Origin: Shewanella sp. UCD-KL12
Lineage (GTDB): Bacteria; Pseudomonadota; Gammaproteobacteria; Enterobacterales; Shewanellaceae
Length of the DNA stretch: 64,000 nucleotides
Assembly (NCBI RefSeq): GCF_001957125.1
Contig: NZ_MPHJ01000001.1
Coordinates: 156,831 to 220,830 of the forward strand
Direction of reading: 5' to 3'
Shown piece by piece: positions 1 to 64,000 of the stretch (within the stretch, counting starts at the first letter, position 1; each line of letters begins with the position of its first letter). The translations under genes were made by a program, and so were the position numbers. The notes beneath the pieces are model-generated. The model was not told where the DNA came from. It did no database searches and saw only the letters and a list, made by a program, of their open reading frames with translations.

Positions 1-845
1 ATGCAATTAATATTTTAAATTCAAAGACCTTATGGATGAGAAGCCCTAGGTGTATGAATGATTACATGGAGATTTCATTTGGTCATCAACAGCTGGTGAA
101 ATTTTTTAATACCAAAGAACATAGACAAAGGTTTATAGCTGCACTTGACGATTATGAAGCAGGTATTGCTGAAGAAGTACTGAATCAATTTGATGAATGG
201 TGGAACAAAATTCAGAATGACACCTTCATTGCTTCGATATCTGTACATCCAGAGTCAGAAGACTTGCATGGAAGACTTTCTATGTGGCGTGCATATGGTG
301 AGCAGCCTGCCAAAGCAGCTCTTGTCCTTAATAACCCGCCAAAATCGAATAAAAATATTGGATTAATTCTAAGTCCTGCAGCGTATTTCACATATGAAGA
401 TCTTGAAAATGAGCTTTTAAATATTATCTCTTCAATCGAAGATAATATTGATTATTTGAAATCACTAGATAAACAAGCTGTTGTCGGCACTACAATAGTT
501 TCTTTAATAATTTTAGCTGTATGCCTAAAACACCCTGGGTTTAAAGAAGAGCAGGAATGGAGAATTATTCATCTACCACAAATGACTAATCCAAATGGAT
601 GGATACAAAGTTCTGTTGAAACTATATCGGGTGTTCCGCAGGTAGTTTATAAAATTCCGTTAGAAAATGATGATGAACTTGAGATCACAGGTTTAGGTCT
701 TCATGAACTAATTGATAAAGTTTTGATTGGCCCAACTCAATACCCACTGGCTGTATATGATGCTTTTTGTATCTCGATGAACGAGGCAGGAATAGAAGAC
801 CCTGTTTCTAAAATTACAGTATCAGATATTCCCTTAAGGACATGA
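1..845 (+). CDS. DUF2971 family protein, 5'-truncated by window edge (probable integron cassette gene)
   Basis: The reading frame is open from the first complete codon (base 3), and the residues before the first ATG at 36 already fit the family (LNSKTLW, then SPRCMNDYMEIS, resembling the NDPFE-type motif). The true start is therefore upstream of the window. Further family signatures are SMWRAYGEQ near the middle and FKEEQEWRII in the C-terminal half. The biochemical function of DUF2971 is not established; such genes are common in accessory regions. The stop codon lies 19 bp before an attC site in the same orientation, as expected for a gene cassette. Codon use is AT-rich compared with the housekeeping genes to the right. 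Family call fairly sure, function unknown. Confidence 0.8.
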   Translation, partial: AINILNSKTLWMRSPRCMNDYMEISFGHQQLVKFFNTKEHRQRFIAALDDYEAGIAEEVLNQFDEWWNKIQNDTFIASISVHPESEDLHGRLSMWRAYGEQPAKAALVLNNPPKSNKNIGLILSPAAYFTYEDLENELLNIISSIEDNIDYLKSLDKQAVVGTTIVSLIILAVCLKHPGFKEEQEWRIIHLPQMTNPNGWIQSSVETISGVPQVVYKIPLENDDELEITGLGLHELIDKVLIGPTQYPLAVYDAFCISMNEAGIEDPVSKITVSDIPLRT

Positions 846-863
846 TTGTGAAGTCGGAAAGAT

Positions 864-966
864 GGTATAACAAGCAGCTGCAACCTGACTCCGCAAACTG
901 TCACTTTTTGTGCGAAAACCACACAAAAATCGCCAGTTCGCTACGCAGTTGAGCTGGGCGTTACCG
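864..966 (+). other. Integron attC recombination site
   Basis: An imperfect palindrome of about 100 bp runs from an R''-like box (GTATAAC, 865-871) to an R'-like end (GGGCG then TTA, 956-963). The left arm (872-900) and right arm (933-959) pair through blocks CAGCT, CAAC, TG and AACTG. Extra unpaired bases occur on one arm only, as is typical of attC sites. The central part forms its own hairpin (TTTTTGTG 905-912 with CACAAAAA 922-929). Position and orientation after the DUF2971 stop codon fit a cassette. The last bases of the R' box (GTTACCG) depart from the GTTRRRY consensus, which could mean that this is the final cassette of the array. No integron integrase is in the window. Confidence 0.8.
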
Positions 967-1767
967 CATATCCGTTTGCCATATTTTCCCTAATGAGATT
1001 CATTACTCCAAGATTTTTAGCTCTAAATCATTTATGTCCATTAATGAGTTACAAGCTACGATATACTTGCTAGCAGGGTATCTGATTTGGGGCGTGCAAG
1101 CTTCGAAAAAAAGGATTTTTTCGCGGAGCTTACACGGACGTACTTGCGCGTCTTGCAAAGACACAGAGCAGGTGCTCTGCAACTACAATACAACCTAATA
1201 GTTTCAAGCTTAAAGGCTCTGGATCCCAGCCCAAAAGCATTGCTGGGATGACGATGATTGCTTAGATGTTAGATGTAAACTAGCTCGATTTTGTCCAAAA
1301 ACATGCCAGGCGCTACATTGAACTTGCTGGCAGATGAGCTGCATTTTATTGAAGTTAGATTGTTTGCTTTTGGCTGTATGAGCTACCCAAAGCGGCTTTT
1401 GTCTAAAAAACAACTTACCTACCAATAAGTCTAGATAGAAGAAATAAATCATCAGGTGTGAACGCGGCAGTGACCTTCGACAGCAAGGCCAAAAATATTC
1501 CATATATTTTTCGGCATTCCCTACGTCCATGTAGGTCAGATGATGTCGCAGAGCGCCCATGGATGGGCTCTTATGAAATCAGGAGCTAGCGAGTCACAGA
1601 AGTGTTTGCACTTAAGGTCGTTTATAGGCATCCATGTCTTCACGACATTCGTATATCCTTATACAGCACCCACGGCAGGTGATAAACACCAATGAAGCTT
1701 TGGTACTCATCAAACTCACCAAGTACCAAAACCATTGAATGAAACCAAAAAGTTTAAAAGATATTTT
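967..1767. repeat. Non-coding stretch with degenerate intergenic repeats and hairpins
   Basis: No convincing gene is seen. The stretch contains a hairpin ATCCCAGC/GCTGGGAT (1223-1249), a palindrome CCTACGTCCATGTAGG near 1520-1535, and a segment (about 1611-1705) with the word order AAGGTCGT, CATCCATGT, CACGACA, ACGGCAGGT. The same words in the same order recur at about 22110-22180. This looks like accumulated remnants of dispersed repeats next to the end of an integron array. Confidence 0.45.
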
Positions 1768-3075
1768 CTAAAAAATATCCAAAAAACGATGGTAAAGCAT
1801 TCCCGCCGCGAGCATCGGCGATCTAAACGTGGGTCCGCCGGGGAAGGTCATATGCTGCACTTTATCGAAGATATCGAAGCGCTCAGCCTGTGCGGTCAGC
1901 GCTTCGGCGATCAGCTTAGCCGCCATATGGGTGGCGTTAACGCCATGGCCCGCATAAGCTTGGGCGTAGAGGATATTAGGGCAATCGGGCAGTCTGCCTA
2001 TCTGAGGCAGTCGGTTGGCGCCTATACCAATCATGCCGCCCCATTCAAAGTCGATTTTAACGCCCTTTAATTGTGGGAAAACCTTCTCAAGGTTGGGTCT
2101 CAGTGCGGCTTCAATGTCTTTAGGGTCTTTACCTGAGTAAGTACATAGGCCCCCAAAGAGTAGGCGGTTATCTTCAGATAGGTGGAAATAGTCCAAGTCG
2201 ATACGTAGATCGGCAAACGCCATGTTTTGCGGGATGATATCTTTGCACTGCTCGTCAGTTAACGGCTCAGTGGCGAGTAGGTAGCTGCCAGCGGGTAGGA
2301 CTTTTCCACCAACATAACTCTCTAATTCATGACCGATATAAGCATTACCCGTTAAGACTAAATACTGGCAGTTAACTTCACCTTTTGCTGTAAGTACTCT
2401 AGGTTTATCCCCTTTGATAATCTTTTCAGCAGCGCTGTACTCATACATTTTTACCCCAAGCATGCGCGCGACTCGAGCCTCACCTAACGCTAGGTTGAGT
2501 GGATGAAGATGACCACTGTTCATATCGACTAAGGCGCCGGCATAGCAATCTGAGCCTATGACCTGCTTGATATCTTGCTTTTCAAGAAGCGTAAAACCAT
2601 CACCTCGCCCTTGAGATAGCAGGTCATCATAATCCTCTTGCAGCTCTGTCATATGGCGGGGCTTAATGGCTAAGTCGCAATAGCCCATCTGCAAGTTACA
2701 ATCGATGTTATGCTCTTTAACTCTTTGCCTGACAATGTCGACGGCTTCAAACCCCATCTGATTGATTGCCTGAACACCCTCTTCGCCGATGACATTCTTA
2801 AACTGTTCAATATTATGGCCAATACCACGGATAAGCTCGCCACCATTGCGACCAGATGCCCCCCAACCGATACGCTTAGCTTCCAATAACGCCACTGAAA
2901 AGCCTTTTTGAGCTAATTCAATGGCGGTGTTTATGCCGCTAAACCCGCCACCAACGATACAAACGTCTACAGAGATTGACTCCTCGAGTTGTGGGTGTTG
3001 ATACAGCTCTTTTGCCGTATCAAAATAGTATGATGGGGGGTATTGGTCGCTGTGAACGGGGCGCTTAGCTTGCAT
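1768..3075 (-). CDS. Gamma-glutamylputrescine oxidoreductase-like FAD enzyme (PuuB/OrdL family)
   Basis: FAD-dependent amine oxidase of the DAO fold, expected to oxidise gamma-glutamylputrescine to the aldehyde with release of H2O2 and ammonia. The Rossmann dinucleotide motif CIVGGGFSGINTA lies near residues 40-52, followed by the family block GWGASGRNGG. The C-terminal half has a typical substrate-domain ending with QAYAGHGVNATH. Length (about 435 aa) is normal. Of two adjacent ATGs the second (3073-3075) has the better spacing, 5 nt, from GGAG. It is divergent from puuR across a 255-bp region with an inverted repeat, and shares its architecture with the second oxidase at 11044. Substrate is inferred from context; a paralogous role is possible. 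Confidence 0.82.
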   Translation of the reverse strand: MQAKRPVHSDQYPPSYYFDTAKELYQHPQLEESISVDVCIVGGGFSGINTAIELAQKGFSVALLEAKRIGWGASGRNGGELIRGIGHNIEQFKNVIGEEGVQAINQMGFEAVDIVRQRVKEHNIDCNLQMGYCDLAIKPRHMTELQEDYDDLLSQGRGDGFTLLEKQDIKQVIGSDCYAGALVDMNSGHLHPLNLALGEARVARMLGVKMYEYSAAEKIIKGDKPRVLTAKGEVNCQYLVLTGNAYIGHELESYVGGKVLPAGSYLLATEPLTDEQCKDIIPQNMAFADLRIDLDYFHLSEDNRLLFGGLCTYSGKDPKDIEAALRPNLEKVFPQLKGVKIDFEWGGMIGIGANRLPQIGRLPDCPNILYAQAYAGHGVNATHMAAKLIAEALTAQAERFDIFDKVQHMTFPGGPTFRSPMLAAGMLYHRFLDIF

Positions 3076-3247
3076 CATATCTCCAGATATTTGTTATTAT
3101 TCGCCTACAGCAGGCTAATTAGGTTATTAGTTATATCTATTACACCTTGAGAATTATTGCTTGTTAGCACAGTATGCTTTTGCATTTGGGTTCGAGTGCT
3201 ATATAATTAACAAGTGTTGTTTATATTTAACATGCTTTTTTGTTTGA

Positions 3248-3275
3248 TACAAATTAGTATGTAGATTAATTTGTA
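3248..3275. promoter_or_regulatory. Inverted repeat, candidate PuuR operator
   Basis: TACAAATTA (3248-3256) and its exact reverse complement TAATTTGTA (3267-3275) are separated by 10 bp, about two helical turns centre to centre. They lie between the divergent oxidase gene and puuR, 55 bp before the puuR start. Autoregulation is usual for PuuR-type repressors; the assignment to PuuR is inferred from position only. Confidence 0.45.
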
Positions 3276-3330
3276 CACAATTCTGATCGATTAATAGCAA
3301 TTACGTATATTCTTACAGGAGATATGCAAT

Positions 3331-3879
3331 TTGGATATTGGAGCTAGCCTTAAGGCGGTCCGTAAAGTAAAAGGTCTGTCGCAACGTGAACTTGCAAAAA
3401 GAGCTGGAGTGACCAATAGCACTATCTCTATGATCGAGAAAAATAGTGTCAGCCCGTCGGTAAGTTCATTGAAAAAAGTCCTATCTGGCTTACCTATGTC
3501 TCTCGTTGACTTTTTCGCGATGGAAGATTCGGGCGAAAGTGAGGCTAAAATTGTTTATCGCAGTGATGAGCTGCTTGATATCGGTGATGGTAACTTAGAT
3601 TACAAGCTGGTGGGGCGAGATTATCCAAACCGTGCCATGTCAGTCATGAGTGAGACCTATCCCCCAGGCTCTGATACGGGCGTTGAGATGCTTAAGCATG
3701 AAGGTGAAGAGGCTGCTATGGTCATTCATGGAAAGTTGGAGCTTACGGTTGGCGAAGAGATATTTATCCTTGAGGAGGGCGATAGTTATTACTTTAACAG
3801 TGAATCTCCCCATAGGTTTAGAAACCCTTTCGATGAGGAGTGCCGCATCGTGAGTGCGACGACTCCAGCTAATTTCTAA
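3331..3879 (+). CDS. puuR: HTH-cupin transcriptional regulator PuuR
   Basis: Repressor of putrescine utilisation. An XRE-type helix-turn-helix occupies roughly residues 5-60 (GLSQRELAKRAGVTNSTISMIE) and a cupin domain about 105-175 (HEGEEAAMVIHGKLEL, then EEGDSYYF and SPHRF). The 182-aa length matches E. coli PuuR (185 aa). The start is TTG at 3331, chosen because AGGAG (3317-3321) sits 9 nt upstream; the nearer ATG at 3324 is out of frame and stops after seven codons. It is divergent from the first oxidase and upstream of puuD-puuA. In E. coli putrescine relieves repression by PuuR; the same is inferred here. Confidence 0.9.
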   Translation: MDIGASLKAVRKVKGLSQRELAKRAGVTNSTISMIEKNSVSPSVSSLKKVLSGLPMSLVDFFAMEDSGESEAKIVYRSDELLDIGDGNLDYKLVGRDYPNRAMSVMSETYPPGSDTGVEMLKHEGEEAAMVIHGKLELTVGEEIFILEEGDSYYFNSESPHRFRNPFDEECRIVSATTPANF

Positions 3880-4403
3880 TGCTAAAGCCCTAAGCTAAGA
3901 ATACCTAAGCTTAGAATGTTTAAGCTAAGCCCAATCAAGCTTATATATACCTAAATTAGCGAAAGATAGATGGACGTATGCCCTGCATAGGTCCATTTTT
4001 GTTTTCAGCCCTGAATAACCGCTAAACCTTGCTTTTAATGAGTGACTTTCCCCCTCAATCATATGCTTCAGGCGCCTCTTGCTCGTGCTTATCTCTCTAA
4101 GGTGTAGGGCATTAAGCCATTTAGCTTGGCAGTTTAAGCCAATCTTCAATTAACTGCTGTTTTGATGTAAATAATAATGGTCAATAGCCTGCCATATATG
4201 TGATCTAAATCTCTCCGCTTAAGTCAATCATTTTCAATGGTTAAACTGTAAAAAGCCATGTTGCTAATAGAGTTCGACTATTGGCTAATGTTTTAAGTTT
4301 CTGTTATCTATCATTTTAAATTTTAATTTTACTTCATTTCAAATTGTATTCATTTCGCCTCTTGCCTGTTCACTATTTTCCGTGTAGTGTTTGAAAAACT
4401 GAA
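3880..4403. other. Intergenic region between puuR and puuD
   Basis: AT-rich sequence without a supported gene. Just after puuR there are several interleaved copies of the word TAAGCT/AGCTTA (3890-3945), able to fold into alternative short hairpins and possibly acting as the puuR terminator. Nothing else stands out before the inverted repeat at 4404. Confidence 0.4.
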
Positions 4404-4440
4404 CACGCGCTTAGTTTATGTTCGTATGTTAAAGCGCGTG
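4404..4440. promoter_or_regulatory. Inverted repeat upstream of puuD, candidate operator
   Basis: CACGCGCTT (4404-4412) and its exact reverse complement AAGCGCGTG (4432-4440) are separated by 19 bp and end 39 bp before the puuD start. The GC-rich arms stand out in an AT-rich intergenic region. The sequence differs from the inverted repeat at 3248, so it may serve a different regulator or act as an mRNA leader hairpin. Confidence 0.4.
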
Positions 4441-4479
4441 GTAAAGATAAAATCAAAAATATAACAATAAAGGTGATTT

Positions 4480-5241
4480 ATGTCGGATGCAGGGCTTGCT
4501 GTCATTGGGGTGACAGCGTGCAATCAGGATTTAGGCTTACATCCATTCAATATAGTTGGTGAAAAATACCTGCTCAGCATTGCTGATGCGACTAAGGCGT
4601 GGCCTTTGGTTATTCCAGCATTGGGCCATTGTCCAGCAGAGCTTATTTTACCTCGCCTCGATGGCATTCTTTTTACGGGTTCCCCTTCAAATATCGAACC
4701 GCATCATTTTCAAGGTGCGCCAAGCGAGCCTGGCTCTCATCATGATCCAAAACGTGACGCGACTACGCTTCCTCTCCTTAAAGCGGCTATCGATGCTGGT
4801 ATTCCTGTGTTGGCTATCTGTCGTGGTTTTCAGGAGATGAATGTTGTCTTTGGCGGCAGCTTGCACCAAAAGCTTCATGAGGTGGGCGGCTTTTTAGAGC
4901 ACAGAGAAGATAAAACTCAATCAGTTGATGTGCAATACGGTTTGTCACACGAGGTCAAGATAGAGCCTGGGGGACTGCTCCACGAGGCATGGGGCCGTAG
5001 CTCTGCACAGGTGAACTCTGTGCATACCCAAGGCGTAGACCGTCTAGGTGTTGGGTTACGGCCAGAAGCATATGCTCCAGATGGATTAATAGAGGCATTC
5101 TCTATTAAAGACGCAAAGAATTTTGCACTGGGCGTGCAGTGGCATCCTGAGTGGAAGGTGTTAGAAAACCCTTTTTACACCTCGATTTTTAAAGCCTTTA
5201 GTGATGCGTGTGAACGCCGTGCAAACAGCCGAACGAGATAA
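4480..5241 (+). CDS. puuD: Gamma-glutamyl-gamma-aminobutyrate hydrolase PuuD
   Basis: Class I glutamine amidotransferase-like hydrolase that splits gamma-glutamyl-GABA into glutamate and GABA, the final glutamyl-removing step of the Puu pathway. The nucleophile elbow AICRGFQEMN places Cys114; the His-Glu pair is in QWHPEW (His222, Glu224). An oxyanion-type segment FTGSPSNIEP lies near residues 65-74. Length 253 aa matches the family (E. coli 254). The start ATG has AAAGGTG upstream. Only 3 nt separate it from puuA, indicating one operon. Confidence 0.93.
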   Translation: MSDAGLAVIGVTACNQDLGLHPFNIVGEKYLLSIADATKAWPLVIPALGHCPAELILPRLDGILFTGSPSNIEPHHFQGAPSEPGSHHDPKRDATTLPLLKAAIDAGIPVLAICRGFQEMNVVFGGSLHQKLHEVGGFLEHREDKTQSVDVQYGLSHEVKIEPGGLLHEAWGRSSAQVNSVHTQGVDRLGVGLRPEAYAPDGLIEAFSIKDAKNFALGVQWHPEWKVLENPFYTSIFKAFSDACERRANSRTR

Positions 5242-5244
5242 AAA

Positions 5245-6594
5245 ATGAAGAAGTTAACAGCATATTTAAAAGAACATAAAATTACCGAAGTGGAATGTGT
5301 GATCAGTGACATGACGGGGATTGCTCGTGGCAAGATAGCGCCTGTCGATAAGTTTATCGATGAGAAGGGCATGAGAATGCCTGAAAGTGTTCTGCTGCAA
5401 ACGGTGACGGGTGATTATGTTGAAGATGAGCCCTATGACGCCCTATTAGATAAAGCCGATATCGACTTTATCTGCGTGCCTGATGAGGATGCGGTGTTTA
5501 AACTGCCATGGACCATAGAAGCGACAGCGCAAGTTATCCATGATACCTATGACAAGATGGGTAACCCAATCGAACTCTCTCCACGAAACGTACTCAAGAA
5601 AGTACTCAAGCTCTACGAAGATAAAGGCTGGAAGCCTGTTGTCGCACCAGAGATGGAGTTTTATCTGACACGTCGAAATGAAGATCCTGATCAAGCGCTT
5701 ATTCCGCCAGTTGGTCGTAGCGGGCGTCAAGAGTCAGGCAGGCAGTCTTTCTCTATCGATGCGGCTAACGAGTATGACCCGCTATTTGAAGATATGTATG
5801 ACTGGTGTGAGATCCAAGGGTTAGATATCGATACCTTGATCCATGAAGAGGGCACAGCCCAGATGGAGATTAACTTCAGTCATGGTGATGCGTTATCTCT
5901 GGCAGATCAGGTGTTTGTATTTAAACGCACCCTTCGTGAAGCCGCGCTTAAGCATAATGTGTGTGCGACGTTTATGGCTAAACCTGTTGCTGATGAACCG
6001 GGTAGTGCTATGCACTTACACCAAAGCATTGTTGACGCCAAAACCGGTGAAAATATCTTCTCACTGGAGGACGGCACTAAAGGCCCGCTGTTTTATAGCT
6101 ATATTGGTGGCCTGCAGAAGTTTATCCCTGAGCTATTGCCTTTACTGGCACCAACAGTGAACTCATTTAGACGTTTTCTGCCTGGTACCTCTGCGCCAAT
6201 CAACCTTGAGTGGGGCGAAGAGAACCGCACTTGTGGACTGCGTATTCCAGAGTCTTCACCACAAAACCTACGAATTGAAAACCGTATAGCGGGCGCCGAT
6301 GCAAACAGTTACCTGGGCATTGCTGGTAGCTTGTTAGCCGGGTATATCGGCATGGTCGATGATGTTAAACCGTCAACGCCAGTACAGGGGCGTGCTAACG
6401 AGAGTCGTCAGAGTATTAGTCTGCCGCTGACACTGGAAGAAGCCTTAGCGGTTATGTCTGAAAGTACCGCGTGCCGTGAATACCTAGGCGAAGCATTTAC
6501 CACAGGTTATATCGCGGTGAAGCAGGCGGATCTTGCCAGTTATAAGCGTGTGATCAGTTCATGGGAACGTGAGTTCCTGTTACTGACAGTTTAA
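5245..6594 (+). CDS. puuA: Gamma-glutamylputrescine synthetase PuuA (glutamine synthetase family)
   Basis: ATP-dependent ligase joining glutamate to putrescine, the first step of the glutamylated putrescine pathway. Glutamine synthetase signatures are present: VAPEMEFYL (metal and glutamate site), GSAMHLHQS, NSFRRFLPG and the block ENRTCGLRIP followed by RIENRIAGADANSY. Length is 449 aa, slightly shorter than E. coli PuuA (472) and typical of PuuA-type rather than GlnA proteins. Adjacency to puuD and the potFGHI genes supports putrescine over other amines. The N-terminal segment resembles the beta-Grasp domain of the family. Confidence 0.9.
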   Translation: MKKLTAYLKEHKITEVECVISDMTGIARGKIAPVDKFIDEKGMRMPESVLLQTVTGDYVEDEPYDALLDKADIDFICVPDEDAVFKLPWTIEATAQVIHDTYDKMGNPIELSPRNVLKKVLKLYEDKGWKPVVAPEMEFYLTRRNEDPDQALIPPVGRSGRQESGRQSFSIDAANEYDPLFEDMYDWCEIQGLDIDTLIHEEGTAQMEINFSHGDALSLADQVFVFKRTLREAALKHNVCATFMAKPVADEPGSAMHLHQSIVDAKTGENIFSLEDGTKGPLFYSYIGGLQKFIPELLPLLAPTVNSFRRFLPGTSAPINLEWGEENRTCGLRIPESSPQNLRIENRIAGADANSYLGIAGSLLAGYIGMVDDVKPSTPVQGRANESRQSISLPLTLEEALAVMSESTACREYLGEAFTTGYIAVKQADLASYKRVISSWEREFLLLTV

Positions 6595-6801
6595 TGGTTT
6601 AGCTCGTATCTAAACAGATCCAGTTTGCATGAGTGCTTGATGGGGAAGCACTCAAATTTTGAGGAAATAAAGAGAATCACCTTTGTCAGAAGATGGGCAT
6701 AGGTTAGCAGTAGAGCAGTCAAAACTGCCGATGCAGTTGTCAGGTGTAGCATTGGTTAACAATAAAAATTAAAGCCGGTTTGACCGGTAAACAATGACAG
6801 A

Positions 6802-7945
<1,144 letters not shown>

Positions 7946-7953
7946 GCAGTATT

Positions 7954-7980
7954 AAGGGCAAGCATGGCTTGCCCTTTTTT
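7954..7980 (+). terminator. Rho-independent (attenuating) terminator after potF
   Basis: AAGGGCAAGC (7954-7963) pairs perfectly with GCTTGCCCTT (7967-7976) around ATG, followed by a T-run. As potG-potH-potI lie immediately downstream on the same strand, this should reduce rather than end operon transcription. Confidence 0.85.
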
Positions 7981-8054
7981 GTCTAAATCTTTTTGTCACT
8001 TAGTTTTGTATTGCTCTAGGCGGTGATATTCACAGCCTTTTGTGGAGAAGTAAT

Positions 8055-9191
8055 ATGGTTAACACCGCAGGCGTCGCTAATAAACCAACAACAAAGACGC
8101 AAGGAGAGATCCTGCTTAAGATTGAGCGGGTGAGTAAGTTATTCGATGATGTTCGTGCCGTCGATGATGTGTCACTGAATATCAATAAAGGGGAGATTTT
8201 TGCTCTGCTTGGCGGTTCGGGGTCTGGCAAGTCGACCTTGCTCCGTATGCTAGCAGGTTTTGAGAAGCCTTCAGAAGGGCGCATCTATCTCGATGGCGTC
8301 GATATCACCGACATGCCACCCCATGAACGTCCCATCAATATGATGTTTCAGTCCTATGCCCTATTTCCGCATATGACGGTAGAGAAAAACATCGCATTTG
8401 GTCTTCAGCAAGACAAATTGCCAAAAGATGAGATAGCGCAGCGTGTCAAAGAGATGCTTAAGTTGGTGCATATGGAAGAGTATGCCAAACGTAAACCGAA
8501 TCAACTCTCTGGTGGTCAGCGTCAACGTGTCGCACTGGCAAGATCCCTTGCAAAGCGCCCTAAGCTGCTACTACTCGATGAGCCAATGGGTGCATTGGAT
8601 AAGAAACTACGTACTCAGATGCAGCTAGAGGTGGTCGATATTCTAGAGGCGGTTGGGGTGACCTGTGTGATGGTGACTCACGATCAGGAAGAGGCGATGA
8701 CCATGGCCGAGCGGATCTCCATTATGAATGATGGCTGGATAGCGCAAACTGGCACACCGATGGATATTTATGAGAGCCCAACAAGTCGAATGGTCGCTGA
8801 GTTTATTGGCTCTGTTAACTTGTTTGAAGGCAGCATAGTGGTGGATAAGTTTGATCATGCCATTATTCGCTCACCGAACCTGCCACAAGACTTCTATATT
8901 GGCCATGGCGTATCGACGAATGTTGAAGATAAAAGTGTCTGGCTTGCAGTGAGGCCTGAAAAAGCCAGGATCACCCGAGAGCAACCTGAGGCCGAGTATA
9001 ACTGGTGCAGTGGTGTGGTTGAAGATATCGCCTATTTAGGTGGAATTTCTGTCTATTATATTCGTCTCAATAACGATCAGGTTATCCAATCTGTGATGAC
9101 CAATAGAGATAGGCGTTCAGACCCTCCAACTTGGGAAGATAAGGTATTCATCAGCTGGGAGGCCACCAGTGGTGTGGTCCTCAGATCCTAA
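8055..9191 (+). CDS. potG: Putrescine ABC transporter ATP-binding protein PotG
   Basis: ATPase that powers putrescine import. It shows Walker A GGSGSGKST, Q-loop MMFQSYALFPH, the ABC signature LSGGQRQRVALARS, Walker B LLLLDEPMGALD and the H-loop VTHDQEEAM, then a C-terminal TOBE domain (WLAVRPEKARIT). The start is the ATG at 8055, preceded by GGAGAAG; a longer in-frame TTG start at 8040 would overlap this RBS. The resulting 378 aa equals PotG (377 in E. coli). The next gene, potH, starts 9 bp after the stop. Confidence 0.92.
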   Translation: MVNTAGVANKPTTKTQGEILLKIERVSKLFDDVRAVDDVSLNINKGEIFALLGGSGSGKSTLLRMLAGFEKPSEGRIYLDGVDITDMPPHERPINMMFQSYALFPHMTVEKNIAFGLQQDKLPKDEIAQRVKEMLKLVHMEEYAKRKPNQLSGGQRQRVALARSLAKRPKLLLLDEPMGALDKKLRTQMQLEVVDILEAVGVTCVMVTHDQEEAMTMAERISIMNDGWIAQTGTPMDIYESPTSRMVAEFIGSVNLFEGSIVVDKFDHAIIRSPNLPQDFYIGHGVSTNVEDKSVWLAVRPEKARITREQPEAEYNWCSGVVEDIAYLGGISVYYIRLNNDQVIQSVMTNRDRRSDPPTWEDKVFISWEATSGVVLRS

Positions 9192-9200
9192 GGGGGCAAC

Positions 9201-10106
9201 ATGAAAAAGCCATTAACGTTTAGACTACCCAAAGGACAATGCTGGACAATAGGTGTTCCCTATTTCTGGTTACTGCTCTTCTTCGCACTCCCCTTCGCTA
9301 TCGTGCTTAAGATAAGTTTATCCTCTGCTGCGATTGCTATTCCACCTTACGAATCTCTTTATACCTATGCAGATGAGTCGCTACAGATCATGCTGAACTT
9401 AGGTAATTACCTATTGATCTTCGATGACTCCCTCTACCTAAATGCCTACTTAGGTTCGCTGAAGATGGCTTGTATTACTACGGCTGGGTGTTTGTTGATT
9501 GGTTATCCAATGGCTTATGCCATCGCAAGAGCCCCAAAGCAGCATCAAACCGTGTTGATACTCTTAGTGATGTTGCCATCTTGGACCTCATTTCTAATTC
9601 GGGTATACGCCTGGATGGGCATACTGAGTAATAATGGCGTGATCAATAATGTACTCATGTGGCTTGGGGTTATCTCCGAGCCAATACAGATGCTCAATAC
9701 CAATTTTGCTGTGTATATCGGCATCATCTATACCTACCTGCCATTTATGATATTGCCGCTGTATGCAACGCTGTCTCAGCTTGATGGCAGCTTGTTGGAA
9801 GCAGCATCAGACTTAGGTTCGCGTAGCTTAAATACCTTCTGGAAAGTGACACTGCCTTTGTCTAAAGGTGGGGTTATCGCAGGCTCTATGTTGGTTTTCA
9901 TTCCTGTGGTGGGTGAGTTTGTTATTCCTGAGCTCCTTGGTGGCCCAGATTCCTTGATGATAGGTAAAGTGTTATGGCAGGAGTTCTTCAATAACCGAGA
10001 TTGGCCAGTGGCTTCAGCCCTTGCCATTGTGATGTTAGGCCTATTGATCATTCCTATTACCTTGTTCCATAGATACCAATCAAGAAGTATGGAGAAAGAC
10101 GCATGA
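9201..10106 (+). CDS. potH: Putrescine ABC transporter permease PotH
   Basis: Inner-membrane permease with about six transmembrane segments. The cytoplasmic EAA loop EAASDLGSRSLNTFWKVTLP, where the ATPase docks, is followed by LSKGGVIAG. The long periplasmic loop after TM1 is typical of PotB/PotH. Length 301 aa is slightly shorter than E. coli PotH (317). The last bases overlap the start of potI by 4 nt (ATGA), so the two permeases are translationally coupled. Confidence 0.91.
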   Translation: MKKPLTFRLPKGQCWTIGVPYFWLLLFFALPFAIVLKISLSSAAIAIPPYESLYTYADESLQIMLNLGNYLLIFDDSLYLNAYLGSLKMACITTAGCLLIGYPMAYAIARAPKQHQTVLILLVMLPSWTSFLIRVYAWMGILSNNGVINNVLMWLGVISEPIQMLNTNFAVYIGIIYTYLPFMILPLYATLSQLDGSLLEAASDLGSRSLNTFWKVTLPLSKGGVIAGSMLVFIPVVGEFVIPELLGGPDSLMIGKVLWQEFFNNRDWPVASALAIVMLGLLIIPITLFHRYQSRSMEKDA

Positions 10107-10930
10107 GTAGCCGGATAAAGAGTTTACGTTTTTCGACCATCATGCTGTGGGCGGGGATGTTTTTCCTTTATGCCCCTATGTTTATCTTAGTTATCTACTC
10201 ATTTAATGAGTCTAAGCTAGTAACCGTATGGGGGGGATTCTCACCTAAGTGGTATGGCGAGCTGTTTCGAGATAAGCAGATCTTAGATGCGGTTTGGACC
10301 AGTTTAAAGGTGGCATTTTTTGCATCGAGTATGGCGGTGATTTTGGGCACTATGGCGGCATTTGTGATGACTCGCTTTAGACGCTCTTGGGGCAAGCTAA
10401 CCCTGTCAAACATGATCACTGCACCACTGGTTATGCCAGAGGTGATCACTGGTTTGTCGCTATTATTGCTGTTTGTACATATGGCCGATCTGTTTGGTTG
10501 GCCTGCTGAGCGCGGCATGTTGACGATATGGATTGCCCACTCGACCTTCTGTGCAGCTTATGTGGCTGTGGTGGTATCGGCAAGGTTACGTGAGATAGAC
10601 CAGTCTGTTGAGGAGGCGGCGCAAGACTTAGGTGCAACGCCTTTAAAGACCTTTTTCTATATTACAGTTCCTATGATCTCACCCTCGCTGATGGCGGGTT
10701 GGTTACTGTCATTTAGTCTGTCGTTAGATGACTTAGTGATAGCCAGTTTTGCATCTGGACCTGGCGCCACGACGTTACCTATGGTGGTGTTCTCCTCAGT
10801 ACGTATGGGGGTCTCGCCTAAGATAAATGCTTTGGCGACCTTGATCATTCTTACCGTGTCTCTGATTGCATTTATCTCTTGGTATTTTGCAAGACGAAGC
10901 GATAGGAAAAGTTTACCGCCGGCCATGTAG
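10103..10930 (+). CDS. potI: Putrescine ABC transporter permease PotI
   Basis: Second inner-membrane subunit of the putrescine transporter, with about six transmembrane helices. The opening FLYAPMFILVIYSFNESK is typical of PotC/PotI, and the EAA motif is EEAAQDLGATPLKTFFYITV. Length 275 aa (E. coli 281). It starts inside the potH stop. It completes PotFGHI; no separate potABCD set is in the window. Confidence 0.91.
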   Translation: MSSRIKSLRFSTIMLWAGMFFLYAPMFILVIYSFNESKLVTVWGGFSPKWYGELFRDKQILDAVWTSLKVAFFASSMAVILGTMAAFVMTRFRRSWGKLTLSNMITAPLVMPEVITGLSLLLLFVHMADLFGWPAERGMLTIWIAHSTFCAAYVAVVVSARLREIDQSVEEAAQDLGATPLKTFFYITVPMISPSLMAGWLLSFSLSLDDLVIASFASGPGATTLPMVVFSSVRMGVSPKINALATLIILTVSLIAFISWYFARRSDRKSLPPAM

Positions 10931-10938
10931 GCTGAATC

Positions 10939-10964
10939 CTGCAGCCTAAAAGTCTTGGCTGCAG
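10939..10964 (+). terminator. Stem-loop after potI
   Basis: CTGCAGCC (10939-10946) pairs perfectly with GGCTGCAG (10957-10964) around a 10-nt loop. There is no proper T-run, so it may be a weak terminator or an mRNA-stabilising hairpin between potI and the second oxidase. Confidence 0.4.
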
Positions 10965-11043
10965 GTGTAAATTGTCGGCGCGGGATCGCGCTTAAATCCA
11001 GTATTGAAAACAAGAAAAATGAATATAAAGGTAGGGTAGCGTT

Positions 11044-12330
11044 ATGGCGAGTGTACCTCATGCGGAATCTTATTATGCAGCCTCTGCAAACGACAAAGTA
11101 GAGCGTTCTCAACTCACGCAGGATATTGATAGTGATGTCTGCATTATAGGGGCTGGTTATACCGGTCTATCGACGGCACTGCACCTGCTAGAGCTCGGCT
11201 TTAGTGTGACCATCTTAGAAGCTGCCCGCGTTGGCTGGGGAGCGTCGGGGCGAAATGGTGGCCAGATAGTGAATAGCTTCAGCCGAGATATTGACTCCAT
11301 AGAAAAAACGGTAGGTAAGCAAAACGGTAAACTATTTGGTGAGATGGCGTTTGAAGGTTCCCGAATTATCAAGAGTTTAATCGCCAAGCATAATATCGAT
11401 TGTGACCTTAAAGATGGCGGTGTATTTGCTGCTATTAACCCAAAGCAGATGAAGCATCTTGAAGCTCAAAAGTCTTTGTGGGAGAAGCATGGTCATATGG
11501 GTCACCTAGAGCTTTTAGATGGTAATGACATCGAGGGTGTGGTTGATTCTAAACGCTATGTCGGCGGGCTCTTAGATAAAAGTGGTGGCCATATCCATCC
11601 TTTAAACCTTGCACTCGGTGAGGCCAAAGCTGTTGAATCACTAGGCGGGCAGATCTTTGAGGATTCGGCGGTAGTTAAGGTTGAACAGGGAGATAATCCT
11701 AAAGTTTACACAGAGAAGGGGTCTGTGAAGGCTAAGTTTGTTGTGGTGGCAGGTAATGCATACCTCAATGGTTTGATGCCCGAGTTACAAGCTAAGTCTA
11801 TGCCCTGTGGCACTCAGGTGATCACCACTGAGCCACTGGGTGATGAGCTTGCCAATCAACTACTGCCTCAAGATTACTGTGTAGAGGATTGCAATTACCT
11901 ATTGGATTACTTCAGATTGTCTGGGGATAAACGACTCATCTATGGGGGCGGTGTTGTCTATGGTGCACGCGACCCTGCCGATATAGAAGCGATTATTAGA
12001 CCTAAGATGCTGCAAACATTTCCACAGCTTGAAGATGTGAAGATAGATTATACGTGGACGGGCAACTTTTTACTGACGCTGTCTCGTTTACCGCAAGTTG
12101 GCCGTATTGGCGATAATATCTATTACTCTCAAGGCTGTAGTGGTCATGGAGTGACTTATACCCATCTGGCTGGCAAGATTTTAGCCGATGCTATCCATGG
12201 TCAGGCGACGCGTTTTGATGCGTTTGCTAGCTTGCCACATTACCCGTTTCCTGGCGGGCACATACTCCAAGTACCTTTTAGTGCCATCGGCGCTTGGTAT
12301 TACACCATGAGGGATAAGCTAGGCGTTTAA
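11044..12330 (+). CDS. puuB: Gamma-glutamylputrescine oxidoreductase PuuB
   Basis: FAD-dependent oxidase acting on gamma-glutamylputrescine. The dinucleotide motif CIIGAGYTGLSTA is near residues 31-43, followed by the GWGASGRNGGQ block and the C-terminal CSGHGVTYTHLAG. Length 428 aa equals E. coli PuuB (426). It is clearly paralogous to the oxidase at 1768-3075 along its whole length but differs in the substrate-domain loops. It lies in the same direction as puuDA-potFGHI, 113 bp after potI, so it may be cotranscribed. The symbol is given here because this copy sits in the operon; which copy is the true PuuB is inferred. Confidence 0.87.
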   Translation: MASVPHAESYYAASANDKVERSQLTQDIDSDVCIIGAGYTGLSTALHLLELGFSVTILEAARVGWGASGRNGGQIVNSFSRDIDSIEKTVGKQNGKLFGEMAFEGSRIIKSLIAKHNIDCDLKDGGVFAAINPKQMKHLEAQKSLWEKHGHMGHLELLDGNDIEGVVDSKRYVGGLLDKSGGHIHPLNLALGEAKAVESLGGQIFEDSAVVKVEQGDNPKVYTEKGSVKAKFVVVAGNAYLNGLMPELQAKSMPCGTQVITTEPLGDELANQLLPQDYCVEDCNYLLDYFRLSGDKRLIYGGGVVYGARDPADIEAIIRPKMLQTFPQLEDVKIDYTWTGNFLLTLSRLPQVGRIGDNIYYSQGCSGHGVTYTHLAGKILADAIHGQATRFDAFASLPHYPFPGGHILQVPFSAIGAWYYTMRDKLGV

Positions 12331-12561
12331 TTTGCTTAGTGCTTAGTGCTTAGTTTGCTAAGAGTGCCTAGTGTGAGTAGTAACTCCCCCAGTTATTGCT
12401 CACACTTTTATTGCAGCTGACACTTTGTATTGTAAACAGCGACAGATTTACCTCAACTTAATCAATTTGATCAAATGCCATTGATTCAATGGCACTCTTC
12501 CCCGTGAATGCTATTTTTAAAGGTAGTCCTTATATTAGGCTTAAGGGAACTGGAGAACCTA

Positions 12562-14679
12562 ATGAAAACAATGGCAATTAGCACTAAGCTTTTGTGGATC
12601 ACATCAGCGTTATTTTTAGCAACTGTGGCCATCTTATCTATCTCTTTATGGTGGGCCTTAACAGATAAAAATGCAGCGGTATCTGATGAGGTTCAAGAAG
12701 CTATTCACCTTGAGACAAAAGCAAAGTTAGCCGCTAGGGCTGGTGAATATGGTGAGAGGATCGCAGGCTTTATCAATGAGGCTTATCGGATCCCTTTCGC
12801 CTTTGCTGGGCAGTTAGAGGAGATGTCTGGCGGCGAGCTATTAAGCCGTGAAAGTGTCGAGTCGAGCATTGCGGCTATTCTTAAGAAAAGCAGCCAATTA
12901 TCCTCCATGTACGCTCAGTTTGAACCTAATGGTTTTGACGGTAATGACAGTTCATTTGTGTCAGGCTATGAGCACAGCGTTCCCGAAGTGGGCAGCCTGG
13001 AGCTGTATTTCATTAGAAATGATGATGGCAGTGTTGAGCAGGAGGCGGTGACCGATGCCGATGAAAAGTATATTGCCACTTTAAATGAATTCGGCCTTAG
13101 AGAGGCTGAGTGGTACCTATGTAGTCGAGATAGTAAAAGACCCTGTTTAATGGAGCCGTATCTTTATGAGATTATGCCGGGCAACAACGCGTTAATGACC
13201 TCGCTGACCGTGCCAGTGATCAAAGACTCATCATTTACTGGTCTTGTTGGCGTTGATATCAATCTGCCTGTTTTTCAGGATCTGATTAAAGAGCTATCGA
13301 ATAACTTATATGGCGGCGAAGCAAAGGTGACCTTGCTTAGTACCAAGGGGCTGATCGTCGCAGCGAGTCATTACAATAAATTAGCTCGACCCTTCAAAGA
13401 AGCTGTTGATGCCAGTTTGGCCAATGAACTGCAAAATTTACATAAGGCTAGCCGCTATTTTGAAAATGATACAGCGATAGTGGTAGCTCACCCCATATAC
13501 ATTCCTCTTGCTGATAGTACTTGGTCTCTGCTTATTGAGGTGCCCAAAGAGCAAGCGTATAAAAGTGCTATGGTCTTAAAAGAGGATATGATGGCGATGG
13601 CGCAGTCCCTTGGGAGTTTGCAGCTGACCTTAGGTATCCTTGTTTCTATCATCGCAGTTTTTAGCATCTGGGTGGTGATACGTAGCATCATATCTCCGTT
13701 AAAGAAGATTCAAGTTCGAGTTGAGAGTTTGGCAAGTGCCGAGGGCGATCTGACTCAATCAATTGAGGTTGAGTCTCATGCTGAGCTTATCGCTTTAGGC
13801 AATGGTTTTAATGCATTTTTGAGTAAGCTCAAGTCACTCATTATTGAGCTAAAAGGGTTAGCGGGACAATCTCAGCAAGTGAGCGCTTCAACGGCACAAA
13901 TTGCACAGCAAACTAGAGATAGTGTAAATGGTCAGTACAGTGAGATAGAGAGTGTGGTTACCGCTGTCAATCAGATGAGTGCTACTGCGTTGCAGGTAGC
14001 TAAAGCTTCAGAACAGACAGCAGCTGAAACCGAAGCTATGTCTGATAACGTTAAGCAAAGTGAGCAGGGGCTAACGACAGCCATGGAGCATGTCACGACG
14101 ATGTCTAGTGAATCTCTGCTGGCAAAGGAGGCTGTTGGTAAGGTCTCTGATAGCAGTAACAATATTAGTACCATAGTCGAAGTTATTCGTTCAATCGCTG
14201 AACAGACTAATCTGTTAGCGCTTAATGCGGCTATTGAGGCTGCACGGGCAGGTGAGCAGGGCAGAGGCTTTGCTGTAGTGGCTGATGAGGTCAGAGCGTT
14301 AGCCTCAAAAACTCAAACATCGACCGACGACATCACCCAGTTGATTAATGCACTGCAATCAGAAGTGAGTAGTGCTTCAGGTATTATTGAAAGTGGCGCC
14401 GAAAAGGCACTATTAGCCGTTCAGCAAACAGAAGAGGCCTTAGTATCGATTAATGCCATAGTAGGGCAGATTGACGAGGTATCCAGTCAGGTGACTCATA
14501 TTGCCACTGCAGCAGAGCAGCAAAGCGCGGTGACTGAAGAGGTCAATAAGAATATTACTGGTATCTCAGACTCAGCTTCTGAGCTAGCAAGGCTTGCCGA
14601 TGAGGCACTAGACAGCAGTAACAATTTAGCGGGATTGGTACAGCAACAACATGAACAGCTCGATAGGCTGAAGACTTAA
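12562..14679 (+). CDS. Methyl-accepting chemotaxis protein with periplasmic PDC/dCache-type sensor
   Basis: Chemoreceptor. TM1 lies at about residues 9-32, a roughly 320-residue periplasmic region resembles a dCache sensor ([17 protein letters not shown] in its middle), TM2 is at about 351-377, then a HAMP domain and the cytoplasmic signalling domain. The signalling tip [20 protein letters not shown] is near residue 546 and is followed by [15 protein letters not shown]. The start ATG at 12562 has GGAG six bases upstream; a longer frame from 12508 lacks an RBS. It sits right after the putrescine locus, so an amine or polyamine ligand is a reasonable guess but is not shown by the sequence. The C-terminus has no CheR-binding pentapeptide. 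Confidence 0.92.
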
Positions 14680-14704
14680 CGCTAAAATGATGCTGATTGT
14701 GCAT

Positions 14705-14727
14705 GAGAGGGGAGGTATCCCCCTCTC
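14705..14727 (+). terminator. Stem-loop after the chemoreceptor gene
   Basis: GAGAGGGG (14705-14712) pairs perfectly with CCCCTCTC (14720-14727) around a 7-nt loop, 26 bp after the stop codon. It lacks a T-run, so termination would be weak or Rho-assisted. Confidence 0.45.
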
Positions 14728-14784
14728 TAAATACTGCTAAGCTTATGTTTAAGTTTCTGTTTGTCTCTTGATGTCATACTCAGT

Positions 14785-15120
14785 TTAGAACTGGATATTC
14801 ATCTCAATACGAAAGTCTGTCCCTTCTAAGGTCTCCCCCCAATTCCAAAATGCACGAATATTCTTTGTTGGTGTTATCTGATAGCTAATTGCAGCTTCAT
14901 GTGTAAGACCAAAAGCGTCATCGAGTCGATCATCACCTCCCAGTTGTGTCGTATACATGGGGTTATAGTTCAGCCAGATTGCGTCATTAAGCTCTATTTT
15001 ACTGTACATGCCAACCAAGCCGAATGAGGCGGGGACTGTATACCCCATATCATCTTCAACGGTTAAGCCTAAACCAGCCAAAGGGTAAAGTTGAATGGCA
15101 CTAACACAACTAAGACACCC
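14785..15120 (-). pseudogene. C-terminal remnant of an outer-membrane beta-barrel protein
   Basis: About 105 residues read as the last strands of an outer-membrane barrel: alternating hydrophobic strands (SFGLVGMYSKIEL, AAISYQITPTKNIRAFWNWG) and a terminal phenylalanine in FRIEMNIQF, the usual BAM recognition end. The recognisable part begins around AIQLYPLAGLGLTVEDD. Upstream of it the frame stays open but turns into unrelated residues and runs into the transposase gene at 15181. There is no ATG, RBS or signal peptide. The 5' part appears to have been lost when the neighbouring accessory DNA arrived. Confidence 0.65.
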
Positions 15121-15180
15121 AAAATAGTCAGAGAGAGATTGCTTAACTAAGCTTAAATAAAAGTAGTTGAGGAGGGGGTT

Positions 15181-16161
15181 ATGCCCACACCAAGAAAAGC
15201 GTTAGTGAGCTTAGAGGATACGCCCTATTATCATTGCATAAGTCGTTGTGTAAGAAAGGCGTTCTTGTGTGGGGTTGATAGGTATACAGGACAATCTTTT
15301 GAACATAGGCGTGATTGGGTTGAGAGTCGGCTGTTAGAGTTAGCTTCAGTGTTCGCTATTGATATCTGTGCTTATGCCGTGATGAGTAATCATCTACATT
15401 TAGTGTTACGGGTGGATGCTGAGTTAGTTAAGTGCTGGTCGGATATAGACGTAGTAACTCAATGGCAAAAGCTGTTCAAAGGCGACAGCTTGAATCACGA
15501 CTTCGTTAAAGGCGAAATGCTTGAGTCTTATCAACAAACCATCATCAATAAGCGGGTAAAAGAGTACCGATTAAGGCTGATTGATATCTCGTGGTTTATG
15601 CGCGCCCTGAATGAGCCGATAGCCAGAAAAGCCAATGCAGAGGATAAGTGTAAAGGCAGATTTTGGGAGGGAAGGTTCAAGTCTCAAGCGCTACTCGATG
15701 AAACCGCGGTATTAGCCTGTATGGCTTACGTTGACCTAAATCCTGTTCGAGCCAAAGTCGCCAAGACACCAGATACTTCAGATTTTACCAGCATTCAAAA
15801 ACGCATCAATGCAGCCATGAAAGGTGAGCAGCCTCCAACATTGTTGCCATTTGTTGGAAACGAACGTAGAGATATGCCTAAAGGTCTGATGTTTAATCCC
15901 AAGGATTACCTACAACTTGTAGATGATACAGGGCGCATCATAAGAGATGATAAGCGTGGAGCGATTAGCCAAAGCTCACAACAATTATTGGACAGACTCA
16001 ATATCCCTCAAGAAAACTGGCTGAAACTGAGCTGTGAGTTTACGAAGCTATTTAAAGGCCCCGTAGGGACACTTCAAGAACTGGATAGGTATTGCGAACA
16101 TTTAGAGCGCAAGCGAAGGCAAGGGGCAGCGAACTGCCATCGATGGCTTGATATCGCATAA
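15181..16161 (+). CDS. REP-associated tyrosine transposase (RAYT, Y1/IS200-like HUH family)
   Basis: Single-strand DNA transposase-like protein. The N-terminal block YYHCISRCVRKAFLCG and the HUH motif in YAVMSNHLHLVLR (about residues 63-75) are typical, as is the later CMAYVDLNPVRAK segment, which carries the tyrosine of the YxxxNP motif seen in RAYTs. Length 326 aa is normal for the larger Shewanella/Vibrio type. A strong RBS (GAGGAGGG) precedes the ATG. RAYTs usually occur singly and act on nearby palindromic REP sequences; here three long repeats lie directly downstream. It abuts a broken outer-membrane protein gene. Activity is not provable from sequence, but the frame is intact. Confidence 0.88.
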   Translation: MPTPRKALVSLEDTPYYHCISRCVRKAFLCGVDRYTGQSFEHRRDWVESRLLELASVFAIDICAYAVMSNHLHLVLRVDAELVKCWSDIDVVTQWQKLFKGDSLNHDFVKGEMLESYQQTIINKRVKEYRLRLIDISWFMRALNEPIARKANAEDKCKGRFWEGRFKSQALLDETAVLACMAYVDLNPVRAKVAKTPDTSDFTSIQKRINAAMKGEQPPTLLPFVGNERRDMPKGLMFNPKDYLQLVDDTGRIIRDDKRGAISQSSQQLLDRLNIPQENWLKLSCEFTKLFKGPVGTLQELDRYCEHLERKRRQGAANCHRWLDIA

Positions 16162-16194
16162 CAGAAGCTAAAAATTACGATACTTTATCACTAA

Positions 16195-16215
16195 CCAAGC
16201 AGCAGCTTGGCTTTT
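16195..16215 (+). terminator. Rho-independent terminator after the RAYT gene
   Basis: CCAAGC (16195-16200) pairs with GCTTGG (16205-16210) around AGCA, followed by a short T-run. It lies 34 bp after the stop codon and directly before the first long repeat. Confidence 0.65.
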
Positions 16216-16749
16216 CTGTGTGTCCAGACTTCAACTAAATAGCCGATATTTTACAGATAGTCAGAAATGTCATTGATAAAATAACTATTTATCTAAGGGG
16301 ATGAGAAATCCATCCAATGAGTCTTATGCAAAGATTAGAAGCGACGAAATAGAAATAATTATGGGTGTCTTCGTTATTTCAATTATGGGTGTCTTCGTTA
16401 TTTCAATTATGGGTGTCTTCGTTATTTCAATTATGGGTGTCTTCGTTATTTTTTATTACAGATAGTCAGAAATGTCATTGATAAAATAACTATTTATCTA
16501 AGGGGATAAGAAATCCATCCAATGAGTCTTATGCAAAGATTAGAAGCGACGAAATAGAAATAATTATGGGTGTCTTCGTTATTACTGTGTGTCCAGACTT
16601 CAACTAAATAGCCGATATTTTACAGATAGTCAGAAATGTCATTGATAAAATAACTATTTATCTAAGGGGATGATAAATCCATCCAATGAGTCTTATGCAA
16701 AGATTAGAAGCGACGAAATAGAAATAATTATGGGTGTCTTCGTTATTTC
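16216..16749 (+). repeat. Three long direct repeats downstream of the RAYT gene
   Basis: A unit of about 165 bp begins CTGTGTGTCCAGACTTCAAC, contains AACTATTTATCTAAGGGGAT and ends with the 24-bp module described at 16357. Copy A is at 16216-16380, copy B (lacking about 40 bp at its left end) at about 16455-16584, and copy C at 16585-16749. The copies are nearly identical, differing at a few bases (for example GATGAGAAAT, GATAAGAAAT and GATGATAAAT). The near identity implies recent duplication. No gene is seen within them. Confidence 0.9.
16357..16452 (+). repeat. 24-bp tandem repeat, four units
   Basis: The unit begins AATTATGGGTGTCTTCGTTA and ends TTTC, repeated head to tail four times (16357, 16381, 16405, 16429). 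The fourth unit deviates at its end. Single units close repeat copies B and C, so array growth happened in copy A only. There are no spacers, so this is not a CRISPR array. Confidence 0.92.
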
Positions 16750-17143
16750 ACTGGGTTGACTCGCATAGCAAGATCACCTGTGATAAAAATGGGTGTAAGA
16801 ACTAGCTGTGGTTCAGGGAGTTCTATGGGCTCCCTATTTTGTGGTCTGTTCAGTCCCACTTCTAGAAAGCTCCTATGTAAAACCCTAAAGCTATGAAATG
16901 AGGTTGATGTACAAAGCCAATGACCGAGGAGGTTGTTGAAAGAAGTTGGCAGATACAATATCTACTGTTGTATTCAACAGTTTGGGTTGACCAGCGATAG
17001 CCCAATTTCTAACTCACGAATAAGATTGTACGCCATACCCTTGTTAGAGCTGTTGTTTCACTTCACCATGCTTACCTTTTCTTTTATTTTATATGGATTT
17101 AATCTCTTTACATCAATAAGATAGCAATTGTAAAATGTGATGG
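16750..17143. other. Intergenic region between RAYT repeats and the membrane-protein gene
   Basis: No supported gene. Two short frames (16743-16958 minus, 16933-17124 plus) have no RBS and no recognisable domain. The sequence becomes AT-rich toward 17100. Confidence 0.4.
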
Positions 17144-17180
17144 TAGCTCAATAATTCAAACAGCCAAATTTATTGAGCTA
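17144..17180 (+). promoter_or_regulatory. Perfect 11-bp inverted repeat upstream of the first membrane-protein gene
   Basis: TAGCTCAATAA (17144-17154) and TTATTGAGCTA (17170-17180) are exact reverse complements separated by 15 nt, ending 32 bp before the start codon at 17213. There is no T-run. It could be an operator, a leader hairpin, or a relic of a mobile-element end. Confidence 0.4.
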
Positions 17181-17212
17181 TCCCTTCAATAAGCTGTGAT
17201 AACTAGGTGAGC

Positions 17213-17677
17213 ATGGACACTATTAGCGAATTATTAAAGCTAGGCTCAGTCGGAATAATATCTGGTTTATTCTCGGCGTACATAGCTACCCGTGGTCACC
17301 GAAATAAAAAATGGTGGGAACTTCGCGTGGCGGCATACCAATCGGTCATTGAGGCGCTGTCTGATTTGACTCACTACTATGATCGGAAATACAAAGCAGA
17401 AATAGAATCACGAGAGTTAAGTGATGAGTATGAGGCTGAGCTAGGTATGTTTTGGGATGATAGCTATCACAAAATAAGGAAGGCAGCTGACAGCGGGGTG
17501 TTTCTTTTTTCAAAAGATGTAAATGTCGCTCTCAAAGAGTTTATGGACCTAAAAAACGAAAGTCACCACACATACTTTGAGCATCTTAATAGCTATCTTG
17601 CAGTTGCGGATAAATGTCTTAAAACAGTCGTTGCTTCTGCTAACAAAGACCTTCGTGTATCTGATGACTGGTTTTAG
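17213..17677 (+). CDS. Small membrane-anchored protein of unknown function
   Basis: A 154-residue protein with one N-terminal hydrophobic segment (GSVGIISGLFSAYIATRG, about residues 10-27), followed by a basic stretch HRNKKWWELRVAAY and a helical, charged cytoplasmic part. The start ATG at 17213 follows AGGTGA; an in-frame GTG at 17207 overlaps this RBS. I do not recognise a named family. Similar single-TM helical proteins occur in integron cassettes and defence islands. It has AT-rich codon use and is in tandem with another TM/coiled-coil gene 95 bp downstream, which suggests related roles. Confidence 0.75.
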   Translation: MDTISELLKLGSVGIISGLFSAYIATRGHRNKKWWELRVAAYQSVIEALSDLTHYYDRKYKAEIESRELSDEYEAELGMFWDDSYHKIRKAADSGVFLFSKDVNVALKEFMDLKNESHHTYFEHLNSYLAVADKCLKTVVASANKDLRVSDDWF

Positions 17678-17772
17678 CAAGGCACTGAATAATCATCCAC
17701 AAAAACAAGTTACGTGGACTGGACTCGCTAACGCTCGCATTTTATTGCAGCTTTAGGTCACTAGAGAACTTT

Positions 17773-18462
17773 ATGAGCATATCAAATATATATGAAGTAG
17801 CTTTTGCTGTAATAGGTGCGGTAGGTGGTGCAAGCTTGATTATTTTTTCTTTATCTTCTTGGCTTGGAAAGGTATGGGCTAGCAGGCTCATGCAAGCTGA
17901 AGTTTCCAAGCATGCCGAAAAACTAGAGTCGTTGAAAAGCGAATTCAAAAAGCTCGAAACCGAGCATACAGTTAGGTTTACGAGGTTACATGAAAAACAA
18001 GCAGAGATAATTGCACAGCTATACAATAAACTTTACGAAGTCAATAGGTGCAGAGATACACTTACACTTCAATTACAGTGTCGAGAAATTAAAGAGAAAT
18101 ATGAAAAAGAATATAAAACATATGAGTCGTGGGAGTATGTTTATGGCGTTCATACATTAACGGATGAAGAGCAAGCTATGGTAGGTGCTTTGAAGGATTC
18201 AGTGAATGATTTAAGTAATTTTTATGGACGTCATAAATTATACCTTTCTTCTCAATGTTGTGATTTGATGAGTCGAGTTACGCAGCTTTCATCATTTATT
18301 TCAATGAACTATTCTAATTTAGCTTTAAAAGATGAGAGTGGTAACTATCGTGTTAATCCGAAAGTTCCAGAAATGTGGAATTCCTCAATTGGAGCTATTC
18401 ATACTATTTTGCCACTCTTGGATGGTGAATTTAAAGAGATAATAGGCTTTGATAATAAGTGA
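17773..18462 (+). CDS. Membrane-anchored coiled-coil protein of unknown function
   Basis: A 229-residue protein with an N-terminal transmembrane helix (VAFAVIGAVGGASLIIFSLS, about residues 9-28), then a predicted coiled coil (EVSKHAEKLESLKSEFKKLE) leading into RFTRLHEKQAEIIAQLYNKL. The rest is helical and charged. No enzymatic motif is seen. Proteins with this TM plus LHEK..I..LY layout are, as far as I recall, frequent in mobile regions, but the family has no function known to me. It lies between another membrane-anchored gene and the DUF262 nuclease, so it could be part of the same accessory module. Confidence 0.75.
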   Translation: MSISNIYEVAFAVIGAVGGASLIIFSLSSWLGKVWASRLMQAEVSKHAEKLESLKSEFKKLETEHTVRFTRLHEKQAEIIAQLYNKLYEVNRCRDTLTLQLQCREIKEKYEKEYKTYESWEYVYGVHTLTDEEQAMVGALKDSVNDLSNFYGRHKLYLSSQCCDLMSRVTQLSSFISMNYSNLALKDESGNYRVNPKVPEMWNSSIGAIHTILPLLDGEFKEIIGFDNK

Positions 18463-18616
18463 CCTAATGGAGCGTTATTCTTAGATTTCTTAATAATTAT
18501 AGCTATCCATTTGATTATCACTCTAACATTGAAATTTAGTGGGTTTTATGATGTTTCGGCGAACTGATTAAAAGTTCTAATATCTAAATTTTTCTTATTA
18601 TAACAAGAGACTAAAT

Positions 18617-20338
18617 ATGAACCTCAGTACTGCAAATGAAAACTTTCGTCAGTTAGTCGGACACAATGTTACCTACAGTATTCCTCCCTTTCAGCGTGAT
18701 TACTCTTGGTCAGAGGAAAACTGGGAAGAGCTCTGGTTTGATATAATGGCGATGTACAGCGGTGAAGATGATGCTGAGAATGAGCATTATATGGGCTATC
18801 TGGTTTTACAGGAGTCTGATAACAAAAAATTTAGCTCTGTCATTGATGGTCAGCAAAGGATGACAACTGTTAGCATTATTGTGCTTGCTGCACTGAATCA
18901 CCTCCATTCTCTGATAGCGAAAGATATCGACTCGGAAAATAACAAACAGCGTGAGAAAGTACTTAGGGAGAGCTATATTGGCTTTATAGATCCGATCACG
19001 CTGAAATCCAAATCGAAGCTAACGCTTAATAAGCACAATGATAGGTTCTACCAGACATATATCGCTACAAATTCAGATAGAATCCCTGCAAGAAACCTTA
19101 AAGCATCTGAGCACCTATTGAGAAAGTCTTACCTTTGGTATTCGCAAAAAGTAGAAAGCCGTTTTGGGTATGGCGACACTAGTGGTCCAGACGTGACAAG
19201 GTTTATCGATTCGTTAGTTGATAAGTTGTTTTTTACCGTCATCACGGTGACTGATGAATTGAACGCTTTTAAGGTATTTGAAACTCTTAATGCTCGTGGT
19301 GTGAAATTGTCTTCAACAGATCTCTTAAAAAACTACTTGTTCTCTGTATTAAGCAGTGATGATCCCCATGACTCCGTCTTAGAAGACTTAGAGACTTCAT
19401 GGGAAAGAATTACTGGCTTATTAAGTAACGAAAGTTTTCCTGAGTTACTGAGAATTTTCTGGAATAGTAAGAACAGACTTGTTCGAAAGAAAGACTTATT
19501 TAAAACTATTCAGAAGTCGATAAATGACCAAGCGAAAGCATTTCAACTTGTTAGAGACTTAGAGTATAACTCTGAAATCTATGCCAATCTAAGAGATCCG
19601 AGCTCTACAGTATGGAACTGCAGTGAAAAAGAGTCGTTAGGTCTTCTTAGTATGTTCGGCGTTAAGCAGCCAATTGCTATGCTAATGTCTGCCTATAGAG
19701 AATTCTATGACAATGATCGAGAGGTGTTTACTAAGTTACTGAATGCTATTTCTGTCATTTCATTCAGATACAATGTTATTTGCAGTTTACCACCACAAGA
19801 TCAAGAAGGTTTGTACAGTTCCGTTGCCATGAATATTGAGGCGAAGGAGTTGAAAAGCTACAGAGAAATTATTTTTGCTCTTCGCGATATCTACCCTGAT
19901 GACGCTCATTTTAATGGGGCGTTTGCAAGCAAGCAGTTAAGAACAACCAATAGTCGTAACCAAAAAGTTGTTCAATACATTCTCAAGAAGTTAGAAGAAC
20001 ATGAGTCCGGTAATGCGATAGACTTATCGACTAATCGTTTTAATATTGAACATGTTTTACCACAAAAAATAACTACTGGTTGGGATGCATTTACTGATGT
20101 AGCCCATTCTCAATCTGTGTATAGACTAGGAAATATGGTTATTTTAGAGAAGTCTATAAACAGCGATATTGGTAATGATTCGTATGAGGTGAAGCGGAAA
20201 GCATTTGAAGGAAGCTCTGTTGGTTTAACTTCTGGGCTAGCTTCGAACTTTGATACTTGGACTACCGAGACAATTGAATCTCGTCAAAAGTTCTTCGCAA
20301 AACAGGCTAAGTCTATTTGGAAGATACAATCTCTTTAA
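18617..20338 (+). CDS. GmrSD/BrxU-type nuclease, DUF262 plus DUF1524 (HNH) fusion
   Basis: Single-chain type IV restriction-like protein of 573 aa. The N-terminal DUF262 (ParB-like NTPase) motifs are SIPPFQRDYSW (residues 21-31) and SVIDGQQRMTTV (75-85), followed by LNARGVKLSSTDLLKNYLF. The C-terminal DUF1524 HNH-like nuclease has NIEHVLPQ at about 476-483 and RLGNMVILEKSINSDIGN. Known members (GmrSD, BrxU) cleave phage DNA with modified, often glucosylated, cytosines using NTP. All key motifs are intact. It starts 154 bp after the coiled-coil gene and ends at a strong terminator. A phage-defence role is inferred from the family. Confidence 0.87.
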   Translation: MNLSTANENFRQLVGHNVTYSIPPFQRDYSWSEENWEELWFDIMAMYSGEDDAENEHYMGYLVLQESDNKKFSSVIDGQQRMTTVSIIVLAALNHLHSLIAKDIDSENNKQREKVLRESYIGFIDPITLKSKSKLTLNKHNDRFYQTYIATNSDRIPARNLKASEHLLRKSYLWYSQKVESRFGYGDTSGPDVTRFIDSLVDKLFFTVITVTDELNAFKVFETLNARGVKLSSTDLLKNYLFSVLSSDDPHDSVLEDLETSWERITGLLSNESFPELLRIFWNSKNRLVRKKDLFKTIQKSINDQAKAFQLVRDLEYNSEIYANLRDPSSTVWNCSEKESLGLLSMFGVKQPIAMLMSAYREFYDNDREVFTKLLNAISVISFRYNVICSLPPQDQEGLYSSVAMNIEAKELKSYREIIFALRDIYPDDAHFNGAFASKQLRTTNSRNQKVVQYILKKLEEHESGNAIDLSTNRFNIEHVLPQKITTGWDAFTDVAHSQSVYRLGNMVILEKSINSDIGNDSYEVKRKAFEGSSVGLTSGLASNFDTWTTETIESRQKFFAKQAKSIWKIQSL

Positions 20339-20517
20339 TCTTCAAAGGCTCCTTTAGGAGCCTTTTTTAATTTTTCATTTAGAACTCTGAATAAGTAAGT
20401 CGGGTCAGAGTGAAATTTAGTAATACTTACAAACCACAGTCCTTTAGGAACGATAGCCAACTGTTTTTCGACCGTTTTAGCAACTTGGGGTAGGCGACTA
20501 GAAATCGACTCGGTCAT
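20335..20517 (-). CDS. Possible 60-aa protein overlapping its neighbours
   Basis: An ATG-started frame of 60 residues (MTESISSRLPQVAKTVEKQL at its start) begins 20 bp inside the 3' end of the metallopeptidase gene and ends in the terminator of the opposite gene. Composition is protein-like (mixed charge, hydrophobic KGLWFVSITKF). The start overlap would allow translational coupling. I recognise no family, and the last residues are dictated by the terminator palindrome. It may be a real small partner protein or chance. Confidence 0.3.
   Translation of the reverse strand: MTESISSRLPQVAKTVEKQLAIVPKGLWFVSITKFHSDPTYLFRVLNEKLKKAPKGAFED
20344..20368 (+). terminator. Rho-independent terminator after the DUF262 gene
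   Basis: GGCTCC (20347-20352) pairs with GGAGCC (20357-20362) around TTTA, extended by A/T pairs and followed by six T. It lies 6 bp after the stop codon. Confidence 0.85.
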
Positions 20518-21709
20518 TTAAAAGCATAGGCTTATAACTTGGTAAATAATGTGAGCCATACCGCTCAAAACTATCAAAGTTAAACACTAAGTATTGATTG
20601 ATAAACTGTTTAGTATAATTGTTTAAGTAATTCAAGTTGTTTTCCAGTGTGTCTTTTGGTAAGCCATATTTATTGTTCAGCCTTTTCCGTATTTTATAAA
20701 TTCGGCAGGTTGGATCAGGGTGAGAACTTACCTGGTTACCTCTTCTTGGGTTTATATGATCAAGTACTATCCTACTTGTATCCAAATACATTAATGTTAA
20801 GAAAGCAGCGTTTGATAAGTCATTTTTAAACTTTGAGTTACCTTTTATGTTTTTTATTGAATGCCAGTCAGCATCATATTCTAGTTTATGAGAGTATTTG
20901 TAGTGTTGAATTATATCTTTTCCTTCATGCATGGCCATAAAGGAAGATAACGAATTAGAGTGCAAGTTTGAATCCTTGACGTGGCCAAGCAAATGATGAG
21001 AGTACTCATGACCTAATACAAATTGATATTGTAAATCAGTTAGCGACTTCATCCATATGTCAATATGTTTTGGCAATACCCCCCTAGGGTCTATATCAAA
21101 ATCAAAAGACTCATGGCCAGCCATAATCCTCTGGGCAATTATAAATGATGCATTAATATCTATATCTTTTATTCCAAAATCTTCTCCATAAAAAAATATA
21201 TTCATAAAATAAAGGAAGTATTCTAAAGGCTCTGATACTGCAATAATATTTCCAGCCTTAGTCTTTGAACATATTGCATTGGCACCAGCAAGGTATACAC
21301 TACCAGCAGGAATGTCTTTAAGTTTTTCGTGATTACCTTTTGACAGATTTGATAGGTATACATCTTCTCGCTTTCGTTCTTGATAATATTTTTCTAGTGA
21401 CCAATTGGTCTTCTTGCCTTTCCTAGTTTTAAATACCCTAATAAGCCTTGGATTATCTACAATTGATTCAGCTCGTAATTGCAGTAAAAAGTCTGATGCT
21501 ACTTTTGGAGAGTATATTTTTTCGATATCAGACTTTGAACAAAAAGGAGTGAAAAAAATAGCATCATCGCCAAATCCCTTGTAATCATCGCCCTCAATAA
21601 ATCCTGTGAGGTGCATGAATCCATGTCCTGTATCTATAAGAACCCCATCTTTAGCCTTGCGAGCTTTTGGATTGTTTTTTAGGAAACCTTCGATCAACTC
21701 AGCATTCAT
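20498..21709 (-). CDS. Putative zinc metallopeptidase of the accessory region
   Basis: A 403-residue protein with a gluzincin-like core: LGHEYSHHLLGH (HExxH at residues 234-238), a candidate third ligand in LEYDADWHS (Glu277) and HPDP at 330-333, a layout reminiscent of M48 peptidases. No signal peptide or transmembrane helix is seen. The start is set at the ATG at 21709 (MNAELIEGFL) because the upstream extension to 21847 is low-complexity and unrelated. Codon use is very AT-rich. It lies convergent to the DUF262 gene. Phage-exclusion proteases (Lit, U49) also have HExxH, but I cannot show homology. Function unknown. Confidence 0.75.
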   Translation of the reverse strand: MNAELIEGFLKNNPKARKAKDGVLIDTGHGFMHLTGFIEGDDYKGFGDDAIFFTPFCSKSDIEKIYSPKVASDFLLQLRAESIVDNPRLIRVFKTRKGKKTNWSLEKYYQERKREDVYLSNLSKGNHEKLKDIPAGSVYLAGANAICSKTKAGNIIAVSEPLEYFLYFMNIFFYGEDFGIKDIDINASFIIAQRIMAGHESFDFDIDPRGVLPKHIDIWMKSLTDLQYQFVLGHEYSHHLLGHVKDSNLHSNSLSSFMAMHEGKDIIQHYKYSHKLEYDADWHSIKNIKGNSKFKNDLSNAAFLTLMYLDTSRIVLDHINPRRGNQVSSHPDPTCRIYKIRKRLNNKYGLPKDTLENNLNYLNNYTKQFINQYLVFNFDSFERYGSHYLPSYKPMLLNDRVDF

Positions 21710-22465
21710 ACTTGTCGTCCATATTTGTAATAGTACGCATCCATGCATGCCTAGCAAAACGCGCAGGTACAATAAATTAAGATTCGGAGATCTGAATACA
21801 TTGATAATAAAGACATTATCAAATCGTAATGAGGAAAACGAGCACACTATACTGATAATGTGAGCGCTAGTAGTAACGTCTTACTGAAAGTCATCATTGA
21901 ATGCCATTTTGGGATTAGTTTAAATAGGCAAGTTACTGGATATTTATCTGTGCTGCTTATCATCTGTAAATCACAATGGGCAATTTTATTGCCAGAGAGA
22001 AACTTAAATCTAATAGACAAATAATCGTGTGTAGATACGGCTGCTGATTTTGGTGGCATGAATGTAACCGCCGAGCCCATAGGGAGGTGGTAGCGGCACT
22101 TTGCAGAAGTCACTGCGCATAAGGTCGTCCTGCTTTCACTTGATTGATACATCCATGTACACGACACATACGGCAGGTACTTGATCACAATAAAGGGACA
22201 AGCTTCATGTGAACGAGCGAATTACAAATGACCATGAATGAAGAAGTTTAATCAGTCTTCATTCGGCTAAACCGTTGTGAGGACAAAAGCTGGTTATTTG
22301 TATTCTGTGTAGGATGAATGAGTAAGAGGTGGAATGAAGGTCTATGGGTTTTAGTGCTCAGAGGTTTGAAGTCCGTTAATAAAAATCAAAAAATATATGA
22401 GCGCTCAAACTGGATGGATTGAGGAGTAATCTGCTACATATTTGCTACACAGAACTCCAGATACG
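21710..22465. other. Non-coding region between the metallopeptidase gene and tRNA
   Basis: No supported gene. Around 22110-22180 lies a degenerate repeat sharing the words AAGGTCGT, CATCCATGT, CACGACA and ACGGCAGGT with the region near 1611-1705. Nearer the tRNA two copies of TGCTACA occur (about 22431 and 22442), close to the 3' side of the tRNA gene, where integrative elements commonly recombine. No integrase gene is present. Confidence 0.45.
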
Positions 22466-22498
22466 AAAAAGCCGTAGTAGGTACTAACCTACTACGGC
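22466..22498 (-). terminator. Rho-independent terminator of the tRNA gene
   Basis: A perfect 12-bp stem, GCCGTAGTAGGT (22471-22482) with ACCTACTACGGC (22487-22498), has a 4-nt loop and is followed on the minus strand by five T. It starts 11 bp after the tRNA 3' end. Confidence 0.88.
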
Positions 22499-22508
22499 CT
22501 ATCTGTAT

Positions 22509-22585
22509 TGGTGGCCCCTCCCAGACTCGAACTGGGGACCTGACGATTATGAGTCGTATGCTCTAACCAACTGAGCTAAGGGGCC
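22509..22585 (-). tRNA. tRNA with CAU anticodon, probably tRNA-Ile2
   Basis: A 77-nt cloverleaf with encoded CCA. The acceptor stem is GGCCCCT/AGGGGCC, the D stem GCTC/GAGC, the anticodon loop CTCATAA (anticodon CAT), and the T arm CCCAG-TTCGAGT-CTGGG. The acceptor stem and 5' half match E. coli ileX (tRNA-Ile2, whose C34 becomes lysidine) rather than elongator tRNA-Met, which starts GGCTACG. Automatic annotation may call it Met. The accessory region at 15-22 kb ends on its 3' side. Confidence 0.93.
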
Positions 22586-22746
22586 TACTTAAGGAAGTCG
22601 TCACTACCGAAAGCGACGAGAAGTATACGAGGTTTAAATGCCGTTGTCACCTGTGATCCCATAAGAAATCACAAGTTTGAATTCAATTGCTTATCTGTTA
22701 ATCAATAATCAACAATAAACTGGGTTAAACGACTATTCATCAGCTA

Positions 22747-22779
22747 ATAAAAAGCCCCGCTATCAGATAGCAGGGCTTG
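22747..22779 (-). terminator. Rho-independent terminator of rpoD
   Basis: AGCCCCGCTATC and GATAGCAGGGCT (22753-22777) form a 12-bp stem with one G-T pair, followed on the minus strand by a T-run at 22747-22752. It lies 45 bp after the rpoD stop. Confidence 0.85.
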
Positions 22780-22823
22780 TTTGTTGGCTTATCAGCGAGT
22801 CAAGTTGACTACTGAGCAGAGGC

Positions 22824-24656
22824 TTACTCGTCTAAGAAAGACTTTAAGATCTCTGAGCGAGAAGGGTGACGTAGCTTACGCAGCGCCTTGGCTTCAATTT
22901 GACGAATACGCTCACGTGTTACGTCAAACTGCTTACCTACCTCTTCTAACGTGTGGTCGGTGTTCATGTCGATACCGAAACGCATACGTAGTACTTTAGC
23001 TTCACGAGCGGTTAGGCCAGCTAAGACTTCGTGAGTTGCGTTTTTCAAGCTTTCGCCTGTGGCTGAATCCAACGGTAGCTCGAGGGTGGTATCCTCGATA
23101 AAGTCACCTAAGTGCGAATCTTCATCATCACCGATAGGTGTTTCCATTGAGATAGGCTCTTTGGCGATCTTTAATACCTTACGGATCTTATCTTCAGGCA
23201 TTAACATACGCTCAGCTAACTCTTCAGGAGAAGGTTCACGACCCATTTCCTGTAGCATCTGACGCGAGATACGGTTTAGCTTGTTGATAGTCTCAATCAT
23301 ATGCACTGGAATACGGATCGTTCTTGCTTGGTCAGCAATAGAGCGAGTGATCGCCTGACGGATCCACCAAGTTGCGTAAGTCGAGAACTTGTAACCACGA
23401 CGGTATTCAAACTTATCAACCGCCTTCATTAGACCGATGTTACCCTCTTGGATAAGATCAAGGAACTGAAGACCACGGTTGGTGTACTTTTTCGCGATTG
23501 AAATTACTAGACGTAAGTTTGCTTCAACCATCTCTTTCTTTGCACGACGAGCCTTAGCTTCACCGATAGACATACGACGGTTGATATCTTTTATTGCAGC
23601 AATCGCAAGACCTGTTTCAGATTCGATAAGGTCTAGCTTGTAACGACAACGACGCACGTCGTCTTCAACCATCTCTAGGCCTTCAACATACGGCTTTTTA
23701 GAGGCGAGTTCTTCGTCAAACCATTCGATGCTGCTTTCGTTAGCGGTATAACCTTTAACGAAGTTTTTCTTTGGCATTTTAGCTTGTTCAACACAAAGCT
23801 TCATGATCAAACGTTCTTGAACACGCACTTTATCCATGGTTGAACGCATGCTCTTCACTAAGCGGTCAAACTGCTTAGGCATGAGACGGAACTCTTTAAA
23901 TAGTTCACCAATCTCAAAAAGAGCTACTGTCGCTTCAGGATGGCCGCGACCTTTTTCGCCGATGATTCTAAGTGCGTTTTCATGAACTTCTCTTAACTGA
24001 GTAAAACGCTCTTTAGCTTCTTCAGGATCAGGACCTTTTGGACCCTCTTCCTCTTCATCTTCATCATCTTCTTCGTCGTCTTCGTCATCAAGATCTTCAT
24101 CTGACAGCTCTGAACCAACGTGAGTTGCTGTTGGTGCTACATCTTCAGCATTCGGGTCAATAAAGCCTGAAATGATGTCAGATAGACGCACTTCTTCAGC
24201 TTCATAACGATCGAACTGCTCAAGGATCATTGCGATTGCTTGAGGGTATTCAGCGACAGAAGCCTGTACTGTGTTAATACCATCTTCGATACGCTTAGCG
24301 ATAACAATCTCGCCTTCACGAGTTAGTAGCTCAACCGTACCCATTTCACGCATGTACATGCGAACAGGATCGGTTGTACGACCAAGTTCAGCTTCTACCG
24401 TGGCAAGTGCCGCGGCAGCTTCTTCTGCAGCATCATCATCGGTGCTGTCTTCAGACATCATGATATCATCAGCATCCGGCGCCTGTTCATAGACGCGAAT
24501 ACCCATGTCATTAATCATCTGGACAATATCTTCGATTTGATCGGCATCGACCATATCTGCAGGCAAGTGATCATTCACTTCTGCGTAGGTTAAGTAGCCT
24601 TGCTCTTTACCTTTAGCTAGCAACAATTTAAGTTGCGACTGAGGAGTATGCTCCAT
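22824..24656 (-). CDS. rpoD: RNA polymerase sigma-70 factor RpoD
   Basis: Primary sigma factor. Region 1.1 begins [20 protein letters not shown]; an acidic spacer in the non-conserved region ([14 protein letters not shown]) is followed by region 2 with [20 protein letters not shown], region 3, and region 4 with [20 protein letters not shown]. Length 610 aa matches E. coli (613). The start is ATG 24656 by alignment to the E. coli N-terminus; an in-frame ATG three codons upstream would add MIS. It is the last gene of the macromolecular synthesis cluster rpsU-yqeY-dnaG-rpoD. Confidence 0.98.
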
Positions 24657-24780
24657 AGATATCATCCAAGTTGGGTATTAGTTAAAACGACGCGCAGTTA
24701 TTGCCGCGCAAATCGTCAATTATAGCCTTGTGCGCTTCCGTGTGCTAGTCCAAGTGCTTACTTTAAAGACATAAAGTGTC

Positions 24781-26508
24781 TTAATTTTGCCCTTGTATGA
24801 CTGCGATCAGCTTGCTCAGCTGAATCCTTTCCTCTTTAGTATGGTTCTGTTTTAGACTCAATTCCTGATATCGTTGCTCAATATATTGATTATTGAGCCA
24901 GATAAGGGTTTTTCTAAACTCCTGCTGCAGGTTTTCATCCGCCACTTGATGATCCCATCTGGTCAGTTTTTTTAGGGTGCCTAATTGTGGCTCGTCCCTA
25001 AACTGCTCAAGTAGTTGTGCGCTGTTTTTAACCTGTACACGAGTTACGTCTAACAGATGGGTAAGTAAATCTATACCTGCCATCTTTAGATGCTGTAAGG
25101 CTGGCTGCACTGGCAGACCTTCTCCTAACAGCGGATGTTGTACTAGCAAAGCGATGGCTAATCGCAATGGTGTTCCTCGTCCTTTCAACGCTTTTGTTTG
25201 AAGCGGTTTTACTTGCTCTTTAGAGGAGAATGCGAATTTACGCTTTAACTCCTCTGCACTATCCATTCTCAGTTTATGCGCTAGATTTTCTAACAGTAAA
25301 CTTTGAAGTACCGTGTCTTGTATCTTTTCAATCAGGGCTATCGCTTGTTTTGCCAGATTACCTTTGTCACCACCGTATCGCTGTGCGAGCGTATCAAAAA
25401 GAAACTCTGGTAGCTCTGTGGCTTCACTAATCTGGCTTTCGAAAGCCTCTTTTCCCACCTGACGAACCATAGTATCTGGGTCTTCACCTTCAGGTAGAAA
25501 CATAAACTTTACTTGGTTGCCTGGTTTTAATAACGGCAATGCCGTCTCCAATGCACGCCAAGCTGCTTCAGTGCCAGCTCTGTCGCCGTCATAGCAACAG
25601 ATAACCTCTTTAGCACTGCGAAGTAACAATTGAAATTGTTCTGCGGTAGTCGAGGTGCCTAATGACGCTACAGCGTAATCGACATCAAATTGAGCTAGGG
25701 CTACGACATCCATATAGCCTTCAACAATCAGTATCTGTTGAGGGTCTCTGTGTCTTTGCTTTACTTCATACAGTCCGTATAGCTCATTGCCCTTATGAAA
25801 TATGGGCGTTTCTGGAGAATTCAAGTACTTTGGCGTACCGTCGCCTAAAACTCTTCCTCCAAAACCGATAACACGTCCTCTTCTGTCACGAATGGGGAAC
25901 ATTAGCCTGTCACGAAATCTGTCGTAACGTTTACCGCTATCGTTCTCTATGACCATTCCTGCAGTGAGGAGCTTATCTTGTGCATCCTGATTTTGGCGGT
26001 ATCGACCTAATAGTCCATCCCAGCCGTCAGGTGCAAATCCAATATTAAAGTGTTCGACCACTTTATTGGACAGTCCTCGATGATCGAGATAATCAAGAAC
26101 CTTTTGTTTGTCATTGTGCTGTCTAAGTTGACTCTGAAAGTGGAGGCTTGCTTCCTCCATCAATTGATAGAGATCGCGGCTCAGCCCTTCGTCACGTCTT
26201 TTCCCCGTTCCTTGCTCTCTAGGTACTTCCACACCTAGTTGGCCTGCAAGTTCATCGATAGCATCGATAAAATCTAGGCGGTCATACTCCATGACAAAGT
26301 CGATAACATTGCCGTGAGCACCACAACCGAAGCAATGGTAGAACTGCTTATCTCTACTTACTGTAAAAGAGGGGGATTTTTCACTATGGAAAGGACAACA
26401 GGCAGAGTGATTTTTACCCGCTTTTTTAAGGGGTACTTTAGCGTCGATCATATCGACAATATCAATACGAGCAACTAGCTCATTAATAAAATCACGAGGT
26501 ATCGCCAT
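24781..26508 (-). CDS. dnaG: DNA primase DnaG
   Basis: Synthesises RNA primers at the replication fork. The N-terminal CHC2 zinc finger has Cys38, His41, Cys59 and Cys62 (CCPFHSEKSPSF, then HCFGCGAHGN). The TOPRIM core has ILIVEGYMDVVAL and CYDGDRAGTEAAW. A C-terminal helical domain binds DnaB. Length 575 aa (E. coli 581). It lies between yqeY and rpoD on the same strand; the 125-bp gap before rpoD may hold an internal promoter. Confidence 0.98.
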   Translation of the reverse strand: MAIPRDFINELVARIDIVDMIDAKVPLKKAGKNHSACCPFHSEKSPSFTVSRDKQFYHCFGCGAHGNVIDFVMEYDRLDFIDAIDELAGQLGVEVPREQGTGKRRDEGLSRDLYQLMEEASLHFQSQLRQHNDKQKVLDYLDHRGLSNKVVEHFNIGFAPDGWDGLLGRYRQNQDAQDKLLTAGMVIENDSGKRYDRFRDRLMFPIRDRRGRVIGFGGRVLGDGTPKYLNSPETPIFHKGNELYGLYEVKQRHRDPQQILIVEGYMDVVALAQFDVDYAVASLGTSTTAEQFQLLLRSAKEVICCYDGDRAGTEAAWRALETALPLLKPGNQVKFMFLPEGEDPDTMVRQVGKEAFESQISEATELPEFLFDTLAQRYGGDKGNLAKQAIALIEKIQDTVLQSLLLENLAHKLRMDSAEELKRKFAFSSKEQVKPLQTKALKGRGTPLRLAIALLVQHPLLGEGLPVQPALQHLKMAGIDLLTHLLDVTRVQVKNSAQLLEQFRDEPQLGTLKKLTRWDHQVADENLQQEFRKTLIWLNNQYIEQRYQELSLKQNHTKEERIQLSKLIAVIQGQN

Positions 26509-26569
26509 TATCTAGTTAAGGCCGCCTTTCGCTAAACGTTGAAGTGAAAATGAAACGCTATAAACAAAC

Positions 26570-26591
26570 AAGCCGCGCAAGAGCACGGCTT
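26570..26591 (-). terminator. Stem-loop between yqeY and dnaG
   Basis: AAGCCGCGC (26570-26578) pairs with GCACGGCTT (26583-26591) with one mismatch; on the minus strand it is followed by TGTTTGTTTA. This resembles the partial terminator between rpsU and dnaG in E. coli, which lowers primase output. Confidence 0.6.
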
Positions 26592-26612
26592 ATTTACGCA
26601 TTGTACTTAAAG

Positions 26613-27056
26613 TTACTTAAGTTTAGCTCTGATAGTAGCGCCAATTGCCGCCATATCAGCTCTGCCTAAGACTTTAGGTTTCAGTGCGCCCATTACTTTG
26701 CCCATATCCGCCATGGAGGATGCGCCCATCTCTTCGATGCTTGCATCAACTAGAACAGCAATTTCCTCTTCAGTAAGAGGTTGAGGCAGGAAGTCTTCAA
26801 GAACCTTGATTTCTGCTGCTTCAATTGCTGCTAGTTCGTCACGTCCAGCTGCACTATATTGTGCAATTGAATCACGACGCTGTTTAACCATTTTGGTTAA
26901 GACAGCTATAGCTTGGTCGTCAGTCAGAGTTTCGCGGGTATCCACTTCAATCTGCTTAACGGCGGCTAGTGCCATACGAATAGTTCCCAAGCGTACCTTT
27001 TCTTTGGCACGCATGGCATCCTTCATCTGGCTTTTTAGCTGATCAACTAGGCTCAT
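26613..27056 (-). CDS. yqeY: GatB/YqeY domain-containing protein
   Basis: Small protein (147 aa) homologous to the C-terminal tRNA-interacting helical domain of GatB. Motifs include MKDAMRAKEKVRLGTIRMAL at the N-terminus, the ETLTDDQAIAVLTKMVKQRR segment and the C-terminal MGKVMGALKPKVLGRADMA. Its role is not well defined; a link with aminoacyl-tRNA has been suggested from the domain. It starts 6 bp after rpsU and is part of the rpsU-dnaG-rpoD cluster, as in many proteobacteria. Confidence 0.93.
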   Translation of the reverse strand: MSLVDQLKSQMKDAMRAKEKVRLGTIRMALAAVKQIEVDTRETLTDDQAIAVLTKMVKQRRDSIAQYSAAGRDELAAIEAAEIKVLEDFLPQPLTEEEIAVLVDASIEEMGASSMADMGKVMGALKPKVLGRADMAAIGATIRAKLK

Positions 27057-27062
27057 AATAGA

Positions 27063-27278
27063 TTAGTATAAACGTACGCGACGAGCGTTTTCGCGAGAAA
27101 GCTTCTTAGCAAGACGCTTAACTGCAGCGGCTTTAGCACGCTTACGGCAAGTAGTTGGCTTCTCGTAGTACTCACGAGCGCGAACATCAGCTAAGATACC
27201 GGCTTTTTCACAAGAGCGCTTAAAACGACGTAGAGCTACGTCAAATGGTTCATTTTCGCGTACTTTAATTATTGGCAT
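27063..27278 (-). CDS. rpsU: 30S ribosomal protein S21
   Basis: 71-residue basic ribosomal protein of the small subunit platform, needed for initiation. The sequence begins [20 protein letters not shown] and ends with the arginine-rich [11 protein letters not shown], nearly identical in gammaproteobacteria. It is the first gene of the macromolecular synthesis cluster, with a good promoter about 75 bp upstream. Confidence 0.98.
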
Positions 27279-27353
27279 ACGCCATCACCCCTTAGGTGTA
27301 GTTTGTAATGAGTCAATCGCTCGACTCAAGTTAATTTAAAAATGGTGCGGAAT

Positions 27354-27381
27354 TCTATACCGACTTAAGCGTGTTTGTAAA
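27354..27381 (-). promoter_or_regulatory. Sigma-70 promoter of rpsU-yqeY-dnaG-rpoD
   Basis: On the minus strand, TTTACA (27376-27381) and TATAGA (27354-27359) are separated by 16 bp, close to -35 and -10 consensus. It faces rpsU and would drive the whole cluster. On the opposite strand a TATAAT (27503-27508) is a likely -10 for tsaD. Confidence 0.6.
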
Positions 27382-27561
27382 GCCTATATTGCGATCAAAA
27401 TAAGATCTTTTATCGTCAAGCGATCGATTTTTTGATCCGCTGGCTTTTACTGTGCGTACAGTAGCTAAAATATCTTAAATAAAACTCTGCATAGTCTATT
27501 GGTATAATTAAAGCACAGCAGGTAGAATTAGCAGCCTTTTATGACACTTTGACGGGATACG

Positions 27562-28575
27562 ATGCGGGTTTTAGGTATAGAAACATCTTGCGATGAAACT
27601 GGGATAGCCATTTATGATGATGAGCTTGGCTTATTATCACACACTTTATATAGCCAGGTTAAGCTACATGCCGATTATGGTGGTGTTGTACCTGAGCTGG
27701 CATCTCGTGATCATGTGAGAAAAATTGTCCCGTTAATTAAGCAAGCCATTGCTGATGCAAACTGCAGCATTGATGATATTGATGGTGTGGCATACACCAC
27801 AGGTCCAGGGCTTGTGGGCGCTATTTTAGTGGGTGCCTGTGTGGGCCGCTCGCTTGCCTACTCATGGGATAAACCTGCTATTGGTGTTCATCATATGGAA
27901 GGGCACCTACTTGCGCCAATGCTTGAAGATAATGTCCCTGAGTTTCCATTTCTCGCACTATTAGTGTCTGGCGGACACTCTATGATGGTCGCCGTTGAAG
28001 GCATTGGTCAGTACGATGTGCTGGGCGAGTCTGTGGATGATGCTGCCGGTGAAGCGTTTGATAAAACTGCCAAGCTTATGGGGCTCGATTATCCGGGTGG
28101 CCCTAGGCTTTCAAAGCTGGCCGCTAAAGGTGAGTCTGGACATTACCGTTTCCCACGTCCGATGACAGATAAGCCTGGTTTGAACTTTAGCTTTTCTGGA
28201 TTAAAGACCTTTGCTGCGAACACGATTGCCAGTGAAAGTGATGATGAACAGACCCGCGCGAATATTGCTTGTGCCTTCGAAGAGGCTGTGGTTGATACAT
28301 TAGCGATTAAATGTAAGCGAGCGCTGAAGCAAACGGGTTATCAACGCTTAGTCATTGCTGGCGGCGTAAGTGCTAACTCGCGTCTTCGTAGTTCATTAGC
28401 TGAGATGATGAATAACTTAGGCGGTGAAGTATTCTATCCTCGCGGCGAGTTCTGTACCGATAATGGGGCGATGATCGCCTATGCGGGTTTACAGCGACTA
28501 AAAGCGGGTCAACAAGAGAATTTAGAGGTGAAAGGCAAGCCGCGTTGGCCGTTAGATTCTTTACCTGCAGTTTAG
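27562..28575 (+). CDS. tsaD: tRNA N6-adenosine threonylcarbamoyltransferase TsaD
   Basis: Transfers the threonylcarbamoyl group to A37 of ANN-decoding tRNAs, with TsaB, TsaE and TsaC. ASKHA-fold signatures: [15 protein letters not shown] at the N-terminus, metal-binding HHMEGHL, then [10 protein letters not shown] and the C-terminal [13 protein letters not shown] and [13 protein letters not shown]. Length 337 aa equals E. coli TsaD. It is divergent from rpsU, the usual arrangement in gammaproteobacteria. Confidence 0.97.
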
Positions 28576-28588
28576 TTATCTTTGAAAG

Positions 28589-28615
28589 CTATCGATAATT
28601 GGCCTTTATTGATAG
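28589..28615. terminator. Stem-loop between convergent tsaD and plsY
   Basis: CTATCGATAA (28589-28598) pairs with TTATTGATAG (28606-28615), one mismatch, 7-nt loop, 14 bp after the tsaD stop. It has no T-run, so it is weak as an intrinsic terminator. Confidence 0.35.
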
Positions 28616-28705
28616 TGACTAGATTAATACGCTTGAGTGGCACTGTAATATCAAAAGCAGTGCCTTCCTCATACTCCCCACTCTTCTTAGACACCATTAC
28701 TTAGG

Positions 28706-29308
28706 CTAGCCTTTTTTCTTACGACTCACTTTACTCTCATTGCCATCGAGTAGACGGCGAATATTGTCTTTGTGTCTGATGACGATTAAAGCAGAGAGCA
28801 TAGTGACAGGAATAGTGAATCTGTCATCTAAGTACCAGGTATAAACAGGGGCGAGCACGGCAGTAATGATTGCGGCTAATGATGAGTAGCGAGTGATGAG
28901 TACCATAACTATCCAACTCGCTATTAACGCTAAGGCAAGATCGTGGCCAATAGGAGCCATGGCGCCAAACGCGGTTGCTACACCTTTTCCGCCCTTAAAC
29001 TTAAAGAAGATTGGGAAAATATGGCCAACACAAGCTGCAATTGCGATGAGGCCGAGTGAAACGGGGTCAACACCGAGCCTAAAGGCGAGGTAAGCGGGAA
29101 GGGCGCCTTTGAGCATATCGAAAAACAACACCATAGCCGCAGCACTTGCACCGCCAATACGCAGCACATTCGTGGCTCCAGGGTTGCCTGAACCTTCATT
29201 GCGCGGGTCTGGAAGTCCTCTCATTCGACAAACGAGCACGGCACTGGAAATTGAACCAGCCAAATAGGCTGCCAATATCATTACCAGAGTGAGTACTGTT
29301 AAGGTCAA
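28706..29308 (-). CDS. plsY: Glycerol-3-phosphate acyltransferase PlsY
   Basis: Integral membrane enzyme that transfers acyl from acyl-phosphate to glycerol-3-phosphate. It has about five transmembrane segments. Conserved motifs are [12 protein letters not shown], the [17 protein letters not shown] loop and [14 protein letters not shown], with a third motif [12 protein letters not shown] near the C-terminus. Length 200 aa matches the family. It is convergent with tsaD and divergent from folB, as is common in this group. Confidence 0.96.
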
Positions 29309-29602
29309 ATTGGTTTCCTTATCCTTCTTAAGGTATCATCGCGCCACAATATTTGCTGGCCCTAAATGCATAAAAATAGCTTTGTTTTTTAATCTGCACG
29401 ACTTGGGCTTTAAAATCCTTCTCTAGCGCCTTATCCTACTTGGGATTAATGCTGTTAGAAAGAGCCATCTAGCAAATTAATCAATAAGATTTGCATTATA
29501 TCTTTTTTATTCTATACAGCTTATTAGACCTCATAGGTCCGAGTGTAATAGAAAGGCTTATTTTCACCATTTAAATGGTTAGCAAGATCGTTTGGAGGCG
29601 TC

Positions 29603-29956
29603 ATGGATAGAGTATTAATACGACAATTAAAAATAGAAACTGTTATCGGCATTTATGAGTGGGAAAAGCAGATACATCAAAACCTCTTAATCGATCTTGA
29701 TATGGCGTGGGATAACCGACCAGCAGCCGCTAGTGATGACTACCAGCATGCTCTGTGCTACGAAACAGTGTCTAACCGTTTGACGGCGCTCATTACAGAG
29801 AAACCCATCGAGCTTATAGAAACTGTGGCTGAGATGATTGCCAGTTGCTTGATGGCTGAGTTTGATGTGCCTTGGGTTAAAGTGACGGTAATGAAGCCTG
29901 GAGCGGTTCCTACTGCCGCTGCTGTTGGGGTCGAAATTGAGCGAGGTCATTGTTAA
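29603..29956 (+). CDS. folB: Dihydroneopterin aldolase FolB
   Basis: Cleaves dihydroneopterin to 6-hydroxymethyl-dihydropterin in folate synthesis. 117 aa. Motifs include IETVIGIYEWEKQ near the N-terminus, the conserved CYETVSNRL, and ELIETVAEMIA followed by VKVTVMKPGAVP. RBS GGAGGCG precedes the ATG. The stop codon is directly adjacent to the folK start, so the two consecutive folate enzymes are coexpressed. Confidence 0.96.
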   Translation: MDRVLIRQLKIETVIGIYEWEKQIHQNLLIDLDMAWDNRPAAASDDYQHALCYETVSNRLTALITEKPIELIETVAEMIASCLMAEFDVPWVKVTVMKPGAVPTAAAVGVEIERGHC

Positions 29957-30475
29957 ATGAGTGCAAGGATTTATATCAGTTTAGGCAGTAATATTGAGCC
30001 AGAAAGACACCTTAAGGCTGGATTAACTGAGCTAGGTTACCATTTTGGTAAATTGACCCTCTCCTCTGTTTATGAAAGCGAGGCGGTTGGTTTTGAGGGA
30101 AGTAACTTTCTTAATATGGTTGCGGCTGTCGATACTGATTTGAGTATTGGTGAAGTTGTGGCGCTATTTAAAAAGATTGAGCAAGATAACGGTCGAAAAG
30201 TAGGGGCGAAAAAGTTTGCGCCAAGAACCTTAGATTTAGATCTTCTTCTCTTTGATGATGTTGTCGCCAATACTCCCGTCGAGTTGCCAAGGGCTGAGAT
30301 ATTGACCAATGCTTTTGTGCTCTGGCCAATGGCTGAGATAGAGCCAGATCTTCTTCATCCGGTGGTGGAGACGAGTTATCAGGTTTTGTGGAAAGAGTAT
30401 GATAAATCACAGCAGAAACTGTGGCCAATCCCCTTCACCTGGGTTCAAGCGTTAGTTGATGAAACGATCGACTAG
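29957..30475 (+). CDS. folK: 2-amino-4-hydroxy-6-hydroxymethyldihydropteridine pyrophosphokinase FolK
   Basis: Transfers pyrophosphate from ATP to the pterin made by FolB. 172 aa. Signatures: YISLGSNIEPERHL at the N-terminus, VYESEAVGFEGSNFLNMV, and the catalytic APRTLDLDLLLFDD containing the metal-binding aspartates. It begins at the base after the folB stop codon; the RBS must lie within folB. Confidence 0.96.
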   Translation: MSARIYISLGSNIEPERHLKAGLTELGYHFGKLTLSSVYESEAVGFEGSNFLNMVAAVDTDLSIGEVVALFKKIEQDNGRKVGAKKFAPRTLDLDLLLFDDVVANTPVELPRAEILTNAFVLWPMAEIEPDLLHPVVETSYQVLWKEYDKSQQKLWPIPFTWVQALVDETID

Positions 30476-30521
30476 TTAAAGTTGAACTAGCACTTTCAGA
30501 ATAAAAATACAGGAACTACAC

Positions 30522-31322
30522 ATGGATACCTTTCAGGTCATCGTTTTAGCCTTGATTCAAGGCTTGACCGAGTTTTTACCTATTTCAAGTTCAGCTCACC
30601 TTATTTTACCTTCACAGATATTGGGTTGGGAAGATCAAGGCTTGGCCTTCGATGTTGCTGTACATATAGGCTCTTTAGCGGCGGTAATGCTCTACTTCAG
30701 AAAAGAGGTCGTTGCTTTACTCACCTCATGGATAGCAAGTATTTTTAAAGGGAAGCACTCAGAAGACAGCAAACTTGCTTGGTGGATAATCTTAGCGACG
30801 CTGCCAGCGGTCTTTCTCGGCTTTGCGCTTAAAGATATGATTGAAACTTACCTGCGAGGCCCTGGTGTCATCGCTATTACCACCGTTATTTTTGGTCTGC
30901 TACTTTGGTGGGCTGATAGAATGTCTCGTTGTGAACTCAGTGAGTATCAAACAGGTTGGAAAAAAGCGTTATTGATAGGTTTTGCTCAAGCTTTGGCATT
31001 GATCCCTGGTACATCGCGCTCTGGTGCGACCATTACCGCAGCCCTTATGCTTGGTCTTAATCGAGAAGCTGCCGCTCGATTTTCATTCTTAATGTCAATT
31101 CCGGTCATTTTAGGTGCGGCGATATTAATGGGGAAAGACCTCGTTGAGACGGGCGTCGATATTGACTACGGCTCATTAGCGCTTGGTGTTGGGGTGTCAT
31201 TTGTTGCCGCTTACGCCTGCATACACATGTTCTTAAAAATAATCAGTCGCATGGGAATGACGCCGTTCGTTATCTATCGACTTGCGTTAGGTGCACTTCT
31301 ATGTGCATTTATCTTTATTTAA
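30522..31322 (+). CDS. uppP: Undecaprenyl-diphosphatase UppP (BacA)
   Basis: Membrane phosphatase that recycles undecaprenyl pyrophosphate for cell-wall synthesis; overproduction gives bacitracin resistance. 266 aa, about eight hydrophobic segments. Catalytic motifs are [20 protein letters not shown] (glutamate-rich and serine motif) and [15 protein letters not shown]. It lies 46 bp after folK on the same strand. Confidence 0.97.
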
Positions 31323-31386
31323 ATAGCTTAATCTTCTTGCGCCTATACTCAATTAGGCGCGAGTTTAGTCCTTTGAAAGAGAAATT

Positions 31387-32247
31387 ATGAAGAGTATCTA
31401 CCACTGCCCAGTATGTAATGACCCCCTTTTACTCCATGAGGAGTCTAAAGGATTGCATTGTAGTAAGAAGCACCATTTTGATAAAAATGAGCATGGATAC
31501 TGGGAATTTAGTCAAGCCAAAAAACCGAGAGTAGATTCGCGTCAGGTTATGCGTGCGAAACGTTTCTTGTTGGAATCTGGCATTTTTTCTCCAGTAAACG
31601 ATGCGATTACTGAGGTGCTGGGCGCAGAGCTAGCGGCTATGGCGACAGACGGTGTCATTGAGCATTTAGATTATGATTGTGGAGAGGGGTCTTATCTTCG
31701 AGTCATAAAGTCGCAGCTAGCTGAACGTCTTAATCAATCAAAGCTCACCCTTGTTCAACATGGGATCTCAGAGGCTGAAAATGCCCTTTTTTCTGCGGCT
31801 AAAATTGAAAGCGAGCTTGATGACGATGAGAAAACGACACTCATCGTCAGTCACCTTAAGCTGCTTCCTTTTGCGCCAGAGAGCTTTGATTTAGTCAGTT
31901 TGATCGATAAGCAGCTAAAGGGTAAAGAGCCTATTCGGGTGCTAAAGCAGGGCGGTTATCTGCTGCAAGTCTCTCCCGCGCCACGTCATTTGTGGCAGCT
32001 AAAAGAGTATCTGTATCCGGATATGAAGGAGAAGGAGCTGCAATCAAGTTTGATTGCTGGTTTTGAGGAGTTGCAGAGTAAAAGAGTCTCTTTCAATCTA
32101 TCAATAGAGGGTGAGCAAGCGCTGACCTTGCTTGAGATGACGCCTTATGCATGGCGAGCAAATGATAAAGTCAGGAAGCAGATCGCCCAGGCTAGTTTTG
32201 CTGGGTTAGAAATTGATTTTGTGATCACCCTATCGAAGAAGCTATAG
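31387..32247 (+). CDS. 23S rRNA (guanine-N1)-methyltransferase RlmA-like protein
   Basis: RlmA-type protein of 286 aa. The N-terminal zinc finger is intact (YHCPVCNDPLLL, then LHCSKKHHFDK). The middle region keeps the RlmA order: MRAKRFLLESG, a SAM-loop-like LDYDCGEGSYL, GGYLLQVSPAPRHLWQLKEY and EMTPYAWRA near the end. The SAM site is unusual. The glycine before CGEG is replaced by aspartate, the acidic residue expected after strand 2 is not evident (LVQHGISEA), and the IRIYAP-type motif is missing. It may be a divergent RlmA or a member with altered or lost activity. Confidence 0.8.
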   Translation: MKSIYHCPVCNDPLLLHEESKGLHCSKKHHFDKNEHGYWEFSQAKKPRVDSRQVMRAKRFLLESGIFSPVNDAITEVLGAELAAMATDGVIEHLDYDCGEGSYLRVIKSQLAERLNQSKLTLVQHGISEAENALFSAAKIESELDDDEKTTLIVSHLKLLPFAPESFDLVSLIDKQLKGKEPIRVLKQGGYLLQVSPAPRHLWQLKEYLYPDMKEKELQSSLIAGFEELQSKRVSFNLSIEGEQALTLLEMTPYAWRANDKVRKQIAQASFAGLEIDFVITLSKKL

Positions 32248-32416
32248 TATTGATTAGTGGCTACCTAAACCTGTGCAAAGTGATTGTAAAAAATGAATGG
32301 TCTGCAAGGATAAGTATTAGGTTTTATGGCTTATAGAGGTTAATCTTTAACCTTAGATTAAGCAGAGTTAAGTATTTTAGTTAACTCTACTAGATGATGA
32401 AAGATTATAGGAAACA

Positions 32417-33331
32417 TTGAGACTGATGATGCGAATAGTGCTGTTGTTCATCTTAAGCTTAACCCCAGCTATCTCTATGGCAAATGTGTATACCTTGCCA
32501 GAGAAGGGAAGCCGGCTTATTGGCGAGATTCAAGAACACCTTGTTGAGAAAGGTGATTACTTTCAAACAATCTCAAAGCAATACAATGTCGGTATTTTAG
32601 AGCTTATGGAGTCTAACCCTGGCGTTGATCCATTCCTGCCAACGCCTGGCACTAAGCTTGTTATCCCTACTCAAATGTTGCTGCCAGACGTGCCACGTGA
32701 AGGTATCGTGTTAAACCTTCCTGAACTTAGGCTCTATTACTTTGCTAAAAACGGTAAAGATGTTCATGTGTTTCCAGTCGGCATAGGTCGTATAGGTCGA
32801 GAGACCCCTGAGATGGTGACTCGAATTAAGTCGAGGATCCCCAACCCTAGCTGGACTCCACCTGCAAGTATTCGAAAAGAACATCTTGAAGAGCGAGGTG
32901 AAGTGTTGCCCCGAGTCGTCCAACCTGGGCCTGATAACCCGCTTGGCAAGTATGCAATGCAGCTCTCCTACGGCGATGGCAGTTACCTTATCCATGGTAC
33001 GAATAAAGATTTCGGTATCGGTATGCGAGTCAGCTCTGGTTGCGTTCGTTTAAATCCAGACGATATTGAGTGGTTATTTAACCAAACTAAGTATGGCGAT
33101 CCCGTCCGAGTGATCAACCAAACCGTTAAGATATCTACAGAGCCTGATGGCCGACATATCATAGAGGTTCACTCTGCACTGTCTAAAACTGAGCTGGAGA
33201 TGCAGCAAGAGAAGGTCGTGAGTATGAGTTCAGAGATCGTTAAGTTCATCAGCCAAGATGATATTGATAGTTTTAAAGCTAATGATGCACTACTGACTCA
33301 AAATGGCTTACCGGTTGATATCAGGCTTTAA
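32417..33331 (+). CDS. L,D-transpeptidase (YkuD) with LysM domain
   Basis: Periplasmic L,D-transpeptidase, making 3-3 crosslinks or attaching Lpp to peptidoglycan. A signal peptide covers about residues 1-22, a LysM motif about 40-85 (VEKGDYFQTISKQYNVG), and the YkuD domain about 95-235 with His193 (LIHGTNKDFGIG) and catalytic Cys209 (RVSSGCVRL). Length 304 aa resembles E. coli ErfK/YbiS/YcfS. The start is uncertain: TTG at 32417 is 4 nt after AGGA; ATGs at 32426 and 32429 would give a more usual signal peptide start. lpp lies about 190 bp downstream in convergent orientation, which supports a role in Lpp anchoring. Confidence 0.93.
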   Translation: MRLMMRIVLLFILSLTPAISMANVYTLPEKGSRLIGEIQEHLVEKGDYFQTISKQYNVGILELMESNPGVDPFLPTPGTKLVIPTQMLLPDVPREGIVLNLPELRLYYFAKNGKDVHVFPVGIGRIGRETPEMVTRIKSRIPNPSWTPPASIRKEHLEERGEVLPRVVQPGPDNPLGKYAMQLSYGDGSYLIHGTNKDFGIGMRVSSGCVRLNPDDIEWLFNQTKYGDPVRVINQTVKISTEPDGRHIIEVHSALSKTELEMQQEKVVSMSSEIVKFISQDDIDSFKANDALLTQNGLPVDIRL

Positions 33332-33352
33332 ATAACACTAGTTAGCGTAGTT

Positions 33353-33382
33353 TTAAGAGCGTCCCTTGTGGGCGCTTTTTTG
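33353..33382 (+). terminator. Rho-independent terminator after the L,D-transpeptidase gene
   Basis: AGCG-T-CCC pairs with GGGCGCT around a TTGT loop, with one bulged base, followed by six T. Confidence 0.7.
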
Positions 33383-33469
33383 TGGCCAGAATAAATTTAA
33401 TCCGACATGAATTAGTGGCTTTAGTGGTTATAGAAATTTTTATAGAGAGGGGGGTTAAGCTTGGAAAAA

Positions 33470-33480
33470 GGGGGGGGGGG
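33470..33480 (+). repeat. Homopolymeric G-tract (11 G)
   Basis: Eleven consecutive G directly after AAAAA, in the spacer between the convergent L,D-transpeptidase and lpp genes. On the lpp strand it is a C-tract just past the terminator stem. Such tracts are prone to slippage; its length in an assembly is also error-prone. Confidence 0.8.
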
Positions 33481-33484
33481 AACA

Positions 33485-33512
33485 TATCGGCAACACTGAT
33501 GTGCTGCCGATA
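33485..33512 (-). terminator. Stem-loop terminator of lpp
   Basis: TATCGGCA (33485-33492) pairs perfectly with TGCCGATA (33505-33512) around a 12-nt loop, 8 bp after the lpp stop. Instead of a T-run, the minus strand continues into GTT and eleven C before TTTTT, an unusual terminator tail. Confidence 0.55.
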
Positions 33513-33520
33513 CAGACAAA

Positions 33521-33787
33521 TTACTTCTTGTAAGAAGAAGCAACGTTGTCGATGCGATCGTTAGCACGCTTAGCTTCAGCCTGTGCGTCCATAGCAGCAG
33601 CTTTTGCATCTTTAACGTCTGCAGAAAGAGCGCCTTGCTCAGACTTCAGAGAGCTAACTTCAGAAGATAGCTGGTCAACTTTGTTACCTAGGTTAGCAAC
33701 GCTTTCTTCTAGAGCAGTAGTGTTTGCACAGCCACCTAGTAGGGCAGTCATTGCTACACCAGCAATCATCAGTACTTTTTTGTTCAT
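33521..33787 (-). CDS. lpp: Major outer-membrane (murein) lipoprotein Lpp
   Basis: 88-residue Braun-type lipoprotein. The signal peptide ends in the lipobox LLGGC with lipidated Cys20. The mature part is a heptad-repeat coiled coil (VDQLSSEVSSLKSEQGALSA) that forms trimers, ending SSYKK, whose last lysine can be attached to peptidoglycan by L,D-transpeptidases. RBS AAAGGGA precedes the ATG. It is slightly longer than E. coli Lpp (78). Confidence 0.94.
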   Translation of the reverse strand: MNKKVLMIAGVAMTALLGGCANTTALEESVANLGNKVDQLSSEVSSLKSEQGALSADVKDAKAAAMDAQAEAKRANDRIDNVASSYKK

Positions 33788-34007
33788 TGGGAAATCCCTT
33801 TAAATAGGTTGGATAGAAATTAAACAGCTGTACTATACAACTGCAACAACTAGATTATGTCATAGCTATTTTATAATGCTACGGTTTTTCGCCCTAAGGC
33901 CTGAATACCTTAACTAATATAGCTCTAAATGCAAGTTGAACGCAGTTTAATTGAGCACTCATCATTAAAAATTAACATTTTGTAGACATATCCTCTTTTT
34001 ATTACCC

Positions 34008-35249
34008 CTACAAATTTGAACCTTTGTTAAATTTTTTCTTAACTTCTGAGACTCGTTCAATACGCTGTATTTGCAGTTGCTGCTTAATTTCAGCACCTTT
34101 AAACCCCGCATCAACAATAGGCTTTACTTGCACTGAACTTGCGCTCTCAAACGCGAGAGTAAAGTATTTGGCCTGAGGGTAATCTTGGCTCTCTAAACCT
34201 AATCGCCCTCTAGCATCTGCTTCACAGGCTAATGTTATCTGGGGTAATCGATGGGGCTTTCGCCACAGATCGGCCTTATCGAAGAGTTTAATTAAAGTTT
34301 CCGGCCTTAATTCTTCAATGTTATGGATGTTTTGATGCTGATCGCTAACGAGGAGTGCTAAGTCTCGATACTCGTTGGGCACCTTTACACGGGCGCACAG
34401 CGCTTTGATCGGTGCTAGGCCTTTTTGTCCGTGGCCATGATGCTTTGGTAGGTGCTCTTTCGGGCTAAGCGCCTTGCCCAGATCATGCACTAGCGCTGCA
34501 AAGCGTACAGCTCTATCTTCTGTTAACTTCGCTGCCTGCTCAACGACCATAAGAGTGTGTATGCCGGTATCAATTTCAGGGTGCCATTGAGCAGGTTGAG
34601 GCACACCAAATAGCGCATCGATTTCAGGGAATAGAACGGCTAATGCACTACACTGCCTGAGCACTTTAATAAAGATATGGGGACTGTCACTACTTAGTGC
34701 TTTATCGAGTTCGAGAAACACGCGTTCTGAGGTTAAGGCTTCTAGCTCACCACTTGCGCTAATATCTGTCATCAACTTCATTGTTTCATCTGCAATGGTG
34801 AAACCTTGCTTATGAAATCGTGCGGCGAAACGTGCAACTCTAAGTACGCGTAGGGGGTCTTCTATAAATGCATCAGATACATGCCTAAGGCATTTATTGT
34901 TAATATCTGCAATGCCAGAGAAGGGGTCATATAGTTTGCCGTCATCATCTTGCGCAATCGCATTAATGGTCAAGTCACGGCGTAGCAGATCTTGCTCTAA
35001 GGTGACATCAGGGCTAGCGTGGCAGCTAAATCCGCCATAACCTGCGCCTGTTTTGCGCTCTGTGCGTGCTAAGGCATATTCTTGCTTGGTTTTTGGATGC
35101 AAGAATACTGGGAAATCTTTACCTACTTGCTGATAGCCTTGAGCTAACATCTGCTCTGGCGTTGCGCCGACAACCATATAGTCTCGGTCTTTAACTGGAA
35201 GGTCGAGTAAGTTATCGCGTACCGCGCCGCCAACAAGGTAAAATTTCAC
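34008..35249 (-). CDS. cca: Multifunctional CCA tRNA nucleotidyltransferase
   Basis: Adds and repairs the tRNA 3' CCA end. The nucleotidyltransferase domain has [13 protein letters not shown] and DRDYMVVGA, then [12 protein letters not shown] and [14 protein letters not shown]-terminal HD domain ([21 protein letters not shown]) gives the phosphatase/phosphodiesterase activities found in the gammaproteobacterial form. The start is set at GTG 35249, giving [12 protein letters not shown] as in homologues; a longer GTG start at 35261 is in frame. Length 413 aa matches E. coli (412). All three ends needed for activity are intact. Confidence 0.95.
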
Positions 35250-35461
35250 AAACAAGCTCACAATATTTTTAGTTTATCCAATGAATCAAATCTTACCATG
35301 CCTTGTTTTTATTTTGTGTCATTTCAGCCTCTAGCTCTTTATTTACGGTATTTTTTTCATTTTTGTTAAGCATTTTTTGACAAGGTGAGCACTTAGCTTT
35401 AGTTTTAACTGTTTTTTGTATTTTATAACCTCTAAGTGACCGGTTAAGGATTGAATTCAGT

Positions 35462-37075
35462 ATGTACAAGGCCTTCTTTGGATTAAGCGATAACCCTTTT
35501 TCTATCGCACCTAACCCTCATTATCTCTTCCTCAGTGATAGGCATCGTGAGGCACTCGCTCACTTAACTTATGGCCTAGGGGAAACTGGGGGCTTTGTAC
35601 TATTAACCGGTGAGGTGGGGACTGGAAAAACCACAGTTTCACGTTGCTTGCTTAATCAATTACCCGAAAATACAGATACCGCTTTTATTCTAAACCCCTC
35701 TTTAACAGAGCTCGAGTTGTTAGCGACGCTGTGTGATGAGTTAGGGATCGTTTATGAAAAAGACCCAAGTTTAAAGCAGCTTACCGATCTCTTGAGTCAG
35801 TTTTTACTCAGCAACCATGAGAAAGGTAGAAATACGGTTCTGATTATCGATGAGGCCCAACATCTGCGTGCTGAAGTGTTAGAGCAGTTACGTTTATTGA
35901 CGAATCTTGAAACCGATACCAAAAAACTGCTTCAGGTTATTTTGATTGGTCAGCCTGAATTGCAGCAACTGCTTAGACGGCAGGAGTTGCGCCAGCTAGC
36001 CCAGCGCATCACCGCACGTTATCACCTACTGCCATTAACGCCAGAGGAGGTGAGTTTATATGTACAGCATCGACTTCAAGTTGCCGGCAGGCACGAGCCA
36101 TTATTTAACTCAGGTTCGATTAAAGCCTTACACAAGTTCAGTGGTGGTATTCCAAGGCTGATAAACCTGCTCTGTGAAAGAGCGTTAATGGCAAGTTATG
36201 CTCAGTCAAAAGTACCTATCGATCGTAAAATGGTGAATAGTGCGGCTTCTGAAGTGCTAGGAGAAGATGTTAAACAAGCTAACTATCTTCTTCCTGTTGC
36301 GGCAGTATCAGCGATCGCGTTAACGGGTGTAATAGCCTTTACCTTACTCAGTGGTAGCAAGGTAACAGATACTATGAATCAGGGTGAACACTCACCTGCA
36401 GAGCAGGTGCAAACGAGCAGTAGTGAGCTTGCCAAGCCGGTTAGTCCAACAAGTTCTGGTCAACGAGTGCTTCAAGCCGCTATTGAGCAGAGCCGTGAAA
36501 TAGATACTGCTTACGCGAGTATCTTAGGGCTTTGGGGCAAGGTGCCATACTTAGGTCTATCTGCGTGTCAATCGGCCCATCAGCAGGGGCTATCTTGCTT
36601 CCAGCAGCAGGGCAATTGGAACTCCCTTATCCGCTTGAACTTCCCAGCTGTGGTATACCTGATTGATGGTCAACAGCAAGCATTCTACGGCACCGTCGTC
36701 TCACGTCATGGGGAGCAGTTATTGCTACAACTCAATGAGCAGCAGCTTTGGGTTGATAGAGCCTGGTTTACTAGACACTTTAGCGGTACTTTTGAAATAC
36801 TGTGGCAGGCTCCAGAGGGGCAACCAAGGGAGATTGGACAAGGGGCGAGCGCTGAGCAGATACAGTGGTTAGAGAATAGTTTAGCAAAAATAGATAATAC
36901 GGCGCCAAGGCTTGTCGATTCATTTGACGCACAATTAGAGGGCAAACTGATGCGCTTTCAACGAGAGCATGGTTTGAGAGCCGATGCTATTGCTGGAAGC
37001 CAGACCTTAGTTCAGCTTAATCTATACCTTAGTGCTCAAGGGCCTAGATTAGTTGAAGCCAAAAGGAACTACTAA
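35462..37075 (+). CDS. exeA: Type II secretion-associated ATPase ExeA (GspA)
   Basis: Inner-membrane AAA ATPase that helps place the type II secretin through the peptidoglycan. Walker A GEVGTGKTT at residues 50-58, Walker B VLIIDEAQHL, sensor and arginine region QRITARYHLLPLT, one transmembrane helix at about 278-296 (VAAVSAIALTGVIAFTLL), then a periplasmic part ending in a peptidoglycan-binding domain (LMRFQREHGLRADAIAG). 537 aa, typical for ExeA. Its stop overlaps the exeB start by one base. The rest of the gsp genes are elsewhere. Confidence 0.92.
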   Translation: MYKAFFGLSDNPFSIAPNPHYLFLSDRHREALAHLTYGLGETGGFVLLTGEVGTGKTTVSRCLLNQLPENTDTAFILNPSLTELELLATLCDELGIVYEKDPSLKQLTDLLSQFLLSNHEKGRNTVLIIDEAQHLRAEVLEQLRLLTNLETDTKKLLQVILIGQPELQQLLRRQELRQLAQRITARYHLLPLTPEEVSLYVQHRLQVAGRHEPLFNSGSIKALHKFSGGIPRLINLLCERALMASYAQSKVPIDRKMVNSAASEVLGEDVKQANYLLPVAAVSAIALTGVIAFTLLSGSKVTDTMNQGEHSPAEQVQTSSSELAKPVSPTSSGQRVLQAAIEQSREIDTAYASILGLWGKVPYLGLSACQSAHQQGLSCFQQQGNWNSLIRLNFPAVVYLIDGQQQAFYGTVVSRHGEQLLLQLNEQQLWVDRAWFTRHFSGTFEILWQAPEGQPREIGQGASAEQIQWLENSLAKIDNTAPRLVDSFDAQLEGKLMRFQREHGLRADAIAGSQTLVQLNLYLSAQGPRLVEAKRNY

Positions 37076-38121
37076 TGTCTATCTTACTCGATGCTGTGAC
37101 TCGCTCGAAGCAACAGGAGTTAGACAGTAGCTTAGATCCTGTTTTAAGCCCTAGAGCGCAGTATGACCAGTTTTCCCAGCGTGGGAATCGTAGCATGCTT
37201 ATTGCTTTAGCTTGCTTAATTGTATTACTGCTTGGCGTGATTGCCTGGCTCAGTAAAAGCTATTTTACCGATATGGGGGCTCAAGGTGCGCATAGCCAAA
37301 GTGCCTATGATACCGCTACCTCAAAGGCTGATGACGCTGAGCGAAAAGAAGCTAAACAGACAGTGGCTAAGCCAATAGCCGCAGTGACTTCTTCTGAGCA
37401 AGAGGGGATCTCATTGGCAGGAAAAGTCGCATTGCCTATCGCTAGGCAACTGCCTGTATATGCCAGAGATGAGTCAAAAGTTACTGCTAACACTGGATCC
37501 AGCTCTAAATCTAACTCTAGCTCTAGCTCTACTTTGAACTTAGCCTCGCAAGCTAAAGCGAGTGATGCAGCCTTAAGGCAAAGTGTTATCGAAGCGAGTC
37601 AAGCCATCGATAGCGGTAGTTATCAAGTGAACTCGGATGAGCCTATCATCTTAGGTGCTAACGCTAATGATAAAGGGCAGGCACTCCTCGACTCACTGAA
37701 GTATCAGGTTAACGTTGCAGCAGAAGAGGTCGGTATGCAGGGAGCTGATACTCAGCCTCGGGACTATCAGAGCGAGAATAATCTGCTTGCAGCATTTGAG
37801 GCGGCTTTGAAAGAGGTTGAGATTGAAAACTCGGTAGCAACCCCTGTGACACCGGAGAAATTAGATCCAATTCCAACGACTCAGCCAGATGAGTTACCTA
37901 AGTATGGTCAGCTACCTGCTGGCATTCAATTGCAGGTGCCTGAGTTTAATATTAATGCTCATGTTTACTCTAGTGTTGCGACTAATCGATGGTTAAATGT
38001 CGATGGTAGTGAGCTTCAGGAGGGGGATAGCATAGGCGGTAAGCTGACAATTGTTGAGATAAGACCAAGGGATGTGGTGCTCTCTATTCAGGGGACAGAG
38101 TTTAAGGTTCCAGCGATTTAA
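37075..38121 (+). CDS. exeB: Type II secretion assembly protein ExeB (GspB)
   Basis: Partner of ExeA. A short cytoplasmic N-terminus begins MSILLDAVTRSKQQ, one transmembrane helix follows at about 40-62 (MLIALACLIVLLLGVIAWL), then a low-complexity Ser/Ala/Gln-rich linker (SSSKSNSSSSSTLNLAS) and the C-terminal GspB domain (QLQVPEFNINAHVYS, then RWLNVDGSELQEGD and VLSIQGTEFKVPA). 348 aa. It starts inside the exeA stop codon, so it is translationally coupled. Confidence 0.9.
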   Translation: MSILLDAVTRSKQQELDSSLDPVLSPRAQYDQFSQRGNRSMLIALACLIVLLLGVIAWLSKSYFTDMGAQGAHSQSAYDTATSKADDAERKEAKQTVAKPIAAVTSSEQEGISLAGKVALPIARQLPVYARDESKVTANTGSSSKSNSSSSSTLNLASQAKASDAALRQSVIEASQAIDSGSYQVNSDEPIILGANANDKGQALLDSLKYQVNVAAEEVGMQGADTQPRDYQSENNLLAAFEAALKEVEIENSVATPVTPEKLDPIPTTQPDELPKYGQLPAGIQLQVPEFNINAHVYSSVATNRWLNVDGSELQEGDSIGGKLTIVEIRPRDVVLSIQGTEFKVPAI

Positions 38122-38161
38122 CGCTTCAATTTATCGTTTGAAAACAATTAAAAATCATTCT

Positions 38162-38187
38162 AAAAAGGGCGCATAAGCGCCCTTTTT
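38162..38187. terminator. Bidirectional terminator between exeB and nhaD
   Basis: AAAAAGGGCGC (38162-38172) and GCGCCCTTTTT (38177-38187) are exact reverse complements around ATAA. T-runs on both strands serve the convergent exeB and nhaD genes. Confidence 0.9.
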
Positions 38188-38209
38188 ATCGTTTAATCTC
38201 TATTATAGT

Positions 38210-39457
38210 TTAACCATAAAGCTGGTATGAAAGCAGCAGTGTCAAAGCGTAACCAACACTGTAGCAAAGCAGCAGGGCTGGGACATACTTAAGGTAGCTA
38301 ACAAAGGTCAGCTCCTTAACTTTACTCATCGCAATAATTCCTGATGCAGAGCCAATCACCAGCAGTGACCCGCCTACCCCTACCGAATAGGTTAGCCCTA
38401 ACCACTCTGGCGTGTTGAGAACAGGTTCAGCTTTTAATAATGCAGCGGTTAGTGGCACATTATCGAGCAGAGCTGAACCGATACCAGTGACAAAGTTAGA
38501 GATATTAGGGTTAAATTGTGTGTATACCTCGGTCAGTAGATCGAGTGTTCCTATCTCTTTGAGCATGCCTACAAGTAGCAAGATACCAAGGAAGAATAAC
38601 AAGGTATCAAACTCAACCTGGCGAATATATTCGAGAATTTGTAACTCCTCTTTATTGCTATGGCTGGTATGTCCTACTAAAAACATGACAGATAACCCGG
38701 TAAGAAAAGTCAGTACGGGTGGTATGCCAAATAAAACGTTCAGCGCCATAGTGGCAATGATAGTACTAAAGAAAATAAGCGCTATGAGGAGGTCGACCTT
38801 ACGATACTCCCGTTTGATTGGGCTTGTGCTGACATGTCCTTCAGCCTTAAGAGAAAACAGTACGGCTAAGAGCATGACACTGCAAGCTGCTGGGACGAAG
38901 AGAACTAATAGCTCTGACATCTGTACGTGGCCACCGAGAAAAATCATCAAGGTGGTGACATCACCGGTGATCAATGCGACGCCGCCTGAGTTGACTGCAA
39001 ATATGATCAATACCGCCATACGACGTCGCATCTGGCTTTCAAGTTTAAAGGTGGTCAACAAGCCTAGGGAGACAAGCGTTGCTGTGACATTGTCACAGAT
39101 GGCTGAAAGTACTAATGAAAAGAGTGCGACCTGTATCATTAACATGCGAACGGACACGCGCTGGGGAAACAACTTCTGAACCAGTATTTGAATCATTCCC
39201 TTAGCATTAAGGTAAGCCACAAATGTCATTGTAGACATGAGAAAAAGCCAAAGTGTTGCAATTTCTAGCAAGTTTTCATTTAGCTCAGCTTCTACTAACT
39301 GCTGCTGGCTGGGAGCTCCTGCTGAAGCGAATAGTACAATCCAGGATATACAGCCAAAAAAGAGGGTTGTTTTGGCCTTATTTAGATGAGTTACCTCTTC
39401 AAAAATAATGCTTAAGAGTGCTAAAACAGCGAGAGAGATCAGGAAAATGTTCAACAT
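38210..39457 (-). CDS. nhaD: Na+/H+ antiporter NhaD
   Basis: Ion transporter-superfamily antiporter of 415 aa with 11-12 hydrophobic segments. The N-terminus MLNIFLISLAVLALLSIIFE followed by EVTHLNKAKTTLFFG is the NhaD signature; SAICDNVTATLVSLGL and LLDNVPLTAALLK contain the conserved D-N-(V)-T/P motifs expected in ion binding. NhaD is typical of marine gammaproteobacteria and exchanges Na+ or Li+ for H+ at alkaline pH. Confidence 0.93.
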   Translation of the reverse strand: MLNIFLISLAVLALLSIIFEEVTHLNKAKTTLFFGCISWIVLFASAGAPSQQQLVEAELNENLLEIATLWLFLMSTMTFVAYLNAKGMIQILVQKLFPQRVSVRMLMIQVALFSLVLSAICDNVTATLVSLGLLTTFKLESQMRRRMAVLIIFAVNSGGVALITGDVTTLMIFLGGHVQMSELLVLFVPAACSVMLLAVLFSLKAEGHVSTSPIKREYRKVDLLIALIFFSTIIATMALNVLFGIPPVLTFLTGLSVMFLVGHTSHSNKEELQILEYIRQVEFDTLLFFLGILLLVGMLKEIGTLDLLTEVYTQFNPNISNFVTGIGSALLDNVPLTAALLKAEPVLNTPEWLGLTYSVGVGGSLLVIGSASGIIAMSKVKELTFVSYLKYVPALLLCYSVGYALTLLLSYQLYG

Positions 39458-40034
39458 ACATCAGTTCCTACTACTGATTTGGCACTTTGCTTTATCTAGG
39501 CTAACAGCGCTCAAAATCAAGGTTAAATTAAGCTTGGTGTGTTAGGCGCGGATTAGGCCACATGGCCACTGATAATACAAGTGTTAACTTGATCGACTTT
39601 TTGGTTGAAAGTGCTATCTATCTCACGGTGGGCGGGCTGCTTTGGCTAGATTAATGTTTGTTCATGGTGAAAAGTGTTTAGTGAGAAGGTGTTTAGTAAG
39701 AGGGGGAGTTAGTTCGTGGATAAAAAAACAACTTGGCTGGCGTAAATAATTTTTTTCAAGGCAGGATGGTTAACTGGTTAAGGAACTGCTTAATAATTAA
39801 TGCTTTTTTAGGAGCGTTTTTTTAGAGGCCGTTGCTAAGTTAATTTAGGGACTGAGAGTCAGAAACTTGTCTAAGTCAATTTATTGACCGAGTGAAAAAT
39901 AAACAGTATCTTGTGTCGGAAACTAGGTAGAGATACTAAATACAGTATCTAAATACAGAATTAGTCGCAATCGCATCGAAGGAAAGAGGCGTCAGGAAAG
40001 CCTAAGTGAAAGGCGAGTGATAAAGAGTAGTCAG
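39458..40034. other. Intergenic region between nhaD and a small membrane protein gene
   Basis: About 575 bp without a supported gene. An imperfect direct repeat (AAGTGTTTAGTGAGAAGG, then GGTGTTTAGTAAGAGGG) is at about 39670-39705. It probably carries the nhaD promoter and that of the small gene; no clear promoter boxes could be fixed. Confidence 0.35.
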
Positions 40035-40235
40035 ATGAAGTTTTTATTGAGATCGATTTTATTGTTGGGTTCGTTAGCTTGGCTGATTATTTCTGCTGAG
40101 CAACTACTAAGCTTAGGCGTATTACAAAACCCTTCTATTGCGATGGAGCATACCACCTTGCTCATTCAAAGTTTGATTGCGTTTATCATCTTACGATCAA
40201 CTTGGGGTTCAAATAAAAAGCGAGATAGCTTTTAG
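40035..40235 (+). CDS. Small two-helix membrane protein of unknown function
   Basis: 66 residues from ATG 40035, with two hydrophobic segments (FLLRSILLLGSLAWLIISAE and TTLLIQSLIAFIILR) and a basic tail WGSNKKRDSF. An in-frame GTG at 40017 would add six residues. It is followed 32 bp later by a perfect terminator, which supports real expression. No family recognised. Confidence 0.6.
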   Translation: MKFLLRSILLLGSLAWLIISAEQLLSLGVLQNPSIAMEHTTLLIQSLIAFIILRSTWGSNKKRDSF

Positions 40236-40267
40236 TTCATCGTCTCTGTTTGTAGAAAATGATTTAT

Positions 40268-40296
40268 AAAAAAGGACGCGATAAGCGTCCTTTTTT
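40268..40296. terminator. Bidirectional terminator, outermost of three copies
   Basis: GGACGC (40274-40279) and GCGTCC (40285-40290) around GATAA, flanked by six A and six T, forming a symmetrical terminator. It ends the small membrane-protein gene on the plus strand and belongs to the outermost copy of the repeated hemL tail on the minus strand. Confidence 0.85.
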
Positions 40297-40456
40297 AATA
40301 TGAATGACTTAAATACTAAATAACTGCTTATTTAGCTGCCATTTTAGCACTCATATTCATCAAGAGACGTTCTGCAGCTGCGAGTGTCTCTTCGAGCTCT
40401 TTGTCGCCGTGTGTTTAGCTAGGGAAACTTGCTTATGTTGACAAGGGGCAGGCAAT
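40297..40456 (-). pseudogene. Duplicated hemL 3' end, outer copy
   Basis: On the minus strand, residues [16 protein letters not shown] can be read, then LMNMSAKMAAK and stop (40328-40330), homologous to the real HemL tail [23 protein letters not shown]. The upstream portion is degenerate and there is no start codon. Together with its terminator it forms one unit of a roughly 190-bp tandem repeat. Confidence 0.8.
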
Positions 40457-40645
40457 AAAAAAGGACGCGATAAGCATCCTTTTCTTAATAAGAATGACTT
40501 AAATACTAAATAACCGCTTATTTAGCTGCCATTTTAGCACTCATATTCATCAAGAGACGTTCTGCAGCTGCTAGTGTCTCTTCAAGCTCTTTCTCGCCAT
40601 GAGTTGTAGGTAGGGGAACTTGCTTATGTTGGCAAAGGGCAGACA
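40457..40645 (-). pseudogene. Duplicated hemL 3' end with terminator, inner copy
   Basis: A second copy of the unit, very similar to the outer copy. It encodes [20 protein letters not shown] then SAKMAAK and stop (40518-40520), and carries its own terminator (GGACGC 40463-40468, GCATCC 40474-40479). Both extra copies share a tail (LLMNMSAKMAAK) that differs from the functional one (VFAKMAAK), so they are not simple recent copies of the present hemL end. Confidence 0.82.
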
Positions 40646-40648
40646 ATA

Positions 40649-40676
40649 AAAAAGGACGCGATAAGCGTCCTTTTCT
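40649..40676 (-). terminator. Rho-independent terminator of hemL
   Basis: GCGTCC and GGACGC (40654-40670) form a 6-bp stem with a 5-nt loop, followed on the minus strand by six T. It lies 45 bp after the hemL stop and is the third copy of this terminator. Confidence 0.85.
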
Positions 40677-40714
40677 TAATAAGAATGACTTAAGTACTAA
40701 GTCTAAGTAACCGC

Positions 40715-42004
40715 TTATTTAGCTGCCATTTTAGCAAACACACGTTCTGCAGCTGCTAGTGTCTCTTCAAGTTCTTTCTCGCCATGAGCCATAGAGAGGA
40801 AACCTGCTTCATAAGCGCTCGGTGCTAGATAAACACCCTCATCTAGCATGCCATGGTAGAAGATAGGGAACTTTTCAGCATCACATTTAGTGACTTGCTC
40901 AAACGTGGTGACTTTTTCTTCTTCAGTGAAGAAGAAACCAAACATGCCACCAACATAGTTGATAGACATTGGGATACCGTGCTTATTAGCAGCAGCTTTG
41001 AAACCTTCAGCGATACGTTTAGTCTTAGCTGCAAGCTCTTCGTAAACACCCTCTTCGCAAAGTGCGTCCATCTGAGCAAGACCTGCTGACATAGCAATAG
41101 GGTTACCAGAAAGCGTACCCGCTTGGTAAACAGGACCTGTAGGTGCGATAAACTGCATCACATCTTTACGGCCACCGAAAGCACCGACTGGCATGCCACC
41201 ACCGATCACTTTACCTAATGTCGTTAAGTCTGGTGTGATCCCGTAATGGCCTTGAGCGCCACTTTTAGATACACGGAAACCGGTCATCACTTCATCGATA
41301 ATCATTAGGGCGCCGTACTGATCACAGATAGCACGTAAGCCTTCAAGGAAGCCTTCTACTGGTGGGATACAGTTCATGTTGCCAGCAACAGGCTCTAGAA
41401 TGATACAAGAGATCTCTTCTGGGTACTGTTCAAATAGCGCCTTAACCGAATCTAGTTCATTGTAGGTTGCGGTTAGTGTGTGCTTTGCAAAGTCTTCAGG
41501 GATCCCTGGAGAGCTTGGCTGACCTAAGGTTAGCGCACCAGAACCCGCTTTTACTAATAAGCAGTCAGCGTGACCGTGGTAACAACCTTCAAATTTTAGG
41601 ATCTTGTCACGATTTGTAAAACCACGTGCAAGACGGATTGCACTCATGGTGGCTTCAGTCCCTGAACTTACCATACGAACTTGCTCCATAGATGGAACCA
41701 TTTCGATGACTTTCTCAGCCATAGTAACTTCAAGCTCAGTAGGCGCGCCAAAAGATAGACCATTTTCAACGGCTGCGAGTACTGCTTCGCGGATTTTAGG
41801 GTGGTTATGGCCTAAGATCATTGGGCCCCAAGAGCCAACGTAATCGATGTAAGCTTTACCGTCTGCATCATAGATATATGCACCATCTGCTTTTTCGATG
41901 AAGCGTGGTGAACCACCAACGCCATTGAATGCACGCACAGGTGAGTTAACACCACCTGGGATGGTTTTTTTAGCCTGCTCAAAAAGTGTGTCGGAACGGG
42001 TCAT
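40715..42004 (-). CDS. hemL: Glutamate-1-semialdehyde 2,1-aminomutase HemL
   Basis: PLP-dependent enzyme producing 5-aminolevulinate in the C5 haem pathway. Signatures: [20 protein letters not shown] at the N-terminus, the [13 protein letters not shown] block, [32 protein letters not shown], and the PLP lysine in [18 protein letters not shown]. Length 429 aa. The start is ATG 42004, with AAGGA six bases upstream; an in-frame TTG two codons earlier is less likely. Its 3' end is repeated twice downstream. Confidence 0.97.
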
Positions 42005-42229
42005 TATCAATCCTTAAAATCAGTCGCCTGGTTATAGTTTATTTATTCGTTAATATCTATTTACAGAGAAGGGAGTTGTGCTTCTTGAATTCTAGCTAGA
42101 GTATATCAGCCTGAACTAAATTTCCCTCAAGTTGATCTGTTATTGTGATCTTATGCTCGGCATTTTCAATGTCATTGCTCACATAGTCAAGCATAGGAAG
42201 CGTATGGCGTTGGACAAGTGTGAAGCTAA

Positions 42230-42494
42230 ATACCAATCGGTATAAGAAAGTGGTCAGTTCAGAGTTATTTTTGGCAGCATAATTCAAGGCGAATGAGTGA
42301 GGGAATGGTGATCCCTTTTGAACTTATTCAACACGGAAGTAGGCAGCCAAAAACACTCCTGTTAGGCGAGTTTTAGCGCTTCTTATACGGCGTTAACGAG
42401 CTTAAACGTAGAATAACTATGTTTCTCACTCGTTGCCTTGTCTCACAATCGCTAAACTCTCGCTGAATGGCCACACCTTTATACCGATTGGTAT
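42230..42494. mobile_element. MITE-like element, copy 1
   Basis: A 265-bp non-coding element ends in exact terminal inverted repeats ATACCAATCGGTAT (42230-42243) and ATACCGATTGGTAT (42481-42494). Internal blocks CCAAAAACACTCCTG, GTTTTAGCGCTTC and GTAGAATAACTATG are shared with the element at 51019, which lies in the opposite orientation. It has no coding capacity. The ends start with TA, compatible with insertion at TA by an IS630/Tc1-type transposase, but this is a guess. Confidence 0.82.
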
Positions 42495-42532
42495 AAGCTT
42501 GCGATAGGGGAGTTAAAAGGTGGTAGTGCAGT

Positions 42533-42564
42533 GAAAAAAAGCTACCCAACTGATGTTGGGTAGC
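42533..42564 (-). terminator. Rho-independent terminator of the sulfite dehydrogenase operon
   Basis: GCTACCCAAC (42541-42550) and GTTGGGTAGC (42555-42564) form a perfect 10-bp stem with a TGAT loop, followed on the minus strand by seven T. It lies about 60 bp after the last cytochrome gene. Confidence 0.9.
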
Positions 42565-42626
42565 AAATTGATATAGGTTGGCTTGTGGATAGTAAGTCTT
42601 AACCTAATCACTTATAACGAGTTAGT

Positions 42627-43034
42627 TTATTTAATTTTGGCTTGGGCCTGTTGTGAATAATACAGTGCCACATCTTTCATCTCTGTTTCAGATAGCATGC
42701 CTGCCTGTGCCTGCATCAGTGGGCTAGTCCGTTCACCTCGTTTAAAGTCAATCAGCTGCTTAAATAGATACGCGGCTTTCTGTCCTTTTAAACTCGGGTA
42801 TATAGGCATCATTTTTAGCATAGCCTCACCATGGCAGGCGATACAGCGCTGATTCGCAAGCATCTCACCATTGGCTGGGTTCGCTTGGTGTTCAAGCACT
42901 GCAGCATCAAGCTTTAACCCTGATACCGCTAAGGTTGCATTGAATGCTGCATTATCTTCAGCACTTGAGGCTGAGCTGTAGGGACTGAACAAGGCTGCGG
43001 CAATCACTAGCATAGATAGATTCATCATCTTCAT
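42627..43034 (-). CDS. Periplasmic c-type cytochrome (c553-like), end of the sor operon
   Basis: 135 aa with a signal peptide (MKMMNLSMLVIAAALFSPYS) and one haem-binding site, QRCIACHGEAM, with a downstream methionine-rich segment (MLKMMPIYPSLKGQ) supplying the likely axial ligand. The pattern LKGQKAAYLFKQLIDFKRGERT is typical of cytochrome c553/c5 proteins. It lies 4 bp after the SorB-like gene. It probably accepts electrons from the sulfite dehydrogenase and passes them toward a terminal oxidase or reductase. Confidence 0.88.
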   Translation of the reverse strand: MKMMNLSMLVIAAALFSPYSSASSAEDNAAFNATLAVSGLKLDAAVLEHQANPANGEMLANQRCIACHGEAMLKMMPIYPSLKGQKAAYLFKQLIDFKRGERTSPLMQAQAGMLSETEMKDVALYYSQQAQAKIK

Positions 43035-43038
43035 GACG

Positions 43039-43416
43039 TTAGCGCTCCTGTTGAGTTGGCATAGGAGGCATTTGAGAGGCCTCTAATGGCTTACGCCTAA
43101 AGATTTTCATATCAATACCCGTTTCATTGTAATAGGTAGATAGATAATCCAGTACAGGCTCCCAAGTATCATTGAGATCCCATAAACCTTGGGTGTCAAT
43201 CATCCACTGTATGGTGTCACGCCAAACTTCACGGTTGCCGGGGTTCTGTGGAATGATATGGCTAGTATGACAAGCGTTGCACTGGGCTTTAACCATCTCC
43301 CAACCGGGTGCCATAATAAGCCCTGTCACTTCATCGACAGGGTATTGCTCGGTTGCACTCACTGGGGAGAATACTCCGGCTAGTGCGATTGAGGCTGCTA
43401 GTAGATGTCTGTTCAT
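43039..43416 (-). CDS. Sulfite dehydrogenase cytochrome subunit, SorB-like
   Basis: 125 aa with a signal peptide (HLLAASIALAGVFSPVSA) and one CxxCH motif (VKAQCNACHTSHII). The segment NREVWRDTIQWMIDTQGLW resembles SorB/SoxD-type small haem subunits that dock with the molybdenum subunit. Its ATG overlaps the stop of the SorA-like gene by one base, giving tight coupling. The His/Met axial ligand is not obvious; a methionine lies in the C-terminal MPPMPTQ segment. Confidence 0.82.
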   Translation of the reverse strand: MNRHLLAASIALAGVFSPVSATEQYPVDEVTGLIMAPGWEMVKAQCNACHTSHIIPQNPGNREVWRDTIQWMIDTQGLWDLNDTWEPVLDYLSTYYNETGIDMKIFRRKPLEASQMPPMPTQQER

Positions 43417-44642
43417 TACACCACCCTTACAGCAACTCTGTGACAGCCATTGAATAGGTAACCTTTAGGGTTCCATTGAGGCTGAACCATAGGCTGAGTA
43501 TCACCTTTGCTGTCAGTCGCGCGTGCCCAGATCTCGTAATAACCTGTCTGAGGTAGCTTCACGTTAAGTTTCCATTGCTGCCAAGCCATAGGGTTAACAG
43601 GTTTTGTCAAAGATGCGGTTTGCCAAGTCGTTCCATAGTCGTAACTGACTTCTACTTTCGTGACATCGCGAGTACCAGCCCATGCGTGGCCGCTGACCTC
43701 AAGAGATTGACCTAAGCTGAGTTCACCACCCGTTTGCGGAGACGTGATCAATGACTTAACTATCATCTCTTCGATGATCTTAAAGTCTTTATTATCGACT
43801 TTCTCGCCTGGCGCTACAGGGTTTTTAGGCACTTGGTAGGCTGGAGCCCCCATTTTCTTGCCATCATGAACTCGGTCACGAACGCCCATCCCTGTTGCAC
43901 ATTTTTGAGATACGGAGCCTGGTCGGCCGCCGAAGACAATACGTAGTGGGTAGCCGTGCATAAATGGAATATCTTCACCATTCATTCCCCAAGCTATCAT
44001 GGCATTTTCATTCATGGCTGCTTCAATAGGTACGCCACGTGAAATAGCCGCGCCTTTGCCACTAATGTGCTTATCTGCACCGTAGTGAGCCGTATATACC
44101 GCATCGCTCTTAACGCCACAGTCGGCTAAGACATCTTTCACTAAAACGCCTGTCCATTCGGCACAGAATACCGCAGAGTTGCTCCACTGGTTTCCTTTTG
44201 CGTTAGGGTAAAAGTTTTCACGGCTATTACCGCCACACTCAAGCACTAGCTGCTGGGTATGGGTTTTAAATTTCTTTTTTAACTCTGCAATGGTGTAAGT
44301 CTTAGGGGTTTCAATAGACTCACCGTCAACAGTGAACTCCCAAGTATCAGGATCGATATTCTTGAAATCTGGCATTTGGCCATTCCAACGAATAAAGGCT
44401 ATGTCTGCAGGTGTTTTTGCCGGAGCAAGCAAGTGCTCTGCTGGCATGGCATTGAGTGGGTTGGTGTTTAGCACATTAAAGTGAGATGGAATATCCTCAG
44501 CTTTTGACCAAGTGACTGCAGATACATCGAGGGGAGGCATACCGGCTGGACGATTTTGAGCAAATGCCCAGTTAAGTGGCCACATTGCGGTGACGGAGGT
44601 CGCAACAGCGCCTTTTAGAAATTTGCGTCTATCGATAGTCAT
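43416..44642 (-). CDS. sorA: Sulfite:cytochrome c oxidoreductase molybdenum subunit (SorA/SoxC family)
   Basis: Periplasmic sulfite oxidase-family enzyme, converting sulfite to sulfate. A twin-arginine signal (DRRKFLKGAVAT) exports the folded protein. The molybdopterin cysteine is Cys136 in LVLECGGNSRENF. Further family blocks are WTGVLVKDVLADCGV, MNGEDIPFMHGYPLRIVFGG and the C-terminal dimerisation domain with VSGHAWAGTRDVTKVEVS. 408 aa. Bracketed by cytochromes with one-base overlaps at both ends. SoxC is the alternative name-bearing family, but no other sox genes are present. Confidence 0.87.
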   Translation of the reverse strand: MTIDRRKFLKGAVATSVTAMWPLNWAFAQNRPAGMPPLDVSAVTWSKAEDIPSHFNVLNTNPLNAMPAEHLLAPAKTPADIAFIRWNGQMPDFKNIDPDTWEFTVDGESIETPKTYTIAELKKKFKTHTQQLVLECGGNSRENFYPNAKGNQWSNSAVFCAEWTGVLVKDVLADCGVKSDAVYTAHYGADKHISGKGAAISRGVPIEAAMNENAMIAWGMNGEDIPFMHGYPLRIVFGGRPGSVSQKCATGMGVRDRVHDGKKMGAPAYQVPKNPVAPGEKVDNKDFKIIEEMIVKSLITSPQTGGELSLGQSLEVSGHAWAGTRDVTKVEVSYDYGTTWQTASLTKPVNPMAWQQWKLNVKLPQTGYYEIWARATDSKGDTQPMVQPQWNPKGYLFNGCHRVAVRVV

Positions 44643-44977
44643 TACTGTTTTTCCTCACCCTTGCTGAAATAGGTTGCCATGGTTTCCATCTGCTCAGTAG
44701 AAAGCAGTTTAGCTACCTTAGTCATTGTCTTATCTTGGCGTTGGCCACTTTTAAATTGTTCTAGTTGCTGGACTATGTATTGCTGGTTTTGCCACTTAAG
44801 GTTGGGGATTGAGCTGAACTCGCTACTCCCGTCTTTGCCATGGCACGCTTTACACATCTCTAAAAGCCTTTGGTCAGTATCAGCAATCGCTGATTGGCTG
44901 ACAAAAATGCAAGGCAGTACGAATGAGAATTTAACTAGCTTAAGTACGTGTTGCTTGCTTGCGTTCATCACACCCAT
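44642..44977 (-). CDS. Periplasmic c-type cytochrome, first gene of the sor operon
   Basis: 111 aa from the ATG at 44977, chosen because AAGGAAAATT precedes it and a signal peptide follows (VKFSFVLPCIFVSQSAIAD). One haem site, LEMCKACHGKDGS, and a methionine (DKTMTKVAKLLS) as likely sixth ligand. The stop overlaps the sorA start by one base. Likely an electron carrier working with the dehydrogenase. Confidence 0.87.
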   Translation of the reverse strand: MGVMNASKQHVLKLVKFSFVLPCIFVSQSAIADTDQRLLEMCKACHGKDGSSEFSSIPNLKWQNQQYIVQQLEQFKSGQRQDKTMTKVAKLLSTEQMETMATYFSKGEEKQ

Positions 44978-45067
44978 AATTTTCCTTAAAATGAAAGTTG
45001 GGGTTATTCTAAAAGTCACAGTTTTTCTTTTTGTTAGAATCATTAATTAGTAAAGAGTTAGACCCAC

Positions 45068-45081
45068 TTGACCAAGATCAA
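45068..45081. promoter_or_regulatory. FNR/EtrA-like box upstream of the sor operon
   Basis: TTGACCAAGATCAA matches the FNR consensus TTGATNNNNATCAA with one mismatch. It lies about 90 bp upstream of the first cytochrome start. It suggests control by oxygen or electron-acceptor state; a CRP-type protein could also bind. The rest of 44978-45407 holds no supported gene. Confidence 0.45.
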
Positions 45082-45407
45082 AGTTTTACCGCTAACTTTA
45101 CTGTAGTTCACGAATGTACTTATTTTTGTGAGCTAAGGCATGTAAAAAGTTATAAAAAGTTATAAAATGCATATAAAAACAATTGTTTATGAATGTTTTG
45201 TTTTGAGGTTTTTTTACAGTAAAAATAGGTGTAGGGCTTTTTGTATCGGTTTGAGGAGAAGAGTTGGTTGAGTTTTTGTCGCTATTGATGATGAAAATTA
45301 AATAGTTTAGAGGCATTTATACTTGCATTGAAAACATTCGCTGCAGCACTTGATGACTAACAAATCACTGATAAAGACGGAGTGAAGCGGGCAAATCACG
45401 GCGGTTT

Positions 45408-46199
45408 TTACTGCTTACCTAGGTATCTTTTTCGTATTTTTAGTAGTGCTTCTTGTTGGATTAGTTTGTCAAATTGAGACTTTAATTGAGGAACGGATAT
45501 CTTCGCTAAGCTTTTGTTTGAAACCTGTACCCATGGCGTTCTTTCAGATACCACAAAGGGCTCACCAAAAAGCGTTATATCTTTATTAAGTTGCTTTGCT
45601 GCACTGATAATGGGATCCATCGGCCCAATTACAGCATCAACTCGACCAGCTATGAGCACCTTTATGGCTTGGACGAAATCTAATGTCTCGAAACGATAAA
45701 TATCTGGATCGTTATCGACTCTATCACTAAATTTTGCCCCCCTTAAATAGGCAATTCTTTTTCCCTTTAGGCTGTCGAAAGAGGCGTAATTGGTCCCCTT
45801 GAGCCCTATGACGACGTTTTTTAAGCTAGGCAATGCGGCGATGTAAGTGACGTAGTCCTCTAGCTCTTTATATTTGAACATGATGGTCATATCTGTTTGG
45901 CCTGACTTTAACTCAAGCATGATCCTGGCATAAGGGTATATCTTATTATGAGGTTGGTAACCCGACTCTATTGCCAGTTGGTTCGCCATATCAAAATAGA
46001 TGCCGCTAGGTAGAAATTCAGGTGGGGTCTGACCTTTTATCCGAGTCCGTATTCCATAAGGAAGAATGTCTATGGTGCGGATCTCTATTATTGATGAAGA
46101 CTGAATGGTTTCACCTTGAGCAGAACTGATACTTAAATAGCCAAGTGCAAGTAGGCTATAAAGTGCTATATGTACCTTTGTGCTGAAGAAATGGGTCAA
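45408..46199 (-). CDS. Periplasmic solute-binding protein, family 3 (PAAT-like)
   Basis: 263 aa with a signal peptide (IALYSLLALGYLSISSAQG) and the two-lobed SBP_bac_3 pattern: GIYFDMANQLAIESGYQPHN, TDMTIMFKYKELEDYVTYIA, the hinge region LKGKRIAYLRGAKFSD and VDAVIGPMDPIISA. There are no permease or ATPase genes nearby, so it may be a stand-alone sensor or orphan binding protein. It is divergent from a similar protein at 46424. Confidence 0.8.
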   Translation of the reverse strand: MTHFFSTKVHIALYSLLALGYLSISSAQGETIQSSSIIEIRTIDILPYGIRTRIKGQTPPEFLPSGIYFDMANQLAIESGYQPHNKIYPYARIMLELKSGQTDMTIMFKYKELEDYVTYIAALPSLKNVVIGLKGTNYASFDSLKGKRIAYLRGAKFSDRVDNDPDIYRFETLDFVQAIKVLIAGRVDAVIGPMDPIISAAKQLNKDITLFGEPFVVSERTPWVQVSNKSLAKISVPQLKSQFDKLIQQEALLKIRKRYLGKQ

Positions 46200-46423
46200 T
46201 ATTTTATGCCTCCTTGTTGACCTTTGGGCTAGAAATATAAAGCTTGATTACTTTTAGTATGGGGTATATTTCAATGAAATATTATTTGGCGTTGTTAGAA
46301 TTTTAAGCTCTTAAATAAGTCGTTGATATTTCTCTTGTTAACTGAAATTAACGGAGAAGCTTCAAAATTACAATTGAATCAAACTCAACTAAACTGCAGA
46401 TAGGCCCCTTGAAGAGGTAATTT

Positions 46424-47167
46424 ATGCTTCATAAGTCTTATTCGCTGTTTTGCCTTATATCCATTTGGGCACTGTTAATTGTGCTACCAGCACACTCAGA
46501 AACAATCGAGATAGCTGCTGAAGATGATTGGGTTCCTTATGCCCAAGCTGATGGTACAGGCCTAGCCAATGAAATTATTATCGCTGCTTTTCAAAGTGTA
46601 GATATTAGTATTATTTTTCGAGTCATGCCCTATGCGAGAGCCTTGTCCTATATTGAACATGGGAAAATCATCGCCGCGTTTAATGTGCCACTAGATGCTC
46701 AAAGTAACGAAAAGTATATCCTCGGTGAGGAGAAGTTATTTGATGCTGTGTCAGCCTATTATTATTGTAGTGATAAACAGGTGACGATTATGAATAGGGA
46801 GCAGCTCCTCAATCATGAGGTTGTCGGTGTGGTTAGAGGGTATGGTTATGGCGACCATTATCTATCTTTAGTAAAAGAGGGACATATCCTTGAAGAGATA
46901 GCTAACTCTGAAGTGGATAACTTAAGAAACCTTGCATTAGGGCGCATAGACTTCACTATCATTTATGATAAAACCGCCAATATTTTAGTTCAACAGCTGC
47001 AACTTGAGTCTAAAATTAGGTTCGGTTTTGAAAATGAAACGACGGCCATCTATCTCGCATTTTCCAGAACCCATCCACAGGGGTTGTATTACTCGCAGCA
47101 GTTTGATCTTGGGATGAAGCGCATTAGGCTCAATGGGGTTTACCAAAAAATAATGGATAGTTATTAG
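46424..47167 (+). CDS. Periplasmic solute-binding protein, family 3 (orphan)
   Basis: 247 aa, signal peptide to about residue 25 (LLIVLPAHSET). Typical features: IAAEDDWVPYAQADGTGLANE at the start of the mature protein, RVMPYARALSYIEHGK, and the lobe-crossing NHEVVGVVRGYGYGDHYL. Such proteins lacking transporter partners are frequent in Shewanella and Vibrio. The ligand cannot be told. Divergent from the related gene at 45408 across 224 bp. Confidence 0.8.
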   Translation: MLHKSYSLFCLISIWALLIVLPAHSETIEIAAEDDWVPYAQADGTGLANEIIIAAFQSVDISIIFRVMPYARALSYIEHGKIIAAFNVPLDAQSNEKYILGEEKLFDAVSAYYYCSDKQVTIMNREQLLNHEVVGVVRGYGYGDHYLSLVKEGHILEEIANSEVDNLRNLALGRIDFTIIYDKTANILVQQLQLESKIRFGFENETTAIYLAFSRTHPQGLYYSQQFDLGMKRIRLNGVYQKIMDSY

Positions 47168-47236
47168 GGGCTAATATCACTCCTTTTAATGCTTGTTTCA
47201 TTATATGTCGATTCACTTTTATGGAACTAATAACGT

Positions 47237-48946
47237 TTAAACTTGACCTGAACGGATCTCTTTTTGAAGTGCAGCCCAACTTATCACGCCAACAATATTG
47301 TCTTTGTGGCCTTGATAAATATATACCTCACCACGACGATGTTTAGATAATATTTGGTAGACTTCATTCAGCGTTGCAGTATCAGCTAGCCCCTCTATGG
47401 AGTGACGTGTCAGTGTGGTGGTATCATCTGTGAACTGTAATTCCAGCTGCAACATTTGAATATCGCCAAAAGTATTTCTAGCAAGGACTGAGCGGCCTTC
47501 TGCACGCTTTAGCACTTCCAATAGCAACTCATCATTGTCACGGACGATAACAAATCGTGTATTCATCAGGGCGCGAACGCCTGTTTTCATTAAGCCCTGC
47601 TTCACCGGAGAGACTTTATAGCCTAGCCCCATTATCTCTAACTGCTTATACAGGAGAGACTTTGAGTTAAATCCTTGGTGAGCAACCAGGAAAGCTGGGA
47701 TGCTGACAAACATGGCTGGTAAAATCATTGAAGCATTGTTTGTTAGTTCCAGTAGCGCAATGAGTGCTGCGAGAGGAGCGCCTAAGCAGACGCCCATCAT
47801 AGCTGTCATACCTATGATGGTATAAATGCCTATGTAAGGGTCTGTTGATGGGAAGATTGCCGCTGTAATAATGGCTAATATGGCGCCGATGAGCGCACCG
47901 ATGCCGAAGAGTGGCCCGATGATCCCCCCTGGAATACCGAGTCCTAATGCTGCAATCGTCGCAATAATTTTGCCAATAAGCAGGGCAATTAAAAACATCA
48001 ACCCAGGGTGTTCGCTTATCGCCCGCTCGATAGCGAGATCGCCACTGCCTAGTGCTTCAGGGAGAAATACACCAACAATGGTTGTGATCAATCCGGCGAG
48101 TAAAAGGCGGTAGATGAGCGGCCAATTTTGGCCAGTAGCGGTCACTTTTAATAAGCTGTAATTAAAGAGGGCGGCAGTGACACCGATCAAAACCCCCGTG
48201 ATGGCTAAAATAGGGTATTGGGATAGCGGAATTTGAATGACACCAATCTGTTCATACTCATGGATATTGCCAAATACTAGCTGACTCGATACTGCGCCAC
48301 ATATGGCTGAGATCATGATAGGGAAAAAATAATGCAGCTTGTATTCCCTTAAGATAACCTCAAAAACAAAGAAGACAGCGGCTAAAGGGGCGTTAAAGGT
48401 GGCAGCTATGCCTGCTGCAATGCCACTGGAGCACATTATGCGTACGCTATTATCTGGGAGGTTAAATTTTTCGGCTAAAACACTGGCGCTGACAGCCCCT
48501 AAATGTATTGCTGGTCCCTCACGGCCTACCGAAAAGTTAGTTGCTAAGGCAAAGAGTGCTTGAAAGAATTGGCCTGGAGCTGATTGGAGGGGCACCTTGC
48601 CATAATGAAGCTTAACTCGGTGTAAAACGTAGGCGATTCCCATACGTTTATAGCGTTTAGATCCCACTCGAGCGACTAGCCAGATTAAAAGTGCACCAAA
48701 CAGGGGTAAAAGCACTCGCCAGTCGTCAATGATCTCAGTAAACTCTAGCTCGCTGGTTTGAGTATAGTGATTAAGCCAGAGGAGTATCAGCCTAAATAGA
48801 ATAATGACACCGGAAGCGATAAGCGCAAATAGCAGAGCCAGCATACATAATTGTAAGCTGAGTTTGGGTTGAGACAGCTTATCTTTAAGCTCTGTTCTCA
48901 TATACATCTGGCATCGCGCGTAGCTGCTCTTTATTCTATTTTGCAC
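47237..48946 (-). CDS. ClC-family chloride channel/transporter with C-terminal CBS-like region
   Basis: Membrane protein with about ten hydrophobic helices and a C-terminal regulatory domain of two CBS-like modules (ALMNTRFVIVRDNDELLLEV and GEVYIYQGHKDNIVGVISW). The gating-glutamate motif GREGPAIHLG and the GIPGGIIGPLFGIG motif are present, while the canonical GSGIPE loop is replaced by YGKVPLQSAPGQF, a pattern of the CBS-bearing bacterial subfamily. The start is taken as GTG 48946 with AGGAAGG five bases upstream; ATGs at 48907, 48901 and 48991 are alternatives. Channel versus Cl-/H+ exchange cannot be decided. Confidence 0.88.
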   Translation of the reverse strand: MQNRIKSSYARCQMYMRTELKDKLSQPKLSLQLCMLALLFALIASGVIILFRLILLWLNHYTQTSELEFTEIIDDWRVLLPLFGALLIWLVARVGSKRYKRMGIAYVLHRVKLHYGKVPLQSAPGQFFQALFALATNFSVGREGPAIHLGAVSASVLAEKFNLPDNSVRIMCSSGIAAGIAATFNAPLAAVFFVFEVILREYKLHYFFPIMISAICGAVSSQLVFGNIHEYEQIGVIQIPLSQYPILAITGVLIGVTAALFNYSLLKVTATGQNWPLIYRLLLAGLITTIVGVFLPEALGSGDLAIERAISEHPGLMFLIALLIGKIIATIAALGLGIPGGIIGPLFGIGALIGAILAIITAAIFPSTDPYIGIYTIIGMTAMMGVCLGAPLAALIALLELTNNASMILPAMFVSIPAFLVAHQGFNSKSLLYKQLEIMGLGYKVSPVKQGLMKTGVRALMNTRFVIVRDNDELLLEVLKRAEGRSVLARNTFGDIQMLQLELQFTDDTTTLTRHSIEGLADTATLNEVYQILSKHRRGEVYIYQGHKDNIVGVISWAALQKEIRSGQV

Positions 48947-49033
48947 CGGAGCCTTCCTGGAATTCCATTGCCAGCCACCATATCTAGGCATGGGGCTATT
49001 TTACATTGTATTGATTTAAGAGGTTGTTAGTTC

Positions 49034-49948
49034 ATGGCTAATTTTCATCGTTGGCTCGACCGTGTTCAAGTGAGGGAGCGCAAGCTCAGGCCATCGAGTA
49101 TCTATCTACTTTTGCTTGTTACCGTCGCATTTACATTAGGTGTACTTAGTTATGATGTTTGGACTGAGGCAAACCAACCTGTGGTGAAGAGTAACACAGA
49201 AGCCATTGAAAAATTGAGTAAACAGCTGAATAATCAAGCTCAAGTTCTCGCGTCTAGAAACCTTGAACTTGCATTGGCCGAAGAAACAAATGACGAGATG
49301 CAAGGGCTGTTTGCTAAGCAACATATAAAAGAGCAAGAGCTAGTCAGAGAGCTGGCCTTTTATCGCAGTATTATGGCTCCAGAAAATAATGCCGATGGTG
49401 TCGCCATTCATGGTTTAGAGCTATCTGAAAACCTGCTGCCCGATCATTACCGACTTAAACTTATTTTAACTCAGCTACAAAAACGTAAACAATCGCTGAA
49501 AGGGAGAGCTGAGTTTACTTTCATTGGCCTGCAAGACGGTCAGTTTGTAGAGCTTTCACTGGAGTCTGTCTCTGTAGACAAACAGCTCGCTTTTCAGTTC
49601 CGCTATTTTCAAGTGTTAGAGAGTGAGGTGACTTTCCCGGTAGGCTTTGAGCTGTCTAGGGTGATAGCTAAAGTTAACGTTCCTTCCAGTCGATGGACTA
49701 AAGGTTCTCAAGCTGAGATGGAGTTTCCTGCATCAGAGTTATTACCGGTTACTGAGCCGATTAGCGCAGAGGAGGTAATTGTTGAGGATATTGAGGCTGA
49801 AATTGAGGTTAAACCTGGGCAAAGCTTACCTTCAATTCAGCAAGTCACAACGCCAGATGAAGCACTAGCGACTGAGGTCAATCAGACCGATGTAGCAACG
49901 CAGAGTAATGACTCCTTAGATAAAGGCCAAGATAAACCTATTCAGTGA
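49034..49948 (+). CDS. DUF6776 family membrane-anchored protein
   Basis: 304 aa: a short basic N-terminus, one transmembrane helix ([20 protein letters not shown], about 22-41), a coiled-coil segment ([20 protein letters not shown]), then a globular periplasmic domain with [12 protein letters not shown] and [11 protein letters not shown], the family signature as I recall it. An acidic low-complexity tail closes the protein. Function unknown. It is divergent from the ClC gene and 115 bp upstream of erpA. Confidence 0.75.
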
Positions 49949-50063
49949 TTTCATATACTGGTGTTATTATTTATCACAGAAACTAAATGAGCAGGGGTTA
50001 TTACTTGAACAAATTGGTCAGGTATTGGATAATCCCGCAAAGAAATTAGATGTAGAGGTTCTC

Positions 50064-50438
50064 ATGACTGAACAAACAGCTGAACAAGCGACAGAGCAAG
50101 CTGATGATGCGTTGCCGATTCAATTTACCGATGCGGCAGCTTCAAAAGTAAAAACGCTGCTTGATGAAGAGGAAAACGATGCACTGAAGCTTCGTGTTTA
50201 CGTTACCGGTGGTGGGTGTTCTGGCTTTCAGTATGGCTTCACTTTTGATGAGAAAGTGAACGAAGGTGACTTTACCGTTGAGAAGCAGGGGGTCCAACTG
50301 GTTGTTGATCCTATGAGCTTACAGTACCTTGTTGGTGGTGAAGTTGATTATACCTCTGGCTTAGAAGGTTCTCGCTTTTTTGTGAAAAACCCTAATGCAA
50401 CAACAACTTGTGGTTGTGGTGCGAGCTTCTCTGTATAA
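50064..50438 (+). CDS. erpA: Iron-sulfur cluster insertion protein ErpA
   Basis: A-type carrier delivering Fe-S clusters, needed for the isoprenoid enzymes IspG/IspH. 124 aa from ATG 50064 (GAGG six bases upstream). The three ligand cysteines are Cys52 ([13 protein letters not shown]) and Cys116/Cys118 ([12 protein letters not shown]). The N-terminal extension is Glu/Ala-rich. The longer frame from 50025 lacks an RBS. Confidence 0.96.
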
Positions 50439-50467
50439 GCACTCTGTTGCTTTATAGAAAATAATTT

Positions 50468-50502
50468 TAAAAAAGCCAGTTGCTTTGCAACTGGCTTTTT
50501 TT
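50468..50502 (+). terminator. Rho-independent terminator of erpA
   Basis: AGCCAGTTGC (50474-50483) and GCAACTGGCT (50487-50496) form a perfect 10-bp stem with a TTT loop; A-run before and T-run after make it bidirectional, also serving the convergent membrane-protein gene. Confidence 0.92.
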
Positions 50503-50522
50503 GTTTTACTGCATCTCGCTGC

Positions 50523-50972
50523 TTAACTCATAATGTTCATATTGATCTTAGTGTGAAAGTAGGCTTTTACTTTAGGCGTAAAGGCTATCCACACTTGCAA
50601 CATTGCCAGTAAAATCAGTAAACCAAAGATGATGTAATCGGGGATCTTTCCTTCTAATGCTCCGAGCTGAAACGTCGAGGGATTACCTACAAGCAAGTTA
50701 TCAGGATCATACAGAAAGATAGGCAATACACTGACCAGTACCAGCTGGAGTACCGTATAGCCCTGAAGGAAGTACATTGCTGTACGTTGGCGGCCCAGAA
50801 TTGCTATCACCATGATTAAGGTCAGTACGCAAAAAAGTACCCCCTGTTTTGCCATGATGCCACTGATTGATGCAATAGCAAAAAAAGCACAAAGTGCTGC
50901 AAGGCGCTTTGGTAACGGCGATTTAACTTCTGTTTGGCTTGTTGTAGCAGACTCACTCTGAACGTTACTCAA
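50523..50972 (-). CDS. Four-helix inner-membrane protein of unknown function
   Basis: 149 aa. A polar N-terminus (SNVQSESATTSQTEVKSPLP) is followed by about four hydrophobic segments (LAALCAFFAIASISGIMA, VLFCVLTLIMVIAILG, VLQLVLVSVLPIFLY, YIIFGLLILLAMLQVWIAF). No motif points to a function. Convergent with erpA; a MITE-like element starts 46 bp upstream of its start codon and may influence its promoter. Confidence 0.75.
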   Translation of the reverse strand: MSNVQSESATTSQTEVKSPLPKRLAALCAFFAIASISGIMAKQGVLFCVLTLIMVIAILGRQRTAMYFLQGYTVLQLVLVSVLPIFLYDPDNLLVGNPSTFQLGALEGKIPDYIIFGLLILLAMLQVWIAFTPKVKAYFHTKINMNIMS

Positions 50973-51018
50973 GCTATATCTCCCATTTTTCTCTGATTAA
51001 TCAACGCAGAGCGATACT

Positions 51019-51333
51019 ATACCAATCGGCATAAAGGTGTGATCGCTCAGCGAGATATTAGCGCTTCAGAGGCAAAGTCATTAATTGCTCCTGCATTAAT
51101 GACATTCAGAACATCCATGTTCTTTGCAACGAGTGAAGCGCATAGTTATTCTACGCTCTAGCTCGTTAACACAGCATATGAAGCGCTAAAACTTGCCTTT
51201 CAGGAGTGTTTTTGGCCGCCTACTTCTTCGTTGAATAGCCTTCACAAGGGAATAACCATTCCATCAGCTACTCGCCTTGAATTAGTTGCCAAAAAGCACT
51301 CTGAGTAGATCACTTTCTTATGCTGATTGGTAT
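51019..51333. mobile_element. MITE-like element, copy 2
   Basis: A 315-bp non-coding element has terminal inverted repeats ATACCAATCGGCAT (51019-51032) and ATGCTGATTGGTAT (51320-51333), one mismatch. Read on the minus strand it aligns along its whole length with the element at 42230: CCAAAAACACTCCTG, GTTTTAGCGCTTC, then GTAGAATAACTATG. It carries about 50 extra bases in its middle. The right end supplies the first base of the stop codon of the DUF2750 gene. Confidence 0.82.
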
Positions 51334-51704
51334 TAGTGGCGCTGCTTAGGGGTTAAACGTTGCTCAAGTTCGTAAGGAGGAATAACCACCCCAAGGTCTT
51401 CCTGAACTGGGAAGATAGCAACAAATAGATCATCATCTTGCATGCCTGGAACCCAACGTTCTAGCCACTCTGCAACAGGGATAGCCAGTGGAATACAGCT
51501 TTCCCAATCATCAACTGCCCACAACTTAGCAGCCTCTTCACTTGGCCACATAGGAATACAGTCTTCCTCTTCAGTAGTAAGCATCACGCAGCCATCATCA
51601 TCTTGAAGTGTCCACAGGGTCTTTTCTGCTTTTGCCTGCTCAACAAGATAATCGTAGCGGGCTTCTGGTGTCATCTGGCTTGCATCTTTGGCATTCTTGC
51701 TCAT
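51333..51704 (-). CDS. DUF2750 family protein
   Basis: 123 aa cytosolic acidic protein. Family pattern: RYDYLVEQAKAEKTLWTLQD, then EEDCIPMWPSEEAAKLWA and ESCIPLAIPVAEWLERWVPG. Function unknown. The stop codon straddles the edge of the adjacent MITE-like element, so the native C-terminus may have been altered by the insertion. Confidence 0.88.
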   Translation of the reverse strand: MSKNAKDASQMTPEARYDYLVEQAKAEKTLWTLQDDDGCVMLTTEEEDCIPMWPSEEAAKLWAVDDWESCIPLAIPVAEWLERWVPGMQDDDLFVAIFPVQEDLGVVIPPYELEQRLTPKQRH

Positions 51705-51838
51705 GGTTATCTCATCTTAATCAGGATTACTGTGTGCTAGTACAACTTGCTGTGTACTACTCTAATGGCGGGATCATACCATTTCAGTGACAGGATATAG
51801 AGCAGATTTTTACTCGATAGGAAAAATGGGAGTTATCT

Positions 51839-51864
51839 GCTGGCTTCGTTTAAATGAAGCCAGC
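51839..51864 (-). terminator. Stem-loop after aqpZ
   Basis: GCTGGCTTC (51839-51847) and GAAGCCAGC (51856-51864) form a perfect 9-bp stem with an 8-nt loop, 27 bp after the aqpZ stop. There is no T-run. A second perfect palindrome, GCGCTAAATTTAGCGC (51882-51897), spans the stop codon itself. Confidence 0.45.
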
Positions 51865-51890
51865 GAAGAGAAGGGCGCTATGCGCTAAAT

Positions 51891-52589
51891 TTAGCGCGCT
51901 TTACTGTTGAAAAACTTATAGATAAAGCCCGCGATGATAGCCCCTGCAATGGGGGCAACCCAAAATAGCCATAATTGAGATAATGCCCAATCACCCACAA
52001 AAACAGCAGGGCCTGTACTACGAGCTGGGTTCACGGAGGTATTTGTGACTGGAATACTGATCAAATGAATGAGGGTAAGTCCAAGTCCGATTGCTATCGG
52101 GGCAAAGCCTTTCGGCGCTCTGTCATCTGTAGCGCCTAAGATGATCAAGAGGAAGAAGAGCGTCATGACAATTTCAGTGACTAAGGCAGAGGTCATGGTA
52201 TAACCACCCGGTGAGTGCTCTGCGAAGCCATTTGATGCAAAACCATCGGCTAAGCTAAAGTCGGTATTACCAGATGCAATGATAAATAAGATCCCTGCAC
52301 CAGCGATAGCACCAGTAACTTGAGCGATAATATAGGGCAGAAGCTCTTTAGCTGGGAATCGTCCGCCAGCCCATAGACCAAATGAAACTGCAGGGTTAAG
52401 GTGGCAACCAGAAATATGGCCAATGGCAAATGCCATTGTCAGTACGGTGAGACCAAAAGCAAAGGAGGCACCGAGTAGGCCTATACCGATATCGGGGAAG
52501 TTTGCTGCTAGTACTGCGCTACCACAGCCGCCAAGTACGAGCCAAAGTGTACCGATGAATTCGGCCGCCATTTTTTGAGATATGTTCAT
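51891..52589 (-). CDS. aqpZ: Aquaporin Z
   Basis: Water channel of the MIP family, 232 aa, six transmembrane helices and two half-helices. The two NPA motifs are in [13 protein letters not shown] and [14 protein letters not shown]; the arginine after the second NPA belongs to the selectivity filter. The sequence starts [20 protein letters not shown], typical of AqpZ. No operon partner. Confidence 0.96.
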
Positions 52590-52828
52590 AAACAGTTCCT
52601 TGTGTTTTAGCGCTCATTATCCATGTTAAAGAGTTTTTATTACCATTTGACTACTTTAAAGCTTAACAAGCGTTGAGCGAAATGAGTAGGTGTACTCTAC
52701 AGCTTCATCAAAAGATGGGAAGCTAATGTTGAACTGTTTACACAAAATGAGCTACATATCTGAAAGGGTGAGTGCTGATGTGAACGTTTTCACCCTTTTG
52801 GCTGGTTTATTACAGCTTGATACCGACT

Positions 52829-54235
52829 CTACTGCTTATGACGGTAGCGCTCAGCGGTTATCATTTCGATAAGTCTTGCCGCAATTTCGGTGTTGTCTAA
52901 ATGACCACTAAAGTGTTGCTGGCCTTTGCCATAAGCAAAAACTTGCACATCTATACCGTCATGACCACTGGTGGTCCACCCTGTATACGTTAGCTTGTCA
53001 ATCCGCTTTTTAATCAAGTCTTCAAGACGTTCGACTGCTTGATGGGACTTTAACTGAGTCATTAATTGCACTCTGAATATCTCTTGGGTTTCAGGGGACA
53101 TCTTAATGCCTATGCTGTTTGCCCAAAAGGAGGAGAAACTTTTTGGGGTATCGAGCAAAGATGGGCTTTTAACGAGTTGCTTAGCAACCTCCTCTGGGAG
53201 CTTGTTTACCTGTTTTAATAACTTCCCCTTCCATTGATATTTACCGCCACGCCCTAAAGTGAGCCCGCCTGTTGAGTGATCGGCAGTAGCGACAAGTAGA
53301 GTGTCTGGGTGGGTGTCGATATAGTGCTTTACTGTTTCCAATGTCTTAGCAAAATCATCCATTTCACTCATAGCACAAGCGATATCATTACTGTGACCAC
53401 ACCAATCTATCTGACTTGCTTCAACCATCATGACAAAGGGAGCTGATTGAGTGCCGAGTAATCTTAGCGCAGCGTGTGTCATGGCGTTAAGTCTGTACGG
53501 GTCATTGCTCCCAAGTGCTGCATCCATCCCAGATGGCGCAAATAGGCCGAGTGCCGGTAAGCTGTGTACACTGCTAAGGTCAGTTAACTTATTGATATAT
53601 TTATATCCCAAGGTTTGGAACTCTTTGGTTAAGTCTCTATCTTCTCGTTGAAAGTATTTAGTTCCTCCACCAAGCATTAGATCGGCAATTGGTTGACCAT
53701 TGATAAGATTCGTTAAATAACTATCGGCAATCTCATCATAGTTTCTGCGACTTTCATTGTGGGCTAAAAAGCTGGCTGGAGTGGCGTGGTTTATCTGGGA
53801 GGTCACCACGATAGCAGTGGTTTTTCCCATCTCTTTTGCCATCTCCATCATAGTGGGGAGTTTATCGTGTTGGTGATCAACCGATATTGCACCATTATAT
53901 GTTTTTACGCTGGTGGCCAAAGCCGTTGCTGATGCTGCGGAGTCAGTGACATAGGTATCGTCATCGGGGTAGGTGCTGGACATACCCACGAGAAGATGAT
54001 CGAAGATCGTTTTCTCTACAGGCTTTGTATCGGGTCTATCGGAGAAGTATCGGTATGCACTGGTATAAGCGGGTCCCATGCCATCACCTATCAGGTAGAT
54101 AATATTTTTAGGAAGCTCCTCCTCGGCTATAGTTATCTGCTCGTTAGACCACGCGAGTGTACTCAGGCTGGCACTGAATAGGAGCAATGCACTAATGATA
54201 GGTGAAGGGGCAAGGCCTAATTTAACTGTTTTCAT
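52829..54235 (-). CDS. Alkaline phosphatase (PhoA family)
   Basis: Periplasmic zinc/magnesium phosphomonoesterase of 468 aa. A signal peptide ends near STLAWSNEQ. The first metal motif is NIIYLIGDGMGPAYTSAYR, and the phosphorylated serine is in YVTDSAASATALATSVKTYN (near residue 100). Later blocks: ASQIDWCGHSNDIACAMSEM (metal ligands) and TADHSTGGLTLG. The start is ATG 54235, with GGAG six bases upstream; the longer frame to 54283 lacks an RBS. It is in line with, and downstream of, the S9 peptidase and TonB receptor genes. Confidence 0.92.
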   Translation of the reverse strand: MKTVKLGLAPSPIISALLLFSASLSTLAWSNEQITIAEEELPKNIIYLIGDGMGPAYTSAYRYFSDRPDTKPVEKTIFDHLLVGMSSTYPDDDTYVTDSAASATALATSVKTYNGAISVDHQHDKLPTMMEMAKEMGKTTAIVVTSQINHATPASFLAHNESRRNYDEIADSYLTNLINGQPIADLMLGGGTKYFQREDRDLTKEFQTLGYKYINKLTDLSSVHSLPALGLFAPSGMDAALGSNDPYRLNAMTHAALRLLGTQSAPFVMMVEASQIDWCGHSNDIACAMSEMDDFAKTLETVKHYIDTHPDTLLVATADHSTGGLTLGRGGKYQWKGKLLKQVNKLPEEVAKQLVKSPSLLDTPKSFSSFWANSIGIKMSPETQEIFRVQLMTQLKSHQAVERLEDLIKKRIDKLTYTGWTTSGHDGIDVQVFAYGKGQQHFSGHLDNTEIAARLIEMITAERYRHKQ

Positions 54236-54276
54236 CTTGGGCTCCGGTTTATAGAACGCAGGGAGTGGAAATTTGT

Positions 54277-54308
54277 TAAGCAAGCGGCTTATATGCGCCG
54301 CTTGCTTA
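54277..54308 (-). terminator. Stem-loop between the S9 peptidase and alkaline phosphatase genes
   Basis: TAAGCAAGCGGC (54277-54288) and GCCGCTTGCTTA (54297-54308) form a perfect 12-bp stem with an 8-nt loop, 40 bp after the peptidase stop. The following minus-strand bases (ACAAATTT) make only a weak T-run. Confidence 0.55.
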
Positions 54309-54348
54309 TCTTTAACTGAAATATGCAGTTGATTTTGTACTTGAGAGG

Positions 54349-56853
54349 CTAATGAAAGCTTGCTTTAGTATCTGGGGCGCCAGTGCTTTGGCTAAGGTGT
54401 TTACTTAACCACTCCTCCTGCTCCCATAGCATATGCAGTATTGACTCTTTGGCCTTATAGCTGTGACTCTCAAAGGGGAAAGTGACGAGTCTTGCTTGTC
54501 CGCCAAGGCCTCTGATCGCTTTAAACAGCCGTGCAGACTGCATTGGGTAAGTGCCTGAGTTAGAATCCATCTCGCCATGCATGATGAGGAGGGGCTCATC
54601 TATCTTGTCGGCATGGGTAAAGGGAGATATCTGCTGGTAAAGACTGGGAGCCTCCCAGAAGTTACGTTTCTCATGCTGGAAACCAAAGGGGGTGAGTGTT
54701 CTATTATATGCACCGCTTCTGGCGATCCCCGCTGCGAAAAGATCTGAATGTGCCAACAGATTAGCCACCATAAAAGCGCCGTATGAATGACCTCCTATTG
54801 CTACTCTGTCTCTGTCTGCAACGCCCATCATAACTAAGGTGTCGATAGCGGCTTTCGCATTATCAATAAGCTGGGCTCTAAAGTTATCGTTTGGTTTTTC
54901 TTTGCCTACACCGATAATCGGCATGGCTACACGATCAAATACCGCAAAGCCCTTGGCTACAAAGGGGACTGGGCCCTTAGGGCTAATATAGTTGTATTGG
55001 TTTGGCGAGTAGTTTACCTGACTGGCAACCTCGGCATTTTTATATTCTCTAGGGTAAGCCCACATTAGGACGGGCAATGGGCCATCACTTTTCTTATACC
55101 CTCGTGGCAGGTAAAGGTTGCCTGATAGTGGCAGGCCATCTGCACGTTTATAAGTGATTAATTGCCTCGTCATTCCTTTAAAAGCATCAACTCCGGCCGT
55201 TGCGGGCTCAATGACAGTTTCACCTTTTGACTTGGTATCGATGAAGACAAGGTGAGATGGGATATCTTTAGTTTGTCTATTTATGATGAGCCTGAGAGGG
55301 TCTCTACTGATGACATAGCGGACTGTTTCCAGTTTATCCTTTGATGATTGCCACACTATTTTAGGGGCGTCAGCGACGAGTTGCTCACTGGTTGATGCTT
55401 CACTGACTGTTAGCGTCTTAAGGAAGGGCTGATAACCCTCTTTGGAGGCACCGAGTCCAAAATGTAGTACTTGATTATCTTCTACTGTGAATAGTCTGCC
55501 AAACTGCTTACCACCTATGATGGCCTTATGGGAGACAAGAGAGCCGGGATCTCTATAGCTATCCCTTATCGCTTTTTGATACCAGAGCGTCAAGCTTGAG
55601 TGTTTATCTGTGTTGAAAAAGCTGACTCGCATCTGCTTCTTAGTCGAATTTTTTTCTGTTACTAAGCCAAGCTTGCCTTCTCCCCACTGAATGTTAGCAA
55701 TTCTCCAAGGGGTTTTAAATTGTTGCTCTGCAAGGTTATTAAAGGGAGCTGCTAGTTGCATTAGCTGATCGCGAAAATCAACTTTTACATTGCTGTCTCC
55801 ATTATCTAGCGCTCGGACAAAGGCTAATGTAGCTGGTTTATCTGCTCGCCAATGTATTAGCCTTGGCCCTTTGCGTACTGAGTCACTGCCAGAAGGTCTG
55901 AACTCACTGCTTTCGAGTTTTGCGAGTGATTTAAGGTGGTGGCCATTCAGTTTATAAAGCGCTACGTCTTGGGCAAAGTCGCGGTATTTTACGACATGTG
56001 AGAAGGGCGGAGCTATCTGTTTGGTGAGAATATATTCGTCATTGGGGGAGACTTGATAATGAATATTTATTGCTGGCTCACCGATAGCTGTCGTTGTGCC
56101 ATCTAACGATAACAGGGTTAATTGACTGCGGGTTAATGAGTTAAATAGTGCATCATCTTGGGCATTCTTTAGTAGATCTTGGTAGGTTCGTCGCGGAGCT
56201 TTTTTTGCGCTTGTGACGCTGATATTTGGCCCAAGTTCAGTATTATTTTTAGCTATGGGGTTGTTAAAGGCGATACTCGTTATCAAACCTTGACTGTTAT
56301 GCAGCCATTTATAGTTAAGGCCGAGTGTGGCATTTAATCGATTAGCGTTGAGCTTTCGTGATTGATCTTTTTTTATATCATAGAGGTAAAGATCGGTGCC
56401 GTGCTCAGTGAGAGCAATAAAGCTAATGTATTGACTATTAGGTGAAAACTCGACTTTTGCAATGGACTTTGCAGGCAGAGTTATGACTCGCTTAGCCAAG
56501 TCTACTTGAGGGGCATTGCTAGAGTACGCTTTGGCTTGATCTGCTATTTCTGAAAGTTCAACAAGCTCGAGTTTAAGGTACTGGGTTTTTATACGGCTTG
56601 GAGCAAGCTGGGTTGGGGATAACCTAAGACCTGCAAGTTTAAGTTCTGGCTTAGCTAATGCTTCAATATCCTGGTGCGCTTTAGGGGTTAACAGTGCCAG
56701 CCATTGTTTGTTGTTTGATAAACGAGTGCTTAGCTTTTTTTTCTGTTCTACGACCTCTTTTAATGCTTGAGAGGGAGCTTGATACTCTGCGGCCATACTT
56801 GCGCTGCTAAAAAAAGCTATCAGGGAATACATAAAGATGGACATTCGAGACAT
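54349..56853 (-). CDS. Periplasmic S9 family (prolyl oligopeptidase-like) serine peptidase
   Basis: 834 aa with a signal peptide (MFMYSLIAFFSSASMA-like, cleaved near MAAEY). The N-terminal 570 residues form a beta-propeller typical of S9B/S9C exported peptidases (repeats such as KVEFSPNSQYISFIAL). The C-terminal alpha/beta hydrolase has the nucleophile in AIGGHSYGAFMVANLL (Ser about 688), Asp in MHGEMDSNSG (about 761) and His in PFESHSYKA (about 794). It follows the TonB receptor by 116 bp on the same strand, suggesting joint uptake and digestion of peptides. Confidence 0.92.
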   Translation of the reverse strand: MSRMSIFMYSLIAFFSSASMAAEYQAPSQALKEVVEQKKKLSTRLSNNKQWLALLTPKAHQDIEALAKPELKLAGLRLSPTQLAPSRIKTQYLKLELVELSEIADQAKAYSSNAPQVDLAKRVITLPAKSIAKVEFSPNSQYISFIALTEHGTDLYLYDIKKDQSRKLNANRLNATLGLNYKWLHNSQGLITSIAFNNPIAKNNTELGPNISVTSAKKAPRRTYQDLLKNAQDDALFNSLTRSQLTLLSLDGTTTAIGEPAINIHYQVSPNDEYILTKQIAPPFSHVVKYRDFAQDVALYKLNGHHLKSLAKLESSEFRPSGSDSVRKGPRLIHWRADKPATLAFVRALDNGDSNVKVDFRDQLMQLAAPFNNLAEQQFKTPWRIANIQWGEGKLGLVTEKNSTKKQMRVSFFNTDKHSSLTLWYQKAIRDSYRDPGSLVSHKAIIGGKQFGRLFTVEDNQVLHFGLGASKEGYQPFLKTLTVSEASTSEQLVADAPKIVWQSSKDKLETVRYVISRDPLRLIINRQTKDIPSHLVFIDTKSKGETVIEPATAGVDAFKGMTRQLITYKRADGLPLSGNLYLPRGYKKSDGPLPVLMWAYPREYKNAEVASQVNYSPNQYNYISPKGPVPFVAKGFAVFDRVAMPIIGVGKEKPNDNFRAQLIDNAKAAIDTLVMMGVADRDRVAIGGHSYGAFMVANLLAHSDLFAAGIARSGAYNRTLTPFGFQHEKRNFWEAPSLYQQISPFTHADKIDEPLLIMHGEMDSNSGTYPMQSARLFKAIRGLGGQARLVTFPFESHSYKAKESILHMLWEQEEWLSKHLSQSTGAPDTKASFH

Positions 56854-56901
56854 TTTTATCTCCTGATAAAAAGGGGGATAGAACTGATATAGAAGAGAAT
56901 C

Positions 56902-56921
56902 AGCGCCCCTTGCAGGGCGCT
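56902..56921. terminator. Stem-loop between the TonB receptor and S9 peptidase genes
   Basis: AGCGCCC (56902-56908) and GGGCGCT (56915-56921) with a 6-nt loop. The T-run is on the plus strand, where there is no upstream gene; on the minus strand it would be a processing or stabilising hairpin in the receptor-peptidase mRNA. Confidence 0.4.
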
Positions 56922-56969
56922 TTTATACTCTAAGTAGTACTTATATTGGTGCTTATATTAGTGGTTAGA

Positions 56970-59738
56970 TTAGAACTTCTGTGAGTAGCCGAAGAACATG
57001 CTACGACCCTTAGCAGAGTAGCTGCTGTTATCATCCTCATAGAAAGGCCAGTCGTTATGCTTATCGTTACGAACATCGTAAAGTGGCGGCATCTCATCAG
57101 TCAGGTTTTTAACACCTGCGGTGAACTTACCTTTCCAAGGTGCTGTATAAGAAAGCGTAATATTGATTGTCTGATAAGGATCTAAGGTATCCGTTTCAAT
57201 TGACTCAACATCTTCACCATCAGCATCGACGTACTCAAACAGGTCCGTACCAACAGCTTCACCCGTGTAGTAGTAAGCAATCGTTGCTCTGAAGTCTTCA
57301 TAACTCCAGCTTAGGCTGGCATTACCTTTCCATTTAGGGAAGTAATCAGTTTCAGTCTGCTCCTCAATCTCATCACCCTCTTTCTCTTGGTACTCTTTCT
57401 TAAGAAGGTAAGAGGCTGCTAGTTTAAACTTAAACTCACCTGCAGCGGTTTCTGGGAAAAGGTAGTTGAAGCTAGCATCGATACCCTCAGATGCTTCATA
57501 GGCGCTGTTGATAGGTCCTTTGCGCATACAAGCGATATTTTGGATACCGTCATCATCAAATTCAGTCAAGTAACCCACTTCAGGCATATCTGAACAGGCT
57601 GTGTATTGACCATCCTTGTTGTAGCTTTGATCCTCTAGCATCTCATCAGTTGAGATTGTTTTAACCGCACCTTCAAGCTCGATATTCCACCAGTCTAATG
57701 TTAGATCTGCATTATCTGAAACATTCGCTACAAAACCTAAGTTCCAAAATTCACCTTTCTCTTCAGTTAGGTTAAGGTTCCCGGAGTTAAAGCTCTCATA
57801 ATCATCTTCATAGATCTCATCTGGGATAGTCGGGTGTGGGTACTCTGTACCACCAAAACCTCTTGTTAAACCAGAATATAGGCGATGCATATCGGGTGCT
57901 CTAAAACTCTTACCCCAGTTTGCGCGTACCATGACTTCATCGATTGGTCGGTAACTTAGACCGACTTGAGGTGTTGTAGCGCCGCCTACATCAGAATCAT
58001 CTAGATATTGGTCATAACGAAGTGCTGCAGATAGATCTAAAGATTTAACACCAGTCATGTTTGCTAAAAGCGGAATTTGTAGCTCACCTGCCACCGCGAC
58101 GCGATCACGGTCACCTTTACCGCCTGTACCACCCATACCGATATAGCCACCGCTCATGGTAGTTTCATCTAAGGTATCTTCATAGCTTTCACGGGCCCAC
58201 TCTGCAGTGGTTGCAAAGCCTACTGTACCGGCTTCTAGCTCCATTAAATCACCAGTAAATACGGCTTGGAACTGATGCATACTTGAGTCTGATTTCTTGG
58301 TTGAGTCACCTATCAGGGCTTCAGCTTGTTCGCTAGTTAACTTGTTATTTGGGTACCATTTAGCTGGGTCACTGTTATTTGGATCAAATGTCACCATATC
58401 AAGTAGTGCATCAGCACTCACCATATGGTGATTCTGCTTTTCATATAATGCATAACCGCTAGACCAAGAAATATCGAGTTCATAATCACCGATTGTACCG
58501 TTGGCACCGAAGGCTAAAGAGGCTTTAGTATTTTGAGTGTCGTAAGTACGTGGTCCAGGATACTCCTCCATACGGCGGCGCATCTGGAACTTGTTGTAAT
58601 CTTCAAATTCATACTTGTCGTAGCTCATTGCTCCAGTTACTTCATCTTGATAGAAGTAATCGCCAAAGCCTTTTTCATCTTTATATTTAGTCGACTCTTT
58701 GTATGAAGCGTTAAGCATGCCGTATAGCTGCCAATCATCATTAAGATCGTATGTGCTGTTAACGACTAAGTTGACTCTGTCATATTCTGATTGAAGTCCG
58801 CGATCGGCATACTTATCGTAGTAACAGTCATAGCTGCCAGCTTCAACATATATGCCTTTATCACCAAATAGATTTGTACATTGGGCTTCGTCGACAGGGC
58901 TGTATTTGTCATCGGTATAAACCTTTGAGTAATCTCTTACCCAAGATGCCCAGCTTGATGGCGATGCATCACCAAAAGGACCTGCTCCCCAGCGAGTATC
59001 GCCATCTTCATCTTCGTAATAAGCGGGGTTGTATAGGTCGTCACGTTGATAAGTTTGGATTGCGCCGACTTGACGGTATTCAAGCATAATAAGACTTTGG
59101 CTATTTTCAGTGTTTATGCCCTGAAGGTATGAGAAATCAAATTGCTCGCCGCCACCTTGTGTGGTGTCAGAGTACTTAGCTTCTACTTTTGCACCGTCAT
59201 ACTCTTTTTTAAGGATAATGTTCACTACGCCGCCAACAGCATCAGAACCATAAATTGCCGATGCACCACCGGTAAGAATTTCGACGCGATCAACGGCTGC
59301 AGTTGGGATATCAGAAACATCAACAAAGTTTGATGTACCGCCTGCTGCTGAAGGAAAAGATGCCTGACGACGACCATTGATCAGTACGAGTGTTCGGTTG
59401 GCGCCCATACCACGAAGGTTGACTGAGCTTGCACTATCAGTGTAGCCATCACTTTCACCATTGAGTGAACCACCGTTGTTAGCTACAGAAGATTGAAGAA
59501 CCTCTGCGATAGAAGAGAGGCCGCTGTTTTCAATATCATCAGCAGTAATCACAGTGACAGGTGCAACACCTTCAAAATCGGCACGCTTAATACGCGAGCC
59601 TGTGACTGCTATTTTCTCCATCTCTTCATTGTTAGCATCTTTGCCTGCAGTTTGTTCTGCAGCATGTAGCGATGACGTTGTTAGCGCTGCCATTGTCATG
59701 GCCAATGTCAAAGCTGATAATTTCATCTGATTTTTCAT
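56970..59738 (-). CDS. TonB-dependent outer-membrane receptor
   Basis: 922 aa. The signal peptide ends near SSLHAAEQ, a TonB-box-like segment EKIAVTGSRIKR follows, then the plug domain (VTVITADDIENSGLSSIAEV, NRTLVLINGRRQ, GGASAIYGSDAVGGVVNIIL) and the barrel, ending in phenylalanine (FFGYSQKF). The RIKR N-terminal pattern with a long acidic, aromatic barrel is typical of Shewanella/Alteromonas receptors for peptides or similar large substrates rather than siderophores. Substrate is inferred from the S9 peptidase downstream. Confidence 0.94.
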   Translation of the reverse strand: MKNQMKLSALTLAMTMAALTTSSLHAAEQTAGKDANNEEMEKIAVTGSRIKRADFEGVAPVTVITADDIENSGLSSIAEVLQSSVANNGGSLNGESDGYTDSASSVNLRGMGANRTLVLINGRRQASFPSAAGGTSNFVDVSDIPTAAVDRVEILTGGASAIYGSDAVGGVVNIILKKEYDGAKVEAKYSDTTQGGGEQFDFSYLQGINTENSQSLIMLEYRQVGAIQTYQRDDLYNPAYYEDEDGDTRWGAGPFGDASPSSWASWVRDYSKVYTDDKYSPVDEAQCTNLFGDKGIYVEAGSYDCYYDKYADRGLQSEYDRVNLVVNSTYDLNDDWQLYGMLNASYKESTKYKDEKGFGDYFYQDEVTGAMSYDKYEFEDYNKFQMRRRMEEYPGPRTYDTQNTKASLAFGANGTIGDYELDISWSSGYALYEKQNHHMVSADALLDMVTFDPNNSDPAKWYPNNKLTSEQAEALIGDSTKKSDSSMHQFQAVFTGDLMELEAGTVGFATTAEWARESYEDTLDETTMSGGYIGMGGTGGKGDRDRVAVAGELQIPLLANMTGVKSLDLSAALRYDQYLDDSDVGGATTPQVGLSYRPIDEVMVRANWGKSFRAPDMHRLYSGLTRGFGGTEYPHPTIPDEIYEDDYESFNSGNLNLTEEKGEFWNLGFVANVSDNADLTLDWWNIELEGAVKTISTDEMLEDQSYNKDGQYTACSDMPEVGYLTEFDDDGIQNIACMRKGPINSAYEASEGIDASFNYLFPETAAGEFKFKLAASYLLKKEYQEKEGDEIEEQTETDYFPKWKGNASLSWSYEDFRATIAYYYTGEAVGTDLFEYVDADGEDVESIETDTLDPYQTINITLSYTAPWKGKFTAGVKNLTDEMPPLYDVRNDKHNDWPFYEDDNSSYSAKGRSMFFGYSQKF

Positions 59739-60097
59739 CTGATTCCAGTCCTTGTTTTTATAATTTTCTAGAGGTAATTAAAGCTTCCCCTAGTTATTTT
59801 TAGTTGTTAACGCTGTCGATTCGCAAAAGGCACTCTCAATCTTTCAGCTGACTCAAGTTGTAAAGAAAATGTTTATTTCAAGCAATGGTCTGAGTGTCGT
59901 TTATATGCTGTTTATATATCTATTTAATATCTATCTTGTTTATTATTAAATGCTTATGCTTGTGTGGTGGTGGCCGTTACCGCTTGCGCTTGTGTGTTGA
60001 CAGGCTGTAAACTGTTTATTGCTGGGTCGAGACGATAAAGATTGTTGCGCAATTAAAACTATAAGAAATAACTCGGCACTACATGTTAGGGGAGAGA
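59739..60097. promoter_or_regulatory. Divergent intergenic region, receptor and regulator promoters
   Basis: About 360 bp, AT-rich (TTTATATATCTATTTAATATC near 59920), between the divergent TonB receptor and CadC-like regulator genes. A regulator with the adjacent winged helix could act here. No clear repeat or -35/-10 pair could be fixed. Confidence 0.4.
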
Positions 60098-62257
60098 ATG
60101 ATTGAGATAAAAAAAGAGGCGGTATTTACTTTGGCTGGGTGTGAGATCACCCCTAGTGATAACAGCCTCAACTTTAAAAATTGTGTTCAGTTGGACAGAG
60201 GCTTAGCAGCGGGTGGTTCAGCAGACAAAATCTCTTTACAGCCAAAATTTATTGAGCTACTTAGTTATTTGGCTAGGCAATATCCTAATGTCGTGACTCG
60301 TGAGGAGTTAATAGAAAGCATTTGGGAGGGCAACAGCTATGTAGGGACTAAGGCGCTTACCAATGCGATATGGCATTTGAGAAAACATCTTAATCCTTTA
60401 GTTGACATAAGTGGCACTGAAGCGATTGAAACAGTGAGAAAGACGGGTTATCGCTTATTGATTGAGCCTGAATTTAAGCCTGAAGATCTTGTGTCAAAAC
60501 CTGAAGTGTTAGAGGTGGAGCAAGCGAAAGTTAAGGAGCTTAAAGATAAACTTAGCAGAGTTGTTGTTGCCATCGTTATACTGTTTATTTTTGTTGGGGC
60601 AGGTGCTTTTTTTCACCTATATCAAGATAGTAAGCAGTTGATGCAAACAGAAGAGCAGATGTTGACCCGAACTGCAGGCGCAGAACTTTATCCTGCCGTG
60701 TCACCAGATGGACGTTGGTTGGTTTACGGTAAGAAATCTAACTTGTACCTAAAAGATCTTCAAACACCAACTGACACCCCTAAGCGTTTGACTTCAAAGC
60801 AGACAAAAGAGCTTAGATCTATCTGGTCACCTGATGGAAAGTCGCTTTATTTCCCTAGTGAAAGTCGAGACAGCGGTGAGTGTTATCTATCTCAATTAAT
60901 GCTAGATAGCCATGAGATAATTCAAATCACACCTTGTTATAATGCATCTGCAGCTTTGGATATCTCTCAAGATGGCAGTGAATTAGTTTATATATGGGAA
61001 AGTTCATCGGATGAGTTTGGTGGGCTGTATAAATTTGATTTAACTTCTGAAACAGCTGTGCCCAAAAGAATCTCTTGCAGCTCAGATTGTAGTTACCGAG
61101 ATAGGGATATCGCCTTTAGTCCAGATGGTCGTTGGTATGCAATCTCAAGACGCTTTGGCAATATATCTGAAGACATATTTATCAGAAATACCGAGAGTGG
61201 TGATGAGATACGAATTACTCAAGGCTTAGAAGATATTAGGGGGCTAAGTTGGCATCCTGACAATGATAAATTAGTGTTTAGTACCGAAAACTCTGGTGTG
61301 AGGGCTGGTTATGTTGTTGATATTAATAGTAAGAAAATAACTAATTTATCCGTGGTTGGCTTCAGTTACCCCAAGTTTATTCCTAACTCGAATCAGTTAG
61401 TTTTTGCTAAATATATAAAAGACTTTAAAGTTGCATATCTTGAGCTTGATCAGGCTATCCCCTCTACCGTTTTCCCTTTAACTAACTCAGAGTTTAATAA
61501 TAGAAATCCTGACTATTCAGCTGTGACTAAGCGCATTGTCTATGTGTCTAATGAAACTGGACATAATGAGATATGGAGCTCCAATATTGAAGGTGGTGAT
61601 AAAAAGCAACATACCGACCTGAAGCGACGAGTCGCATATCCTACCTGGTCTAAAGATGGCAATAAGCTTGCTTTCTTAGCACCTGATGATAAAAATGAAG
61701 GCAATAAAATCCATATCTTGGATCTCTCTAACGGTGGTGTCAGCATTATTGCTTCGAGCTATTCAGATCATAGAAGGCCTATCTGGGGAAGAGATGATAA
61801 TGAGGTGCTCTCTTCAACTGATGATGGGTTGATGGCATTTTCACTCTCTAATCAGCCTCCAAAAAAGGTCAGCAAAATGGGAATGCGCCTAGGTAAGCTT
61901 GTTAATAACACTAATATCATGTTTACGCGATTAGATAGAGGCGGACTTTGGAGCATGGCATTAAGTGAGCCAGACAAGATAAAAGAGGTGATCTCGGCAG
62001 AGAAGTTTGATGAAGGTTATAACTGGGTTGTTACCGACAAAGGGGTCTATTTTAGAGAGGTGCATGGCAGATATCATTTGATTAACTTTTGGCGCTACAA
62101 CACAGACTTAATTACCCCTATTTTAAAACTGCCTCCAAGAAGCTTATATGGCTATGGTTCAATGAGTTATATTCCTAGTGAGCATAGGATATTGTTAACC
62201 CTGTCAGAGTCTTCTAAGCGAGACATCATTATGTTGAACCATAAGTTACTGCAATAA
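60098..62257 (+). CDS. CadC/ToxR-like transmembrane regulator with TolB-like beta-propeller
   Basis: 719 aa, membrane-integrated transcription factor. The N-terminal winged helix (Trans_reg_C, residues about 45-123) shows LSYLARQYPNVVTREELIES, ALTNAIWHLRKHLNP and ETVRKTGYRLL. One transmembrane helix lies at about 154-174. The periplasmic part (about 190-719) has PD40/TolB-like repeats, for example AVSPDGRWLVYGKKS, IWSPDGKSLYF and AFSPDGRWYAISRR. The start is ATG 60098 after AGGGGAGA. Divergent from the TonB receptor, it is likely to sense a periplasmic signal and control the receptor-peptidase genes. Confidence 0.9.
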   Translation: MIEIKKEAVFTLAGCEITPSDNSLNFKNCVQLDRGLAAGGSADKISLQPKFIELLSYLARQYPNVVTREELIESIWEGNSYVGTKALTNAIWHLRKHLNPLVDISGTEAIETVRKTGYRLLIEPEFKPEDLVSKPEVLEVEQAKVKELKDKLSRVVVAIVILFIFVGAGAFFHLYQDSKQLMQTEEQMLTRTAGAELYPAVSPDGRWLVYGKKSNLYLKDLQTPTDTPKRLTSKQTKELRSIWSPDGKSLYFPSESRDSGECYLSQLMLDSHEIIQITPCYNASAALDISQDGSELVYIWESSSDEFGGLYKFDLTSETAVPKRISCSSDCSYRDRDIAFSPDGRWYAISRRFGNISEDIFIRNTESGDEIRITQGLEDIRGLSWHPDNDKLVFSTENSGVRAGYVVDINSKKITNLSVVGFSYPKFIPNSNQLVFAKYIKDFKVAYLELDQAIPSTVFPLTNSEFNNRNPDYSAVTKRIVYVSNETGHNEIWSSNIEGGDKKQHTDLKRRVAYPTWSKDGNKLAFLAPDDKNEGNKIHILDLSNGGVSIIASSYSDHRRPIWGRDDNEVLSSTDDGLMAFSLSNQPPKKVSKMGMRLGKLVNNTNIMFTRLDRGGLWSMALSEPDKIKEVISAEKFDEGYNWVVTDKGVYFREVHGRYHLINFWRYNTDLITPILKLPPRSLYGYGSMSYIPSEHRILLTLSESSKRDIIMLNHKLLQ

Positions 62258-62261
62258 CAGG

Positions 62262-62289
62262 TTTAGCACACCTTGTAAGGTGTGCTAAA
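62262..62289. terminator. Bidirectional stem-loop between regulator and anmK
   Basis: TTTAGCACACCTT (62262-62274) and AAGGTGTGCTAAA (62277-62289) are exact reverse complements separated by two bases, between convergent genes that stop at 62257 and 62300. T-runs are short, but the stem is strong. Confidence 0.65.
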
Positions 62290-62299
62290 GCATTTACTT

Positions 62300-63421
62300 T
62301 TACTTTGCTGGAAACAGTGCGCCCAGCACTGCTTCTCTGCTTGCCCCTGTGACGGCAGGAAGGTTTCCAGATAACCCTTTATGATGACGCATGGCAAGCC
62401 AAGCGAAGGCGATGCCCTCAACCCATTGTGGTGCGATACCAAGCTCTGATGTTGTACATATTTGATAGCTAGGCAACAGCAACTTGAGTCGTCGCATTAA
62501 TTCGCTGTTAAATGCGCCTCCACCACAGACAAATAGCTCGCCATGTGAGCACAGTGCAAGTGTATCATTGGCGATACTCTGGCACGTTAGGTCGAGTAGG
62601 GTAGACTGAATATCTGCTTCATCGAGGTGAGCAAAAGCGGCTAATTGCTGCTCCAACCACGCCTGATTGAATAACTCCCTGCCTGTACTTTTAGGGAAAG
62701 TTTGTGAGAAGTAACTGTGGGAGAGTAGATGCTTTAATAGTGCCTCATCTGTTTGCCCGCTTGCAGCCCACTCTCCATCTTTATCATAAGCTTGATGTTT
62801 AGCATGTTGACACCAAACATCGATTAAGCTGTTACCTGGACCCGTATCAAACCCTACTACTTGCTGGTGGCTGGCGTGCAGCTCGCTAGGTAGATAGGTG
62901 ATATTAGATATCCCACCAATATTAAGGATGACTCTGGAGTTGTCTTTATTAGAAAATATCTGCTGATGAAAAGCGGGTACAAGTGGCGCGCCTTGGCCGC
63001 CCAATGCGATATCTTTGCGGCGAAAGTCAGCAATAACATCAATCCCTGTTAGCACCGCAATCGTGTTTGGATCGCCAATTTGCAAGGTAAACCCAGTATC
63101 TAGATTAGGCATATGCCTGACGGTTTGCCCATGACTGCCGATCGCTATGATGGCTTGTTTTGATATTTCGGCTTTGCATAATAGTTCATTGACAGCAAGC
63201 GCGAATAGTTGCCCAACGTTACGGTCAAGTTGGCCAAGCAGGTTAACCTCGTCACTTCCCGGCAGACAAAGGCGCTGCAGCCCCTTTAAAGTATGCTTAG
63301 GTATTGGCTCACTATGCTTGGCAATAAGCTTAGGCTGCTGGCCACTAAAGTCGACTAAAACAGCATCGACACCATCCATACTAGTACCTGACATTAAGCC
63401 AATATAATAGTCTTTGTTCAT
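62300..63421 (-). CDS. anmK: Anhydro-N-acetylmuramic acid kinase AnmK
   Basis: Phosphorylates and opens 1,6-anhydro-MurNAc in cell-wall recycling. ASKHA-fold signatures: [20 protein letters not shown] at the N-terminus, [48 protein letters not shown] and [13 protein letters not shown], then [17 protein letters not shown]. 373 aa (E. coli 369). It is paired with a cell-wall M23 peptidase gene upstream on the same strand, a usual arrangement. Confidence 0.97.
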
Positions 63422-63465
63422 AGCACTAGTTTCCTAATTTTTCACAAGCGGGGAACGCCTTAAGC

Positions 63466-64000
63466 CTATTGAGATGAGGCAAGCTGGATCTGCTTATTCT
63501 GTTGAAGTTTAGTCATGATCTGCTTACTCAGAGCCAAAAAGTTCGCTTTTTCAGCATTAGCAATTGGCAGAGACTTAGGCAGTTTTACGGTTCTTGGATT
63601 TCTGTGGGTACCGTTAACGATAAACTCATAATGTAGATGAGCGCCAGTTACTCGCCCTGTTGAGCCTAAGGTACCGATGATCTGCCCCTGCTTTACCGTA
63701 GCTCCCTGCTTAACTTTGCGTTTTTTCAGGTGGAGGTATTTAGTTGTGTAGGTATCGTTATGTTTAATAAATACATAGTTACCATTATATTGGTTATAGG
63801 CTGACTTTATTACACGGCCTTTACCCGCGGCTTTAATCGGGGTGCCAACCGCAGCAACATAGTCCACTCCTCTATGGGCTCTAACTTGTCCTGTTACAGG
63901 GTGCAATCGCCTCGGATTAAAGCTTGAGCTGACGTACTTGAAATCAACGGGAGATCGTAGGAAGGCTTTGCGCATGCTACGACCATCTTCTGAATAGTAA
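63466..64000 (-). CDS. M23 family murein endopeptidase (MepM-like), N-terminus beyond the window
   Basis: The visible C-terminal part holds a complete LytM/M23 domain: VSSSFNPRRLHPVTGQVRAH, HRGVDYVAAVGTPIKAAG (zinc ligands His and Asp) and TGAHLHYEFIVNG (HxH). The frame stays open past the window end (YYSEDGRSMRKAFLRSPVDF before the domain), so the first ATG at 63975 is not the start. Homologues of about 430-470 aa carry LysM/OapA-like domains upstream. It would cut peptide crosslinks in the periplasm; the HxH and HxxxD zinc residues are intact. Confidence 0.92.
   Translation of the reverse strand, partial: YYSEDGRSMRKAFLRSPVDFKYVSSSFNPRRLHPVTGQVRAHRGVDYVAAVGTPIKAAGKGRVIKSAYNQYNGNYVFIKHNDTYTTKYLHLKKRKVKQGATVKQGQIIGTLGSTGRVTGAHLHYEFIVNGTHRNPRTVKLPKSLPIANAEKANFLALSKQIMTKLQQNKQIQLASSQ

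Follow-up and report, generated by a model that had tools for sequence, protein, structure and literature searches.

The attC site near the left edge of the window (the whole 64-kb stretch of DNA analyzed here, G000:C1:156831-220830) closes a unit that, by sequence comparison, consists of a leader whose SOS box is degenerate, followed by an attI-like site, five cassettes, and a conserved tail, and that contains no intI. We put the probability at about two in three that units of this kind are secondary integron platforms that were fed by IntI in trans and are now frozen in Shewanella sp. UCD-KL12 (G000, a draft genome of 5.69 Mb in 61 contigs). As judged by the oxidoreductase encoded on the flank of the unit, the nearest named neighbors belong to Shewanella.

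The attC site occupies window positions 865 to 966 (plus strand) and is real: it has the R'' and R' cores, an imperfect palindrome, and a bottom strand that folds preferentially. The palindrome runs from GTATAAC (865 to 871) to GGGCGTTA (956 to 963) and begins 19 bp beyond the stop codon (843 to 845) of a DUF2971 gene, limits and spacing that an earlier note on this DNA had read correctly from the letters. The covariance-model check proposed in that note was run with R1, a model of 25 aligned attC sites taken from loci around intI genes in other Shewanella genomes, with no site from G000; it scores positions 865 to 966 at 59.9 bits (E value of 8.7e-11 over 711,029 bases and of 6.9e-10 in a whole-genome search). 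At an E value of ≤1, R1 finds no other attC within the 64-kb window, in agreement with the claim that no second site follows downstream. As single-stranded DNA, the bottom strand of positions 862 to 968 folds at −24.1 kcal/mol (z score of −3.63, equaled by 0 of 200 shuffles) and the top strand at −15.8 kcal/mol (z score of −1.00, equaled by 29 of 200), with z scores over repeated runs of −3.6 to −3.8 and −0.7 to −1.0, respectively; the bottom strand is the one that would fold and recombine. A genome-wide pattern search for a gap of 50 to 80 bp gave one match, equal to the control count, and missed the window site because its true gap is 84 bp. Used as a DNA query, window positions 840 to 990 matched themselves alone in G000 and nothing in plasmids.

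Looking left of base 1, as the same note had advised, reveals four further attC sites within L009 (the 20 kb immediately left of the window), and DUF2971 is, as it had supposed, a cassette gene and the final one in an array situated to the left of the window. R1 places the five sites of this array at L009 16947-17047, 17556-17658, 18245-18345, 18760-18860, and 19865-19966, the last being window 865-966; each is about 100 bp long and has a bottom strand that folds better than its top strand. Beyond L009 on the left, R1 detects no attC at an E value of ≤1 over another 137.8 kb of the contig (L010 to L016). Five attC sites in a row in a genome with no intI above the cutoff constitute a CALIN. The cassettes encode an 89-aa protein (a weak EF-hand match, under the cutoff), three small proteins (no Pfam match at an E value of ≤0.01), and the 322-aa DUF2971 protein, whose frame spans L009 18877-19845, begins 124 bases ahead of the window, and enters the window as positions 1 to 845 (plus strand; open frame and Pfam match to PF11185, 33.3 bits against a cutoff of 22). 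A defense role for the five cassettes was considered and dropped, as a PADLOC search gave only two weak matches, both to DUF2971 (E values of 0.0027 and 0.0084). Outside the element lies the gene for an FAD-dependent oxidoreductase (PF01266; positions 1768 to 3078, minus strand), which we take to be puuB-like and which anchors the orthologous locus in relatives. The genes for peptidase C26/GATase, glutamine-synthetase, and solute-binding proteins (4480 to 5241, 5245 to 6594, and 6845 to 7945), presumably a putrescine-use cluster, served as anchors only.

The description of the window edge as the end of a chromosomal integron array needs amendment. An array does end here, and it is a bounded unit with an attI head and a conserved segment past its last attC; it is not a complete chromosomal integron, no intI over the cutoff having been found in G000. 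A TIGR02249 profile search of the whole 5.69-Mb draft returned no match over the cutoff, such that no integrase gene of the kind that might have been expected upstream, with the integron-specific domain and beside an attI, was recognized in the draft. The two best frames in that search (312 and 317 aa) gave weak, two-piece alignments (10-182 plus 237-306 and 11-181 plus 236-308, respectively) and are read, from sequence, as Xer-like recombinases. Across the genus, 77 of 129 Shewanella genomes have a TIGR02249 match over the cutoff.

At an E value of ≤1e-4, R1 detects 32 attC sites in 16 places of G000, half of these places being no more than about 1.2 kb from the end of a contig (C1 end, C10 end, C17 end, both ends of C24, C28, C59 end, and C61 end), a distribution suggesting that the assembly breaks at cassette arrays; an intI may sit in one of the gaps of this 61-contig draft. 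Taken further, the arrays would be the scattered pieces of a single resident integron whose intI fell into a gap, with the six attC sites of the 3.8-kb contig C28 as one such piece. We regard such an artifact as very improbable, since the window array lies inside a 1.44-Mb contig with its leader, five attC sites, and tail contiguous and since the same anatomy is present in the single-contig genomes G068, G125, G123, and G110.

At the head of the array, the sequence immediately preceding the first cassette (L009 16509-16676) shares 86% identity over 168 bp with the G028 sequence that separates intI from the first cassette and also resembles the corresponding region of other intI-linked loci, in seven of which the distance from the intI start to the core GTTA is 328 to 340 bp. 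As judged by similarity and position only, the array head is an attI-like site, with its core 2.3 kb left of the window. A 411-bp leader query detects five copies in G000 (that of the window array, C24:343770, C61:149173, C2:180040, and a partial copy at C1:1436847), each of which is followed by a right-strand attC and has no intI match nearby. The five leaders align tightly up to the core GTT, ending TATATAAAAATGTT (TATATATAAATGTT in the C2 copy), and then diverge, as expected of cassette exchange at the core GTT, the point where the integrase joins a cassette to attI.

These junctions bear on whether the array organization might be merely apparent, its cassettes having been inserted by IntI at secondary, non-attI sites (attG). 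Such sites are known from the literature, and no leader match adjoins 11 of the 16 attC places of G000. For the window array, this origin is already disfavored and, in our view, most unlikely: its left junction is attI-like and not unrelated genomic sequence, its left end carries the 168-bp match to an intI-linked attI region and recurs in G000, and its right end is the conserved tail.

That tail, of about 92 bp, extends from the GTTA of the last attC (window positions 960 to 1051, plus strand) and forms the right end of the platform, as recognized by consensus scoring and alignment. The consensus comprises 26 positions and is modeled partly on the window copy, and the loci scored with it came mostly via leader or intI; with these provisos, 13 rows score ≥21 (two of them the window site, leaving 11 other distinct sites), and 18 rows score ≥16, against 2, 5, 0, 0, and 0 for five shuffled consensuses. 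Tail matches at an E value of ≤0.1, many of them partial, are present in 71 of 129 Shewanella genomes. To pair leaders with tails, we merged all 110 listed leader rows into 93 copies and compared these with the full list of 150 tail rows: for at least 17 of the 93, a tail on the same strand lies no more than 15 kb downstream, and, among the matches listed, there is no opposite-strand tail, one same-strand tail on the wrong side of a leader, and no tail within 15 kb for the remaining 76 copies. One plasmid record contains the tail (NC_017577.1:87442-87534, 77% identity over 93 bp), a Shewanella baltica plasmid predicted to be conjugative. The leader has no match in plasmids. A small RNA in the leader was also considered and rejected, an Rfam search having given no match at an E value of ≤1.

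The tail terminates in an imperfect palindrome of about 28 bp (1023 to 1051) that resembles its counterpart at the leader's left end (L009 ~16268-16297), and past it the aligned tail copies cease to agree. Such end palindromes were tabulated at 27 left and 33 right ends. Their arms show no covariation (shuffled pairs did as well in 673 of 2,000 trials for left ends and in 1,938 of 2,000 for right ends), and hairpins conserved for their structure are, accordingly, an unsupported reading of them. Directly outside the platform is an inverted repeat of about 200 bp, its right arm at window positions 1057 to 1256 and its left arm at L009 16063-16262, the two aligning on opposite strands over 205 bp with 68% identity (E value of 8e-12). 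Of the features that mark MITEs and transposons, multiple copies, sharp ends, and inverted arms were seen, and a target duplication or a precise element-free site was not. Parts of the right flank (1057 to 1256) recur at three other places in G000. Without use of the tail consensus, an alignment of the sequence right of the array to L024 gave a modest similarity, with 3 of 2,000 shuffles equaling it. A query consisting of the C2 platform and its flanks has between 39 and 88 matches in each of seven relatives, and many of the matches listed fall on two short stretches outside the platform. From this distribution, the inverted arms seem to be part of a dispersed repeat family, possibly one of large palindromic repeats.

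Of 129 Shewanella genomes, 32 contain matches to the leader, often more than one each and with intI-linked copies included; the best five candidates per genome were scored, and these copy numbers are therefore at-least values. We fetched 39 leader copies from ten other genomes. A right-strand attC follows within 2 kb in 29 of them, leaving 10 without one at that distance, and within the fetched stretch in 36; the tail scores above control in 23 and fails to do so in 16. Three of the 39 have an adjacent intI (one intact and two broken), and one further copy has a C-terminal intI remnant (aa 263 to 319) that abuts the leader (L192 6411-6584, in G123), possibly an intermediate between intI-linked and intI-less heads. 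An attC of the C2 platform in G000 (L131 7149-7244) is 98% identical over 96 bp to the attC behind a leader on contig C23 of G062. Most other listed matches of this platform to G062 are 68 to 83% identical, and the higher value points to a recent spread of this attC between the species.

The leaders are of two kinds. CTGT-N8-ACAG, the usual SOS (LexA) box, is present at the intI-promoter position in all seven intI-linked leaders and in none of 40 intI-less ones, many of which have TTGT-N8-ACAG, a comparison in which some diverged copies align poorly at the box and in which, the copies being related, the Fisher value is descriptive only. Left of the SOS box, a leader block (q10-92) matched 20 loci, none of which has an intI match, and it is absent from all intI-linked loci searched. 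The confinement of this block to intI-less loci, together with the SOS box split, argues for a single origin of the intI-less leader form.

These features weigh against the main competitor of the trans-fed platforms, under which ordinary integrons inserted separately, each later lost its own intI by deletion, and nothing acted in trans. Degradation of this kind has probably left traces. An intI-like fragment with two stops remains in G000 (C4:122738-122866; L019 7739-7867) beside a DAO-family (dadA-like) gene whose relative in G073 adjoins an open intI, and from this shared neighbor, an ancestral integron at C4 probably decayed in place; the intI remnant abutting the G123 leader has a similar bearing. 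As a general account, however, serial degradation is unlikely, at perhaps a third of the weight we give to feeding in trans: block q10-92 in the place of intI, an SOS box lacking CTGT, and a tail are common to the intI-less copies of several species, a pattern that speaks for a single loss with multiplication afterwards. In addition, the cassette content of the orthologous locus varies, and no intI of ≥36% identity was found there in the 16 relatives.

That locus was compared in 16 relatives (L077 to L092), between the symporter (PF00375) and oxidoreductase (PF01266) genes, and in five of them the platform is recognizable as empty, filled, or decayed. At L084, the attI core is joined straight to the tail, an empty platform with the same match statistics as L022 of S. 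canadensis. L086 (the N1E18-Z locus, L024) has the attI core, a strong attC (49.5 bits), a weak attC (18.5 bits), and the tail; L087 has an attC and the tail; and in L085, a strong attC is accompanied by two weak ones, and the tail is absent. In S. benthica (L020), a decayed attC scores 61.0 against a shuffle maximum of 21.5, and the attI match is insignificant, being equaled by 24 of 500 shuffles. The other 11 relatives have no clear platform at the locus: in G028, the closest relative by oxidoreductase, L077 holds a different gene and merely a weak match to the tail end, and the remaining ten gave nothing by these tests. On this sequence evidence, the varied states indicate that the platform is old at its locus and that its cassette content has changed.

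Under the trans-fed reading, an IntI encoded elsewhere, in ancestors or in relatives, would integrate cassettes at the attI of a platform, the folded bottom strand of an attC recombining with that attI, and each platform would serve as a secondary cassette depot. The leader-attI-tail platforms would have multiplied within Shewanella genomes, and both recombination between dispersed repeats and mobility of a small, palindrome-ended element are possible routes. In UCD-KL12, where we found no intact intI, the array would stay frozen unless an IntI arrives by gene transfer. Three genomes (G068 and G125, each in a single contig, and G098, in two contigs) have an over-cutoff intI located more than 300 kb from every listed leader copy. 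In G125, the five fetched platform attI sites all differ from the intI-linked attI by the same single base within the last 31 bases, and we infer from this near identity, combined with the separation of more than 300 kb, the best support for an IntI that acts in trans. The present IntI of G068 and that of G098 may not serve the platforms there.

A narrower version of this scheme, which we hold more tentatively and at somewhat under even odds, describes the platforms as nonautonomous elements of about 0.5 kb when empty, ordered as end palindrome, leader, attI, tail, and end palindrome. Having lost intI and the SOS box, these elements would have multiplied as satellite integrons that dock cassettes supplied by an IntI in trans.

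Several known systems come close. CALINs occur in most Shewanella strains, with up to six attC sites per cluster, in addition to single attC sites, according to the available part of PMC9229058; like the array of the window, the CALINs and SALINs described there have attC sites and no intI close by, and their clusters hold two to six attC sites and are dispersed over genomes that have intI and others that do not. No attI or conserved ends are mentioned for CALINs in that part of the paper, whereas the platforms described here have an attI head, a common leader and tail, and a head in multiple copies. Standard software detects no attI outside class 1 (PMC9024848, in the portion consulted), and attI heads on CALINs would consequently be missed. 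With sedentary chromosomal integrons, the platforms have in common an attI, attC cassettes in one orientation, and an upstream region like the intI promoter, but they lack intI, have several heads per genome, and carry a degenerate SOS box. The empty puu locus L084, a cassette-free attI core joined to the tail, recalls In0 (intI with no cassettes), yet it has no intI and is in this respect the opposite of In0.

MITE-flanked integrons and the integron mobilization unit carry intI or are single recent events. They are alike in placing an integron between noncoding repeats, here the inverted arms of about 200 bp that lie directly outside both ends; no transposase was seen for the platform. We found no description of multicopy, intI-less attI heads with a conserved tail in the open-license literature, including the accessible parts of PMC9229058, PMC9024848, and PMC11023631. 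Scattered Shewanella CALINs are already known, and platforms that are attI headed, multicopy, and tail bounded are apparently undescribed in the open-license literature, a result that does not by itself establish novelty.

The conserved leader and tail provide a direct handle for finding platforms and for testing integration in trans. If the satellite reading is true, one central cassette store becomes a dispersed one. If the heads are working docking sites, a whole set of arrays can draw on a single intI gene, cassettes can be lodged at many points along the chromosome, and arrays that were kept after the loss of intI could be mobilized by an integrase that arrives later.
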